A DNA stretch of 42,570 bases from Alphaproteobacteria bacterium. Lineage in GTDB: Bacteria > Pseudomonadota > Alphaproteobacteria > Rs-D84. A model generated the notes under the pieces. The model did no database searches. It was not told the DNA's origin and was given only the letters and a program-made list of their open reading frames with translations. Location of the stretch: NCBI GenBank assembly GCA_024402815.1, contig JAKSTB010000004.1, positions 1 to 42,570 on the forward strand. Direction: 5' to 3'. A program made the translations under genes and the position numbers. Each line of letters begins with the position of its first letter. Position 1 is the first letter of the stretch. Below, piece after piece: positions 1 through 42,570 of the stretch.

Positions 1-2852
1 CAGAACCTGTGTTTTTACAAATTGCGCGTGATTTAAATATACCTATTGTTGCGACAAATGATGTTTGTTTTCCAGCCCGCGATGATTACGAAGCTATGGA
101 CGCATTAAGTTGTGTTTTGGGACAAACAAAAATCATAGATCCGGACAGACCAAGAAAATCTTCGGAACAATATTTTAAATCTGCCGAAGAAATGGCTGAA
201 TTATTTTCCGATTTGCCGGAAGCGATTGAAAATACTGTAAATATTGCCAAACGTTGTGCATTCTATGTAAATGTGCGTGAACACCCATTATTGCCACGCT
301 TTGGTGATAATTTAGAGACCGAATGTCAAATGTTGCGTGATGCAACTATGAATGGTTTAAAGGAAAGAATTAAACAACATAATATAACGGATACCAAGCC
401 CTATTTTGACCAGGCGGAATATGAATTGGGCGTTATTATTGGTATGGGGTTCCCTGGGTATTTCTTGATAGTGGCCGATTACATTAATTGGTGCAGAAAC
501 AATGACATATTAACCGGACCTGGTCGTGGTTCGGGCGCGGGGTCTATTGTGGCATGGGCTTTGGGGATTACTCACGTTGACCCACTGAAATATGGCTTGT
601 TGTTTGAAAGATTTTTGAATCCTGATCGTGTATCTATGCCCGATTTCGACGTGGACTTTGAACCAACTGGCATAGAACGCGTATTAGAATATGTTTGCAA
701 AAAATATGGTCGTAATTCAGTATGCAGAATTATAACCTTTGGTAGTTTACAGGCGCGTGGTGCGGTTCGTGATATTGGTCGTGTGTATGGTATGCCTTAT
801 TCTAAATCTGATAATTTATCAAAACTGATACCGTCTGATGCAAAAACATTAAAGGCGGCGGTTGATAAATCTGATGAAATCAAGGTGATATTGGAAAATG
901 ATGCCGATATGAACAAGGTTGTTAAAGTCGCCGAAGATTTGGAAGGTTCTATACGTAATCTGGGACAGCATGCGTGTGGTGTGGTTATAGGTGACCGGCC
1001 TACCACCCAGATAGCGCCAGTGTATCGTGATCCTGTGAACCCGTTGCCGTCTTGTCAATATGATGGACATTATTTGGAACCAACAGGTTTGATAAAATTC
1101 GACTTTTTGGGATTGGAAACTTTGGTAGTGTTGAAAAATGCGGTTAAATTGGTTCAACAAACCCATGGTATAAATATAGATTTGGACAGCATTCCAACTG
1201 ATGATGCAAAAACTATGGAATTATGGCAGGCAGGTTTAACAGAAGGTATATTCCAATTTGATGCCCCGTTTGTTCAACAGACATTGAAAAAGATGCATCC
1301 AACTAATTTCTTGGAAATATCCGCGTTGAATGCGTTGAACCGTCCTGGGCCTATTGCGAACATTCCACAATTTATTGCGCGTATGCATGGCGAAGAAACG
1401 ATTGAATATGTTCATCCATTGGCAGAACCTATATTAAAAGAAACCTATGGCATTATTGTTTACCAGGAACAAGTTATGCAATTAACACGTGCGTTGGCTG
1501 GGTTTACTCGTGGTCAATCTGATAGTGTGCGTAAAGCCATGGGTAAAAAGAAAATTGCAGAACTGGAAAAATTGGAAGTCAAATTCTTTGAGGGATGCAA
1601 GAAAGAAGGAACATTGGAAGAACCCGCCGCAAAGGAATTGTGGGAAAAATTTAAAAAGTTTGCGGAATATGCGTTTAATAAATCGCATGCGTTGGCTTAT
1701 TCTATTGTTGCAAACCAATGCGCGTATATCAAAGCGCATTTCCCTGCGGAATTTTTGGCCGCGTCTATGTCCAGTAATATGAATGATACTGACCAATTGG
1801 CTGTGTTTGTGGATGATGCTAAATCTAACTTTAATATCCAAATTGTTCCGCCTGATATAAACGAAAGTGAATCTTTGTTCACAGTTAAAAATGGTAAAAT
1901 TGTTTATGCCCTGGCAGCTATCAAAGGGGTTGGAACAATTGCCACAGATGCGATTATCAAAGAACGCGAAGATCACGGCAAATTCAAGAATTTGACTGAT
2001 TTTGCAAAACGGTGTGCACCAATAATAAACAAACGTATTTTAGAAGCATTTGCCAAGGTTGGTGTTCTGGATTCTTTGGAAAAAAATCGTGCTTTGATAT
2101 ATATGAACGCGGATGCGATTTTGGCATATGCATCTAAATCGCGCGAAACCGCGAATACATTGTCTTTGTTCGCCAACACCACCGAAGATGATGTTGTTGA
2201 TAACAGATTATTAAAAGATTTGCCAAAGACAACGTCATGGACATTTACACAAAAATTGGAAAATGAATTGTCTGCTTTGGGTTTTTATATATCGGCACAT
2301 CCATTGGATCAATATAAACATTTGATAAACAAATATGGATTGACCACCAGTGCGGTGCTTGCCAATATGGGCGACAGAAAACCAGTACAGATTGCCGCTG
2401 CTGTTAATTCGTTTTCACGCAGAAAAACCAAGACAGGCAAAGAGTTATTGACCATAAATGCATCCGACAGTCATGGCAACATGGATTGTGTCGCATTTGG
2501 TGAATCCGCTATCGCGTTATCTGAAATATTAAAAAATGAAACCGAAGTTGTTATATCAGGAAAAACATCTGTGCGTGATGACAGTGTATCTGTATTTGTT
2601 GATTCTATTGTTTCATTAAATTTATGGATTGCCCGGGTTGCACGAAAAATGTCCATAGATATTCGCGACCAATCGATTTTGCCAGATGTAAAAAAGGCGA
2701 TTTCTGCCCTGAATCCTGGGAATACACAAATTGTTTTGAATCTGTATTCAAATGGTAAAAGTGCATCTTTGGTTTTGAAAAATATGGTGGAGCTGGGGCC
2801 GACCACCGCGAAAGATTTAACAGGTTTGGGAACCAAGGTTGTGATAGAATGA
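1..2852 (+). CDS. dnaE: DNA polymerase III subunit alpha, 5'-truncated by window edge
   Basis: Replicative C-family DNA polymerase. The reading frame is open to the left edge (codon phase starts at base 3), so about the first 200 residues, most of the PHP domain, lie outside. What remains begins with the PHP end (VATNDVCFPARDDYEAMDAL), then the palm with GPGRGSGAGS and the catalytic motif PDFDVDF (about residues 211-217 counted from base 9). The third catalytic Asp is in IKFDFLGL near residue 364. The fingers and helix-hairpin-helix region follow, and an OB fold near residues 790-860 (PVQIAAAVNSFSRRKTKTGK). The visible 948 or so residues agree with a full length near 1150. The stop overlaps the rsmH start by 4 bases (ATGA), which suggests translational coupling. 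That dnaE-rsmH pairing is unusual, since rsmH normally heads the division and cell wall cluster. Confidence 0.96.
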   Translation, partial: EPVFLQIARDLNIPIVATNDVCFPARDDYEAMDALSCVLGQTKIIDPDRPRKSSEQYFKSAEEMAELFSDLPEAIENTVNIAKRCAFYVNVREHPLLPRFGDNLETECQMLRDATMNGLKERIKQHNITDTKPYFDQAEYELGVIIGMGFPGYFLIVADYINWCRNNDILTGPGRGSGAGSIVAWALGITHVDPLKYGLLFERFLNPDRVSMPDFDVDFEPTGIERVLEYVCKKYGRNSVCRIITFGSLQARGAVRDIGRVYGMPYSKSDNLSKLIPSDAKTLKAAVDKSDEIKVILENDADMNKVVKVAEDLEGSIRNLGQHACGVVIGDRPTTQIAPVYRDPVNPLPSCQYDGHYLEPTGLIKFDFLGLETLVVLKNAVKLVQQTHGINIDLDSIPTDDAKTMELWQAGLTEGIFQFDAPFVQQTLKKMHPTNFLEISALNALNRPGPIANIPQFIARMHGEETIEYVHPLAEPILKETYGIIVYQEQVMQLTRALAGFTRGQSDSVRKAMGKKKIAELEKLEVKFFEGCKKEGTLEEPAAKELWEKFKKFAEYAFNKSHALAYSIVANQCAYIKAHFPAEFLAASMSSNMNDTDQLAVFVDDAKSNFNIQIVPPDINESESLFTVKNGKIVYALAAIKGVGTIATDAIIKEREDHGKFKNLTDFAKRCAPIINKRILEAFAKVGVLDSLEKNRALIYMNADAILAYASKSRETANTLSLFANTTEDDVVDNRLLKDLPKTTSWTFTQKLENELSALGFYISAHPLDQYKHLINKYGLTTSAVLANMGDRKPVQIAAAVNSFSRRKTKTGKELLTINASDSHGNMDCVAFGESAIALSEILKNETEVVISGKTSVRDDSVSVFVDSIVSLNLWIARVARKMSIDIRDQSILPDVKKAISALNPGNTQIVLNLYSNGKSASLVLKNMVELGPTTAKDLTGLGTKVVIE

Positions 2853-3700
2853 TGAAACATATCCCTGTTCTTTTGAATGATGTTTTGGAAATGTTGGGCG
2901 ATATTCGTGGACACACGATTGTAGATTGTACTTTCGGTGCCGGTGGTTATACGCGTGCTTTCTTGGAACGCGGTGCCAATGTAATTGCTTTTGACAGGGA
3001 TAAAAATGTTATTGTGGGTGCTGAACAAATCAAAAAAGAATATGGGGACAGATTCCGGTTTATAAATGATGATTTTTCTACGATAAATCAATTAGATAAC
3101 ACTGAATTTGATGATGTGGTTTTTGATTTGGGAATATCATCAATGCAAATTGATAATGGCGACCGTGGTTTTTCTTTTCGCTTTGATGGACCATTGGATA
3201 TGCGTATGGATTCAGGTACGAAACACAGCGCACTTGATTTAATCAAAGAAAAATCCGCTGACGAATTGGCTGATATATTATATGAATATGGTGATGTGAA
3301 AAAATCGCGGTTGTTGGCTAAAATTATTAAACAAGAATTGCCGACAACGACTTTTCAGTTGCGTGATTTAATAAAAAATCCACATGATATTGCCCCTGTA
3401 TTCCAGGCATTACGTATTGCGGTCAATGATGAAATGGGCCAGATAAAATCTGCTTTGGAATCTGTGCACGATATGTTGCGTGTGGGCGGAAAATGTGCAT
3501 GTGTAACATTTCATTCAATCGAAGATAGGTTGGTAAAAAATACCTTTAAACAATGGACTACAAATGTTGGTGACCCCAGATTGCCAGAAACCAAGCCCGC
3601 TGAATACAAAATGTTAAAGGTTTATACGCCATCTGACGAAGAATTAAATCAAAATCCACGTGCCAGATCTGCGCATTTGCGTGGGGTGCAGAAAGGGTAA
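2849..3700 (+). CDS. rsmH: 16S rRNA (cytosine(1402)-N4)-methyltransferase RsmH (MraW)
   Basis: SAM-dependent enzyme that N4-methylates C1402 in the decoding centre of 16S rRNA. At 283 aa it is a little short for the family (about 310). Visible signatures: N-terminal HIPVLLNDVLEML, SAM motif I VDCTFGAGGYTRAFLERGA, the acidic second-strand end AFDRDKN, DLGISSMQIDNGDRGFSFR, GPLDMRMD, and the C-terminal ACVTFHSIEDRLVKNTF followed by NPRARSAHLRG. The start overlaps the dnaE stop (ATGA) and has no clear Shine-Dalgarno, so reinitiation is likely. The division genes that normally follow rsmH (ftsL, ftsI, murE) are absent here, so the gene has been detached from the dcw cluster. Confidence 0.95.
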   Translation: MMKHIPVLLNDVLEMLGDIRGHTIVDCTFGAGGYTRAFLERGANVIAFDRDKNVIVGAEQIKKEYGDRFRFINDDFSTINQLDNTEFDDVVFDLGISSMQIDNGDRGFSFRFDGPLDMRMDSGTKHSALDLIKEKSADELADILYEYGDVKKSRLLAKIIKQELPTTTFQLRDLIKNPHDIAPVFQALRIAVNDEMGQIKSALESVHDMLRVGGKCACVTFHSIEDRLVKNTFKQWTTNVGDPRLPETKPAEYKMLKVYTPSDEELNQNPRARSAHLRGVQKG

Positions 3701-3709
3701 AATATGCTA

Positions 3710-3739
3710 TTGACCTGGTTTTTGATTTTGTGTTAAAAT
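3710..3739 (+). promoter_or_regulatory. Sigma-70-type promoter for the 3761-4931 gene pair
   Basis: TTGACC at 3710-3715, an 18-base spacer and TAAAAT at 3734-3739. An AAAGGAAAG Shine-Dalgarno and the ATG at 3761 follow. It lies immediately after the rsmH stop, so it would start a new transcription unit. Confidence 0.5.
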
Positions 3740-3760
3740 GACCGAACAAAGGAAAGAAAG

Positions 3761-4309
3761 ATGAAAAAAATATTACAATATTCTGTGTTTTTTAGCGCGG
3801 TTTTATTGGTGTTGATGGCCACTGCTGAAGCAGTATGCCCGGTATGTACAATCGCGATTGGTGCGGGATTAGAAGGTATGCGTATGCTGGGGGTCAAAGA
3901 TATTATAACTGGTATTTGGACCGGTGGTTTGACGGTGTCTTTGATTGGTTGGACTGCTAATTATATGAAAAAACACAATGTTCGCGGTTGGTTTTGGTAT
4001 TTGTTAAATGTGTTGGTCTATGTATCTTTATTGGCGGGGGTGTATTTTGTGCCAGCAGATAACCCAATCGTAAAATGGTGGGATAATTGCATGTGGGGTA
4101 TGGATCAATTCTTGTTGGGGATAATTGTTGGTGCCCTGACATTTATATTGATGGAATTATGGTATGTTCATATCAAGAAAAACAATGGTGGACATGCCCT
4201 GTTCCCATTTCAAAAGGTTGTGATGCCTTTTGGTGGGCTGTTGTTTATAACGGTTGTATTTTTAGCAATTATCAAATGGTTGCCAAAAATCGGGATTGTT
4301 TTGTGCTAA
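3761..4309 (+). CDS. Multi-pass membrane protein with CPVC motif, function unknown
   Basis: A 182-residue integral membrane protein. It has an N-terminal hydrophobic segment (about residues 7-24) that could be a signal peptide or first helix, directly followed by a CPVC motif at about 26-29. Further hydrophobic segments lie near 48-66, 78-96, 117-132 and 152-172. A Trp-rich turn (WWDNCMWGMDQF) precedes the fourth. The Cys pair sits at the membrane face, where a thiol-redox or metal-binding role could be imagined, but nothing confirms it. A good Shine-Dalgarno (AAAGGAAAG) supports the start. It is followed 22 bases later by a helical protein, probably in the same operon. From memory, a CPVCT-x-AIGAG-type membrane protein beside a similar helical partner is common in Patescibacteria; this was not verified. 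Confidence 0.8.
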   Translation: MKKILQYSVFFSAVLLVLMATAEAVCPVCTIAIGAGLEGMRMLGVKDIITGIWTGGLTVSLIGWTANYMKKHNVRGWFWYLLNVLVYVSLLAGVYFVPADNPIVKWWDNCMWGMDQFLLGIIVGALTFILMELWYVHIKKNNGGHALFPFQKVVMPFGGLLFITVVFLAIIKWLPKIGIVLC

Positions 4310-4331
4310 TTGAAAACGAAAGGAAGTATTG

Positions 4332-4931
4332 ATGAAAAAAGCTGATAAAAAATTATCTATGGAAGAAATGATTTCAAAATTGGATGCTGCAAAAAAGGCT
4401 AATCCTTTGGATTTGTCATCCGATCAAGATTTATCTATTGCTTTGATGAATTTGGTATCTTTGGAAGAACATTTCTTTTTCAGTGGTGCAAAAACCGGCA
4501 AAGTTGGTTTTTATGATTTGATTAACACTGTTCGCAATATGCGTAAAGAATTGATGGAACGTATCGTTAAAAAATCTGGTCCAGAAGATGGCGAAGTTTG
4601 GTGTATTTCTAAACATTTGTTGGCTGCTTCTATGCGCTTGTACGAAGTTGGTACAAAGGCAATGGGCGCGGGTCGCAAAAAAGATGCGTATGAAATGTTT
4701 TCACGCGCATATGATTTGTATTCTCTGTTTTGGGGATTGAATATGCACCTGATTGATTTGGATGGTGTTCATGAATCTATCCCAGATTTTTATGACGGCG
4801 CATCTAAACAATGCAAAATGCCAGAAACCGAAAAAAAAGCTGTAAAACCAGTTGAAACTGGCGAAAAAAAGAGCGCTGTTAAACGTTTGGGACGATGGGT
4901 TAAAAATGCTGTTAATTGTTGTATCGAATAA
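4332..4931 (+). CDS. Conserved helical cytoplasmic protein, function unknown
   Basis: A 199-residue soluble protein, predicted mostly alpha-helical. The ATG at 4332 is preferred over the TTG codon just before it because AGGAAG (4321-4326) is well spaced. Landmarks: DLSIALMNLVSLEEHFFF near residues 34-51, an RNMRKELMERIVKKSG helix, EVWCISKHLLAASMRLYEVG, and a TPR-like helix pair (KKDAYEMFSRAYDLYSLFWG). The tail is Lys-rich with a short amphipathic end. No catalytic motif is seen. It sits 22 bases after the CPVC membrane protein and was probably co-inherited with it, so it may be its cytoplasmic partner (inference). Confidence 0.8.
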   Translation: MKKADKKLSMEEMISKLDAAKKANPLDLSSDQDLSIALMNLVSLEEHFFFSGAKTGKVGFYDLINTVRNMRKELMERIVKKSGPEDGEVWCISKHLLAASMRLYEVGTKAMGAGRKKDAYEMFSRAYDLYSLFWGLNMHLIDLDGVHESIPDFYDGASKQCKMPETEKKAVKPVETGEKKSAVKRLGRWVKNAVNCCIE

Positions 4932-4935
4932 ACAC

Positions 4936-4965
4936 TTGATTTGATACATTTAAAAATGATAAAAT
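4936..4965 (+). promoter_or_regulatory. Sigma-70-type promoter for the 878-aa secreted protein
   Basis: TTGATT at 4936-4941, an 18-base spacer and TAAAAT at 4960-4965. AGGAAAGAGA and the GTG start at 4988 follow. It separates the secreted-protein gene from the upstream pair. Confidence 0.4.
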
Positions 4966-4987
4966 ACACAGGAAAGAGATTGTTAAC

Positions 4988-7624
4988 GTGGCGGGAATCA
5001 TAAAGAATTTTATCAAAATTTTTTGCATTGCTACATTCGTACCTGTGGCGGTTTTCGCGGACCAGGCGCCGAATTTACGTGGTGGAAATGCCCACAATAA
5101 AGCCACCGTTACTGAATCGGATACTAATTCTTCTATAAGACGTAATGCGACATCTGTTATCGCAAGAACTGCTGCAAAAAATAGCAGAAAAGATCGCAAA
5201 GTCGTCAGTGCCAGAAATGTCGGTGCGCGTTCAACAACTGTTCGTGCGCGTTCTCCTGAAAAAGTTACGGTCAGTTCTGCAAATGTTTCACGTGCGGCGG
5301 TCTCCAAGAAAGTTAATGTTGGTCGTGCGGCTGCATCAAATGTGGTAAGAATGGCCGCATCGGGCAGTAAATATTCTCGTGCTGCAACATCTCAAAACAG
5401 GGCCCGTGCAACAGCTGTCTTTAATGATGTCAGCAAAATTGGTGGTGGATATGCATCTTGTCGCGATTCGTATGCGACGTGTATGGATCAATTCTGTGCT
5501 GTGGCAAATGACACATACAGACGTTGTTTTTGCAGTGACAGATTTACGGCTTTTCGTGATACGGCTGATGCTTTGGAAACCGCATTAACTATGTTGGCGG
5601 ATTTCCAGGATAATAATTTAAATGCTGTGGATAAAACCGCGGAAGAAGTTAACGCGATGTATTCAGCATCCGAAGGTGAAGCTGCTATCAAACGTGATAC
5701 CAGTGCATCACAAAAATTGTTGGACAGTATTGCGGATGTTTTGTCTGGTAAAAAGAAAACGACAAAGAAATCTTCTGCAACTCTTGCGAATATGAGTGTT
5801 GGTGTTTTAGATTTGGGAAGTTTTGGTGGTACTTCATCTGATGATATTTGGGGTGGCAGTTCTTCTACGTTTTCTGATAATGCGAATAGTATATTTAATA
5901 CCCGCAGTAATGTTGAAACTAATTTATCTGAAATGGAAGGTGCAGAATTATATTCCAATGCTAACAGACAATGTATGGAAATAACCCGCGGCGAATGTAA
6001 CAGTGACGCCATGTTTAATTTGGCTCGTTCCGCCTATTCTATCATGATTACACAAGATTGTAATTTGTATGAAAAGAACATAGATGCAAAGAAAGAATCT
6101 GTGCAACAAACGGTCAGAACGGCTGAAAAATATTTACGCGAAGCCAGATTGGAAGAATATCGCGCTCATAATTCCAAGGATGTTAATGATTGTTTGAACA
6201 AGGTTGAAACAGCAATCAAACAACCTACGGCGTGTGGTCCAAATTATGAGAAATGTTTGGATTATACTGGACGTTATATTAATATGACAACAGGTGAACC
6301 TATTTATTCCAAGGCTTTGTTTGGATTGAATGATTTGATTGTTTTGAACGGTAGTGCAGATGTGTTATCTGCAAACGAAGGGTTTAATACATTTTTAGAT
6401 GAAAGAAAAATGTTTGTTACCCAGGCATTAGATTCTTGTCGTTCGATTGCTGATACTGTGTGGTATGAATTTAAAAGAACTGCTTTGATTCAAATTGCCC
6501 AGGCTCAAGATGCCAAGATAGAAGAAGTCAAAGCATCATGCGTTCAAACAATGAAAAGTTGTTATGACGAACAAACTGGGGCTTTGAACGAATTGGCAAC
6601 AGAATCGGTTTCTTCAACAACGGGAGCCCTGTCTGCGATTGCTGCACATGATATGTGTAAAGACCAGGTGTTGGCCTGTGCCGCGTTGTATGGAAATCCT
6701 GATTCTTGTGTTTATGATGATAAAACCAAGACCGTAAAAGATAAAGACGGTGGATGCGGATTGAAATCTTTGTTGGCATATGTGAATACCGTCGATTCAG
6801 TCAAGGTTTCTCAAGGTTGTGAAACATCTCTACGTGAATATGCCCAGGAATTATGCGCATCATCAGATGAAAATCATGAATATCCATGGGGATGCAGATT
6901 GATAAGTTTTGGAAAAGTTAAAGCATTATTGGCGGAACGTGCAGAATTATTTTGTGGACAGAAGTTGATTGTTGATGTGGAAAAGGAAAACGAAAAAGAA
7001 GCGGCCACAGCTGCTGCTACGCAGGCCCAGGCTGCTGCTATCGCGGCAACTGCATCTACAACAGCTGTTCAAAACGACAAGGCAGCAATGCATAACCATG
7101 TTTATTCTCGTGCTGCCATAAACACAGGTACGACTGTAACCGGTGGTGCATCCACAAACTTAAGAAATGTAGATCAAAACTTGGTTACTGGTATTACAGA
7201 TCCTGAAGTGGTTATAGATAAAATTGCGAACGAAATTAAACGTGATATACAGGCAGAATTGAATAAAGTATGTTATTCTGTGGCTGGTGAAGGACAATTA
7301 TTATGGGTTGAAAATACAAGTGGTGCTGGATTTACTGCGGGTGATACATTAAAAATGTCTTCTTCGTGGATGAAAACAGTATTCGGAACAGATTCAGATT
7401 TGTCAATGTTAGACAAGGATCATTATGGTGTTCAAGGTTTTAAGGTCACTGTCCCCAAAACCGGAAATACTCTTACAACGGGCAGTGGCAGTTGGGTGTC
7501 TTTTGGTTGGGGGGGATGCGTACAACCTTCTGTTAAGTTGATGTGTGGTTTGCAAAATGTGGGAACAAAAAAGACAACTAAAGATACAAGTAAAATAAAA
7601 AAAAATAAAGATAAGAGGCAGTGA
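4988..7624 (+). CDS. Large secreted cysteine-rich protein, function unknown
   Basis: An 878-residue protein with a GTG start preceded by AGGAAAGAGA. The N-terminus is a signal peptide (IIKNFIKIFCIATFVPVAVFA, cleavage probably before DQAP, about residue 25). Residues 30-150 are a basic Ser/Ala/Arg/Val-rich low-complexity stretch. After it comes a Cys-rich module at about 155-185 with spaced pairs (YASCRDSYATCMDQFC, then YRRCFCSDRF). More Cys follow through the middle (CMEITRGEC, CGPNYEKCLDY, CKDQVLACAALYGNPDSC), consistent with a disulfide-bonded periplasmic or surface protein. An Ala/Thr-rich helical stretch lies near 670-700, a globular C-terminal domain at about 735-860, and the end is very Lys-rich. 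The family is unrecognised. It is likely co-transcribed with the secreted protein at 7697. Confidence 0.82.
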   Translation: MAGIIKNFIKIFCIATFVPVAVFADQAPNLRGGNAHNKATVTESDTNSSIRRNATSVIARTAAKNSRKDRKVVSARNVGARSTTVRARSPEKVTVSSANVSRAAVSKKVNVGRAAASNVVRMAASGSKYSRAATSQNRARATAVFNDVSKIGGGYASCRDSYATCMDQFCAVANDTYRRCFCSDRFTAFRDTADALETALTMLADFQDNNLNAVDKTAEEVNAMYSASEGEAAIKRDTSASQKLLDSIADVLSGKKKTTKKSSATLANMSVGVLDLGSFGGTSSDDIWGGSSSTFSDNANSIFNTRSNVETNLSEMEGAELYSNANRQCMEITRGECNSDAMFNLARSAYSIMITQDCNLYEKNIDAKKESVQQTVRTAEKYLREARLEEYRAHNSKDVNDCLNKVETAIKQPTACGPNYEKCLDYTGRYINMTTGEPIYSKALFGLNDLIVLNGSADVLSANEGFNTFLDERKMFVTQALDSCRSIADTVWYEFKRTALIQIAQAQDAKIEEVKASCVQTMKSCYDEQTGALNELATESVSSTTGALSAIAAHDMCKDQVLACAALYGNPDSCVYDDKTKTVKDKDGGCGLKSLLAYVNTVDSVKVSQGCETSLREYAQELCASSDENHEYPWGCRLISFGKVKALLAERAELFCGQKLIVDVEKENEKEAATAAATQAQAAAIAATASTTAVQNDKAAMHNHVYSRAAINTGTTVTGGASTNLRNVDQNLVTGITDPEVVIDKIANEIKRDIQAELNKVCYSVAGEGQLLWVENTSGAGFTAGDTLKMSSSWMKTVFGTDSDLSMLDKDHYGVQGFKVTVPKTGNTLTTGSGSWVSFGWGGCVQPSVKLMCGLQNVGTKKTTKDTSKIKKNKDKRQ

Positions 7625-7696
7625 AACGAGCAACAAAGTGCGAAATTGGGTGGATATCTAACTGGTGGCAAGTGTTATTTGAAATAGGATTAGTAT

Positions 7697-8914
7697 ATGA
7701 AAAAGTTTTTGTTATTTTTATCGTTTTGTATATTTCCTGGGTTAGCATCTGCTGGCTATTATTATACCAGTGATAATGCTTTTGATTCCCACAAGTCTGT
7801 GTGGGGAAATCCGACTATGAGTGATACGGTTGTCGAACATTCGGCTAATGTGGGCAAATTCGAAATAAAAAAGAAAACTTTGTCAAAATATCATTCATCG
7901 CACGAAAACACAAAGAAATATGAAACCTTTGTCGCATTGGTCGCGCATGAGATTGCTACGCATGGTGCAAAATTTTGTTTGACACAAATTGGCTCTTGGA
8001 TTGATAGTGATCAGTGGATTTTCTATCAAGTTCCATATGTTCCAGGCAGTTTTCAGTGTGCTTGGTTTTGTGAACCTGGATATGATGGTCACGGATGTCA
8101 TGACGAAACCAGTGCCGCATCCGCGTGTGATACCACAAATTATAAACAAACGTATGAATATTGGACGGGTGACGGTGATCTAAAACCGTTGGATATATGG
8201 TCTAGATCAGGTGCTGCCCAGCAAGTGAAATTTTTTACATCAGGTTTTCCTGTGGATCGTTGGGGCCAGGCGGTGATTTTAGGGGCCACAGATTTCTTGG
8301 ATCATGGTTTGGTTGTAAAACCAATACTGTTGTCCAGACATGGTACATCTACGTCGTTGGGATTGGCATCAATACCCGCAAATGGTGTAACAAAGACACT
8401 TTGTGCCCAGGGCTTTACTAAAAATGATAAATGCGAAATGTCCAGCGGAACATGTGGTAATATTGATTGGTGCAGATATTGGAATGAAAATGAAGAATGG
8501 GGGCAATTTGTTAAAAATGGCTATAATTCCACCACCCATTACAAAGAACCAGATGAAGAATGGGTTGATACAAGTGATCATTCCAAAGGTAAACGTGCAT
8601 GTTATAACCCAAAATGTAAAAATGGTATGGATTTTGGCACAGATTTGAAATGCAGTTCATGTGCAGATAGTGTTGTGGAGGGCTTTTGCGACGTCGAAGG
8701 TAATGCCAACAAAGGTAAATGTATGAAGTGTAATGTTGGACAATATTTTTCCAAGACAGATTGTGAATGTAAACAAGTATCTACAATCATAGATAAAAAA
8801 TATTTGGAATCTGGTCCATATGCTGATAAACAATGTTGGTCAATTGCCGATTTAACAGAATACAGAACCTGTGTTTTGGGTGAAACAGCATCGGATTCTG
8901 GAGATTCAAATTAA
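7697..8914 (+). CDS. Secreted cysteine-rich protein with EGF-like motif, function unknown
   Basis: A 405-residue protein with a clear signal peptide (MKKFLLFLSFCIFPGLASA, cleavage before GYYY). The mature part has about twenty Cys. They include a CAWFCEPGYDGHGC segment (about residues 115-128) resembling the end of an EGF-like repeat, and a C-terminal CMKCNVGQYFSKTDCECK segment resembling Cys-rich receptor-like repeats. The rest is unrecognised. It lies 72 bases after the 878-aa secreted protein and ends at a strong terminator, so both probably form one exported-protein operon. The likely location is periplasm or cell surface. The repeat comparison rests on Cys spacing only. Confidence 0.8.
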   Translation: MKKFLLFLSFCIFPGLASAGYYYTSDNAFDSHKSVWGNPTMSDTVVEHSANVGKFEIKKKTLSKYHSSHENTKKYETFVALVAHEIATHGAKFCLTQIGSWIDSDQWIFYQVPYVPGSFQCAWFCEPGYDGHGCHDETSAASACDTTNYKQTYEYWTGDGDLKPLDIWSRSGAAQQVKFFTSGFPVDRWGQAVILGATDFLDHGLVVKPILLSRHGTSTSLGLASIPANGVTKTLCAQGFTKNDKCEMSSGTCGNIDWCRYWNENEEWGQFVKNGYNSTTHYKEPDEEWVDTSDHSKGKRACYNPKCKNGMDFGTDLKCSSCADSVVEGFCDVEGNANKGKCMKCNVGQYFSKTDCECKQVSTIIDKKYLESGPYADKQCWSIADLTEYRTCVLGETASDSGDSN

Positions 8915-8918
8915 AAAA

Positions 8919-8942
8919 AGAACCGCCGAAATGGCGGTTTTT
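8919..8942 (+). terminator. Rho-independent terminator
   Basis: Perfect stem AACCGCC-GAAAT-GGCGGTT at 8921-8939 followed by a T run. The A run on the left side lets it also work for the convergent XRE gene on the minus strand. Confidence 0.85.
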
Positions 8943-8962
8943 TAATAATCTGGTTTACAACC

Positions 8963-9379
8963 CTATTCGGTCGTTTTGTTTAATGTTTTTAACATATTCA
9001 TAATCATCGCGCGTTGTTCGTCGGATGGTAAATTCCAATACAAACTGACCAATTGCAAAGATTCATTTTTCGCCAATGGGTCGTCGGTTTTTTGTTCGGA
9101 TACACGCATAGACCGATTGGTTTTTGTTTCAGGTGGAAAATTTCCGGGTAATCCCATAAAGAAAAACGCAACGGATGTTTCCAATGCCTGACTTAAATCA
9201 AACAGACGAGATGCAGGAATTCGATTGCCCGCGGTTTCGTATTTCTGTATCTGTTGAAAACTGACCCCACAACGTTTTGCCAAATCAGATTGAGACATTC
9301 CCAACATAACTCTGCGTAATTGTAAACGTTGGGCTATGTGTTGGTCTACTGATGTGATAACAAGTGGTTTTCGAGACAT
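8963..9379 (-). CDS. XRE-family helix-turn-helix transcriptional regulator
   Basis: A 138-residue DNA-binding protein. It has a Cro/C1-type HTH at about residues 14-70: RLQLRRVMLGMSQSDLAKRC, then GVSFQQIQKYETAGNRIPASRLFDLSQAL. A linker and a short helical C-terminus (LQLVSLYWNLPSDEQRAMIM) follow. This layout, including FFF after the HTH, is common in alphaproteobacterial single-HTH regulators of the SinR-like or Caulobacter cell-cycle type. The start is supported by AGGAT upstream. It is transcribed divergently from gpmI across a 135-base gap. No palindrome that could be its own operator is obvious there. Its targets are unknown. Confidence 0.9.
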   Translation of the reverse strand: MSRKPLVITSVDQHIAQRLQLRRVMLGMSQSDLAKRCGVSFQQIQKYETAGNRIPASRLFDLSQALETSVAFFFMGLPGNFPPETKTNRSMRVSEQKTDDPLAKNESLQLVSLYWNLPSDEQRAMIMNMLKTLNKTTE

Positions 9380-9452
9380 TTGAAATCCTATTTGTTAGTT
9401 ATAATTTAAGAAAACTTTCCTTGTTTTTATATATACAATTTTTCTTTTTATT

Positions 9453-9481
9453 TTGCAATCAAAAAAGCATTGTGATAGAAT
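9453..9481 (+). promoter_or_regulatory. Sigma-70-type promoter for gpmI
   Basis: TTGCAA at 9453-9458, a 17-base spacer and TAGAAT at 9476-9481, upstream of GGAG and the ATG at 9515. Confidence 0.5.
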
Positions 9482-9514
9482 TTTCGAACGACAAGATAAA
9501 TAATGGAGAAAATG

Positions 9515-10987
9515 ATGAATAAACCTGTGGTGTTATGTATTTTAGACGGTGTTGGCGTCAGTGAACAAAGGGAACACAATGCTGTGGCATTGGCCAAGAT
9601 GCCCTATTTTAATAAACTGATAAAAAAGTATCCTAACTCTTTATTGCGTGCCAGTGGAACGGCGGTTGGATTGCCTGGAAATTTGATGGGTAATTCAGAG
9701 GGTGGGCATATTTGCATTGGTGCCGGTCGTGTTGTTATGCAATATTTGTTGCGTTTTTCACGTGAAGATTGGAATAAAAACAAACCACTGAATAAATTCA
9801 TAGCCGATGTTAAACGTGATGGCGGTATTGTTCATTTCGCAGGTTTAATGTCCGATGGTCGTGTGCATTCCGACGTTCGTGATGAAATGGTTATTGTAAA
9901 GCATATTTTGGATGCTGGATTACGTGTTTGTATTCATTTTATCGGTGATGGCCGTGATACGCCACCGCGTTCTGCTTTGAAATATGTTCGTTTGATTAAA
10001 CGGACTTTGGCAAAATATTTTGCGGACGGTCGTGTGTTCTTTGGAACGTTGTCTGGTCGTTATTACACAATGGACAGAAACAAAAATATGGATCGTACCG
10101 AATTGGCGTTTAATGCATTGGCACACGCTAAATCTGAATACAGTGCAGATAATATCGAAGATGCCATTAAACAAAATTATGCCAACGATATAACAGACGA
10201 ATTTTTCAAACCTACATTGATAAACGCGGTTCCAATTACCAAAAAAGACGGATTCATTTTTGGAAATTATCGCAGTGATCGCGCCCGTCAAATAGTGCGA
10301 GCTATGTTGGATACTGGTTGTCATATGTTATGTTTTTCTCAATATGGCGAAGGGTTAAATGAAAAATGTCCCGCGATTTTAGAGGATATTTCTGTTAATA
10401 ATACATTGGGTGATGTAATTGCTAAATCTGGATTAACCCAGTTACGTATTGCCGAGACCGAAAAATACAATCATGTAACCTATTTTATGGATGCAGAAAG
10501 AACAATTGATTTTAATGGCGAAGAAAAAGTATTGATTGATTCCCCCGCTGTTGCGACATTTGATATGAAACCTGAAATGTCTGCATATGAAATTACAGAT
10601 GCCCTGATACCACGTTTATCAAAATTTGATGTGGTCATAATGAATTTTGCAAATGGCGATATGGTTGGACATACAGGAAACGAAAAAGCGACAATCAAAG
10701 CTATGCAGGTTTTGGATGAACAATTATCGAAAATTGTGCCAGAGGTTTTAAAACTGGGTGGTCAAATGTTGATTATTGCCGATCATGGTAATGCAGAAAA
10801 AATGTGGGATGATAAAAGCAATTCCCCATGGACTGCACATACAAATAACAAAGTGCGCGCTATTATGGTTTCTGAACCAATGTTCACAAAAATTAAAAAC
10901 GGTGGTTTGGCGGATGTCGCACCAACTATTTTGAAATTGTTGGGTATTAAACAGCCAAAAGATATGACCGGAAAAGCGTTGATATAA
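9515..10987 (+). CDS. gpmI: 2,3-bisphosphoglycerate-independent phosphoglycerate mutase
   Basis: Dimanganese glycolytic enzyme of the alkaline phosphatase superfamily that interconverts 3- and 2-phosphoglycerate. The start is set at 9515 because GGAG (9505-9508) is six bases upstream; an ATG at 9503 would place the Shine-Dalgarno inside the gene. The resulting 490 aa fits the family. Visible motifs: metal ligand in VVLCILDGVGV, phospho-serine site MGNSEGGH with Ser61 (most relatives read NSEVGH), FIGDGRDTPPRSAL, FGTLSGRYYTMDR, YRSDRARQI, and the C-terminal metal motifs FANGDMVGHTGN and IADHGNAEKMWD. It stands as a single gene between its own promoter and a strong terminator. With the phosphofructokinase at 15694 it indicates working glycolysis. 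Confidence 0.96.
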   Translation: MNKPVVLCILDGVGVSEQREHNAVALAKMPYFNKLIKKYPNSLLRASGTAVGLPGNLMGNSEGGHICIGAGRVVMQYLLRFSREDWNKNKPLNKFIADVKRDGGIVHFAGLMSDGRVHSDVRDEMVIVKHILDAGLRVCIHFIGDGRDTPPRSALKYVRLIKRTLAKYFADGRVFFGTLSGRYYTMDRNKNMDRTELAFNALAHAKSEYSADNIEDAIKQNYANDITDEFFKPTLINAVPITKKDGFIFGNYRSDRARQIVRAMLDTGCHMLCFSQYGEGLNEKCPAILEDISVNNTLGDVIAKSGLTQLRIAETEKYNHVTYFMDAERTIDFNGEEKVLIDSPAVATFDMKPEMSAYEITDALIPRLSKFDVVIMNFANGDMVGHTGNEKATIKAMQVLDEQLSKIVPEVLKLGGQMLIIADHGNAEKMWDDKSNSPWTAHTNNKVRAIMVSEPMFTKIKNGGLADVAPTILKLLGIKQPKDMTGKALI

Positions 10988-10991
10988 AACA

Positions 10992-11014
10992 AAACCCGCA
11001 TTTTGCGGGTTTTT
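10992..11014 (+). terminator. Rho-independent terminator, probably bidirectional
   Basis: Stem ACCCGCA-TTT-TGCGGGT at 10994-11010 flanked by an A run and a T run. It lies between the converging gpmI and the unknown gene at 11017. Confidence 0.85.
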
Positions 11015-11016
11015 AA

Positions 11017-11778
11017 TTATCTTTGTGAACTTAATACCAATTCGGTCAACATATTATCGATTGTGATATTTCGCAACACGTTGTATCGGGTGTAATCGTT
11101 GAAAGAAGATACACGTTCAACCAATAATTTATCGCCGGGGCGCGAAAATACCAACAAATTTGATGGTTTTACATCCATTGGTACAAAACCAAATTTAGGA
11201 CTTTCCACCAACATCCATCTGGATGCAGGAATATTTATTTCATTCAAAGAATTAACGCCTGTGACAATAACATCTTCAAAAACGCCCTCGTTGTTGTTTA
11301 CGATATATTCGTACGCTGGGTGTTTTGCACCGGTAGTATGATTATATATCATATTAAACATCAAAAAATGTGATGCTTTGGTGGTTGGGGCTTCGTCCCT
11401 TGGGTCATTGTATTTAAACACAGATACCGTATCGCCACGTTTTACCGGCAATCCTGGGTTACCTGTATCAACATTTGTGAAAAAACAGCCAGAATATTTG
11501 CCAAACAGTGCAATGCGTTTAAATTGTTTAACAGGGTTTATTTGTTTTGAACAAACGACGGTTGCAATGTCTGTTTTGCTTTCGTCATATTGTTCATTTA
11601 ATGGGTTTAAATCGGAATCCCTGAAATCGCCAATTCTGTATTCTTGGTCTGAACATAAATGCAAATGAGTTGTTTTAAAGGTGGATTTATAACAATCTGC
11701 CGCAACAAGAGTGTATAAATATTCCCTTGTTTGGTATATATATTCTTTATCTGCAATAATCCATTTATCGTTTAACAT
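11017..11778 (-). CDS. Hypothetical protein
   Basis: A 253-residue protein of no recognised family. It is soluble, with no signal peptide or membrane segment. It starts MLNDKWIIADKEYIYQTREY, has Cys at about 29, 42 and 76, and is rich in short beta-strand-like stretches (WMLVESPKFGFVPMDV, LLVFSRPGDKLLVERV), suggesting a mostly beta fold. It is encoded 43 bases downstream of tadA on the same strand, so the two may be co-transcribed, but nothing in the sequence ties it to tRNA editing. The reading frame is long and codon use matches the neighbours, so it is probably real. Confidence 0.75.
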   Translation of the reverse strand: MLNDKWIIADKEYIYQTREYLYTLVAADCYKSTFKTTHLHLCSDQEYRIGDFRDSDLNPLNEQYDESKTDIATVVCSKQINPVKQFKRIALFGKYSGCFFTNVDTGNPGLPVKRGDTVSVFKYNDPRDEAPTTKASHFLMFNMIYNHTTGAKHPAYEYIVNNNEGVFEDVIVTGVNSLNEINIPASRWMLVESPKFGFVPMDVKPSNLLVFSRPGDKLLVERVSSFNDYTRYNVLRNITIDNMLTELVLSSQR

Positions 11779-11821
11779 GATTTAAATCTCTGCTTTTTGA
11801 CAAAAAATAGAACAGAAAAGA

Positions 11822-12280
11822 TTATTTGTCAATATATTTCTGGCGACGCAGAGCAAAAAAAGCTCGCAACATTTCCGCAGATTTATCCGCGTATTCAGAC
11901 ATTTGAATAATATTTGGTTTCCACAGGTGTTTATCTGTGTCGAAAATCTTTGAATTTGAAGTGATTCCACCGCCCTTTTCGTCAGTTGCCGCGAAATAAA
12001 TGTTTTTTATCCGGGCAAAAGAAATTGCGGTTGCGCACATACTGCAAGGTTCCAAGGTTATATAGATATCACAATCATCTAAAAATTTTGTCCCCAATTT
12101 TTTGCAGGCACGATTTATAGCGACAATTTCTGCGTGTAGTGTTGGATTTTTCGATTTTTGCACCCTGTTTTCACCACGGGCTATGATTTTTCCATCATGA
12201 ACAATCACGGCGCCAATTGGCACATCATCATGCAAAAAAGCCTTGTTGGCTAAAATAAATGCTTGATTCATAAAATTCAT
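11822..12280 (-). CDS. tadA: tRNA-specific adenosine deaminase TadA
   Basis: Zinc-dependent deaminase that converts A34 to inosine in tRNA-Arg(ACG). The 152 residues carry the full CDA signature: HAE with zinc ligand His49 and proton-shuttle Glu51, and PCSMC with ligands Cys79 and Cys82. Other family landmarks are DDVPIGAVIVHDGKIIARG, the conserved asparagine in ENR, and the C-terminal helix. A second in-frame ATG (MNQAFILANKA, start at 12271) is an equally good candidate start. It is divergent from rsmD with only 17-26 bases between the two starts. Confidence 0.93.
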   Translation of the reverse strand: MNFMNQAFILANKAFLHDDVPIGAVIVHDGKIIARGENRVQKSKNPTLHAEIVAINRACKKLGTKFLDDCDIYITLEPCSMCATAISFARIKNIYFAATDEKGGGITSNSKIFDTDKHLWKPNIIQMSEYADKSAEMLRAFFALRRQKYIDK

Positions 12281-12297
12281 GCTTTACACTTTATAAC

Positions 12298-12849
12298 ATG
12301 AAATCAAATTTGCAAATCATTTCTGGAAAATATCGTGGTAAAAAGTTAGTTTTGCCGGATATGGCGCGCCCTACGCAAAATATGGCGCGTGGTGCGTTAT
12401 TTAATATGTTATTGGAAATACTTGATTTTTCTAAGCCGTTGAAGGTTTGGGATGTGTTTGCTGGATCGGGTGCGTTTGGTTTGGAAAGTATATCGCGATA
12501 TAATGGTGCCCAGGTTGTTTTTACTGATAATACAGATTCTTCCGTCCAAACAATCAAGAAAAATTTAATGTCCATAAATGAAAATGCGGTAATCGAAAAA
12601 ACAGATGCTGTTTCGTGCATCGGCAAATTTGGCAAAGATGCAGATTTAATTTTCATAGACCCGCCCTATGCCGAATTTGAATTGGGAATGTTTTTTGTTA
12701 AAAAGATTACAAATATCGCAAAACCAGGCGCGATTTTAATTTGGGAATTTGAAAACAATCAAAATATGCCTAAAATAAATGACAAATGGGAATTATTGAA
12801 AGATAAAAACTATGGACGTGCCAGATTTTTGATTTTAAGAAAACAATAA
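12298..12849 (+). CDS. rsmD: 16S rRNA (guanine(966)-N2)-methyltransferase RsmD
   Basis: Methylates G966 of 16S rRNA. The 183 residues are full length. They show the family start IISGKYRGKKLVLP, RPTQNMARGALFNML, SAM motif I VWDVFAGSGAFGLES at 50-63, and the amino-methyltransferase catalytic motif DPPY at 121-124. The ATG at 12298 places IISGKYRG at the expected distance from the N-terminus. It is divergent from tadA with almost no intergenic space and no obvious Shine-Dalgarno. It ends 43 bases before the first recognisable element of the rplY promoter region. Confidence 0.93.
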   Translation: MKSNLQIISGKYRGKKLVLPDMARPTQNMARGALFNMLLEILDFSKPLKVWDVFAGSGAFGLESISRYNGAQVVFTDNTDSSVQTIKKNLMSINENAVIEKTDAVSCIGKFGKDADLIFIDPPYAEFELGMFFVKKITNIAKPGAILIWEFENNQNMPKINDKWELLKDKNYGRARFLILRKQ

Positions 12850-12857
12850 GAAAATAC

Positions 12858-12886
12858 TTGATTTTTTATAGATTTTAGTAAATAAT
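12858..12886 (+). promoter_or_regulatory. Sigma-70-type promoter for rplY
   Basis: TTGATT at 12858-12863, a 17-base spacer and AATAAT at 12881-12886. Transcription would begin near 12893, just before the leader hairpin at 12897-12916. Confidence 0.5.
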
Positions 12887-12896
12887 ATCGCCCAGC

Positions 12897-12916
12897 GCGA
12901 CACCCTTGGAGGTCGC
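12897..12916 (+). promoter_or_regulatory. Hairpin in the rplY leader
   Basis: GCGAC (12897-12901) can pair with GTCGC (12912-12916) around a 10-base loop, close to the predicted 5' end of the rplY mRNA. It is GC-rich against an AT-rich background and contains CCCTTGGAGG. It could be an autoregulatory site or an mRNA stabiliser; this rests only on position and pairing. Confidence 0.35.
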
Positions 12917-12938
12917 ATAAAACAAAAAAGGATATAAA

Positions 12939-13559
12939 ATGGCTATTAAATTAAACGCTGAAATTCGCAAAGTTGCTGGCAAGGGGGCCGCACGTGCAGT
13001 TCGCAATCGCAAGAACATCCCTGCAGTTATCTATGGCGAAAAGAAAGAACCTGTGTCCATCGAATTGAACGGACATGAATTTGAAATGTTGTTGGGACAA
13101 TCTTCTTTGCGAACAAAATTGTTTGAAATTTCTGTTTCAGGCAACAAAGAAGATGCTATGTTGATGGATATTCAATATCATCCAGTTTCCGACAAAGTTG
13201 TTCACGTTGATTTCAAACGTATCAATGTTAAAGAACCTGTTCATGTTGTGGTTCCTGTAGAAGTTATCAATACTGAAATTTCCAAAGGTATCAAATTGGG
13301 CGGTGTTTTGAACTTTGCTGTGCGTAAGGTTGCGTTACGTGGTTTGGTTGATGATATGCCTGAAAAAATCACTATTGATTTGGCAGATGTTAATATTGGC
13401 GATACAATCCATGGTTCTGATTTGGTTTTACCAAAAGGAATTACTTTGGGATTGCACATGGCAGATTTGGCATTCGCAACAATCGGTGGTAAAATGCCAG
13501 AAGAAGCAGATAACAAAGCCGCTGCTGCCCAAGCTGCTGCCGCTCCTGCAAAGAAATAA
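12939..13559 (+). CDS. rplY: 50S ribosomal protein L25 (CTC-type)
   Basis: 5S rRNA-binding ribosomal protein of the long two-domain CTC form. The 206 residues comprise an N-terminal L25 domain at about 1-92 (RKVAGKGAARAVRNRKNIPAVIYG, DAMLMDIQYHPVSDKVVHVDF) and a C-terminal TL5/CTC beta domain (VPVEVINTEISKGIKLGGVL, VDDMPEKITIDLADVNIGDTI). An Ala/Lys tail follows. AAGGAT precedes the ATG. It is monocistronic, with its own promoter and terminator. Confidence 0.95.
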   Translation: MAIKLNAEIRKVAGKGAARAVRNRKNIPAVIYGEKKEPVSIELNGHEFEMLLGQSSLRTKLFEISVSGNKEDAMLMDIQYHPVSDKVVHVDFKRINVKEPVHVVVPVEVINTEISKGIKLGGVLNFAVRKVALRGLVDDMPEKITIDLADVNIGDTIHGSDLVLPKGITLGLHMADLAFATIGGKMPEEADNKAAAAQAAAAPAKK

Positions 13560-13585
13560 TTTGTACATTGTACAAGAATTTAAGA

Positions 13586-13612
13586 AAACCGCCCTGTTGG
13601 GTGGTTTTTCTT
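13586..13612 (+). terminator. Rho-independent terminator after rplY
   Basis: Stem AAACCGCCC-TGTT-GGGTGGTTT at 13586-13607 (one G-T pair), followed by a T-rich run. Confidence 0.8.
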
Positions 13613-13634
13613 ATTCATATTTTTTTAAATTTGA

Positions 13635-13665
13635 CCCCTTGAAATTGGTTTCATAATAACTATAT
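13635..13665 (+). promoter_or_regulatory. Heat-shock (RpoH-type) promoter candidate for dnaK
   Basis: CCCCTTGAAA at 13635-13644 matches the sigma-32 -35 consensus closely. CTATAT at 13660-13665 after a 15-base spacer is a weaker -10. A partial sigma-70 promoter (TTGACC at 13631, CATAAT at 13652) overlaps. AAGGAG and the dnaK ATG follow. Confidence 0.45.
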
Positions 13666-13709
13666 CAATCGCAAGCAAATTAAAATAACATTTTTTAAGG
13701 AGTAAAAAA

Positions 13710-15605
13710 ATGGCAAAAGTATTAGGTATTGATTTGGGTACAACAAATTCCGCTATGGCTTTCATGGACGGAACTGATCCAAAAATTATCGAAAATTCAG
13801 AGGGACAACGTACAACACCGTCTGTGGTTGCTTTGACAAACACTGGTGAACAATTGGTTGGTATTACCGCCAAGAACCAAGCGGTTACAAATCCTGAAAA
13901 TACAATCTATGAAATTAAACGTTTAATGGGTTTGCGTTTTGACAGTGAAGCAGTCAAAGAAATTCAAAAACGCGTTCCTTATAAAATTGTAGCGGGCGAC
14001 AATGGTGATGCTTGGGTTGAAATGGACGGCAAAAAATATGCCTCATCCCAGATTTCTGCTATGATTTTGTCTAAATTGAAAAAAGATGCCGAAAGTTATT
14101 TGGGCGAAACAATTACAGATGCAGTTATTACAGTTCCTGCTTACTTTAATGATTCTCAACGTCAGGCAACAAAAGACGCTGGTCGTATTGCAGGTTTAAA
14201 TGTATTGCGTATTGTTAACGAACCAACCGCTGCGGCATTGGCCTATGGTTTGGATAAAGACAAAGACGGCACTATCGCGGTTTACGATTTAGGTGGTGGA
14301 ACATTCGATGTGTCCATTTTGGAAATCGTTGACGGTGTATTCGAAGTGAAATCTACAAACGGTGATACAGCATTGGGTGGATCTGATTTTGATGCTCGCG
14401 TTTTGAAATATTTAATTGAAGAATTCAAAGGCCAAACAGGTATTGATTTGTCCAATGATAAATTGGCTTTGCAACGTTTGAAAGAAGCTGCAGAAAAGGC
14501 AAAAATCGAATTGTCATCCAAGACAACAACTGAAATCAACCTGCCTTTCTTGACTGCTGATGCAACTGGTCCGAAACATTTCAATACAACTTTGACACGT
14601 GCAAAATTGGAATCTTTGGTTGCAGATTTGATTGAAAAGACAATTGAACCTTGCAAGAAAGCTTTGAAAGATGCAGGGCTGACAACATCACAAATTAACG
14701 AAGTTATTTTGGTCGGTGGTCAAACACGTATGCCAAAGGTTGCAGAAACAGTGAAAGAATTCTTTGGTCGCGAACCACACAAAGGTGTTAACCCAGATGA
14801 AGTCGTTGCATTGGGCGCAGCCATCCAAGGTGGTGTTTTAAAAGGCGAAGTCAAAGATGTTTTGTTGTTGGATGTTACCCCATTGTCTTTGGGTATCGAA
14901 ACATTGGGCGGTGTGTTCACACGTTTGATTGACAGAAACACAACAATTCCAACCAAGAAATCTCAAATCTTCAGTACAGCCGAAGATAATCAATCTGCTG
15001 TTACAATTCGTGTATTCCAGGGTGAACGTGATATGGCTGCAGATAACAAATTGTTGGGGCAATTTAATTTGGAAGGTATTGCACCTGCCCCACGCGGAAT
15101 GCCTCAAATCGAAGTTTCTTTTGATATTGAAGCGAACGGTATCGTTCATGTATCTGCAAAAGATAAAGGTACCGGCAAAGAACAGGCTATTTCTATTAAA
15201 TCTGATGGTGGGCTGTCGGAAGACGAAATCAAACGTATGGTTGATGAAGCTGCTGCAAATGCAGAATCAGATAAAAAGAAGAAAGAATTGGCTGAAGCTA
15301 AAAATACAGCCGAAACTGCTGTGTTCAGTATTGAAAAATCTTTGAAAGAACATGGAGATAAAATCAGTGCTGAAGACAAAAAAGCAATCGAAGATGCAAA
15401 ACAAGCATTAAGCGATGAATTAGCAAAAGCCGATGCTACCGCTGAATCTTTGAAAGAAAAGACAGATGCTTTGACTGAAAAAGCCATGAAATTGGGCGAA
15501 GCGGTCTATAAAGCACAACAGGAAGCACAACAATCTGGCACACCAAACGAAGAAAATAAATCTGACGCAAATGGTGCAACAGATGCTGATTTTTCTGAAA
15601 AATAA
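13710..15605 (+). CDS. dnaK: Chaperone DnaK (Hsp70)
   Basis: ATP-dependent chaperone, 631 aa, full length. The ATPase domain (about 1-380) opens with [18 protein letters not shown] and has the expected signatures [38 protein letters not shown] and [14 protein letters not shown]. The linker [19 protein letters not shown] lies near 385-403, then the beta substrate-binding domain and the helical lid. The C-terminus is Gln/Asn-rich and ends in DADFSEK. A canonical AAGGAG precedes the ATG. dnaJ and grpE, its usual partners, are not adjacent; a terminator follows directly, so the gene is monocistronic, probably with heat-shock control. Confidence 0.98.
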
Positions 15606-15627
15606 TCGTTTCAGTTGATTTCAAACA

Positions 15628-15651
15628 AACCGGTCGCAAGGCCGGTTTTTT
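15628..15651 (+). terminator. Rho-independent terminator after dnaK
   Basis: Stem AACCGG paired with CCGGTT (15628-15647, loop TCGCAAGG) followed by a T run. Confidence 0.8.
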
Positions 15652-15669
15652 GTTCTGCAAACGTAATAC

Positions 15670-15690
15670 CCCGGGGCTTGCCCCGTGGGT
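15670..15690. repeat. Isolated GC-rich hairpin
   Basis: CGGGG-CTTG-CCCCG at 15672-15685 within a very GC-rich patch in AT-rich surroundings, between dnaK and the convergent pfk. There is no T run on either side, so it is not a standard terminator. It resembles dispersed REP-type palindromes, but only one copy is in the window. Confidence 0.45.
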
Positions 15691-15693
15691 GAT

Positions 15694-16782
15694 TTATTTC
15701 TTTTTTTCACCAATGTAAATTCCCATATCTGTGGCAATACGTAACAGTGGATTATCGGGTTCTACATATGCGTTTGATGTTATGGCACCAAGAATTTTTG
15801 GGTCTTTTTCTGGTTTACCGCTGTGGAAAAAGTCATCCAAAGAAATGGTTTTGAAATCATCATTTTCGAATGTTGTCATGACATATGTTTCATTATTTTC
15901 AATTGCATGTAATGCACAATCTGCGAATCCTGCTGCTAAAATTCTGTCGGATGCCAATGTGTCCCCCGCCCTTTGAATATGTTCAGGAAAAGCGGTTCTA
16001 TTGGCAATTCCAGCGGCGGTTAATTTACGCGAAACCATATCGGCTGGTTTGCCAGAATGACCGCGGATAGAGATTCCTTCGGATACCATAATAATACCGT
16101 AATCGCGTTTAGATTGTTTGATGTGTTTAACCAAATTATCCACATCAAATTTGATTTCTGGAATTAAAATAGCATCTGCGGCAATTGCTACACCTGCGTG
16201 CAATGCTAATTGACCACATTCGCGGCCCATTGTTTGAACGACGAACCAACGATGATGGCTGCGCGCGGTCAGCAATAATTGATCGCAATATTCGGTTAAT
16301 TGTTGGACTGCGGTATCAAAACCGATTGTGCGTTCTGTGTTTGGAACGTCCATATCAATTGTTTTTGGAATACATACCAATGATAAACCGCTGTAAATTT
16401 CTGGGTACAGGTGTGCCAAAGATAAACTGCCGTTGCCACCAATTAAAACCATGGCATCTAATTCCAATTCACGTATAGATTTTTGTAATCTTTTGTTAAA
16501 AGTACCCAATTTTCCGGCACGTGCAGATGATTCAAAATTAGTATTACCCGCGTTTCCGTTTGATAAAATACTGCCCGCCAAATGTGACGAAGCAAATTGA
16601 AATGTTTCGTGTGATAAATCAACTGTAATTGGTGGATTTTGATATAATCCGTCGGTGCCGTCTTTGATGCCGATGACGTTCCATTTTCTTTGCACACATC
16701 CGTCAACCACACGTTGAATAACAGTGTTTAATCCGGAACAATCGCCACCTGTGGTCATAATACCTATTTTCTTTGAACGCAA
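15694..16782 (-). CDS. pfkA: 6-phosphofructokinase with altered GGDGS motif
   Basis: Phosphorylates fructose-6-phosphate in glycolysis. The start is TTG at 16782: AGGAG lies six bases upstream, and the next ATG falls inside the phosphate-binding motif. The 362 residues show GIMTTGGDCSGLN (8-19), GGNGS (115-119), PKTIDMD (139-145, catalytic Asp143), MGRECG (185-190), SEGI with Glu235, and HIQRAG (268-273). Lys140 is the residue associated with PPi-type and group III enzymes. Gly118, in place of the Asp typical of PPi enzymes, argues for ATP as phosphoryl donor. Odd: GGNGS replaces GGDGS, so the Asp that helps bind Mg in E. coli (Asp103) is Asn117. Donor specificity cannot be settled by eye. 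It is divergent from the LysM protein gene. Confidence 0.88.
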   Translation of the reverse strand: MRSKKIGIMTTGGDCSGLNTVIQRVVDGCVQRKWNVIGIKDGTDGLYQNPPITVDLSHETFQFASSHLAGSILSNGNAGNTNFESSARAGKLGTFNKRLQKSIRELELDAMVLIGGNGSLSLAHLYPEIYSGLSLVCIPKTIDMDVPNTERTIGFDTAVQQLTEYCDQLLLTARSHHRWFVVQTMGRECGQLALHAGVAIAADAILIPEIKFDVDNLVKHIKQSKRDYGIIMVSEGISIRGHSGKPADMVSRKLTAAGIANRTAFPEHIQRAGDTLASDRILAAGFADCALHAIENNETYVMTTFENDDFKTISLDDFFHSGKPEKDPKILGAITSNAYVEPDNPLLRIATDMGIYIGEKKK

Positions 16783-16829
16783 TTTAATCTCCTGTGTTTT
16801 TTTATAGTCATTATTATATCACAAAAAAC

Positions 16830-16865
16830 TTGACAAATAAATATTATTTGTAATAATTTTGTCAA
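16830..16865. promoter_or_regulatory. Divergent promoter with nested operator-like dyads
   Basis: Plus strand: TTGACA (16830-16835), 16-base spacer, AATAAT (16852-16857), reading towards the LysM gene. Minus strand: TTGACA (16865-16860), 16-base spacer, TATTTA (16843-16838), reading towards pfk. Between them is a perfect 8-base inverted repeat ACAAATAA-ATA-TTATTTGT at 16833-16851, nested in an outer TTGACAAA/TTTGTCAA repeat. A protein bound here could control both genes. Confidence 0.55.
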
Positions 16866-16887
16866 ACAACAAATTAAGGGAAAAGAC

Positions 16888-18021
16888 ATGACAAAAAAAC
16901 AAACAACAAAACGTTCAACAGACGAAATGATAAATGGCGCTGTGGATCGCCAACAATCTTGGTTAAGCAATCGCCGTGCTTTTACACGTGCTTTCTTGCG
17001 CAGATTTAATGTTTTTAACAAACATGAAAATGAACAAAAACAGGAAAAACAAAAAGCTGTAGCCGAATCCCACAGAACAAACAAATCAGTGTTGGCTGAA
17101 TATTGGTTCCCTATTATGTGTGCGTGTTTTGTTGTCGCAATCGCAGTTTTTGTTATGTTGTTCAAAATCAATACACCTGTGAAAGTGATTGTTCCAAATA
17201 TTCCAGAACCAATCATTAAACCTGTGGAAAAAACAGAACCTGTTGCTGTTGATAATCCAACCTTTGATTTAGTCAGAATTGATAAAATGGGCAATATTGT
17301 TGTTGCTGGTCGCACACAAAGCGAAACAAATGTATCTATTTTGATAAACAAGAAAGTTGTTGCCACAGAACACACAAATGCCAAAGGTGAATTTGTTTAT
17401 TCCCCTGCTTCTAAATTAAAACCAGGTAATTATGTGGTTTCTTTGATTGATACCGACAAAGATGTAAAATCTAAAGATTCTGTGTTTTTATATGTTCCTG
17501 AAAATGATTATTCAAAATCTGTTTCTTTGTTGATGGCAGAAGACGGAAATAAAATTTTGCAGGCCCCGGAAGGCGCAGCCAAAGATTTAACTGTTTCTAA
17601 AATTGATTATTTAAGCAATGGTCGTATCGTTGTCACAGGCCGAGCAATTCCAAGATTGCGTGTATCTTTGACTTTAAATGATAAATATATTGGTTCTGCA
17701 CGTGTTTCTGATTACAGAAATTTTGGATTTGGTGCTGATGTTAAAAAATTGCAATCCGGTAAAGAATACAAAATCAATATCCGTTTGCATGATGACGAAG
17801 GCAAAACTATCGAAAACATCGAACACAAATTTATCATGCCAGAAATGACCGGATGTGATGATACTTTTTATACTGTTCGTCGTGGCGACAGTTTGTGGGT
17901 GATATCTCGTAATTTCTTGCGCAAAGGTGTTTTGTTTTCAGTGATTGCTGATTGTAATGATATCAAAAATCCAGATTTGATTTTTCCAAAACAGGTTTTA
18001 CAAATACCTGTAACTGACTAA
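16888..18021 (+). CDS. Membrane-anchored LysM-domain protein
   Basis: A 377-residue single-pass inner-membrane protein. Residues 1-70 are basic and cytoplasmic, a transmembrane helix spans about 73-92 (WFPIMCACFVVAIAVFVMLF), and the rest is periplasmic. Two Ig-like beta repeats follow: one near 124-205 (FDLVRIDKMGNIVVAGRT, then GNYVVSLIDTD), the second near 230-310 (KIDYLSNGRIVVTGRA). A C-terminal LysM peptidoglycan-binding domain lies at about 328-375 (YTVRRGDSLWVISRNFL to LIFPKQVLQIP). This is the layout of alphaproteobacterial LysM proteins thought to tether the membrane to peptidoglycan. AAGGGAAAAG precedes the start. A small basic protein follows in the same operon. Confidence 0.88.
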   Translation: MTKKQTTKRSTDEMINGAVDRQQSWLSNRRAFTRAFLRRFNVFNKHENEQKQEKQKAVAESHRTNKSVLAEYWFPIMCACFVVAIAVFVMLFKINTPVKVIVPNIPEPIIKPVEKTEPVAVDNPTFDLVRIDKMGNIVVAGRTQSETNVSILINKKVVATEHTNAKGEFVYSPASKLKPGNYVVSLIDTDKDVKSKDSVFLYVPENDYSKSVSLLMAEDGNKILQAPEGAAKDLTVSKIDYLSNGRIVVTGRAIPRLRVSLTLNDKYIGSARVSDYRNFGFGADVKKLQSGKEYKINIRLHDDEGKTIENIEHKFIMPEMTGCDDTFYTVRRGDSLWVISRNFLRKGVLFSVIADCNDIKNPDLIFPKQVLQIPVTD

Positions 18022-18033
18022 AAGGCATTGCCT

Positions 18034-18300
18034 ATGAACGAAGACCGCAGAAACAAAAGGGAATTTTTGGGTCAAACAAAAGACCCATTAAAAGATAAAT
18101 GGGATGCTTTGCTGTCCAGGTTATTTTCGCTGTACAGAACTGCGGATGCAATGTTAAAGAAAGATGTGTGCGCATTGATAGGTCATAAAATAAATGCCAT
18201 GCAAAAAAACAAACCAAATAAATCGGTGTATCGTTCAATATTGAAATTTGCTGATGGCATAGAAGAAGAATTACAAAAAGACAGAGGCAGAAGCAGATAA
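18034..18300 (+). CDS. Small basic hypothetical protein
   Basis: An 88-residue protein beginning MNEDRRNKREFLGQ and ending KDRGRSR. It is charged and predicted helical (WDALLSRLFSLYRTADAML, YRSILKFADGIEEELQ), with no signal peptide, membrane segment or known motif. The ATG at 18034 is preferred to the TTG at 18028 because AAAGG (18021-18025) is properly spaced. It starts 12 bases after the LysM gene and ends at a terminator, so it belongs to that operon. Confidence 0.72.
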   Translation: MNEDRRNKREFLGQTKDPLKDKWDALLSRLFSLYRTADAMLKKDVCALIGHKINAMQKNKPNKSVYRSILKFADGIEEELQKDRGRSR

Positions 18301-18301
18301 A

Positions 18302-18330
18302 AAAACGACCGATATTTCGGTCGTTTTTTA
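18302..18330 (+). terminator. Rho-independent terminator, probably bidirectional
   Basis: Stem ACGACCGA-TATT-TCGGTCGT (18305-18324) with an A run before and a T run after. It sits between converging operons. Confidence 0.88.
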
Positions 18331-18347
18331 TAGTTATTATTCAACAA

Positions 18348-20444
18348 TTATTTATCGGCAACCTCGATTTTACCGTCCTCTCCTATTTTAACCACCCCCT
18401 TGGTTTCCAAGGCTTCACACAACTGTTTGAATCTGACGTTTTCATCCAAAGCGCCCGTCAGAGTATCTTTCAGATTTGCCTCTGTAACCAAATTGCTTGG
18501 CAATTTTGCAGATACTGCTTCATCTAAACCTTTAATGTCAGATGCAGAATATTTACCATCACTGTCAAACTTGTTCATAACTGCGGTTAATTTATCACTT
18601 CTTTCAACAAAATTACTTGTCAGATTTTGTATTGTTGTATTTGTTGCAAAAGTACTGTCTGCATATTGTTTTGCACTGTCGATTGCTTCATTTTTTGCTG
18701 TCGAAAGATCGCCCAATTTAGCATATTCAGAAGCCACAGCGTTCAATGCTTCTGTTTTTGCACTGTCGATTGCTTCCTGTTTTGCTGTCGAAACATCTGT
18801 CAATTTAGCATAGTCTTTCAAATCAGAACTTGTCAAAACACCCGTTAGTCTTTCGTTTATAATTGAGTCAGTATAATTTTTTGCTGTATTAATACTTGAA
18901 GAAACATCTTCCGATTTAGCATAGCCTTCCAAATCAGAACTTGTTAATTTTTTTGCCAACGCTTCTGACAAACCGTCAACTTTGTCTTGTGATATTTTGC
19001 CGTTTGTGAAATATGTTCCAACGGTTTTAACTTCTTCGATATCTTTACGATCTTGTGCTGTTAAACCTTCGCCGTTTTGTCCATTTTCACCCTTTTCACC
19101 TTTGACTTTGCCCAAATTTACAAATTCAGCACTGCTGTCTTTGTCTGCTTTGTACATAAGGTTTTCACCTTCGATTTTAAATGTTGGGACTTTCGCGTCT
19201 TGACCTTTCAAATCGGCAATATCAACCAATTTTTGCAGGTTACCGCCTTCGCGTTTCCATTTAATTGCATTGTCATCAACTTCAATGCTGATTTCTTTTG
19301 CATCTTGACCTTTTAAATCAGCAATATCAACGATTTTGTGTGAGCTTTCACCTTCACGTTTCCATTTGATTGCACCATCATCAACTTCAATAGTGATTTC
19401 TTTCGCATTTTCTCCATATGGAATATATTTGGTGTCGGTTTCATTTGTGCATGAATTGGTTGTTGTAACCTTCATTTGTCTGTTCACAGAATCTGGTTCT
19501 GTGGCAACGCTGGAAGAACATCCCGGAGTTCCGCCCAAATCAGCGATATCTGCAAATTTGTGTTGGGTTGAATCGTTGCCGACAGAGAATTTAACCTGTT
19601 TTGCATTTTGATCAACTGTAAATTTCAAATCACCCAAAGTGTTCGTAATATCGTTTTTGGATGCCAAATTCTTGGTTGTTACATAATAATCTAAATATGT
19701 AGTGTCATCCTTTTTAACAGCTTTGGCCAATTCTGTATCATGTCCGTCAACGCGGTTTTTTAAAGTGACGATAGTGTCATTTGAAGCCAAATTGCCAACA
19801 GCATCAGATATTGCGGAAGTCAATTGTGGTTGTTCAATCTTTTTACTTAATTTAGTATCAACTTGGTTGGCCAGATTTGCAATTTTTGTATCCATAGCAT
19901 TGCTGATTGTTTCGTTCGAAGCCAAATCTCTGACTGCGTTGTCAACTGTTTGGTTCAAAACATCTTGGCTGACCATATTGTTTTTCGCTTCTACAATTGC
20001 TTGGGCTGCTTCTGTTCTAATATTAGTCAATTGTTGATCTACATAATTCTGTGTTGCCAATGCAACGAAATCATTTTGTAAAGATTCTAATTGTTCCCGC
20101 AAGCTGTTCAATTCAGTAGAGGCAGAAGAAGAAGATATTTTAGAATTAGTTGCTTTTGTATTATGAGATGATTTTCCAGCAGCAAAAGGAACACCAACTA
20201 AACGGGCTGCGGTATCGCCAGATGTGGCGGTTGTCGTTGTTGATGTTGTTGCGGTTGGTTTTGCAACAGGTTTTACCGCTGTAGTTGTTGCGGCACGTTC
20301 AATATTCGATTCGGATGATTTAGCACTATTTGTTGCAGACGATGTGGCCACGCCAATTTGTCTGATGCTGGGGGTTGCAAATGCGTTTGTGCCGAAAATA
20401 GCGAACATTGCAAAGATACTTGTAAAAAGTTTTGATATGGACAT
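18348..20444 (-). CDS. Secreted repetitive coiled-coil protein, putative surface fibre
   Basis: A 698-residue exported protein. The signal peptide runs to about residue 23 (LFTSIFAMFAIFGTNAFA, then TPSI). A Thr/Ala/Ser-rich linker covers about 25-105 and a coiled coil begins at about 107 (LNSLREQLESLQNDFVAL). Around residues 275-450 come four degenerate beta repeats of about 36 aa. Two are nearly identical (EVDDGAIKWKREG, VDIADLKGQDAKE; about 344-417). A short collagen-like Gly-X-Y run (KGEKGENGQNGEG) follows, then long Ala/Asp/Lys-rich helices with recurrent LTSSDLxxYAK and AIDSAK units. The mix resembles phage tail-fibre or adhesin stalks. There is no YadA-type membrane anchor or LPXTG, so attachment is unclear. 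AAGGAAGGG supports the start. A promoter (TTGATA-18-TAGATT, 20505-20476, minus strand) lies upstream. Confidence 0.82.
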   Translation of the reverse strand: MSISKLFTSIFAMFAIFGTNAFATPSIRQIGVATSSATNSAKSSESNIERAATTTAVKPVAKPTATTSTTTTATSGDTAARLVGVPFAAGKSSHNTKATNSKISSSSASTELNSLREQLESLQNDFVALATQNYVDQQLTNIRTEAAQAIVEAKNNMVSQDVLNQTVDNAVRDLASNETISNAMDTKIANLANQVDTKLSKKIEQPQLTSAISDAVGNLASNDTIVTLKNRVDGHDTELAKAVKKDDTTYLDYYVTTKNLASKNDITNTLGDLKFTVDQNAKQVKFSVGNDSTQHKFADIADLGGTPGCSSSVATEPDSVNRQMKVTTTNSCTNETDTKYIPYGENAKEITIEVDDGAIKWKREGESSHKIVDIADLKGQDAKEISIEVDDNAIKWKREGGNLQKLVDIADLKGQDAKVPTFKIEGENLMYKADKDSSAEFVNLGKVKGEKGENGQNGEGLTAQDRKDIEEVKTVGTYFTNGKISQDKVDGLSEALAKKLTSSDLEGYAKSEDVSSSINTAKNYTDSIINERLTGVLTSSDLKDYAKLTDVSTAKQEAIDSAKTEALNAVASEYAKLGDLSTAKNEAIDSAKQYADSTFATNTTIQNLTSNFVERSDKLTAVMNKFDSDGKYSASDIKGLDEAVSAKLPSNLVTEANLKDTLTGALDENVRFKQLCEALETKGVVKIGEDGKIEVADK

Positions 20445-20549
20445 TTTCCCTTCCTTTGTTTGTTGTTTTATTGATAATCTACCCTTTCGTTGATGAAGTT
20501 ATCAAAAAATGTAAAATCAATGCAAGATAAAAATCAAATAGTAAAAATA

Positions 20550-20578
20550 TTGGACAAATAATATGTTGGTGTTATGAT
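20550..20578 (+). promoter_or_regulatory. Sigma-70-type promoter for the 20612 gene
   Basis: TTGGAC at 20550-20555, a 17-base spacer and TATGAT at 20573-20578. Confidence 0.5.
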
Positions 20579-20611
20579 TTTATGGGTAAAAACAAGGGAT
20601 AATTATTCGTC

Positions 20612-20890
20612 ATGACAGATATTGACCAGACAAAAGTTTTTGCGGTTGTTGGAACACCAAACATGGGATATGAAATTTATATGTTGGAATTTGTGAAATA
20701 TATGGAAGCAGAAATATCGTTGAGATACGAAGCGGTAGAACATATTGATATTCCAATGTACCCACCAAGACACAGAAGACGTTATATGAATATGTGTCGT
20801 GCCAGAAATCATTGGCCACGTGCATGCCATTACAGAAACAGAGTATTGAACCGCCAAATGCGTTTATTACAAAAGAAAGATTGTAGATAA
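20612..20890 (+). CDS. Small Arg-rich hypothetical protein
   Basis: A 92-residue protein. The first half (VFAVVGTPNMGYEIYMLEFV) looks like a small beta-alpha unit. The second half is extremely basic (YPPRHRRRYMNMCRARNHW, then RACHYRNRVLNRQMRLLQKK), with three Cys at about 69, 79 and 91, and could bind nucleic acid. The family is not recognised. A good promoter upstream and a perfect terminator immediately after the stop argue that it is a real single-gene unit. It ends in Cys-Arg, recalling the Arg-ended Cys-rich proteins at 23248-24845, though no alignment is claimed. Confidence 0.7.
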   Translation: MTDIDQTKVFAVVGTPNMGYEIYMLEFVKYMEAEISLRYEAVEHIDIPMYPPRHRRRYMNMCRARNHWPRACHYRNRVLNRQMRLLQKKDCR

Positions 20891-20895
20891 AAAAG

Positions 20896-20919
20896 ACCAG
20901 GTTTTAACCTGGTTTTTTA
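20896..20919 (+). terminator. Rho-independent terminator
   Basis: Perfect stem ACCAGGTT-TT-AACCTGGT at 20896-20913 followed by TTTTT, eight bases after the 20612 gene's stop. Confidence 0.88.
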
Positions 20920-20978
20920 TTTCTCCGGATTTTGGAAATCTGTAAATTGTTTTTTAAGAAATCCAAAGATTTTATTTC

Positions 20979-21052
20979 TGGTGCGGGCGAAGGGAATCGA
21001 ACCCTCGTCTAAAGCTTGGGAAGCTTTCGTGCTACCATTATACCACACCCGC
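20979..21052 (-). tRNA. tRNA-Gly (anticodon CCC)
   Basis: The minus strand folds into a full cloverleaf. The acceptor GCGGGTG/CGCCCGC (21052-21046 with 20989-20983) has one T-G pair. The D arm contains GGTATAATGGTAGCAC. The anticodon stem AAAGC/GCTTT has loop TTCCCAA, giving anticodon CCC at 21020-21018. The T arm is AGGG-TTCGATT-CCCT. Discriminator A at 20982 is followed by an encoded CCA (20981-20979). It reads GGG glycine codons. A promoter (TGGACA-17-TAAAAT) lies upstream on the minus strand. Confidence 0.95.
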
Positions 21053-21064
21053 AAAGTGTTAATC

Positions 21065-21093
21065 ATTTTATATGGTTTAAAAATAAATGTCCA
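21065..21093 (-). promoter_or_regulatory. Promoter for tRNA-Gly
   Basis: On the minus strand, TGGACA (21093-21088), a 17-base spacer and TAAAAT (21070-21065), about 13 bases before the tRNA 5' end. Confidence 0.6.
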
Positions 21094-21184
21094 GTTAAAA
21101 ACTTGTGATTTTTATGAATTCTGGATTGAATACAGATAAATTTCTGGTTCACAATATAAAACGTAAAATCAAGGTGTTAAGGAC

Positions 21185-21760
21185 ATGACAAACAAAGATA
21201 TTTATGATGTGTTGTATGATACCAGAGTGATGTTGGATAAAATGGGCAAAGAAAAAGTCAAACAAATTCTGGAACTTTTGATGTCTGTCCAACGTAAACA
21301 CAGGTGTGTTTTTATTAATTCGGTAGATTTAGTCAAATATACAAAAAAACTTCTGACAAATTTGATGAAATACAACAATTTAGTAGAGGTGTTTAATCGA
21401 AAAAAGATGAAGCAGTTATATACTATATTGGCTGATTATCAAATTTATCCAATATGTCAGTTGTGTGGAAAAACCATAAAACAGTATTCAAATAATAAAC
21501 ACCCTATGGAATTTTCGTGGGATCATAAAATCCCAAAATCTCTTGGTGGCCCCAGCGAATTATATAATTTACAGCCAACCCACAAGCTGTGTAATAACCG
21601 CAAAGGAAACGATACTTTATTTGTTATCCATTACGAGATAGATGTGGTGGTTGGTGCAAATGGAAATGTAAATGTAACCGAACAAGCCAAACAATACAGA
21701 CAATATAATCTGCACAAGAACAGATATTGGAAACAATACAGAAATGATTTTTACAGATAA
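21185..21760 (+). CDS. HNH endonuclease domain protein
   Basis: A 191-residue protein. Residues 1-85 are helical and Lys-rich with no known domain. A zinc-finger HNH nuclease domain spans about 88-145: CQLC (91-94), WDHKIPKSLGG with Asp113-His114, LYNLQPTHKLCNNRKG with Asn128, His133, Cys136 and Lys140. Both Cys pairs needed for the structural zinc and the DH/N/H catalytic set are present, so it should be active. The tail is basic. It resembles host or phage HNH nucleases, but no phage, intron or restriction genes flank it, so its role (DNA repair, defence or a remnant of a mobile element) is open. Confidence 0.87.
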   Translation: MTNKDIYDVLYDTRVMLDKMGKEKVKQILELLMSVQRKHRCVFINSVDLVKYTKKLLTNLMKYNNLVEVFNRKKMKQLYTILADYQIYPICQLCGKTIKQYSNNKHPMEFSWDHKIPKSLGGPSELYNLQPTHKLCNNRKGNDTLFVIHYEIDVVVGANGNVNVTEQAKQYRQYNLHKNRYWKQYRNDFYR

Positions 21761-21773
21761 ATGTAATAATCAT

Positions 21774-21802
21774 TTGACTTTTCAATGTTTTTATAACATA
21801 AT
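21774..21802 (+). promoter_or_regulatory. Promoter for the small RNA / rpsP leader
   Basis: TTGACT at 21774-21779, a 17-base spacer and CATAAT at 21797-21802. The expected transcription start is near 21809. Confidence 0.6.
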
Positions 21803-21808
21803 TGCCCT

Positions 21809-21902
21809 GCAAATCCCAAAGATTGCCATTACTGAAACCCCTGTGTGCGGTATGCACAAGGAACATCAACCGGCGAGTTTTCGCTCTTGATGGCGTTTTT
21901 TT
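21809..21902 (+). ncRNA. Candidate structured small RNA or attenuator leader of the rpsP operon
   Basis: About 94 bases between a good promoter and an intrinsic terminator, with no ORF. Three hairpins can be drawn. The first is GCAAATC/GATTGC (21809-21826). The second is built on TGTGC/GCACA around GGTAT (about 21838-21861). The third is a terminator stem, CATCAA (21864-21869) with TTGATG (21887-21892) plus inner GCGA/TCGC, ending in a seven-T run at 21896-21902. No signature of SRP RNA, 6S RNA or tmRNA is visible. It is either a free-standing sRNA or a premature-termination leader controlling the rpsP-rimM-trmD-rplS operon, whose first start is 72 bases downstream. Confidence 0.5.
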
Positions 21903-21973
21903 GTATGCGTTGTCGCGGGAAACAAGATAAAAAACAGATAAACTGAACATAGAACAAAATAAAGGAGTTTAAT

Positions 21974-22471
21974 ATGGCAACAGTTATCAGATTGGCACGT
22001 TATGGTGCAAAAAAACGTCCTTATTACCACGTGGTCGTCACAGATTCCAGAAACGCACGTAATTCTGGTAATATTTTGGAAACAGTTGGTAAATATAATC
22101 CAATGTTGGCTAAAACTGACGAAAAACGCGTTATTTTGGATATCGAAAAAATCAAAGCGTGGATGGGCAAAGGTGCAAAACCATCTGACCGTGTTTATAA
22201 ATTCTTGGTAAATGCAGGCGTAGTTGCTGCAAAACCAATTCCAAATCAAACAAAGAAAAATCAACCTTCTGAAAAAACTCAAATGAAGGCAAAAGACAAA
22301 GCGGATAAATTAGCAAAAATCGCTGAAGAAAAAGCCGCAGCAGAAGCAGCAGCCAAAGCAGCCGCCGAAGCCCCAGCCGAAGAACCAGCCGCTGTCGAAG
22401 AAACTCCAGCAGAAGCTCCAGTTGAAGCACCTGCAGAAGAAACACCTGTAACAGAAGAACAAGCTGCGTAA
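21974..22471 (+). CDS. rpsP: 30S ribosomal protein S16 with long acidic C-terminal tail
   Basis: The first ~80 residues are canonical S16: VIRLARYGAKKRPYYHVVV, DSRNARNSGNILETVGKYNP, KIKAWMGKGAKPSDRV. After about residue 85 comes a low-complexity tail, first Lys-rich (KTQMKAKDKADKLAKIAEEK), then Ala/Glu/Pro-rich (EAPAEEPAAVEETPAEAP). This brings it to 165 aa, about twice the E. coli length. Ala/Glu tails on S16 occur in Alphaproteobacteria; this one is at the long end. AAAGGAG precedes the ATG. It is the first gene of the operon, and its stop overlaps the next start (TAATG). Confidence 0.96.
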   Translation: MATVIRLARYGAKKRPYYHVVVTDSRNARNSGNILETVGKYNPMLAKTDEKRVILDIEKIKAWMGKGAKPSDRVYKFLVNAGVVAAKPIPNQTKKNQPSEKTQMKAKDKADKLAKIAEEKAAAEAAAKAAAEAPAEEPAAVEETPAEAPVEAPAEETPVTEEQAA

Positions 22472-22755
22472 TGAATATTACACCATATGTTTATGATAAA
22501 AACGATATAGTTTGGCACCCAAATCAAAAATATACTTATGCCCAATATCACCAAGCGCTGAATGAGGTTTTTGATTGGCTGTATTTCAAAAATGCCGAGA
22601 ATCGCTTTAATCTGATTGGTTCATACAGAATGAATCTTAGAAATATGGTGTTGTATGCTGTTGAAAACAATATAGACGAAATAGAATATATAAAAAGTCT
22701 TCGTACTATATTGGCGAAAGATGCAGGTTGTGTCGATTTACAACGTGGAATGTAA
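22471..22755 (+). CDS. Small hypothetical protein inserted between rpsP and rimM
   Basis: A 94-residue protein beginning MNITPYVYDKNDIVW. Its ATG shares a base with the rpsP stop codon, so it is translated by coupling. It is soluble and aromatic-rich in the first half (YTYAQYHQALNEVFDWLYF), then helical (NLRNMVLYAVENNIDEIEYI). It has a single Cys and no zinc motif, so it is not an obvious member of the Cys-rich family downstream. rimM begins six bases after its stop. No function is recognised. Confidence 0.75.
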   Translation: MNITPYVYDKNDIVWHPNQKYTYAQYHQALNEVFDWLYFKNAENRFNLIGSYRMNLRNMVLYAVENNIDEIEYIKSLRTILAKDAGCVDLQRGM

Positions 22756-22760
22756 AAGAC

Positions 22761-23225
22761 GTGCAAAACGATAAAAAAATTTTGGTTGGAAAAATTGTTG
22801 CCCCCCAAGGTATCAGGGGCGAATTCCGTGTTCAGACATTTACTGAAAAACCACTGGATTTTAAAAAACTGGCGGTTTTCAGCGATAATGTTGTGGCCAA
22901 AGATTTTCATTTTGTCCGCCCTGTTCCAAATTCAAACGTAATTATCGCCAGAATTGACGGTGTAAACGACAGAAATACTGCAGAAACATTACGAGGAACC
23001 CAGTTATTTATATCCAGATCAGATTTGCCTGAATTACACAATGGCGAATATTATCAATCTGATTTAATCGGTTTTTCCGTTGTCCAAGATGGTAAAACAA
23101 TAGGTATAGTTGATTGTTTTCAAAATTTTGGCGCGGGTGATATTATTGAATTAGATAATGGTGATATGGTGTCTTTCCATGATGCCCAGGTGGATTTAGA
23201 CAAAGGTATAATAACAATCAAATAG
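22761..23225 (+). CDS. rimM: Ribosome maturation factor RimM
   Basis: 30S assembly factor that binds S19 during maturation of the 16S 3' domain. The GTG at 22761 is chosen: it is just after the preceding stop, GGAA lies 10 bases upstream, and it gives MQNDKKILVGKIVAPQGIRG, the usual RimM N-terminus; upstream codons would overlap the previous gene. The 154 residues include the RimM domain (APQGIRGEFRVQTFTEKP, ETLRGTQLFISRSDLPEL) and the PRC-barrel with GEYYQSDLIGF. It is slightly shorter than typical (about 170). trmD, its usual neighbour, has been pushed 1.6 kb away by the Cys-rich genes. Confidence 0.93.
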   Translation: MQNDKKILVGKIVAPQGIRGEFRVQTFTEKPLDFKKLAVFSDNVVAKDFHFVRPVPNSNVIIARIDGVNDRNTAETLRGTQLFISRSDLPELHNGEYYQSDLIGFSVVQDGKTIGIVDCFQNFGAGDIIELDNGDMVSFHDAQVDLDKGIITIK

Positions 23226-23247
23226 ATAATCCAAAGGAAAATAAAAC

Positions 23248-23487
23248 ATGTACAGACCTACAAATGTGCAAATAAGTGTCCAAAAATGTCCAGACGGCAT
23301 CAGCGACAAAGATTGCGAAAGAAATCGATATATTGCAAGAGAAACAGGTTTATATCAAATGAATGGTGGTTTGATTATTTATACAAAACCTTATTTTAAA
23401 AATCGTTCCGCATATGATTGGGGAAATGCAAAGATGGCAAAAATATGCGCTGAATGTCAATTACGTAATGGCAAGGGACAAAGATAG
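23248..23487 (+). CDS. Cys-rich small protein 1 of the rimM-trmD insertion
   Basis: 79 residues, preceded by AAAGG. Cys14 (in QKCPDG) and Cys23 form an N-terminal pair, and Cys67-x2-Cys70 (KICAECQLRNGKGQR) a C-terminal one. Between them is a probably beta-rich stretch (GLYQMNGGLIIYTKPYF). The four-Cys layout is typical of small zinc-binding folds, and C-terminal ICxxC followed by a basic tail ending in Arg recurs in its neighbours. No known family is recognised. It lies 22 bases after rimM in the same orientation, surely co-transcribed with the ribosomal and tRNA methylation genes, so a role linked to translation or RNA is a guess from context only. Confidence 0.75.
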   Translation: MYRPTNVQISVQKCPDGISDKDCERNRYIARETGLYQMNGGLIIYTKPYFKNRSAYDWGNAKMAKICAECQLRNGKGQR

Positions 23488-23495
23488 GTTAAACG

Positions 23496-23702
23496 ATGCC
23501 ACTGTTTTATGTTAACGGGCGATATGTGCTCGATAAAAAATGTTTGTTTGAATTAAATAGGTGCCCTGCGTATAGATATGTGATGGACAATTCTTCTGTG
23601 CACAGTGTAAGCCAGGGCACAGTTAAAGCAACCGTGTTCGGTCGGGAAAAATTTGCAAGTGACATAAGAAAAATATGTGCTTCGTGTGGTAAACAACGCT
23701 GA
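23496..23702 (+). CDS. Cys-rich small protein 2 of the rimM-trmD insertion
   Basis: 68 residues, the smallest and most compact member. Cys16-x6-Cys23-Pro (KKCLFELNRCPAYRYV) and Cys61-x2-Cys64 (KICASCGKQR) are its only cysteines, exactly four, as expected for one zinc site. The middle (GTVKATVFGREKFASD) is probably a beta hairpin and the segment before ICASC a helix. It begins eight bases after gene 1, with AGG upstream of the ATG. It ends in Arg like all five members. Confidence 0.75.
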   Translation: MPLFYVNGRYVLDKKCLFELNRCPAYRYVMDNSSVHSVSQGTVKATVFGREKFASDIRKICASCGKQR

Positions 23703-23717
23703 TAAAGGGATGATTTT

Positions 23718-23832
23718 ATGAAGGCAGAAATTGAATTACAACAAAGAATGTGATGTTGATTCAAATTTGTGCCCTGTCCGATCTAAAACGTTAAATAAAC
23801 ATACTAAGGAATTTGAACCATGGAAAAGATAA
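23718..23832 (+). pseudogene. Frameshifted, truncated copy of a Cys-rich gene
   Basis: The first 30 bases (23718-23747) match the start of the 24145 gene (24145-24174) with one mismatch, encoding MKAEIELQQR. The frame then hits TGA at 23751. Removing one A from the AGAATG at 23745-23750 would restore QQRC followed by DVDSNLCPVRS, the family's C-x6-C-P motif, and a frame open to 23832. The C-terminal CxxC is missing, so the copy is both frameshifted and truncated. It overlaps the start of the next gene. Confidence 0.6.
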
Positions 23833-24128
23833 AAAATATAAATATGAATTTTGTTAAGCCACCTTTCATGGGAAATGCAGAAAGATATCGTATGCATTGT
23901 CATTTTAAACTGGAAGGTTCAGATCATCATGTATTAGATGTCTATGATTGCAATAATATCAAATATTTAAACAGTAAAGGTGTGGAAATCAGAGTTTCGT
24001 TCAGTATCGGTAATGATGTGTTTGTTTGTCAGCCAGAAGACAGTGATCATTTGTTTGATATAGCAATGTTCAAACAGAATTGTAAAGATTGCCAACATAG
24101 AAACTATGCAGGTCGAGGCAGTAGGTAA
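23820..24128 (+). CDS. Cys-rich small protein 3 of the rimM-trmD insertion
   Basis: 102 residues, with AAGGA before the ATG. The C-terminal half follows the family: a hydrophobic strand (VEIRVSFSIGNDVFVC), a helix and Cys88-x2-Cys91 (NCKDCQHRNYAGRGSR), ending in Arg. The N-terminal pair is looser than in its neighbours (Cys27 and Cys44, with a His-rich segment GSDHHVLDVYDC between), so metal ligands may include His. It is probably a diverged paralogue. The function is unknown. Confidence 0.72.
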   Translation: MEKIKNINMNFVKPPFMGNAERYRMHCHFKLEGSDHHVLDVYDCNNIKYLNSKGVEIRVSFSIGNDVFVCQPEDSDHLFDIAMFKQNCKDCQHRNYAGRGSR

Positions 24129-24144
24129 AAGTAAGGTACAGATA

Positions 24145-24531
24145 ATGAAAGCAGAAATTGAATTACAACAAAGATGTCCATGTGGATTGACTGATTGTGA
24201 AATATACAGACAAATACCATTGACCGCCAAAGCGACAGATCAAGATGTATTCACTGTATCCAAAACAGTCAACAGTAATGGATTTAGAGGCGTAGAACCT
24301 TTGTACGCTCTGTTGCAACCAAAAAACAGATATACAGATAACAATAAAGTCATAGAAACTTTGCGACATATGAATAACACGTGTACGGAATGCCGTGCAA
24401 AACATCCTGTGTACACATGGGATAAAAGATTTCGCCCTGCCAGAATTCGTGTCAATTTTTTGGCTTTGGCTTGTGCAGATGAAATCTATGGGTATTGTGT
24501 TCAAAATCATTTAATCAACCCAGGAAGATAA
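24145..24531 (+). CDS. Cys-rich small protein 4 of the rimM-trmD insertion
   Basis: 128 residues from the ATG at 24145. A start at 24106 is possible but would overlap the previous gene, while the 24145 site matches the duplicated start in the pseudogene at 23718. Cys11, Cys13 and Cys18 lie in QRCPCGLTDCEIYRQ, the first and third giving C-x6-C. The C-terminal pair is TCTEC, followed here by about 40 extra residues (RFRPARIRVNFLALACADEI) with two more Cys, ending in PGR. It is the longest member, as if a family domain gained a tail. No function is recognised. Confidence 0.73.
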   Translation: MKAEIELQQRCPCGLTDCEIYRQIPLTAKATDQDVFTVSKTVNSNGFRGVEPLYALLQPKNRYTDNNKVIETLRHMNNTCTECRAKHPVYTWDKRFRPARIRVNFLALACADEIYGYCVQNHLINPGR

Positions 24532-24548
24532 GATAATACAAAGAAAGA

Positions 24549-24845
24549 ATGACAGATAAAATGAAAGAATTTTATGTGACATCAAAAGACGAAGAAGTAA
24601 AAACGGCAAAATATAATGCCACTATGGTTTGTTGGAAAAATTGTACAACATCTGTGGGAAAATGTCCTGGTGTTCAATATTTTTTTGCATTCCCAGTTAG
24701 TTTTAATATTGATGAAAATGACAAGGATACATATATATTCAATTTTCCAACATCTGTGAAAATTGATGAAATCAGAGAACACGTTCATCGCGTACAGAGG
24801 TTGTGCAGATATTGCAACAAATGTACTTTCGGTTATTGGAGATAA
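24549..24845 (+). CDS. Cys-rich small protein 5 of the rimM-trmD insertion
   Basis: 98 residues. Cys28, Cys32 and Cys39-Pro lie in VCWKNCTTSVGKCPGV, the last two giving C-x6-C-P. Cys86, Cys89 and Cys92 lie in RLCRYCNKCTFGYWR at the very C-terminus. The middle (YIFNFPTSVKIDEIREHV) is a strand and helix as in the paralogues. An alternative ATG lies at 24561, but both leave the Cys motifs intact. It is the last Cys-rich gene; trmD starts 17 bases later, so the insertion is transcriptionally continuous with the housekeeping operon. Confidence 0.73.
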   Translation: MTDKMKEFYVTSKDEEVKTAKYNATMVCWKNCTTSVGKCPGVQYFFAFPVSFNIDENDKDTYIFNFPTSVKIDEIREHVHRVQRLCRYCNKCTFGYWR

Positions 24846-24862
24846 AAAACAGAGTAAAAACA

Positions 24863-25546
24863 ATGCATTTTAACATTTTAACTATTTTTCCAGAAATGTT
24901 TCCAGGAACCCTGTCAGGAGGGGTTGTTGGACGTGCATTGGATAAAAAGATTTGGACATATGATGTTATAAATATTCGTGATTTTGCTACGAATAACTAT
25001 GGCAGTGTCGATGACGAACAATTTGGTGGCGGTGTCGGTATGGTTATGATGCCCGAAGTATTGGGTGCGGCCATAGATTCTATAAAAAATCCTGGAAAAA
25101 TCATATATTTTTCCCCACGTGGCAGAACATTAAATCAAAAAATGGTCCGTGAATTTGTTAATGAACCTGATGATCAAGTATATACCCTGCTTTGTGGTCG
25201 GTATGAAGGTATTGACCAAAGGGTGATTGAAGAGTATAATATAACGGAATTATCTATTGGGGATTATATCTTGTCTGGGGGCGAAATTGCAGCACAAGTT
25301 TTTATTGACAGTGCCGTTCGTCTGTTAGATAATGTATTGGGTGGTGGTGATGAAGCCACTCAAAACGAAAGCTTCGAAATCGGCGGGTTAGAATGGCCAT
25401 TATATACCCGTCCGTCAGTATGGCGTGGACATAAAGTCCCAGAAGTCCTGCTGTCCGGTCATCACGGCAATATTGAAAGATGGCGGAAACAACAATCGGA
25501 CGAAATAACCAAAGAACGTCGTCCGGATTTAATAAAGGAAAACTAA
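24863..25546 (+). CDS. trmD: tRNA (guanine(37)-N1)-methyltransferase TrmD
   Basis: SPOUT-family enzyme that makes m1G37 next to the anticodon and prevents +1 frameshifting. The ATG at 24863 gives the typical N-terminus [20 protein letters not shown]; in-frame codons upstream would run into the preceding gene. The 227 residues contain [18 protein letters not shown], the trefoil-knot SAM motif [29 protein letters not shown], and the C-terminal [20 protein letters not shown]. It is a little short at the C-terminus compared with E. coli (255). It is followed one base later by rplS. Confidence 0.96.
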
Positions 25547-25547
25547 A

Positions 25548-25937
25548 ATGAGCATTATTAAAAAAATTGAACAAGAACAAGTTGCTAAATTGAAAGGTAA
25601 CAAAGTAATACCTGATTTTAAATCTGGTGATACTGTCAAAGTTCATGTCAAAATTAAAGATGGGGACAAATTCCGTATCCAAATTTTCGAAGGTGTTGTA
25701 ATTGCACGCGACGGTGGAAACGGAAATAATGCTTCGTTCACAGTTCGCCGTGAATCTTACGGTGTTGGTGTGGAACGTAAATTCCCATTGTATACCCCAG
25801 CAATCGAAAAAATCGAAAAAGTTCGCGTCGGTAAAGTCCGTCGTTCGAAATTGTTCTATTTGCGTGGATTGTCTGGCAAAAAGGCTCGTATTGTTGAAGA
25901 TTTGTCTGCTAACGCTGCTAAATCTGAAGACAAATAA
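25548..25937 (+). CDS. rplS: 50S ribosomal protein L19
   Basis: 129 residues with the L19 core: [77 protein letters not shown]. It bridges the 30S and 50S subunits near the decoding side. It is the last gene of the rpsP-rimM-trmD-rplS operon; the start is one base past the trmD stop with AAGGAAAAC upstream. The envelope gene at 25963 follows after 25 bases without a visible terminator, so readthrough is possible. Confidence 0.97.
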
Positions 25938-25962
25938 TTATTTAAAACCAAAGGATATTGAA

Positions 25963-26322
25963 ATGAACATTTCTAAAATGTTGTGTTTATTTGTTTTATC
26001 CTTTGGTTTTTTCTATATATTCCCAGGTTTTGCATATGTTGACCAAGGTAATGCCGTCGTTCGTATTATGGACAAAGCCGCAGGTAAAACCCAGATCGTA
26101 TCTTTGCCAGTTAACAAAACTGTTCATTATGATGGTTTGACTTTGATAACCAGAAGTTGCAAACAAACTGATCCGTTTGATGCAGAAAATTATTTTGCGT
26201 TTCTTGAAATTTACACTAAATCAGACAATCGTATTTTCAGTGGTTGGATGAACAGAAATGAACCTGGTCAAAACCCATTGCAAAATGATGTGTATGATGT
26301 CTGGTTGGAAAAATGTGAGTAA
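25963..26322 (+). CDS. DUF2155 domain protein, exported
   Basis: A 119-residue exported protein. The ATG at 25963 is chosen because AAGGAT precedes it and it yields a signal peptide (MLCLFVLSFGFFYIFPGFA, cleavage near residue 24). The mature part matches DUF2155 as found in Alphaproteobacteria: AVVRIMDKAAGKTQIVSLPV, TLITRSCKQTDPFDAENYFA, RIFSGWM, YDVWLEKCE. The two Cys may form a disulfide. The family's function is not known to me; it is periplasmic and often linked to envelope genes. It starts a tight run of envelope genes ending in tsaD. Confidence 0.85.
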   Translation: MNISKMLCLFVLSFGFFYIFPGFAYVDQGNAVVRIMDKAAGKTQIVSLPVNKTVHYDGLTLITRSCKQTDPFDAENYFAFLEIYTKSDNRIFSGWMNRNEPGQNPLQNDVYDVWLEKCE

Positions 26323-26327
26323 AAACA

Positions 26328-26660
26328 ATGCCAAAAAGTAAATTGCAAAAAATAAAACGTATTATCAAAATTTCATTGGCTGGCTTTGTTTTGATTGTTT
26401 TAATTATTTTGGGATTTTTTGTAAAACCAACCTACACTTTTGAAAATTCCAGTTTGGTAAAATGGCCTTCGTTGTCTGAATCACAACAGGTTGCAACCGT
26501 TAAACGTGTTATTTCAAAAAGCACTGACCAAGATTTGTTGTTGGAATGTGTTACAAAAATTGCAGAATTACCAGATTCTGCCAAGATGGATATTCGTGAT
26601 GCTATTGTTTTGTGCTATAATGGTATTAAATTAAATACAACCGAAGATAATGAAAAATAG
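26328..26660 (+). CDS. Single-pass membrane protein, function unknown
   Basis: A 110-residue protein: a basic N-terminus (MPKSKLQKIKRIIKI), one transmembrane helix at about 15-33 (LAGFVLIVLIILGFF), then a periplasmic domain (QQVATVKRVISKSTDQDLL, DSAKMDIRDAIVLCYNG). The family is unrecognised. It begins five bases after the DUF2155 gene and overlaps the lipoprotein gene by 11 bases, so all three are translationally coupled. Confidence 0.75.
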   Translation: MPKSKLQKIKRIIKISLAGFVLIVLIILGFFVKPTYTFENSSLVKWPSLSESQQVATVKRVISKSTDQDLLLECVTKIAELPDSAKMDIRDAIVLCYNGIKLNTTEDNEK

Positions 26661-27351
26661 TTTCTTTGCAATTTTAATCGCTTTGTTTGTGATCGGCTGT
26701 TCAAAAGTGCCGGCCGATAAATATATTGGCTATAAATATTTGGGTGCAAAATATGTTAACGAACCTTTGGGCGAAGAAAAACTGCCTGATACAGACCCAC
26801 TGATAAGATTTGATGCGTTTGATTGTGTAACATTTGTTGAAACCGCTTTGGCTGACGGTGATTTGGAAAAATTGACTAAAATCAGATACAAAGACGGCGA
26901 TATCGATTTTGTAAACCGCAACCATTTTACTGAATTAGATTGGGTGCAAAACAATAAAGACATTGTTGAAAATATCAGCAACAAATATGGTAAAACAAAG
27001 TTTCGCGAATTTGTTGTGGATAAACAATCTTGGTTTAAAACGGTTCATGATATAGATGTCAAAGTTCCAAAACAATCTGGAAAATTGGAATATATACCAT
27101 ATGCCGAATTACAGAATATAACTACAGACAAACCTTTGGTGGTTTTGTTTGTTATAAACAATCCAAATTTAGTAAAGAAAATTGGAACGGACGTTTCTGT
27201 GGCACATCTGGGATTTTTGTTGCCAAATGGCATGTTAAGACACGCATCCAGCCAACATACTCGTGTTTTAGATGTAGATTTCAAAGAATATGTTGATGAA
27301 CGTATGAAAAACAAAAATAATTTGGGGATAGCATTGCTAGAAATAAAATGA
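26650..27351 (+). CDS. DUF1460-like lipoprotein, probable cell wall amidase
   Basis: A 233-residue lipoprotein. The signal ends in a lipobox-like FVIGC with Cys17 as the lipidation site. The body resembles the DUF1460 family (NlpC/P60-like fold, linked to peptidoglycan amidase activity): FDAFDCVTFVETALA with putative nucleophile Cys59, VNRNHFTELDWVQNN, and SVAHLGFLLPNGMLRHASSQ with putative catalytic His186. Cys and His are both present, so it is probably active. It would sit on the inner face of the outer membrane. It overlaps the membrane protein gene before it and tsaD after it (ATGA). Confidence 0.78.
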   Translation: MKNSFFAILIALFVIGCSKVPADKYIGYKYLGAKYVNEPLGEEKLPDTDPLIRFDAFDCVTFVETALADGDLEKLTKIRYKDGDIDFVNRNHFTELDWVQNNKDIVENISNKYGKTKFREFVVDKQSWFKTVHDIDVKVPKQSGKLEYIPYAELQNITTDKPLVVLFVINNPNLVKKIGTDVSVAHLGFLLPNGMLRHASSQHTRVLDVDFKEYVDERMKNKNNLGIALLEIK

Positions 27352-28478
27352 GTGAAGAAAAAATTATTCGTATGGATATGGGAAAAAATACAGAACATGA
27401 ACACATTGGAAATGAAAAAACTGTGTTGTGTTTGGGCATAGAATCATCCTGTGATGAAACCAGTGCCGCCATAGTCGACAGCGACAGAAATATATTGGCA
27501 CATATTATTTATTCCCAAATTCCTGAACACCAAAAATATGGTGGGGTCGTTCCTGAATTGGCCGCCCGCGCGCATATTTTGGCTGTGGATGAAGTTATTC
27601 GTTTAACACTGGAACGCGCAGGCAAAAGCATAGATGACATAGATGTAATTGCTGCAACTGCGGGACCGGGGTTGATTGGTGGTGTTTTGATTGGTTGGAT
27701 GTCTGCAACGGGTATAGCAAATGCAAAAAATAAACCTTTGGTTGCCGTTAATCATTTGGAAGGACATGCATTGGTGCCACGTTTATGTGCCGCATCTGCC
27801 AGTGATTCTGCAACAAATATCAATGTCGAATTTCCTTATTTATTGATGTTGGCTTCGGGTGGACATTGCCAGATTTTATTGGTTCATAATGTTGGTAAAT
27901 ATGAATTGATTGGGCAAACTTTGGATGACAGTGCCGGTGAAGCCTTTGACAAGGTTGCAAAAATGTTGGGACTGGGGTATCCTGGCGGTCCAATTGTGGA
28001 TAAACGTGCCCAGTTGGGCAATGTAAAAAGATTCCATTTCCCACGTCCGTTGTGTGATAAACCTGGATGTGATTTTTCGTTTTCAGGTATTAAAACAGCG
28101 GCCAGAATGTTATTGGATAAAACTCCACAGACAGATATAAATGAAGAATTTATAAATGATTTTTGTGCATCTTTCCAACAATCTGTCGTTGATTGTATAA
28201 CAAATCGTTTGACTAATGCATTAAAGGATGTACGGGTACGCAAAGCCGCACCTAAAACTATGGTTGTTGCGGGCGGTGTTGCCAAAAACAGTGCTATACG
28301 TTCCGCGATGGAAGAATTGGCAAAACAATCAAATATGTTGTTTGCTGCGCCACCAATGAATTTGTGCACAGATAACGGTGCGATGATTGCTTGGGCTGGA
28401 ATCGAAAATTACAGGGTCGGTAATATTGTACATGAACCTGTGGCACCCCGCCCCCGTTGGCCGTTGACAGAATTATGA
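27348..28478 (+). CDS. tsaD: tRNA N6-threonylcarbamoyladenosine synthase subunit TsaD
   Basis: Kae1/YgjD-family ASKHA protein that transfers the threonylcarbamoyl group to A37 of ANN-decoding tRNAs, with TsaB and TsaE. The 376 residues include the nucleotide motif LCLGIESSCDETSAAIVD (28-45), the metal-binding HLEGH with His136 and His140, ASGGHCQILLVHNVGKYELI, DDSAGEAFDKVAKMLGLGYP, VVAGGVAKNSAIR, and CTDNGAMIAWAG with the third metal ligand Asp. The N-terminus is about 20 residues longer than usual; the start is kept because ATGA overlaps the lipoprotein stop. Its 3' end overlaps the convergent unknown gene by six bases. Confidence 0.95.
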   Translation: MSEEKIIRMDMGKNTEHEHIGNEKTVLCLGIESSCDETSAAIVDSDRNILAHIIYSQIPEHQKYGGVVPELAARAHILAVDEVIRLTLERAGKSIDDIDVIAATAGPGLIGGVLIGWMSATGIANAKNKPLVAVNHLEGHALVPRLCAASASDSATNINVEFPYLLMLASGGHCQILLVHNVGKYELIGQTLDDSAGEAFDKVAKMLGLGYPGGPIVDKRAQLGNVKRFHFPRPLCDKPGCDFSFSGIKTAARMLLDKTPQTDINEEFINDFCASFQQSVVDCITNRLTNALKDVRVRKAAPKTMVVAGGVAKNSAIRSAMEELAKQSNMLFAAPPMNLCTDNGAMIAWAGIENYRVGNIVHEPVAPRPRWPLTEL

Positions 28479-29156
28479 TTTTTCTTTGCTATATCTGTTG
28501 AACCATTTTGCAATTTGAGAACTTTGCACAGGTTGTATGGTGTTTTCTATTTTTTCACAAGATAATAGAATTGGGCATTTAGTGGTTTTGACCGCAAATC
28601 CAGTTGTATCATCTCCTTTGCCAGTCATGATATCTTGTAACAATTTGTTATATTCAATTTGAAAATTTTTATCTTTCAGGTATAAATATTGAACCAGTTT
28701 TTCTATTAATCCAGAATGTTCGGCCCCGAATTCGCGTAATCGCATAAATTTTTCACCGTTTTGGATTTGCAATGTGTTTTTATTTACAGATATGGTGATA
28801 CCTTGAAATTTGCTTTGGGTTGCAGTGAAATATTTAAGAAATAAATCAAAGAAATAATCCCTTGTTGCCTCGTAATCCAATTGCCAATGCGGGTATTTTG
28901 CATCTTTCAAATCAATTTGTGCGGTCGTAAGGTATAAATTTGTCGCAGATGCAGTCGTAAGAGATTTTTTTTCTTGTTGAAATTTAATATGATTATCAAC
29001 CCCATCACGCGTTGTGAAAAAGAAAAAACCATTGGATTGATTGCCCAGCGGCATGGTTGGTGGCAAAGTGATGGTTTTATTTAAATCACTGGCAAATATG
29101 GCCGCCTGTTCGGGTGTCATGGGTTTGGTTAAATGATATAAAGTAATTTTCTGCAT
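28473..29156 (-). CDS. Hypothetical protein, possible ADP-ribosyltransferase-like fold
   Basis: A 227-residue soluble protein. The start at 29156 (MQKITLYHLTKPM) is chosen because a -10 box lies six bases upstream; longer versions would run through the promoter. The N-terminal ITLYHLTKPM and NGFFFFTTRDGVDNHIKF recall the LYHxT and GFYxTT motifs of small ART-like domains, but this is weak and unverified. The rest is a mix of strand and helix (YPHWQLDYEATRDYFFDLFL, FGAEHSGLIEKLVQYLY). There are no membrane segments. It is convergent with tsaD, overlapping by six bases, and divergent from xseA. Confidence 0.7.
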   Translation of the reverse strand: MQKITLYHLTKPMTPEQAAIFASDLNKTITLPPTMPLGNQSNGFFFFTTRDGVDNHIKFQQEKKSLTTASATNLYLTTAQIDLKDAKYPHWQLDYEATRDYFFDLFLKYFTATQSKFQGITISVNKNTLQIQNGEKFMRLREFGAEHSGLIEKLVQYLYLKDKNFQIEYNKLLQDIMTGKGDDTTGFAVKTTKCPILLSCEKIENTIQPVQSSQIAKWFNRYSKEKS

Positions 29157-29162
29157 ATGAAT

Positions 29163-29191
29163 AGTATAGCATTTTATTATTCTGTATTCCA
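29163..29191 (-). promoter_or_regulatory. Promoter giving a probably leaderless mRNA
   Basis: On the minus strand, TGGAAT (29191-29186), a 17-base spacer and TATACT (29168-29163). The box ends six bases before the ATG at 29156, and no Shine-Dalgarno exists, so transcription would start at about the start codon. Confidence 0.4.
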
Positions 29192-29266
29192 TATAAATAT
29201 TAAATTTGCAAAAAAGTATCATTTTTTATATAATTAGCGGTGGTAAAAATATAAAAAGAAAATAGT

Positions 29267-30505
29267 ATGTTGCAAAAACCAGAACCTTTTATAAAACCAG
29301 ATACGATATTCAGTGTAACTGATGCGTCTGTGTTGTTGAAAAAAGTTGTAGAAACCGCGTTTCCTGAAATCCGAATTCGTGGTGAATTGTCCCAGATTAC
29401 GCGTGCGACATCTGGCCATGTATATATGACAATCAAAGATAAAGATTCCGCGATAAATGCTATTATCTGGCGCAGTACCCCAGTAAATTTTAAATTGGAA
29501 GACGGGATGGAGGTTATAATTACCGGAAAATTTACAACCTATCCCGCGCGCAGTAATTATCAAATCGTTGTAAATTCAATTGAAATGGCGGGTGTCGGAG
29601 CAATATTAAAAATGCTGGAAATGCGTAAACAAAAATTGGCAGCCGAAGGGTTATTCGATGCATCGCGCAAGAAACCTTTGCCACGTTTTCCACAAACTAT
29701 CGGTGTGGTAACCAGTCCAACTGGTGCCGCGTTCCAAGATATTCAAAACAGATTGCGCGAACGTTTCCCAGTGCATGTGTTGTTGTATCCTGCGACTGTC
29801 CAGGGGGTAACCGCTGCTGCTGAAGTAACCGCAGGTATTGAATATTTCAATAAAATGAATAATGTAGATGTTATTATCGTTGCGCGTGGTGGTGGCGCTT
29901 TGGAAGATTTGTTGCCTTTCTCCGAAGAAAATGTTGTTCGTGCCGCCGCAGCCAGCCATATACCACTGATTTCAGGTGTGGGACATGAACCTGATTGGAT
30001 GCTGATTGATTTTGCTGCGGATGTTCGCGCCCCAACCCCAACTGGTGCGGCTGAAATGGTTGTTCCAACAAAAATATCTTTGATTCAAGAATTGGATAAT
30101 TTATCACACCGTTTGTCTGCTGCTTTCACTACCAGATTGGTGAACGCTAAACAAAAAGTTGCGAATATAAATATTAAAAGCCCAAAACAATTATTGATGG
30201 AACAGTCGCAAAGATTGGATGATGTCGCAAAAACTTTGTCTTTGATTATAGGAACAAAATTGCAATCTGCACGTCAAAAATTAGATTTGGTATCGCGGTT
30301 TCCAACAATTTTGGAAAACAGATTTAATGCGTTAAATCAATCGGTTATTCATATGGGACAAATGTTAAATTCATTAAGTTATAAGAACGTGTTGCAACGT
30401 GGTTATGCCATCGTTCGTGATAAAGATAATAATATAATAAGTACGAATACGGGTGTTCCTGCAACCATAGAATTTATGGATGGTATATTAAGAGTTGACA
30501 AATAA
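29267..30505 (+). CDS. xseA: Exodeoxyribonuclease VII large subunit
   Basis: Catalytic subunit of the single-strand-specific exonuclease VII. The 412 residues include an N-terminal OB fold at about 15-110 (FSVTDASVLLKKVVETAFPE, IRGELSQITRATSGHVYMTI), the catalytic domain (GVVTSPTGAAFQDIQNRLRE, VIIVARGGGALEDLLPFSEE, SGVGHEPDWMLIDFAADVRA, PTPTGAAEM), a coiled coil, and the closing NVLQRGYAIVRDKDN. The partner xseB is not in the window. A promoter for the following gene is embedded in its last codons. With recN and addA close by on the other strand, the region groups repair functions. Confidence 0.95.
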   Translation: MLQKPEPFIKPDTIFSVTDASVLLKKVVETAFPEIRIRGELSQITRATSGHVYMTIKDKDSAINAIIWRSTPVNFKLEDGMEVIITGKFTTYPARSNYQIVVNSIEMAGVGAILKMLEMRKQKLAAEGLFDASRKKPLPRFPQTIGVVTSPTGAAFQDIQNRLRERFPVHVLLYPATVQGVTAAAEVTAGIEYFNKMNNVDVIIVARGGGALEDLLPFSEENVVRAAAASHIPLISGVGHEPDWMLIDFAADVRAPTPTGAAEMVVPTKISLIQELDNLSHRLSAAFTTRLVNAKQKVANINIKSPKQLLMEQSQRLDDVAKTLSLIIGTKLQSARQKLDLVSRFPTILENRFNALNQSVIHMGQMLNSLSYKNVLQRGYAIVRDKDNNIISTNTGVPATIEFMDGILRVDK

Positions 30506-30523
30506 TAAATTATGTTATATTAT
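30495..30523 (+). promoter_or_regulatory. Strong sigma-70-type promoter inside the xseA 3' end
   Basis: TTGACA at 30495-30500 (perfect -35), a 17-base spacer and TATTAT at 30518-30523. It drives the gene at 30557 independently of xseA. Confidence 0.6.
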
Positions 30524-30556
30524 ACATATAACAAATAAAAACCAAGGGGGCATAAA

Positions 30557-31042
30557 ATGAGTATGGGACAAGCAAAAGTAACAGAATTAGCAGATGGACG
30601 TATAGATAGTGTTCCACAAAAACCTTTGAATGGTTTTGTGAAAGCGCAAATATTGGCATATTTGAAACGTGATGACATTAATATTGAACTCGTAACCCAC
30701 GATATGGGTGCAAACGCATGGGTAGTTACAGATATGGATGGTGAATATGTAATGTCATTTGAAAATGCATGGGATTATGGATATTATTATATAGAAATGG
30801 CAAATCCTGCAAAAAAAGGTCAACGTATTGTTGTTGCCGAAATGGATTGGTATGAAGCTGATAATAATACAAACCCACAACAACAAGAAATCTTTGATAT
30901 ATTCAATGAAATGAGAAAACGTGCCGAAGAATTGAAAAGACTGAGAGCAAATTCAGTTAATTTGGAAGAGGAACGTAAAAATTTAACACCAGATGAAGTA
31001 TCGGCTTTAAAGACATTGGGTGTCAGTGAAAAAACTCTGTAA
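30557..31042 (+). CDS. Hypothetical protein
   Basis: A 161-residue soluble protein with AAGGGGG before the ATG and its own strong promoter and terminator, so it is probably well expressed. The N-terminal half looks like a small alpha/beta domain rich in acidic and aromatic residues (AYLKRDDINIELVTHDMGAN, SFENAWDYGYYYIEM, VAEMDWYEADNN). The C-terminal half is helical and charged (FDIFNEMRKRAEELKRLRAN), a likely coiled coil. No known motif is seen. It is a monocistronic unit between xseA and recN. Confidence 0.75.
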   Translation: MSMGQAKVTELADGRIDSVPQKPLNGFVKAQILAYLKRDDINIELVTHDMGANAWVVTDMDGEYVMSFENAWDYGYYYIEMANPAKKGQRIVVAEMDWYEADNNTNPQQQEIFDIFNEMRKRAEELKRLRANSVNLEEERKNLTPDEVSALKTLGVSEKTL

Positions 31043-31061
31043 TATAAAAACAGTATAAAAA

Positions 31062-31085
31062 AACCGCCGATTTGGCGGTTTTTTA
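31062..31085 (+). terminator. Rho-independent terminator, probably bidirectional
   Basis: Stem AACCGCC-GATTT-GGCGGTT at 31062-31080 with an A run and a T run. It is shared by the 30557 gene and the convergent recN, and nearly identical to the one at 8921. Confidence 0.87.
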
Positions 31086-32735
31086 ATCTTTTATCAATGT
31101 TTTTGCGGTTGCGATTGATTCTGCGGTTATCTTTGCCCCGCTGATTATTCGGGCAATTTCGTTAATTCTGTCATCGCCGGATATTTCATTAACCGTTGTA
31201 GTTGTGGTTTTGTCATCACTTTGTTTTGAAATTTTGAAATGTTTATCTGCAAAACCAGCAACCTGGGCAGAATGTGTTATTACCAATAATTGTTCGGATG
31301 TAGATAATCTGTTTAATCTTTGCCCCACAGCCGATGCGGTTGCGCCACTGATTCCTGTATCCAATTCATCAAATACAATAGTTTTATGATTAATTGGATT
31401 GTTCAGTACCACCCGCAAAGCCAACATTAAACGGGACAATTCACCACCAGATGCAATTTTGTGTAATGGTGCAAATGGTGTTCCGGGGTTGGTTTTTATC
31501 ATAAACACTATGTTATCAATCCCTGTTGCAGATGGTTCTCCCGTATCGATTTGAACCATAAAATCGGCTGCCCCCAATTTCAAATCAGGTAATTCGGTTA
31601 ATATTTCCTGGCGCATGCTGGATGCAGCGGTTTCGCGTAATGCGGTTAATTGTTTTGCACAATCATTGAATATTTTTGTGTTTTTTTCGACATCCGCTTT
31701 GCAACTTTTTAATTCAAAATCACTGTTGTTAATGGCGTTTAATTGTTGTTCCATTTCTGTCAGTTTTGCGGGCAATTCATCCGCACTAACACGATGTTTG
31801 CGTGCCAGTGCGCGTATTGCAAATAATCTTTCTTCGATTGAATCTATATCTTCGATGTTTGTGTTTTCTGGTCTTATTTGTTCGGATATTTCTGCAACAG
31901 TTGATGCCGCATCGTATAACCTGTCAATTTGTTCGGTATATGGATTTGGTGTGGTTTTTATTCTTTCCAGAACATGTGCCACAGAACAAATTTGTTCGTC
32001 CAGATTATTTCCATTGCCCTTTATCAATTCCAAAGCGTCATTTAATATGGCTGAATTTTTTTCTGCGTCCATCATGGCAGAACGTTTTGTCGATAATTCT
32101 TCTTCTTCGCCAATTTGTGGATTTAATGATTTTAATTCATCCACATTATGTTCCAGAAAATCACGTTCGGTCTCTGATTTTTCCAGAATTTCTGTCAGTT
32201 GTTTTAATTTCTTTTGGGATGCGTGTAAATCGTTATATGCAGATTTGGTTTGGTCTAAAATAGTTTTGAATTCATTGTTTTTTAATTTTGCATATTCGTC
32301 TAAAGCGGTTAAATGCGTTGTTACATCCAATAAAGAATGATTTTCAAATTGACCATGAATTTCAACCATTTCATCGCCAATTTGTTTCAAAATTTTTATG
32401 GACACAGGAATATCATTAACCCACGCCCTGCTTTTGCCGTCAGTTGTTAATGTTCTGCGCAAAATTAAACGATCGTCATATTCAATGCCATTTTCGTCTA
32501 AAATCTGTTTTGTAATATCATTTATAGAATCAAATTCAGCAATCACAGACGCGCTGTCGCAACCAGAACGAATTAACCCCACGTCTGATCGTGCGCCCAA
32601 CGCCAAAGATAAAGCATCCAACAAAATACTTTTACCCGCGCCTGTTTCACCGGTCATGATATTTAAACCATTACCGAATTCCAGATTCAGTTTATCTATT
32701 AAAACAACATTAGAAACGTGTAAAGTATTTAACAT
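31083..32735 (-). CDS. recN: DNA repair protein RecN
   Basis: SMC-like ATPase that acts in recombinational double-strand break repair. The start at 32735 (MLNTLHVSNVVLIDKLNLEF) matches the family N-terminus; an upstream in-frame codon would run into the promoter. The 550 residues have Walker A GETGAGKS (29-36), paired coiled-coil arms in the middle, and the C-terminal half-ATPase (ASGGELSRLMLALRVVL signature, TIVFDELDTGISGATASAVG Walker B, LLVITHSAQVAGFADKHFKI). No Shine-Dalgarno; the mRNA is predicted leaderless. A 14-base palindrome sits on the -35, a plausible site for damage-dependent control. Confidence 0.96.
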   Translation of the reverse strand: MLNTLHVSNVVLIDKLNLEFGNGLNIMTGETGAGKSILLDALSLALGARSDVGLIRSGCDSASVIAEFDSINDITKQILDENGIEYDDRLILRRTLTTDGKSRAWVNDIPVSIKILKQIGDEMVEIHGQFENHSLLDVTTHLTALDEYAKLKNNEFKTILDQTKSAYNDLHASQKKLKQLTEILEKSETERDFLEHNVDELKSLNPQIGEEEELSTKRSAMMDAEKNSAILNDALELIKGNGNNLDEQICSVAHVLERIKTTPNPYTEQIDRLYDAASTVAEISEQIRPENTNIEDIDSIEERLFAIRALARKHRVSADELPAKLTEMEQQLNAINNSDFELKSCKADVEKNTKIFNDCAKQLTALRETAASSMRQEILTELPDLKLGAADFMVQIDTGEPSATGIDNIVFMIKTNPGTPFAPLHKIASGGELSRLMLALRVVLNNPINHKTIVFDELDTGISGATASAVGQRLNRLSTSEQLLVITHSAQVAGFADKHFKISKQSDDKTTTTTVNEISGDDRINEIARIISGAKITAESIATAKTLIKD

Positions 32736-32741
32736 GCCTGA

Positions 32742-32772
32742 ATTATAGTAAAAAATATCTTGAATATTCAAG
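32742..32772 (-). promoter_or_regulatory. recN promoter with palindrome over the -35
   Basis: On the minus strand, TTGAAT (32771-32766), an 18-base spacer and TATAAT (32747-32742), six bases before the recN ATG. The -35 is inside a perfect 14-base palindrome CTTGAATATTCAAG at 32759-32772, an operator candidate. Confidence 0.55.
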
Positions 32773-32783
32773 CGGTTTTATAA

Positions 32784-33230
32784 TCAAATTATTTGGTCAA
32801 TTGCCCAATCGGTCACCCATAAAATAAACCCATTGATTTTATATTCTGGGTAAACAGATTTTAATAAAGTGGCATAATTTGATAACTGTTTTTTGTATTC
32901 GCTAATAAATTTTGTTTTATCTGTATCCGTTTTGTAATCGATAAAATCAATTTGTTTTGTGTCACTGTTTATCAATAATCTGTCTATGCGGCGGCTGTAA
33001 AATGTGCCGTCAATATAACCCGCAATAGGAACTTCTGTTTTTGCAGATGATGAAAAATATATAGTTAAATCAAGATGTTGTTGAATTTCTGCAACAAGAT
33101 TGGCGTCGCCAGAAACCTTGTCCGTGTCAATAATAACATGTTTCAACAATGCGTGCGTTTTATTGCCACCGCGAATTGCATATTGTTTTGATTCGTATTT
33201 ATTTAAAAAATCAGTTAAATTTTGTGTCAT
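32784..33230 (-). CDS. AddA C-terminal RecB-type nuclease domain as a separate ORF
   Basis: 148 residues corresponding to the nuclease domain that normally ends AddA. Motifs of the RecB/PD-(D/E)xK family are visible: an upstream conserved helix with HALLKHVII, VPIAGYIDGTFYSRRIDRLL, FIDYKTD (catalytic D-x-K at about residues 95-99) and YKKQLSNYATLLK with the QxxxY motif. The active site looks intact. The ATG lies 20 bases inside the end of the helicase ORF, in the +1 frame relative to it. Either the two polypeptides are made separately by coupled translation or one base was lost or gained recently. Confidence 0.82.
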   Translation of the reverse strand: MTQNLTDFLNKYESKQYAIRGGNKTHALLKHVIIDTDKVSGDANLVAEIQQHLDLTIYFSSSAKTEVPIAGYIDGTFYSRRIDRLLINSDTKQIDFIDYKTDTDKTKFISEYKKQLSNYATLLKSVYPEYKINGFILWVTDWAIDQII

Positions 33231-35832
33231 GTGTAATTCTTATTGTTCCGTCTTCTGTTTGTGCATCTGGAATTTGTGATAATACATTCCATAACTGGTT
33301 ATACCACACCATTTCGTTTGCCTTGGAATTTTCACGACCGTAAATATATAATTGATCGCGGGTGCGGGTCATGGCAACATATAATAAACGATAATATTCT
33401 GCCAATTCATCTTTCTTGGTTTTATCAATGATTGGTTGTAATATATCAGATACAGGGTCACTTGATGAATTTGTATTCCATAACCACACATCATAGTTTG
33501 GATTGTTATGCAAATAGTTTACATCCAAAATTTTATTTGTTTTCGGGAACGAAGTTGTGTCTATCAAGAAAACAATTTTGGATGCCAAACCTTTACTGCC
33601 ATGAATTGTCATAATGCGTAAGCCCTGGGATGTGTCCATATCGCGTTTAATTTGTGTGTCACCAGTTACAAACCATTTAATAAAATGATATAAAGTTCCA
33701 GGTTGTGTTCTTTCGTATGCCAAACACATTGTTAAAAATTCTTCCAATGGATCGATTATATGATTGCCAAATGCAGAAATTAATTTTTTACGGTTATCAT
33801 CTTTGTTCAAAATGTATGTAAAGAATGAATATGGTGATAAAGTTTTTGATTGATTTAATATGTCTTGTAATTTTTCTTTTTTTTTCTGAAATGTATCATG
33901 TAAAATATCAAAAATAGATAGGTTTTTATCTGCTTTCTTAATTTTACATAAATTAAAAATATCGACTTCTTTCAAACGGAACAAAGGGCTTTTTAACACA
34001 CAACATAAACTGTAGTCGTTTTTTGTGTCTATGCAGAATCTTACCAAATGTAACAGGTCTTTTATCACTGGAAATTTTGGTAAAGTTATTCTGTCGCTGC
34101 CTGCTGTGCCTATTCCTTTTTTCTTCAAAGCGAAAGATAACGGTGTCGAAAAACCTTCTCTTTGTCGAACCAGCACCATTATGTCTTTGGGTGAACAATT
34201 TTCTGTTTTTATCACAGATTCAATTTTATCTGCAATCAATTGTGCGTATTCTTTGTTCTTTTTTGTACCGGTTGATTCCGTTTCAAAAATATTGTGCATT
34301 TCGACCAGGCCGTTTGTATCCTGTCTGGTTACTTTGTGGTCGTTATTATGAAAATCTGTTGATTGTGCTATGAATGGATCTTTGAAAAAATAATCTACGG
34401 TTTCAAGAATTGGTTTAAGTGATCTGAAACTTTGGTCTAGTGTAACCTCTTGAAATTCGCGGTAATTTTGCTTTATATGTTCGGCGATTGCTTCTCTGCT
34501 GGTTGCAAAAGCGACCGGGTCTGCGTTTTGAAAACCGAATATAGATTGTTTTGTATCGCCGACAACAAATATGAAGTTATTGTCGTCCATTGCCAAATCT
34601 TGCATCAAAGCACATAATATTTTCCATTGTTGCGGGCTGGTATCTTGTGCTTCGTCAACCAATATGTGTGATAAAGCTGTGTCCATTTGTGATAATACCC
34701 AACCCATAGTTGCGGGTTTTGAAAATAATTTATGCGTGTATATAACCAAGTCGTCAAAATCTAACAAGTTTTGTTCGTATTTTGTTTTTTGGTATATATT
34801 CGCAAAAGCCATAGATAAATCAAACAAAGCCAATGTATTATCAAAGGTTTGTTGATTCATTAAATACTGTGTAAGGGTCGAAATTCTGTTTGCTTCTTCG
34901 ATTAAGAAATCGCGCTTTGAAATACAGTCACGGACGATGTTATTTGCGGTTAAATATACATTTTTGTATTTTTCAAAATCTGCACTATTTTCAATATATT
35001 GTTGTGTAATTTTAACAATATCAGTTAAGAAACCTGGTGCGTTTTTCTTTTTCGATAATTCGTCCGCCTGTTGAATGATTTTATTCAATTTTTCGATGTC
35101 AAAAGACATATCTATGGGGGTGTCCACACACAAAATCTTTTTAGTTGTTGCAATAAAATATTCGCGATATTTTTCTGGGTCATCAACAGCCAAAAAAGAT
35201 GCATAATGTTTATTTAAAGACGATTGTAAATCAAACAAGAACCCTTCTGATTTCAAATCTAATATTCGGTCAAACGCATTAACAATTCTGGTTGATTGCT
35301 CGGAATCATCAAATGAAGAACTTATCATTTTTTCAAAAGTGTTCTGTAATAATGTGTTTTGAGCTGAATCTGAAATCAGTGTCCAAGATGGACTCAGGCC
35401 CGCTTCCAATGGGAAACGACGCAAAATCTCTTCGCAAAAACTGTGAATTGTTTTTATCTTTAAAATCTGTGGATTATCAATGTAAAAATAAAATATTTTT
35501 CGCGCATATGCCAAATCTTCCGCAGTGGCAGGTTTATTTACAGAAACATCAGATAATAAATCTGTTAATTGTTCGTCATCTGCCATCGACCATTTGCGTA
35601 ATTCATCCAATATTTGATTGCGCATTTCGCCCGCCCCCGTTTTTGTGTATGTTAAACACAAAATGCCCGGCATATTTTCATCTAATTTATGTTGATTTCT
35701 GAATAAAATACATAACAAACGCTGGGTTAAAACAGTTGTTTTTCCAGTGCCTGCATTGGCTTGAACCCAGATATTTTTGGTTGGGTCTGCTGCTGTTAAT
35801 TGATCTGGTGAAAATTTTTTATCTTTTGACAT
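33211..35832 (-). CDS. addA: AddA-type UvrD/RecB-like DNA helicase
   Basis: 873-residue superfamily 1A helicase of the double-strand break resection enzyme AddAB. Landmarks: Walker A in WVQANAGTGKTTVLTQRLL (25-33), LCLTYTKTGAGEMRNQIL, KTIHSFCEEILRRFPLEAG, Walker B HILVDEAQDTSPQQW, FVVGDTKQSIFGFQNADP, LDQSFRSLKPIL, and near the C-terminus RIMTIHGSKGLASKIVFLID and YRLLYVAMTRTRDQLYIYG. All helicase motifs are present. It ends before the nuclease domain, which is in a second overlapping ORF. The partner AddB, usually directly upstream in Alphaproteobacteria, is not in this position. Confidence 0.92.
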   Translation of the reverse strand: MSKDKKFSPDQLTAADPTKNIWVQANAGTGKTTVLTQRLLCILFRNQHKLDENMPGILCLTYTKTGAGEMRNQILDELRKWSMADDEQLTDLLSDVSVNKPATAEDLAYARKIFYFYIDNPQILKIKTIHSFCEEILRRFPLEAGLSPSWTLISDSAQNTLLQNTFEKMISSSFDDSEQSTRIVNAFDRILDLKSEGFLFDLQSSLNKHYASFLAVDDPEKYREYFIATTKKILCVDTPIDMSFDIEKLNKIIQQADELSKKKNAPGFLTDIVKITQQYIENSADFEKYKNVYLTANNIVRDCISKRDFLIEEANRISTLTQYLMNQQTFDNTLALFDLSMAFANIYQKTKYEQNLLDFDDLVIYTHKLFSKPATMGWVLSQMDTALSHILVDEAQDTSPQQWKILCALMQDLAMDDNNFIFVVGDTKQSIFGFQNADPVAFATSREAIAEHIKQNYREFQEVTLDQSFRSLKPILETVDYFFKDPFIAQSTDFHNNDHKVTRQDTNGLVEMHNIFETESTGTKKNKEYAQLIADKIESVIKTENCSPKDIMVLVRQREGFSTPLSFALKKKGIGTAGSDRITLPKFPVIKDLLHLVRFCIDTKNDYSLCCVLKSPLFRLKEVDIFNLCKIKKADKNLSIFDILHDTFQKKKEKLQDILNQSKTLSPYSFFTYILNKDDNRKKLISAFGNHIIDPLEEFLTMCLAYERTQPGTLYHFIKWFVTGDTQIKRDMDTSQGLRIMTIHGSKGLASKIVFLIDTTSFPKTNKILDVNYLHNNPNYDVWLWNTNSSSDPVSDILQPIIDKTKKDELAEYYRLLYVAMTRTRDQLYIYGRENSKANEMVWYNQLWNVLSQIPDAQTEDGTIRITHDTKFN

Positions 35833-35921
35833 TTATACCCTTGCTTTATCGTAAATATTTTAGTATAAATTTCTCTGAACTGCAAGGGGCTTGTTTGTAT
35901 CAAAATACAGGGGAAGGAATT

Positions 35922-37841
35922 ATGAATCAAACTGTTTTAATTTTATTATCAAGTGTTACATTTTTATTTTTCGTTTCTTTGGGAATTATATTTTTTATTT
36001 CCCGCAAATCTCAAAGGGTTATGCAATCTTTATTAGATTTTATTACGAATCCAGAAACGGCAAAAATTCAAGATGCCACCCGTGTTTTACAGTTTTTATT
36101 GAAAGATGAAATTACTAAAATTGATGATAATTTCAAATCTATGGCAGATACATTGCAAAAACAAATTGCATACATAGAGCAAATTAAACAGGAATTAACC
36201 GAACATAACGATAAATTGGTTGAAACAGCCGATGATGCAACCAAAAAGATTGTTAATATGTCCCAACGCCTTGATAATACAGTTGATGGTTTGCAAACGA
36301 TAGTTTCTTCTAATGGTTGGAAAGATGTTCAACAAATAACAGATGTATTTTCTGGGAATGTGGATACCCTGTTAAATAAAATCACAAGTGTTTCAGATAA
36401 TGTTTCTGAAAAATCTGAAAAGATTCAAGAACAAATCAATCAATGTGTTGAATCTGAAAAGCAGATTTCCGAACAATTACAATCTTCATTTAATAATGGG
36501 GCGGAAAATATGAATAAATTGACTGAATCTGCCCAAGAATTACAGCAACATTTAACAGATTTAACAACAAATGTAACTGACGGGTTTAATAATGTTAAAA
36601 CATCTGCGGGCGAATATGATGAAACTATGAAGCAAAATGATAAATTATTAAATGATTATTTAACCAAGATATCCAGTTTCACAAAACAGGCAAACAAAGA
36701 ATTAACAAACCAAGTCAACAAATTAACCGAAACATCTAATCTGGTTGCGGGGGCAATTCGCTTATCTGAATCTTCTGTGGATAAAAGACAGCGTGCATTG
36801 GAAAAAACAAAAGAATCTTTGGATGAATCTATTATGAAAGTTCAAAGTTATGTTGCCAGTGTTGGCGAAGAAATGAATAATTTGAAAAAATTATATGATG
36901 ATGAAGTTGGCGATTTTTCAAAAGATGTGGTCAAAGAATTGCGTGAAATATCGACAATCGCAAATACTACATTGGATAAAACTAAAACCACTGCAACAGA
37001 ATTGTCCAGTACTGTGAAAGATATGGGCGATGGTGTTCAAAACGCATTGGGTCAAATGAACCAGGTTCATACACAATTGTCTGGTCAATCACAAGATTTA
37101 ATAAGAATGTTTGCAGACACTATGCAACAATTACAACCTTTGTCTGAATTGATAGAAAAGTATTACAAGGCCCTGCCTGATTTATCAACTGGATCAAAGG
37201 AAATGAGTGATAATGTAGAAAAAATTGTGGAAACATTGGTTGAAAAAATCACAATGATGAAAACAACAATATCTGAATCTGTGGGGTCTATTAATGATTC
37301 TTCGTCTAAATTGGGAACATTGGCGGGACAATCCAGACAGGAAATGATAGATTTGATGGCCGATTATACCAAAGCAGTTGAAGCGATGCAGAGTTTGAAT
37401 AAACAGATGATGATTGCGCGTGCGTCTGCACCTATGGAAGCAATCAAAGTTGCACCGGCCCCAAATTATAAACCTGTCAGCACGAAAGATTTCTTGACCA
37501 GCGTTGACAAGATGTTTGAAAAATTATACGAATTGTCGGTTGATTTAACGCGCTCTATCGGTACAGAAATTCCAGATGTTATATGGAAAAAATATAATGA
37601 CGGGGACAGCAAGATTTTTGCCAAATGGTTGGTCAAAATGTTTGAAGCTACAAACAAAAAGCAAATACATGAATTGTTAAAATCTGATAAAGTATTTGGT
37701 TCTCAGGCGACCCAATTCATGCGCAATTTTGAAAAGATATTAAAAGGCGCAGAACAAACAAATGATGCCGAAAAGTTAAAGGCGACTTTGTTGAAAACAG
37801 ATTTGGGAACAATTTATAATACGCTGCATAAAAACGCATAA
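35922..37841 (+). CDS. Membrane-anchored long coiled-coil protein, function unknown
   Basis: A 639-residue protein. The ATG at 35922 is chosen because GGGGAAGGAA precedes it and the open frame upstream overlaps addA. A transmembrane helix lies at about residues 5-24 (VLILLSSVTFLFFVSLGIIF), followed by basic residues, so the bulk is cytoplasmic. About 60-490 is nearly continuous coiled coil rich in Lys, Glu, Gln, Asn and Thr (KSMADTLQKQIAYIEQIKQE is typical). A Pro/Ala linker leads to a globular C-terminal domain at about 515-639 (DKMFEKLYELSVDLTRSIG, then WKKYNDGDSKIFAKWLVKMF). The layout recalls receptor-like or polar scaffold proteins, but no signalling motif is seen. Confidence 0.82.
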   Translation: MNQTVLILLSSVTFLFFVSLGIIFFISRKSQRVMQSLLDFITNPETAKIQDATRVLQFLLKDEITKIDDNFKSMADTLQKQIAYIEQIKQELTEHNDKLVETADDATKKIVNMSQRLDNTVDGLQTIVSSNGWKDVQQITDVFSGNVDTLLNKITSVSDNVSEKSEKIQEQINQCVESEKQISEQLQSSFNNGAENMNKLTESAQELQQHLTDLTTNVTDGFNNVKTSAGEYDETMKQNDKLLNDYLTKISSFTKQANKELTNQVNKLTETSNLVAGAIRLSESSVDKRQRALEKTKESLDESIMKVQSYVASVGEEMNNLKKLYDDEVGDFSKDVVKELREISTIANTTLDKTKTTATELSSTVKDMGDGVQNALGQMNQVHTQLSGQSQDLIRMFADTMQQLQPLSELIEKYYKALPDLSTGSKEMSDNVEKIVETLVEKITMMKTTISESVGSINDSSSKLGTLAGQSRQEMIDLMADYTKAVEAMQSLNKQMMIARASAPMEAIKVAPAPNYKPVSTKDFLTSVDKMFEKLYELSVDLTRSIGTEIPDVIWKKYNDGDSKIFAKWLVKMFEATNKKQIHELLKSDKVFGSQATQFMRNFEKILKGAEQTNDAEKLKATLLKTDLGTIYNTLHKNA

Positions 37842-37844
37842 AGA

Positions 37845-37870
37845 AAAACGGCACAGAGTGCCGTTTTTTA
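37845..37870 (+). terminator. Rho-independent terminator, probably bidirectional
   Basis: Perfect stem AACGGCAC-AGA-GTGCCGTT at 37847-37865 with flanking A and T runs, between the coiled-coil gene and the convergent tmk. Confidence 0.88.
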
Positions 37871-37883
37871 TTAAACAAAGTTT

Positions 37884-38576
37884 TTATTTAGTATTTATTT
37901 TTGTGGATTTTGATTTGGATATCATGGTATCAATAAATGGTCGCAGTGCCGCGAAAACTTCGTCTGGATTCATACGTGTGCCGTCAGGTTTAATTTCGTT
38001 TACTACGGTCCAATTTTGTTTGTTTGTTGCAACAACTGCCTTGTAAACATCGGCAACATCTGTCAGCAATTTTAAATCATTTTCATGAATATCTGGTTTG
38101 CCATTTTGATATGCTTTTAAACCATCATTACGCATAGAATAAGATATTTCTGCTGGTAAATACAAATAAACGTTATGATCAGGGCGAATAATTCCCATTT
38201 GATTAAATTCCATATCTTCCAGATGTGTAATTTTTTCGTTCCATTGATTTCGTGGTAATTTTGCGATGGAATAAACATTACTGTAAGTATAACGGTCGAA
38301 TACAACCCATTTGCCCATATCAACCCATTGTTTGATTTTGTTTGTGTGGGCTTGACGGTCCAGTGCATAAGGCAACATAGTATATTCTGCGGGTAAATCA
38401 CGTGTAGCCCCAAATTCTCCGTTAAGATAACGTTTTATAAATTGTCCCCAATACGCGTTATATTGTGGAAAATCAAGTGTTTCAGTGGCTATGCCTTTGT
38501 TGTTCAAATAATCGACAATTTTCATTACTTGGGTATGTTTGCCGGCTTTGTCTGCGCCTTCTACTGCTATAATCAT
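37884..38576 (-). CDS. tmk: Thymidylate kinase (dTMP kinase), atypical form
   Basis: P-loop kinase that makes dTDP from dTMP. The start at 38576 is chosen because AAGGGGA lies at the right distance. The 230 residues show a P-loop AVEGADKAGKHTQ (4-16; GxDGAGKTTQ is usual), FPQYNAYWGQFIKRYLNGEF, YALDRQAH, the DR-Y motif VVFDRYTYSNVYSIAKL, a YLYLPAE segment, and the DIHENDLKLL segment of the lid region. The KHTQ P-loop and the YALDR/DIHE layout differ from the usual proteobacterial enzyme and, from memory, resemble thymidylate kinases of Patescibacteria. Other nucleotide kinases are not excluded, but the DR and FP motifs favour dTMP. Confidence 0.83.
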   Translation of the reverse strand: MIIAVEGADKAGKHTQVMKIVDYLNNKGIATETLDFPQYNAYWGQFIKRYLNGEFGATRDLPAEYTMLPYALDRQAHTNKIKQWVDMGKWVVFDRYTYSNVYSIAKLPRNQWNEKITHLEDMEFNQMGIIRPDHNVYLYLPAEISYSMRNDGLKAYQNGKPDIHENDLKLLTDVADVYKAVVATNKQNWTVVNEIKPDGTRMNPDEVFAALRPFIDTMISKSKSTKINTK

Positions 38577-38596
38577 AATAATCCCCTTATGTATCA

Positions 38597-38620
38597 ATAA
38601 AAGCCCGTGTTAAACGGGCC
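38597..38620 (-). terminator. Rho-independent terminator after rpoD
   Basis: On the minus strand, stem GCCCGT-TTAAC-ACGGGC (38619-38603) followed by TTTTATT. It separates rpoD from tmk. Confidence 0.82.
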
Positions 38621-38627
38621 TTTGATT

Positions 38628-40718
38628 TTAATCTTCCAAGAAACTACGTAATTTGCGTGCGCGTGTTGGGTGTTTCAGTTTGTTCAAAGCCTTTTGTTCG
38701 ATTTGACGGATACGTTCACGGGTAACCCCAATATATTCGCCAACCTCTTCCAAAGTGCTGGTTTTGTTTGTGCTCATACCGAAACGTTGACGCAACACAG
38801 TTTCTTCTTTTGGATCTAATTCAGATAAAATCTGGGTAACAATCTTACGCAGATTCTTCTGGGCTGCAGATGTAAACGGATTTTTAGCTGTTTCGTCTGC
38901 AATAATTTCGATTCTGGAACTGTCGTCTTCGGTGCCGACTGGTGCTTCCAAAGATATAGGTTTCAAATTAACCTTCATTGCTTTATGGATTTTATCCACT
39001 GGCAAATAGATAATCTTGGACAATTCTTCTGCGGTTGGTTGACGACCATATTTGTGCATAAATTGACGAGAAGCACGTTGTATTTTGTGTATGTTATCAA
39101 TCATATGCACAGGAATTCTAATCGTACGTGCCTGGTCTGCTATACTGCGGGAAATACCCTGTTGAATCCAGTTTGTAGCATAGGTTGAAAATTTATTACC
39201 CAAACGATAATCGAATTTATCAACCGCTTTCATCAAACCGATATTTCCGTCTTGAACCAAATCAGAGAAATCCAGACCCAAACCACGATTGCTGGATTTT
39301 TTAGCAAATTTGATAACCAGACGTAAATTGGCTTCTATCATTTCGCGCTTTGCACGGGCAGCTTCGCTTTGGCCGCGGCGAACCAATTCTACAACTTTTT
39401 TGTATTCGGATGTTGGTTGACCTGTTTCTTTTGCGATAGCAGCGATATCATCTTGGATTTTTAAAACATCGTCTTGATGTTTCTTGGCGAAGTTTTGCCA
39501 TGCAACACTTTTGTTTTTCGCCAATTTCTTTATCCAATTGCGGTTCAATTCATTGCCAACATATTCGGCCAAGAAATCTTCACGTTTGATTTTGCAAGCC
39601 AAAGCCAGACGCAACATTTTGCCTTCCAATCCCATCAGCAATTGGTCGCATTGAGTCAACTTTTCCATAATTTCTGCGATTCTGTCGTCGTTCAGGCGGA
39701 TTTTGCCGACATATTCGAACAATTCCAAACGTGCTTTGGTATATTTCTTTTCCAATGCGTCATCAGGTTTAGATGAAGTCAACAGATTTTCCAAACGTTT
39801 GGCCTGCAGTTTTTGCATGCCAGAGAATATGCGTTTAATTTTTGTGAACAAATCAGTTATCATTGGCAACAAAGATTCTTCCATTACTGGAATTGGCACA
39901 CCAGAAGAACTGCGTTGAGAATCATCTTTCTTGGTTTCATCATCCAAATCTTCATTTTCTTCTTCGTCATCTTCATCTGTTGCGACTGATTCTTCCAAAT
40001 CATCTAAATCTTCGTCATTTAAATCATCAACTTGGTCTAAGCCCTTGGATTTCAAAGTGTCATTCAACACAGCCAAAGATTTTTGTTCAGATTCACTGGA
40101 ATACATAACTTCCAAATTGATTATATGGCGCAGACGAATATCGCCGTTTTCCAATTGTTGAAACCAATTCAACATGGCTTGAATTGTCATAGGGCTTTCG
40201 CACAAACCATAAACCATCAAACGAGATGCGGCTTCGATACGTTGTGCAATAGCAATTTCGCCGGCAGCGGTCAACAATTGAACTGTTCCAATTTGTTTCA
40301 AATAAGATTGAACAGAATCTTGAACGCCCAATGCCAAATTACCGATATTACTGCGTTCCAATTGTTTTGCATAATGTTCGTAATCTTCGTCATTGACGTC
40401 AACTTGTTCGGCATCAGCATTTAACAAATCGCGGGGTTTATCGCGATTGTAATTTTCGTCATCTTCTTCGTAGTATTTTTCCAGATCGCGTGAAAAACTG
40501 TTGCTGTCAGTTTCTAATACTTCCAAACCCAAATCTTGTTTAAAGAATTCCAGAACTTCATCTTGTTCTTCGTCTGGGACTTCGTCTGCATGGATAGCGG
40601 CATCAAAATCCATTTTGGATAAATACCCTATTTCAGTGGCAGAAATTGCCAATTCTTTCAAACTTTCTGGTAAAGAATCTATCAGTAATCTTGTCGCTTC
40701 GTCTAGTTTTTTTGCCAT
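38628..40718 (-). CDS. rpoD: RNA polymerase sigma factor RpoD
   Basis: Primary sigma factor, 696 aa. It has an acidic region 1.1, region 1.2 (SVQSYLKQIGTVQLLTAAGE), a non-conserved insert with a highly acidic run (about 240-275), region 2.1-2.2 (NLRLVIKFAKKSSNRG, DLVQDGNIGLMKAVDKFDYR), regions 2.3-3.0 (SIADQARTIRIPVHM), region 3 and region 4.2 with the -35-binding HTH (TLEEVGEYIGVTRERIRQIE). Odd: region 2.3 reads GNKFSTYATNWIQQGI, giving Asn508 and Asn516 where E. coli has Tyr425 and Trp433 in promoter melting; Phe510, Tyr513 and Trp517 are kept. There is also a two-residue insertion in RGLGLDFSDL. It follows trcR by 42 bases and is likely co-transcribed. Confidence 0.96.
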   Translation of the reverse strand: MAKKLDEATRLLIDSLPESLKELAISATEIGYLSKMDFDAAIHADEVPDEEQDEVLEFFKQDLGLEVLETDSNSFSRDLEKYYEEDDENYNRDKPRDLLNADAEQVDVNDEDYEHYAKQLERSNIGNLALGVQDSVQSYLKQIGTVQLLTAAGEIAIAQRIEAASRLMVYGLCESPMTIQAMLNWFQQLENGDIRLRHIINLEVMYSSESEQKSLAVLNDTLKSKGLDQVDDLNDEDLDDLEESVATDEDDEEENEDLDDETKKDDSQRSSSGVPIPVMEESLLPMITDLFTKIKRIFSGMQKLQAKRLENLLTSSKPDDALEKKYTKARLELFEYVGKIRLNDDRIAEIMEKLTQCDQLLMGLEGKMLRLALACKIKREDFLAEYVGNELNRNWIKKLAKNKSVAWQNFAKKHQDDVLKIQDDIAAIAKETGQPTSEYKKVVELVRRGQSEAARAKREMIEANLRLVIKFAKKSSNRGLGLDFSDLVQDGNIGLMKAVDKFDYRLGNKFSTYATNWIQQGISRSIADQARTIRIPVHMIDNIHKIQRASRQFMHKYGRQPTAEELSKIIYLPVDKIHKAMKVNLKPISLEAPVGTEDDSSRIEIIADETAKNPFTSAAQKNLRKIVTQILSELDPKEETVLRQRFGMSTNKTSTLEEVGEYIGVTRERIRQIEQKALNKLKHPTRARKLRSFLED

Positions 40719-40760
40719 GAAAAAACCTTTGATTTTATTTGGTGGAACGGTGAATAAAAA

Positions 40761-41288
40761 TTATTTGTGTGTTCTTTGTGCTTTGGCAACTGCATCATGC
40801 AAAGCAGATTCAGAAACCAACCCTAAAACCAATGGACTTTGCACAGAAATCGCAGAATAAGATTTATGTGTTTTGTTGCGGATAGAAGCCACAGTTGGAT
40901 TTGTACTGCGCATCAAACGAGCAACCTGACCATCTGATAATTCTGGATAATTTTTAAGAATCCACAAAATACCACCCAAACGGTTTTGACGGTGAATTTT
41001 TGGCGTATAACCAACACCCTTTTTATTTTGTGCCTTTTGTGCTTTCACAATTTCTTCACGCAAAACCAATCTGGCAGATGGGTCTGCTTCACATCTTTGA
41101 ATATCTTCGCGGGTAATTTGACCGTTGATAATTGGATTCAACCCTTGGATTTTATTAGATTCAGCATCAGCCAAATTTTTAACTTCCAATTCGTGTAATC
41201 CGCAGAATTCGCCGATTTGTTCGAATGTCAAAGCGGTGTTTTCAATCAGCCACAAGGCTGTAGATTTAGGCATGTATGGGTAATTCAT
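40761..41288 (-). CDS. trcR: Cell cycle transcriptional regulator TrcR (DUF1013)
   Basis: 175-residue DNA-binding protein of the alphaproteobacterial DUF1013/TrcR family. It has the family start (YMPKSTALWLIENTALTFEQ, then IGEFCGLHELEVKNLAD), LNPIINGQITREDIQRCE, GYTPKIHRQNRLGGILWILK, a second HTH-like segment LSDGQVARLMRSTNPTVASI, and the closing SPLVLGLVSESALH. It is essentially confined to Alphaproteobacteria, so it is a good lineage marker. Its promoter contains a perfect 9-base inverted repeat between -35 and -10, which may be an autoregulatory operator. It lies directly upstream of rpoD. Confidence 0.9.
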   Translation of the reverse strand: MNYPYMPKSTALWLIENTALTFEQIGEFCGLHELEVKNLADAESNKIQGLNPIINGQITREDIQRCEADPSARLVLREEIVKAQKAQNKKGVGYTPKIHRQNRLGGILWILKNYPELSDGQVARLMRSTNPTVASIRNKTHKSYSAISVQSPLVLGLVSESALHDAVAKAQRTHK

Positions 41289-41315
41289 GAATATTCCTCT
41301 TTTAAGACGTGTTCG

Positions 41316-41345
41316 TAATATAGCACAAAACGTGCTATATTCAAG
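41316..41345 (-). promoter_or_regulatory. trcR promoter with operator-like dyad in the spacer
   Basis: On the minus strand, TTGAAT (41345-41340) and TATATT (41322-41317) are separated by about 17 bases. A perfect inverted repeat ATATAGCAC-N5-GTGCTATAT (41318-41340) fills the space between and overlaps both boxes. A protein bound here would block polymerase. Confidence 0.6.
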
Positions 41346-41363
41346 CGCTTTTTTATAAAAAAT

Positions 41364-42570
41364 TTATTGTTTTTTTACCAATTTGAAACCGTCGACGGTA
41401 TCCATGACTGTCCATCCCGCATTATCGATTTGATTACGCAGTTCATCGGCCGTGGCAAAATCACGTGATTTCTTGGCTTCCAGACGTTTTTGTGCCATGT
41501 TTTTGATTTCTTCTGGTGCGTCAGCAGATTCCAAATCATGTAATTTTTTCGCGTTTTCAACCAGATTCAATCCTAACAAATCATCAACAAAATTCATCAA
41601 ATCCAATTTTGTCGCATTATTTACGGTTTTGTCTTTCAATAAATCTTGGACAGCAACCAAAGATTCTGCGGTTTTCAGGTTGTCTGAAACAGGTGCCAAA
41701 ATCTTGTCATGCCATTGTTGATACAAATCTTGGTCAATTTCGCCGGAATTATCATTCATTAAATCTGCGATTTTGCGAACCAGATTTTTATAACCTGCGG
41801 CTGCTGATTCCAATGCTTCGAATGAGAAAGCCAGTTGAGATTGGAAATGCCCCAAAACAATCCAATAACGATAAATAATTGGGTCTATGTTGCGATTGCG
41901 AACGGCGTCCATACCCAAAAATTCGCCCTTGGATTTAGCCATTTTATCGCCACTTTTATCAAGCAAAAAGCTGAAATGTACCCAATAATGTACCCATGGT
42001 TTGCCAACAATTGGTTCAGATTGTGCAATTTCGTTTGTGTGATGAACGCGTGATAAATCTTCGCCACCGGTGTGAATATCAAAATGTTCGCCCAACAATT
42101 TCATGCTCATAACACAGCATTCAGTATGCCATCCCGGAAAACCAACGCCCCATGGGGAATCCCATTCCATTTGGCGTTTGACATCTTTTGGTGAATATTT
42201 CCACAAAGCAAAATCGGTAGGATTGCGTTTTTCGTTGTTAAATTCAACGCGTGCCCCCGCCCTTTGCCCAGACAAAGAACCACCGGTTAATGCACCATAA
42301 TCTAAAAATTTAGATGTGTCGTAATAAATACCGTCATTTGGAATTTCATAGGTATAACCCAACTTTTCCAATTTTTGAATCAATTCGATCTGTTCTGTTA
42401 TATATTCGGTTGCACGTGGCATATCGGTTGGACGCATATTGTTCAAATCGTCCATATCGCGTAAAAATTCATCCAAATAGAATTTAGCAATATCCCACAC
42501 AGATTTATGATCGCGTGCGGCACCCTTTTCCATTTTATCTTCGCCGGAATCGTCATCTTCATTTGTCAAA
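41364..42570 (-). CDS. cysS: Cysteinyl-tRNA synthetase, N-terminal part outside window
   Basis: Class I aminoacyl-tRNA synthetase that charges tRNA-Cys. The frame is open at the right edge, so the first part with HIGH-like and first zinc Cys is missing; about 402 residues remain. Visible: zinc ligands in GFPGWHTECCVMSMKLLGEH and HHTNEIAQSEP (Cys, His, Glu), the signature loop KMAKSKGEFL (a KMSKS variant), and the C-terminal helical domain with AKKSRDFATADELRNQIDNAGW. The region LTNEDDDSGEDKMEKGAARD and GARVEFNNEKRNPTDFALWK differ from the usual proteobacterial enzyme and, from memory, match the Patescibacteria/archaeal-like CysRS type. It lies upstream of nothing on its strand but the trcR promoter region. 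Confidence 0.93.
   Translation of the reverse strand, partial: LTNEDDDSGEDKMEKGAARDHKSVWDIAKFYLDEFLRDMDDLNNMRPTDMPRATEYITEQIELIQKLEKLGYTYEIPNDGIYYDTSKFLDYGALTGGSLSGQRAGARVEFNNEKRNPTDFALWKYSPKDVKRQMEWDSPWGVGFPGWHTECCVMSMKLLGEHFDIHTGGEDLSRVHHTNEIAQSEPIVGKPWVHYWVHFSFLLDKSGDKMAKSKGEFLGMDAVRNRNIDPIIYRYWIVLGHFQSQLAFSFEALESAAAGYKNLVRKIADLMNDNSGEIDQDLYQQWHDKILAPVSDNLKTAESLVAVQDLLKDKTVNNATKLDLMNFVDDLLGLNLVENAKKLHDLESADAPEEIKNMAQKRLEAKKSRDFATADELRNQIDNAGWTVMDTVDGFKLVKKQ

What the first reader, a model, noticed from the sequence alone, without database searches (positions are those of the whole stretch)
23248..24845. Family of five small Cys-rich genes inserted in the rpsP-rimM-trmD-rplS operon
Seen: between rimM and trmD, normally adjacent or nearly so, lie five short same-strand ORFs of 79, 68, 102, 128 and 98 aa, tightly spaced. 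Four have an N-terminal Cys pair, with C-x6-C in three of them, followed by Pro in two. All have a C-terminal C-x2-C and all end in Arg. Spacing between the pairs and sequence in the middle vary widely. Inference: a tandemly duplicated, fast-diverging zinc-binding family whose expression is tied to ribosome and tRNA-modification genes. The function could be RNA or ribosome binding, or something unrelated that uses a constantly expressed locus. I recognise no named family.
Basis: partly seen in the sequence, partly recalled or inferred. Interest (0 to 1): 0.78.

Follow-up and report, generated by a model that had tools for sequence, protein, structure and literature searches.

The report
Fast-changing Cys-rich cassettes inside ribosome operon
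In one genus of tiny-genome gut bacteria, two junctions of an essential ribosome-making operon are packed with small, unknown, fast-evolving genes, most of them cysteine-rich, that species gain, lose and swap one at a time; their products look like folded, probably zinc-binding proteins, but what they do is not known.

Summary
Five same-strand ORFs (79, 68, 102, 128, 98 aa) lie between rimM and trmD, with the stated Cys pairs and C-terminal Arg. They are real genes. Against a sister species, substitutions favour third codon positions and dN/dS is 0.2-0.5 (0.06-0.07 for rpsP, rimM and trmD).

Four of the five belong to one family (A) with four invariant Cys across 51 aligned sequences. The genus is Candidatus Enterousia (reduced-genome gut Alphaproteobacteria, order Rs-D84). 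Family A was absent from 288 other class genomes, and in other families of the order the junction is closed.

In Enterousia, 79 of 82 operons carry inserts. Families A and D sit only in rimM-trmD; B and C only in rpsP-rimM; trmD-rplS never has any. Cassettes are lost, replaced and swapped singly between species, and neighbours sometimes fuse. Unrelated insert families share a C-terminal Arg (57% of proteins versus 6% of other large ORFs).

No Pfam, NCBIfam, PHROGs, PADLOC or PDB relative was found; AlphaFold gives a confident small fold without a match.

Best reading: a hypervariable cassette locus, translationally linked to ribosome production, probably serving biotic conflict or partner interaction. 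Zinc binding is likely but untested; ribosome binding is neither supported nor excluded.

The parts
21974..22471 (+). rpsP (bS16), upstream core gene
   Evidence: conserved in all operons compared
22471..22755 (+). insert of family C (94 aa, helical, Cys-poor) in the rpsP-rimM junction
   Evidence: cluster; model pLDDT 86; dN/dS 0.22 against L070
22761..23225 (+). rimM (GTG start; the sister species has ATG here)
23248..23487 (+). ORF1, family A, 79 aa, C-x8-C ... C-x2-C, ends R
   Evidence: HMM hit in G000, (E 1.2e-12); 89% identical in L070
23496..23702 (+). ORF2, family A, 68 aa, C-x6-CP ... C-x2-C, ends R; a divergent allele (48% identity) relative to the sister species
   Evidence: AlphaFold model pLDDT 81.5
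23718..23821 (+). remnant of a further cassette: start like ORF4, then pieces of the L070 gene-2 allele (CDVDSNLCP...), frame broken after 11 codons
   Evidence: repeat; alignment with L070
23820..24128 (+). ORF3, family A (divergent), 102 aa, ends R
   Evidence: E 2.2e-7
24145..24531 (+). ORF4, 128 aa, CPCxxxxC ... CxxC then KRFRPARI extension, ends R; only marginally similar to families A and B (E 0.01 and 0.006)
   Evidence: a relative in L037
24534..24548 (+). footprint of an 83-aa cassette that is intact in L070 and missing here
24549..24845 (+). ORF5, family A, 98 aa, C-x6-CP ... CxxC-x2-C, ends R
   Evidence: HMM hit E 1.4e-13; 91% identical in L070
24863..25546 (+). trmD
   Evidence: Pfam PF01746 E 3.5e-45
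25548..25937 (+). rplS (bL19); the trmD-rplS junction carries no insert in any species compared
   Evidence: Pfam PF01245

Best explanation
The inserts form a hypervariable cassette locus inside an essential ribosomal-protein operon. SHOWN by sequence comparison: in Candidatus Enterousia the rpsP-rimM and rimM-trmD junctions each hold their own set of small protein-coding families; the cassettes are under purifying selection but evolve several times faster than their neighbours; they are lost, replaced and exchanged singly between species; adjacent families are sometimes fused; unrelated families share a C-terminal Arg/Lys, mostly Arg. INFERRED: the genes are co-transcribed and translationally coupled with the operon, so the products are made constantly in step with ribosome synthesis. 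Cassette exchange uses homologous recombination in the conserved flanking genes, which would keep each pool of families in its own junction. Each family-A protein is a compact beta-beta-alpha-beta-beta-alpha domain held by one Cys4 zinc site. Neighbouring products act together. The function is most likely in biotic conflict or partner interaction (an effector-, decoy- or immunity-like set of intracellular or exported proteins) rather than a core step of translation, because such functions commonly show this turnover and allele swapping and core translation proteins do not.
For: Junction-specific families: all 80 classified family-A ORFs and all 19 D ORFs lie in rimM-trmD, all 52 B ORFs in rpsP-rimM; 79 of 82 operons carry inserts; trmD-rplS gap -14 to 3 nt throughout and no inserts; junction closed in other families of the order. 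Family A confined to the genus: 1 of 20 genera in the order, 0 of 288 other class genomes; B likewise 1 of 20 genera. Strong family-A hits in genomes G000-G034 fall at the operon. Protein-coding: dN/dS 0.2-0.5 in the window against L070 versus 0.06-0.07 for rpsP/rimM/trmD; codon-position bias. Single-cassette exchange: in L116/L117/L132 the gene next to trmD is 94-100% identical between L116 and L132 but 69-81% to L117, although L117 and L132 are the closer pair in most of the flanks; window against L070, ORF2 is 59-63% identical between flanks of about 93%. Loss: remnants in the window of cassettes intact in L070. Fusions D+A, C+C+B, helical+A, helical+D. C-terminal Arg 57% of inserts versus 6% of 416 large ORFs, 58% when weighted over 94 clusters, p about 1e-28, regardless of distance to the next gene. 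Four invariant Cys in 51 sequences; model pLDDT 81.5, pTM 0.67. Median stop-to-start distance 2 nt. Published: genus in order Rs-D84, genome reduced, order predicted to be obligate symbionts or parasites (PMC12306168).
Against: No expression or biochemical data. The biotic-conflict role is an argument from evolutionary pattern, and no partner, phage or host link was found (no PADLOC hit). An expression link to the ribosome operon is unusual for effectors. Fusions in metagenome-assembled genomes could in part be assembly or indel errors. The ORF sets come from simple ORF calling, so a few of the 206 ORFs are doubtful.
Confidence: 0.42

Rival explanations
1. The inserts are lineage-specific ribosome- or RNA-associated accessory proteins (assembly, hibernation or translation modulation): small, basic, Cys4 zinc domains made stoichiometrically with bS16 and bL19.
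For: Location in the rpsP-rimM-trmD-rplS operon in nearly all species of the genus; net positive charge, median +4 for A and +3 for B; Cys4 pattern, which recalls zinc-containing ribosomal proteins; junction-specific retention.
Against: Core translation partners evolve slowly, these do not. Copy number 0-5 for family A, with three species lacking any insert. Cassette swapping. bL31 is present in its own right, so the inserts do not replace it. No fold match to ribosomal proteins.
Confidence: 0.25
2. The inserts are substrates of the genus's conserved type IV secretion system; the short basic C-terminal tail ending in Arg is the export signal.
For: VirD4-type coupling protein in 57 of 59 relatives including all listed Enterousia; VirB10-like protein in the window's genome with a neighbour that looks VirB9-like by eye (no family test run); unrelated families share the Arg/Lys tail; reported Arg motif in the C-termini of Agrobacterium VirB/D4 effectors (review PMC10025392); predicted symbiotic or parasitic life.
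Against: VirD4 occurs throughout the order, the inserts only in one genus. In many family-A proteins only 4-5 residues follow the last Cys, which seems too short for a secretion signal. The VirB4 model PF03135 found nothing in this genome. Lys/Arg at the C-terminus is generally favoured in bacteria (PMC7246954).
Confidence: 0.12
3. The inserts are near-neutral products of local gene birth and decay in a reduced genome, kept because deletions in the operon are risky.
For: Loss and remnants; presence/absence patchy on the tree; no homologues outside the genus.
Against: Purifying selection, invariant Cys across very divergent sequences, confident folds, junction-specific families over the whole genus and C-terminal Arg. 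Empty junctions exist, so the inserts can be lost.
Confidence: 0.1
4. The DNA acts mainly at the level of translation: each short ORF ends in a slow codon plus stop and couples or gates translation of rimM and trmD; the peptides themselves matter little.
For: Median stop-to-start distance 2 nt; 85% of terminal Arg codons are AGA, CGA or AGG.
Against: The same terminal codon bias is seen in other genes ending in Arg (21 of 26); Arg enrichment does not depend on distance to the next gene; protein sequence is under selection.
Confidence: 0.06

Closest known systems
Hypervariable cassette loci between conserved flanking genes (for example capsule or O-antigen loci, from general knowledge)
   Same: Conserved flanks, variable content, locus-specific pools, single-cassette allele replacement
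   Different: Here the cassettes are tiny proteins, most without a signal peptide, inside one essential ribosomal operon, in two junctions with non-overlapping families, and unrelated families share a C-terminal Arg
Zinc-binding small proteins and Cys4 zinc domains (bL31, DksA/TraR finger, zinc ribbons; from general knowledge)
   Same: Two Cys pairs, one of them C-x2-C, in a small basic protein
   Different: First pair mostly C-x(5-10)-C with Pro after it in about half, roughly 30-60 residues between the pairs; no Pfam, PDB-sequence or fold match; bL31 is encoded elsewhere in the genome
VirB/D4 type IV secretion substrates
   Same: Basic, Arg-containing C-terminus and a conserved coupling protein in the genome
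   Different: Very short tail, small genes in a ribosomal operon, export untested

Membership tests
Family A (defined here) | Match to the family HMM and two Cys pairs, the second C-x2-C | tested here: met
   ORF1, ORF2, ORF3 and ORF5 match (E 1.2e-12, 7.5e-10, 2.2e-7, 1.4e-13); ORF4 only marginally (E 0.01)
Zinc-binding protein | Bound Zn2+ through the Cys residues | not testable with these tools
   Only Cys invariance and a compact model support it
bL31 ribosomal protein | Match to PF01197 | tested here: not met
   No such Pfam match for the inserts; the genome's bL31 lies on another contig
BFD-like [2Fe-2S] domain and other named Cys families | Match to a Pfam or NCBIfam model at its cut-off | tested here: not met
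Known anti-phage defence proteins | Match to a PADLOC model | tested here: not met
   only one weak match (E 0.0096) for the Cys-poor ORF at 22471
Phage protein families | Match to PHROGs | tested here: not met
   (one of 51 members at E 0.0028)
Type IV secretion substrate | Export dependent on VirD4 | not testable with these tools
   Machinery partly present; PF03135 VirB4 model not found
Known fold class | Significant structural match | tested here: inconclusive
   Best Foldseek E 2.2 in PDB, 0.16 in BFVD; VIA-align best Z 2.6
In-place tandem duplicates | Neighbours in one genome are each other's closest relatives | tested here: not met
   3 of 41 proteins only, all in L123; none in the window

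The most novel reading that the evidence does not exclude
A previously undescribed modular system: two junction-specific pools of small folded proteins, several families of them unrelated, made in step with ribosomes, marked by a common C-terminal Arg that a shared cellular receptor, protease or exporter reads, assembled into complexes of neighbouring cassettes (as the fusions suggest), and diversified by cassette swapping under an arms race.
Probability: 0.2. Interest if true: 0.85.

Novelty: new variant of a known kind. Interest (0 to 1): 0.6.

Why it matters
Essential ribosomal operons are among the most stable gene neighbourhoods in bacteria. A genus that uses two of their junctions as a swap-in slot for fast-evolving proteins would show a way to give variable, possibly conflict-related genes constant strong expression and a protected position. 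The families are unnamed, recur in 79 of 82 operons of a genus common in farm-animal guts, and the C-terminal Arg shared by unrelated families gives a simple, testable handle on how they work.

Tried and rejected
Rejected: inserts as replacements of bL31 (bL31 present); Shine-Dalgarno or A-rich initiation region as the cause of C-terminal Arg (no dependence on distance to the next gene; core genes with close downstream neighbours end in Arg in only 6%); special slow Arg codons (same bias in other Arg-ending genes); a spread of family A through the genome (all four family-A HMM hits in G000 are in the window; a look-alike at L168:3117-3362 matches at E 0.02-0.04 and has no relative in 58 other Enterousia genomes; L174:1316-1630 has a signal-peptide-like start and looks like a chance Cys match). 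Led nowhere: family A in viral contigs (pattern too diverse to search); fold searches of both models (no significant match, which does not show that the folds are new); solved-structure sequence searches; Rfam over 20400-27400 found only a tRNA; literature on inserts in this operon (one search gave nothing relevant).

Full report
WHAT IS THERE. ORF4 starts at 24145 (128 aa). Between ORF2 and ORF3 lies a broken cassette: a 44-nt stretch repeats the start of ORF4, then loses frame, and the following bases match the beginning and end of a gene that is intact in the sister species. A further, Cys-poor insert of 94 aa sits between rpsP and rimM (22471-22755).

THE ORGANISM AND THE NEIGHBOURHOOD. 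A search with TrmD returned a 98% identical sequence from a yak reticulum MAG (L070) and about 80 relatives, several named Candidatus Enterousia, mostly from ruminant and other animal guts. A published study places the genus in order Rs-D84 with genomes mostly under 1 Mb and predicts an obligate symbiont or parasite life for the order (PMC12306168). In other families of the order rimM and trmD overlap or lie within 26 nt. In Enterousia the rimM-trmD gap is up to 2.1 kb and holds up to six small ORFs, the rpsP-rimM gap up to about 1 kb, while trmD-rplS is always closed. Of 82 complete operons, 79 carry at least one insert.

FAMILIES. Most of the 206 insert ORFs fall into family A (80 ORFs, all in rimM-trmD), B (52, all in rpsP-rimM), D (19, all in rimM-trmD) and a helical family C in rpsP-rimM; the rest are smaller groups. 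ORF1, ORF2, ORF3 and ORF5 are family A; ORF4 is distant. Family A was found in 1 of 20 genera of the order and in none of 288 other class genomes sampled; B in 1 of 20 genera of the order. None matches Pfam, NCBIfam, PHROGs or PADLOC at a meaningful level. The four Cys of family A are invariant in 51 aligned sequences whose mean column identity is only 15%; these members had been chosen to hold a C-x2-C near the C-terminus, so the invariance of that pair is partly by selection.

ARE THEY GENES. Between the window and L070 the core genes rpsP, rimM and trmD have dN/dS 0.06-0.07; ORF1, ORF3, ORF4 and ORF5 have 0.21-0.46. Substitutions fall at codon positions 35/23/60 (p = 1e-4). Other close pairs give mostly 0.1-0.5. 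They are therefore very probably translated and constrained, but fast.

TURNOVER AND SWAPPING. Relative to L070, the window lacks an 83-aa cassette (a short footprint remains near 24534), carries a remnant of another, and has a different allele of ORF2 (59-63% DNA identity between flanks near 93%). In L116/L117/L132 a single cassette breaks the species relationship: L116 and L132 share it at 94-100% while L117 differs at 69-81%, although L117 and L132 are the closer pair in most of the flanks. This is best explained by exchange of one gene between species. The closest relative of a family-A protein is in another genome for 38 of 41 proteins from genomes with several copies, so recent in-place duplication is the exception.

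FUSIONS. Several inserts are in-frame fusions of families that otherwise are neighbours: D+A (L093, L129), C+C+B (L101), a helical family + A and another helical family + D (L126), A+A (L120), C+C (L045) (assignment of the halves is by eye from the sequences). This suggests joint action; assembly errors are not excluded for single cases.

C-TERMINAL ARG. Arg ends 57% of inserts (58% weighted over 94 clusters at 40% identity) against 6% of 416 large ORFs sampled from the genome (p about 1e-28). It is equal for inserts close to and far from the next gene and occurs in families A, B, D and the rest. The codons used follow the genome's general preference before stop. It is therefore a residue-level trait. 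Lys/Arg at C-termini is favoured in bacteria, and Lys raises expression in Mycoplasma (PMC7246954); here the preference is for Arg.

STRUCTURE. AlphaFold on ORF2 with 51 sequences gives pLDDT 81.5, pTM 0.67, order E-E-H-E-E-H, with one Cys pair before helix 1 and the other at the end of helix 2. Family C gives a helical model at pLDDT 86. Neither has a significant match.

MECHANISM. Shown: variable, constrained, junction-specific, swapped cassettes. Inferred: co-transcription and translational coupling (same strand, median spacing 2 nt; no plus-strand terminator-like site inside), zinc binding, joint action, and a biotic-conflict or partner-interaction role. A type IV secretion link is possible, since a VirD4-type protein is found in 57 of 59 relatives and a VirB10-like protein in this genome, but the tail is short and the VirB4 model was not found. 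A ribosome-associated role remains the main rival.

Noticed in passing
window 21185-21760 (+): HNH endonuclease-like ORF of 191 aa (PF01844 E 2.8e-10) just upstream of rpsP, also ending in Arg.
   Followed up: partly
window 20979-21052 (-): tRNA-Gly (ccc) between a small ORF and the HNH ORF upstream of the operon.
   Followed up: no
window 18348-20444 (-): Secreted-looking 698-aa protein with repeated and coiled-looking stretches, possibly a surface fibre.
   Followed up: no
L170:7920-10220 and L172:8236-10713: VirD4-type coupling protein and VirB10-like protein in the reduced genome; VirD4 is present in 57 of 59 relatives searched.
   Followed up: partly
L168:3117-3362: Stand-alone 81-aa ORF with a family-A-like Cys layout (E 0.02-0.04), followed by a terminator-like hairpin; no relative in 58 other Enterousia genomes.
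   Followed up: partly
L164:3210-3647: 145-aa Cys-rich ORF beside a gyrase/topoisomerase-like gene, ending in QKNQGR like the inserts.
   Followed up: no
L077:5638 onward: A family-A-like insert with a lipoprotein-type signal sequence at its start, unlike the other inserts.
   Followed up: no
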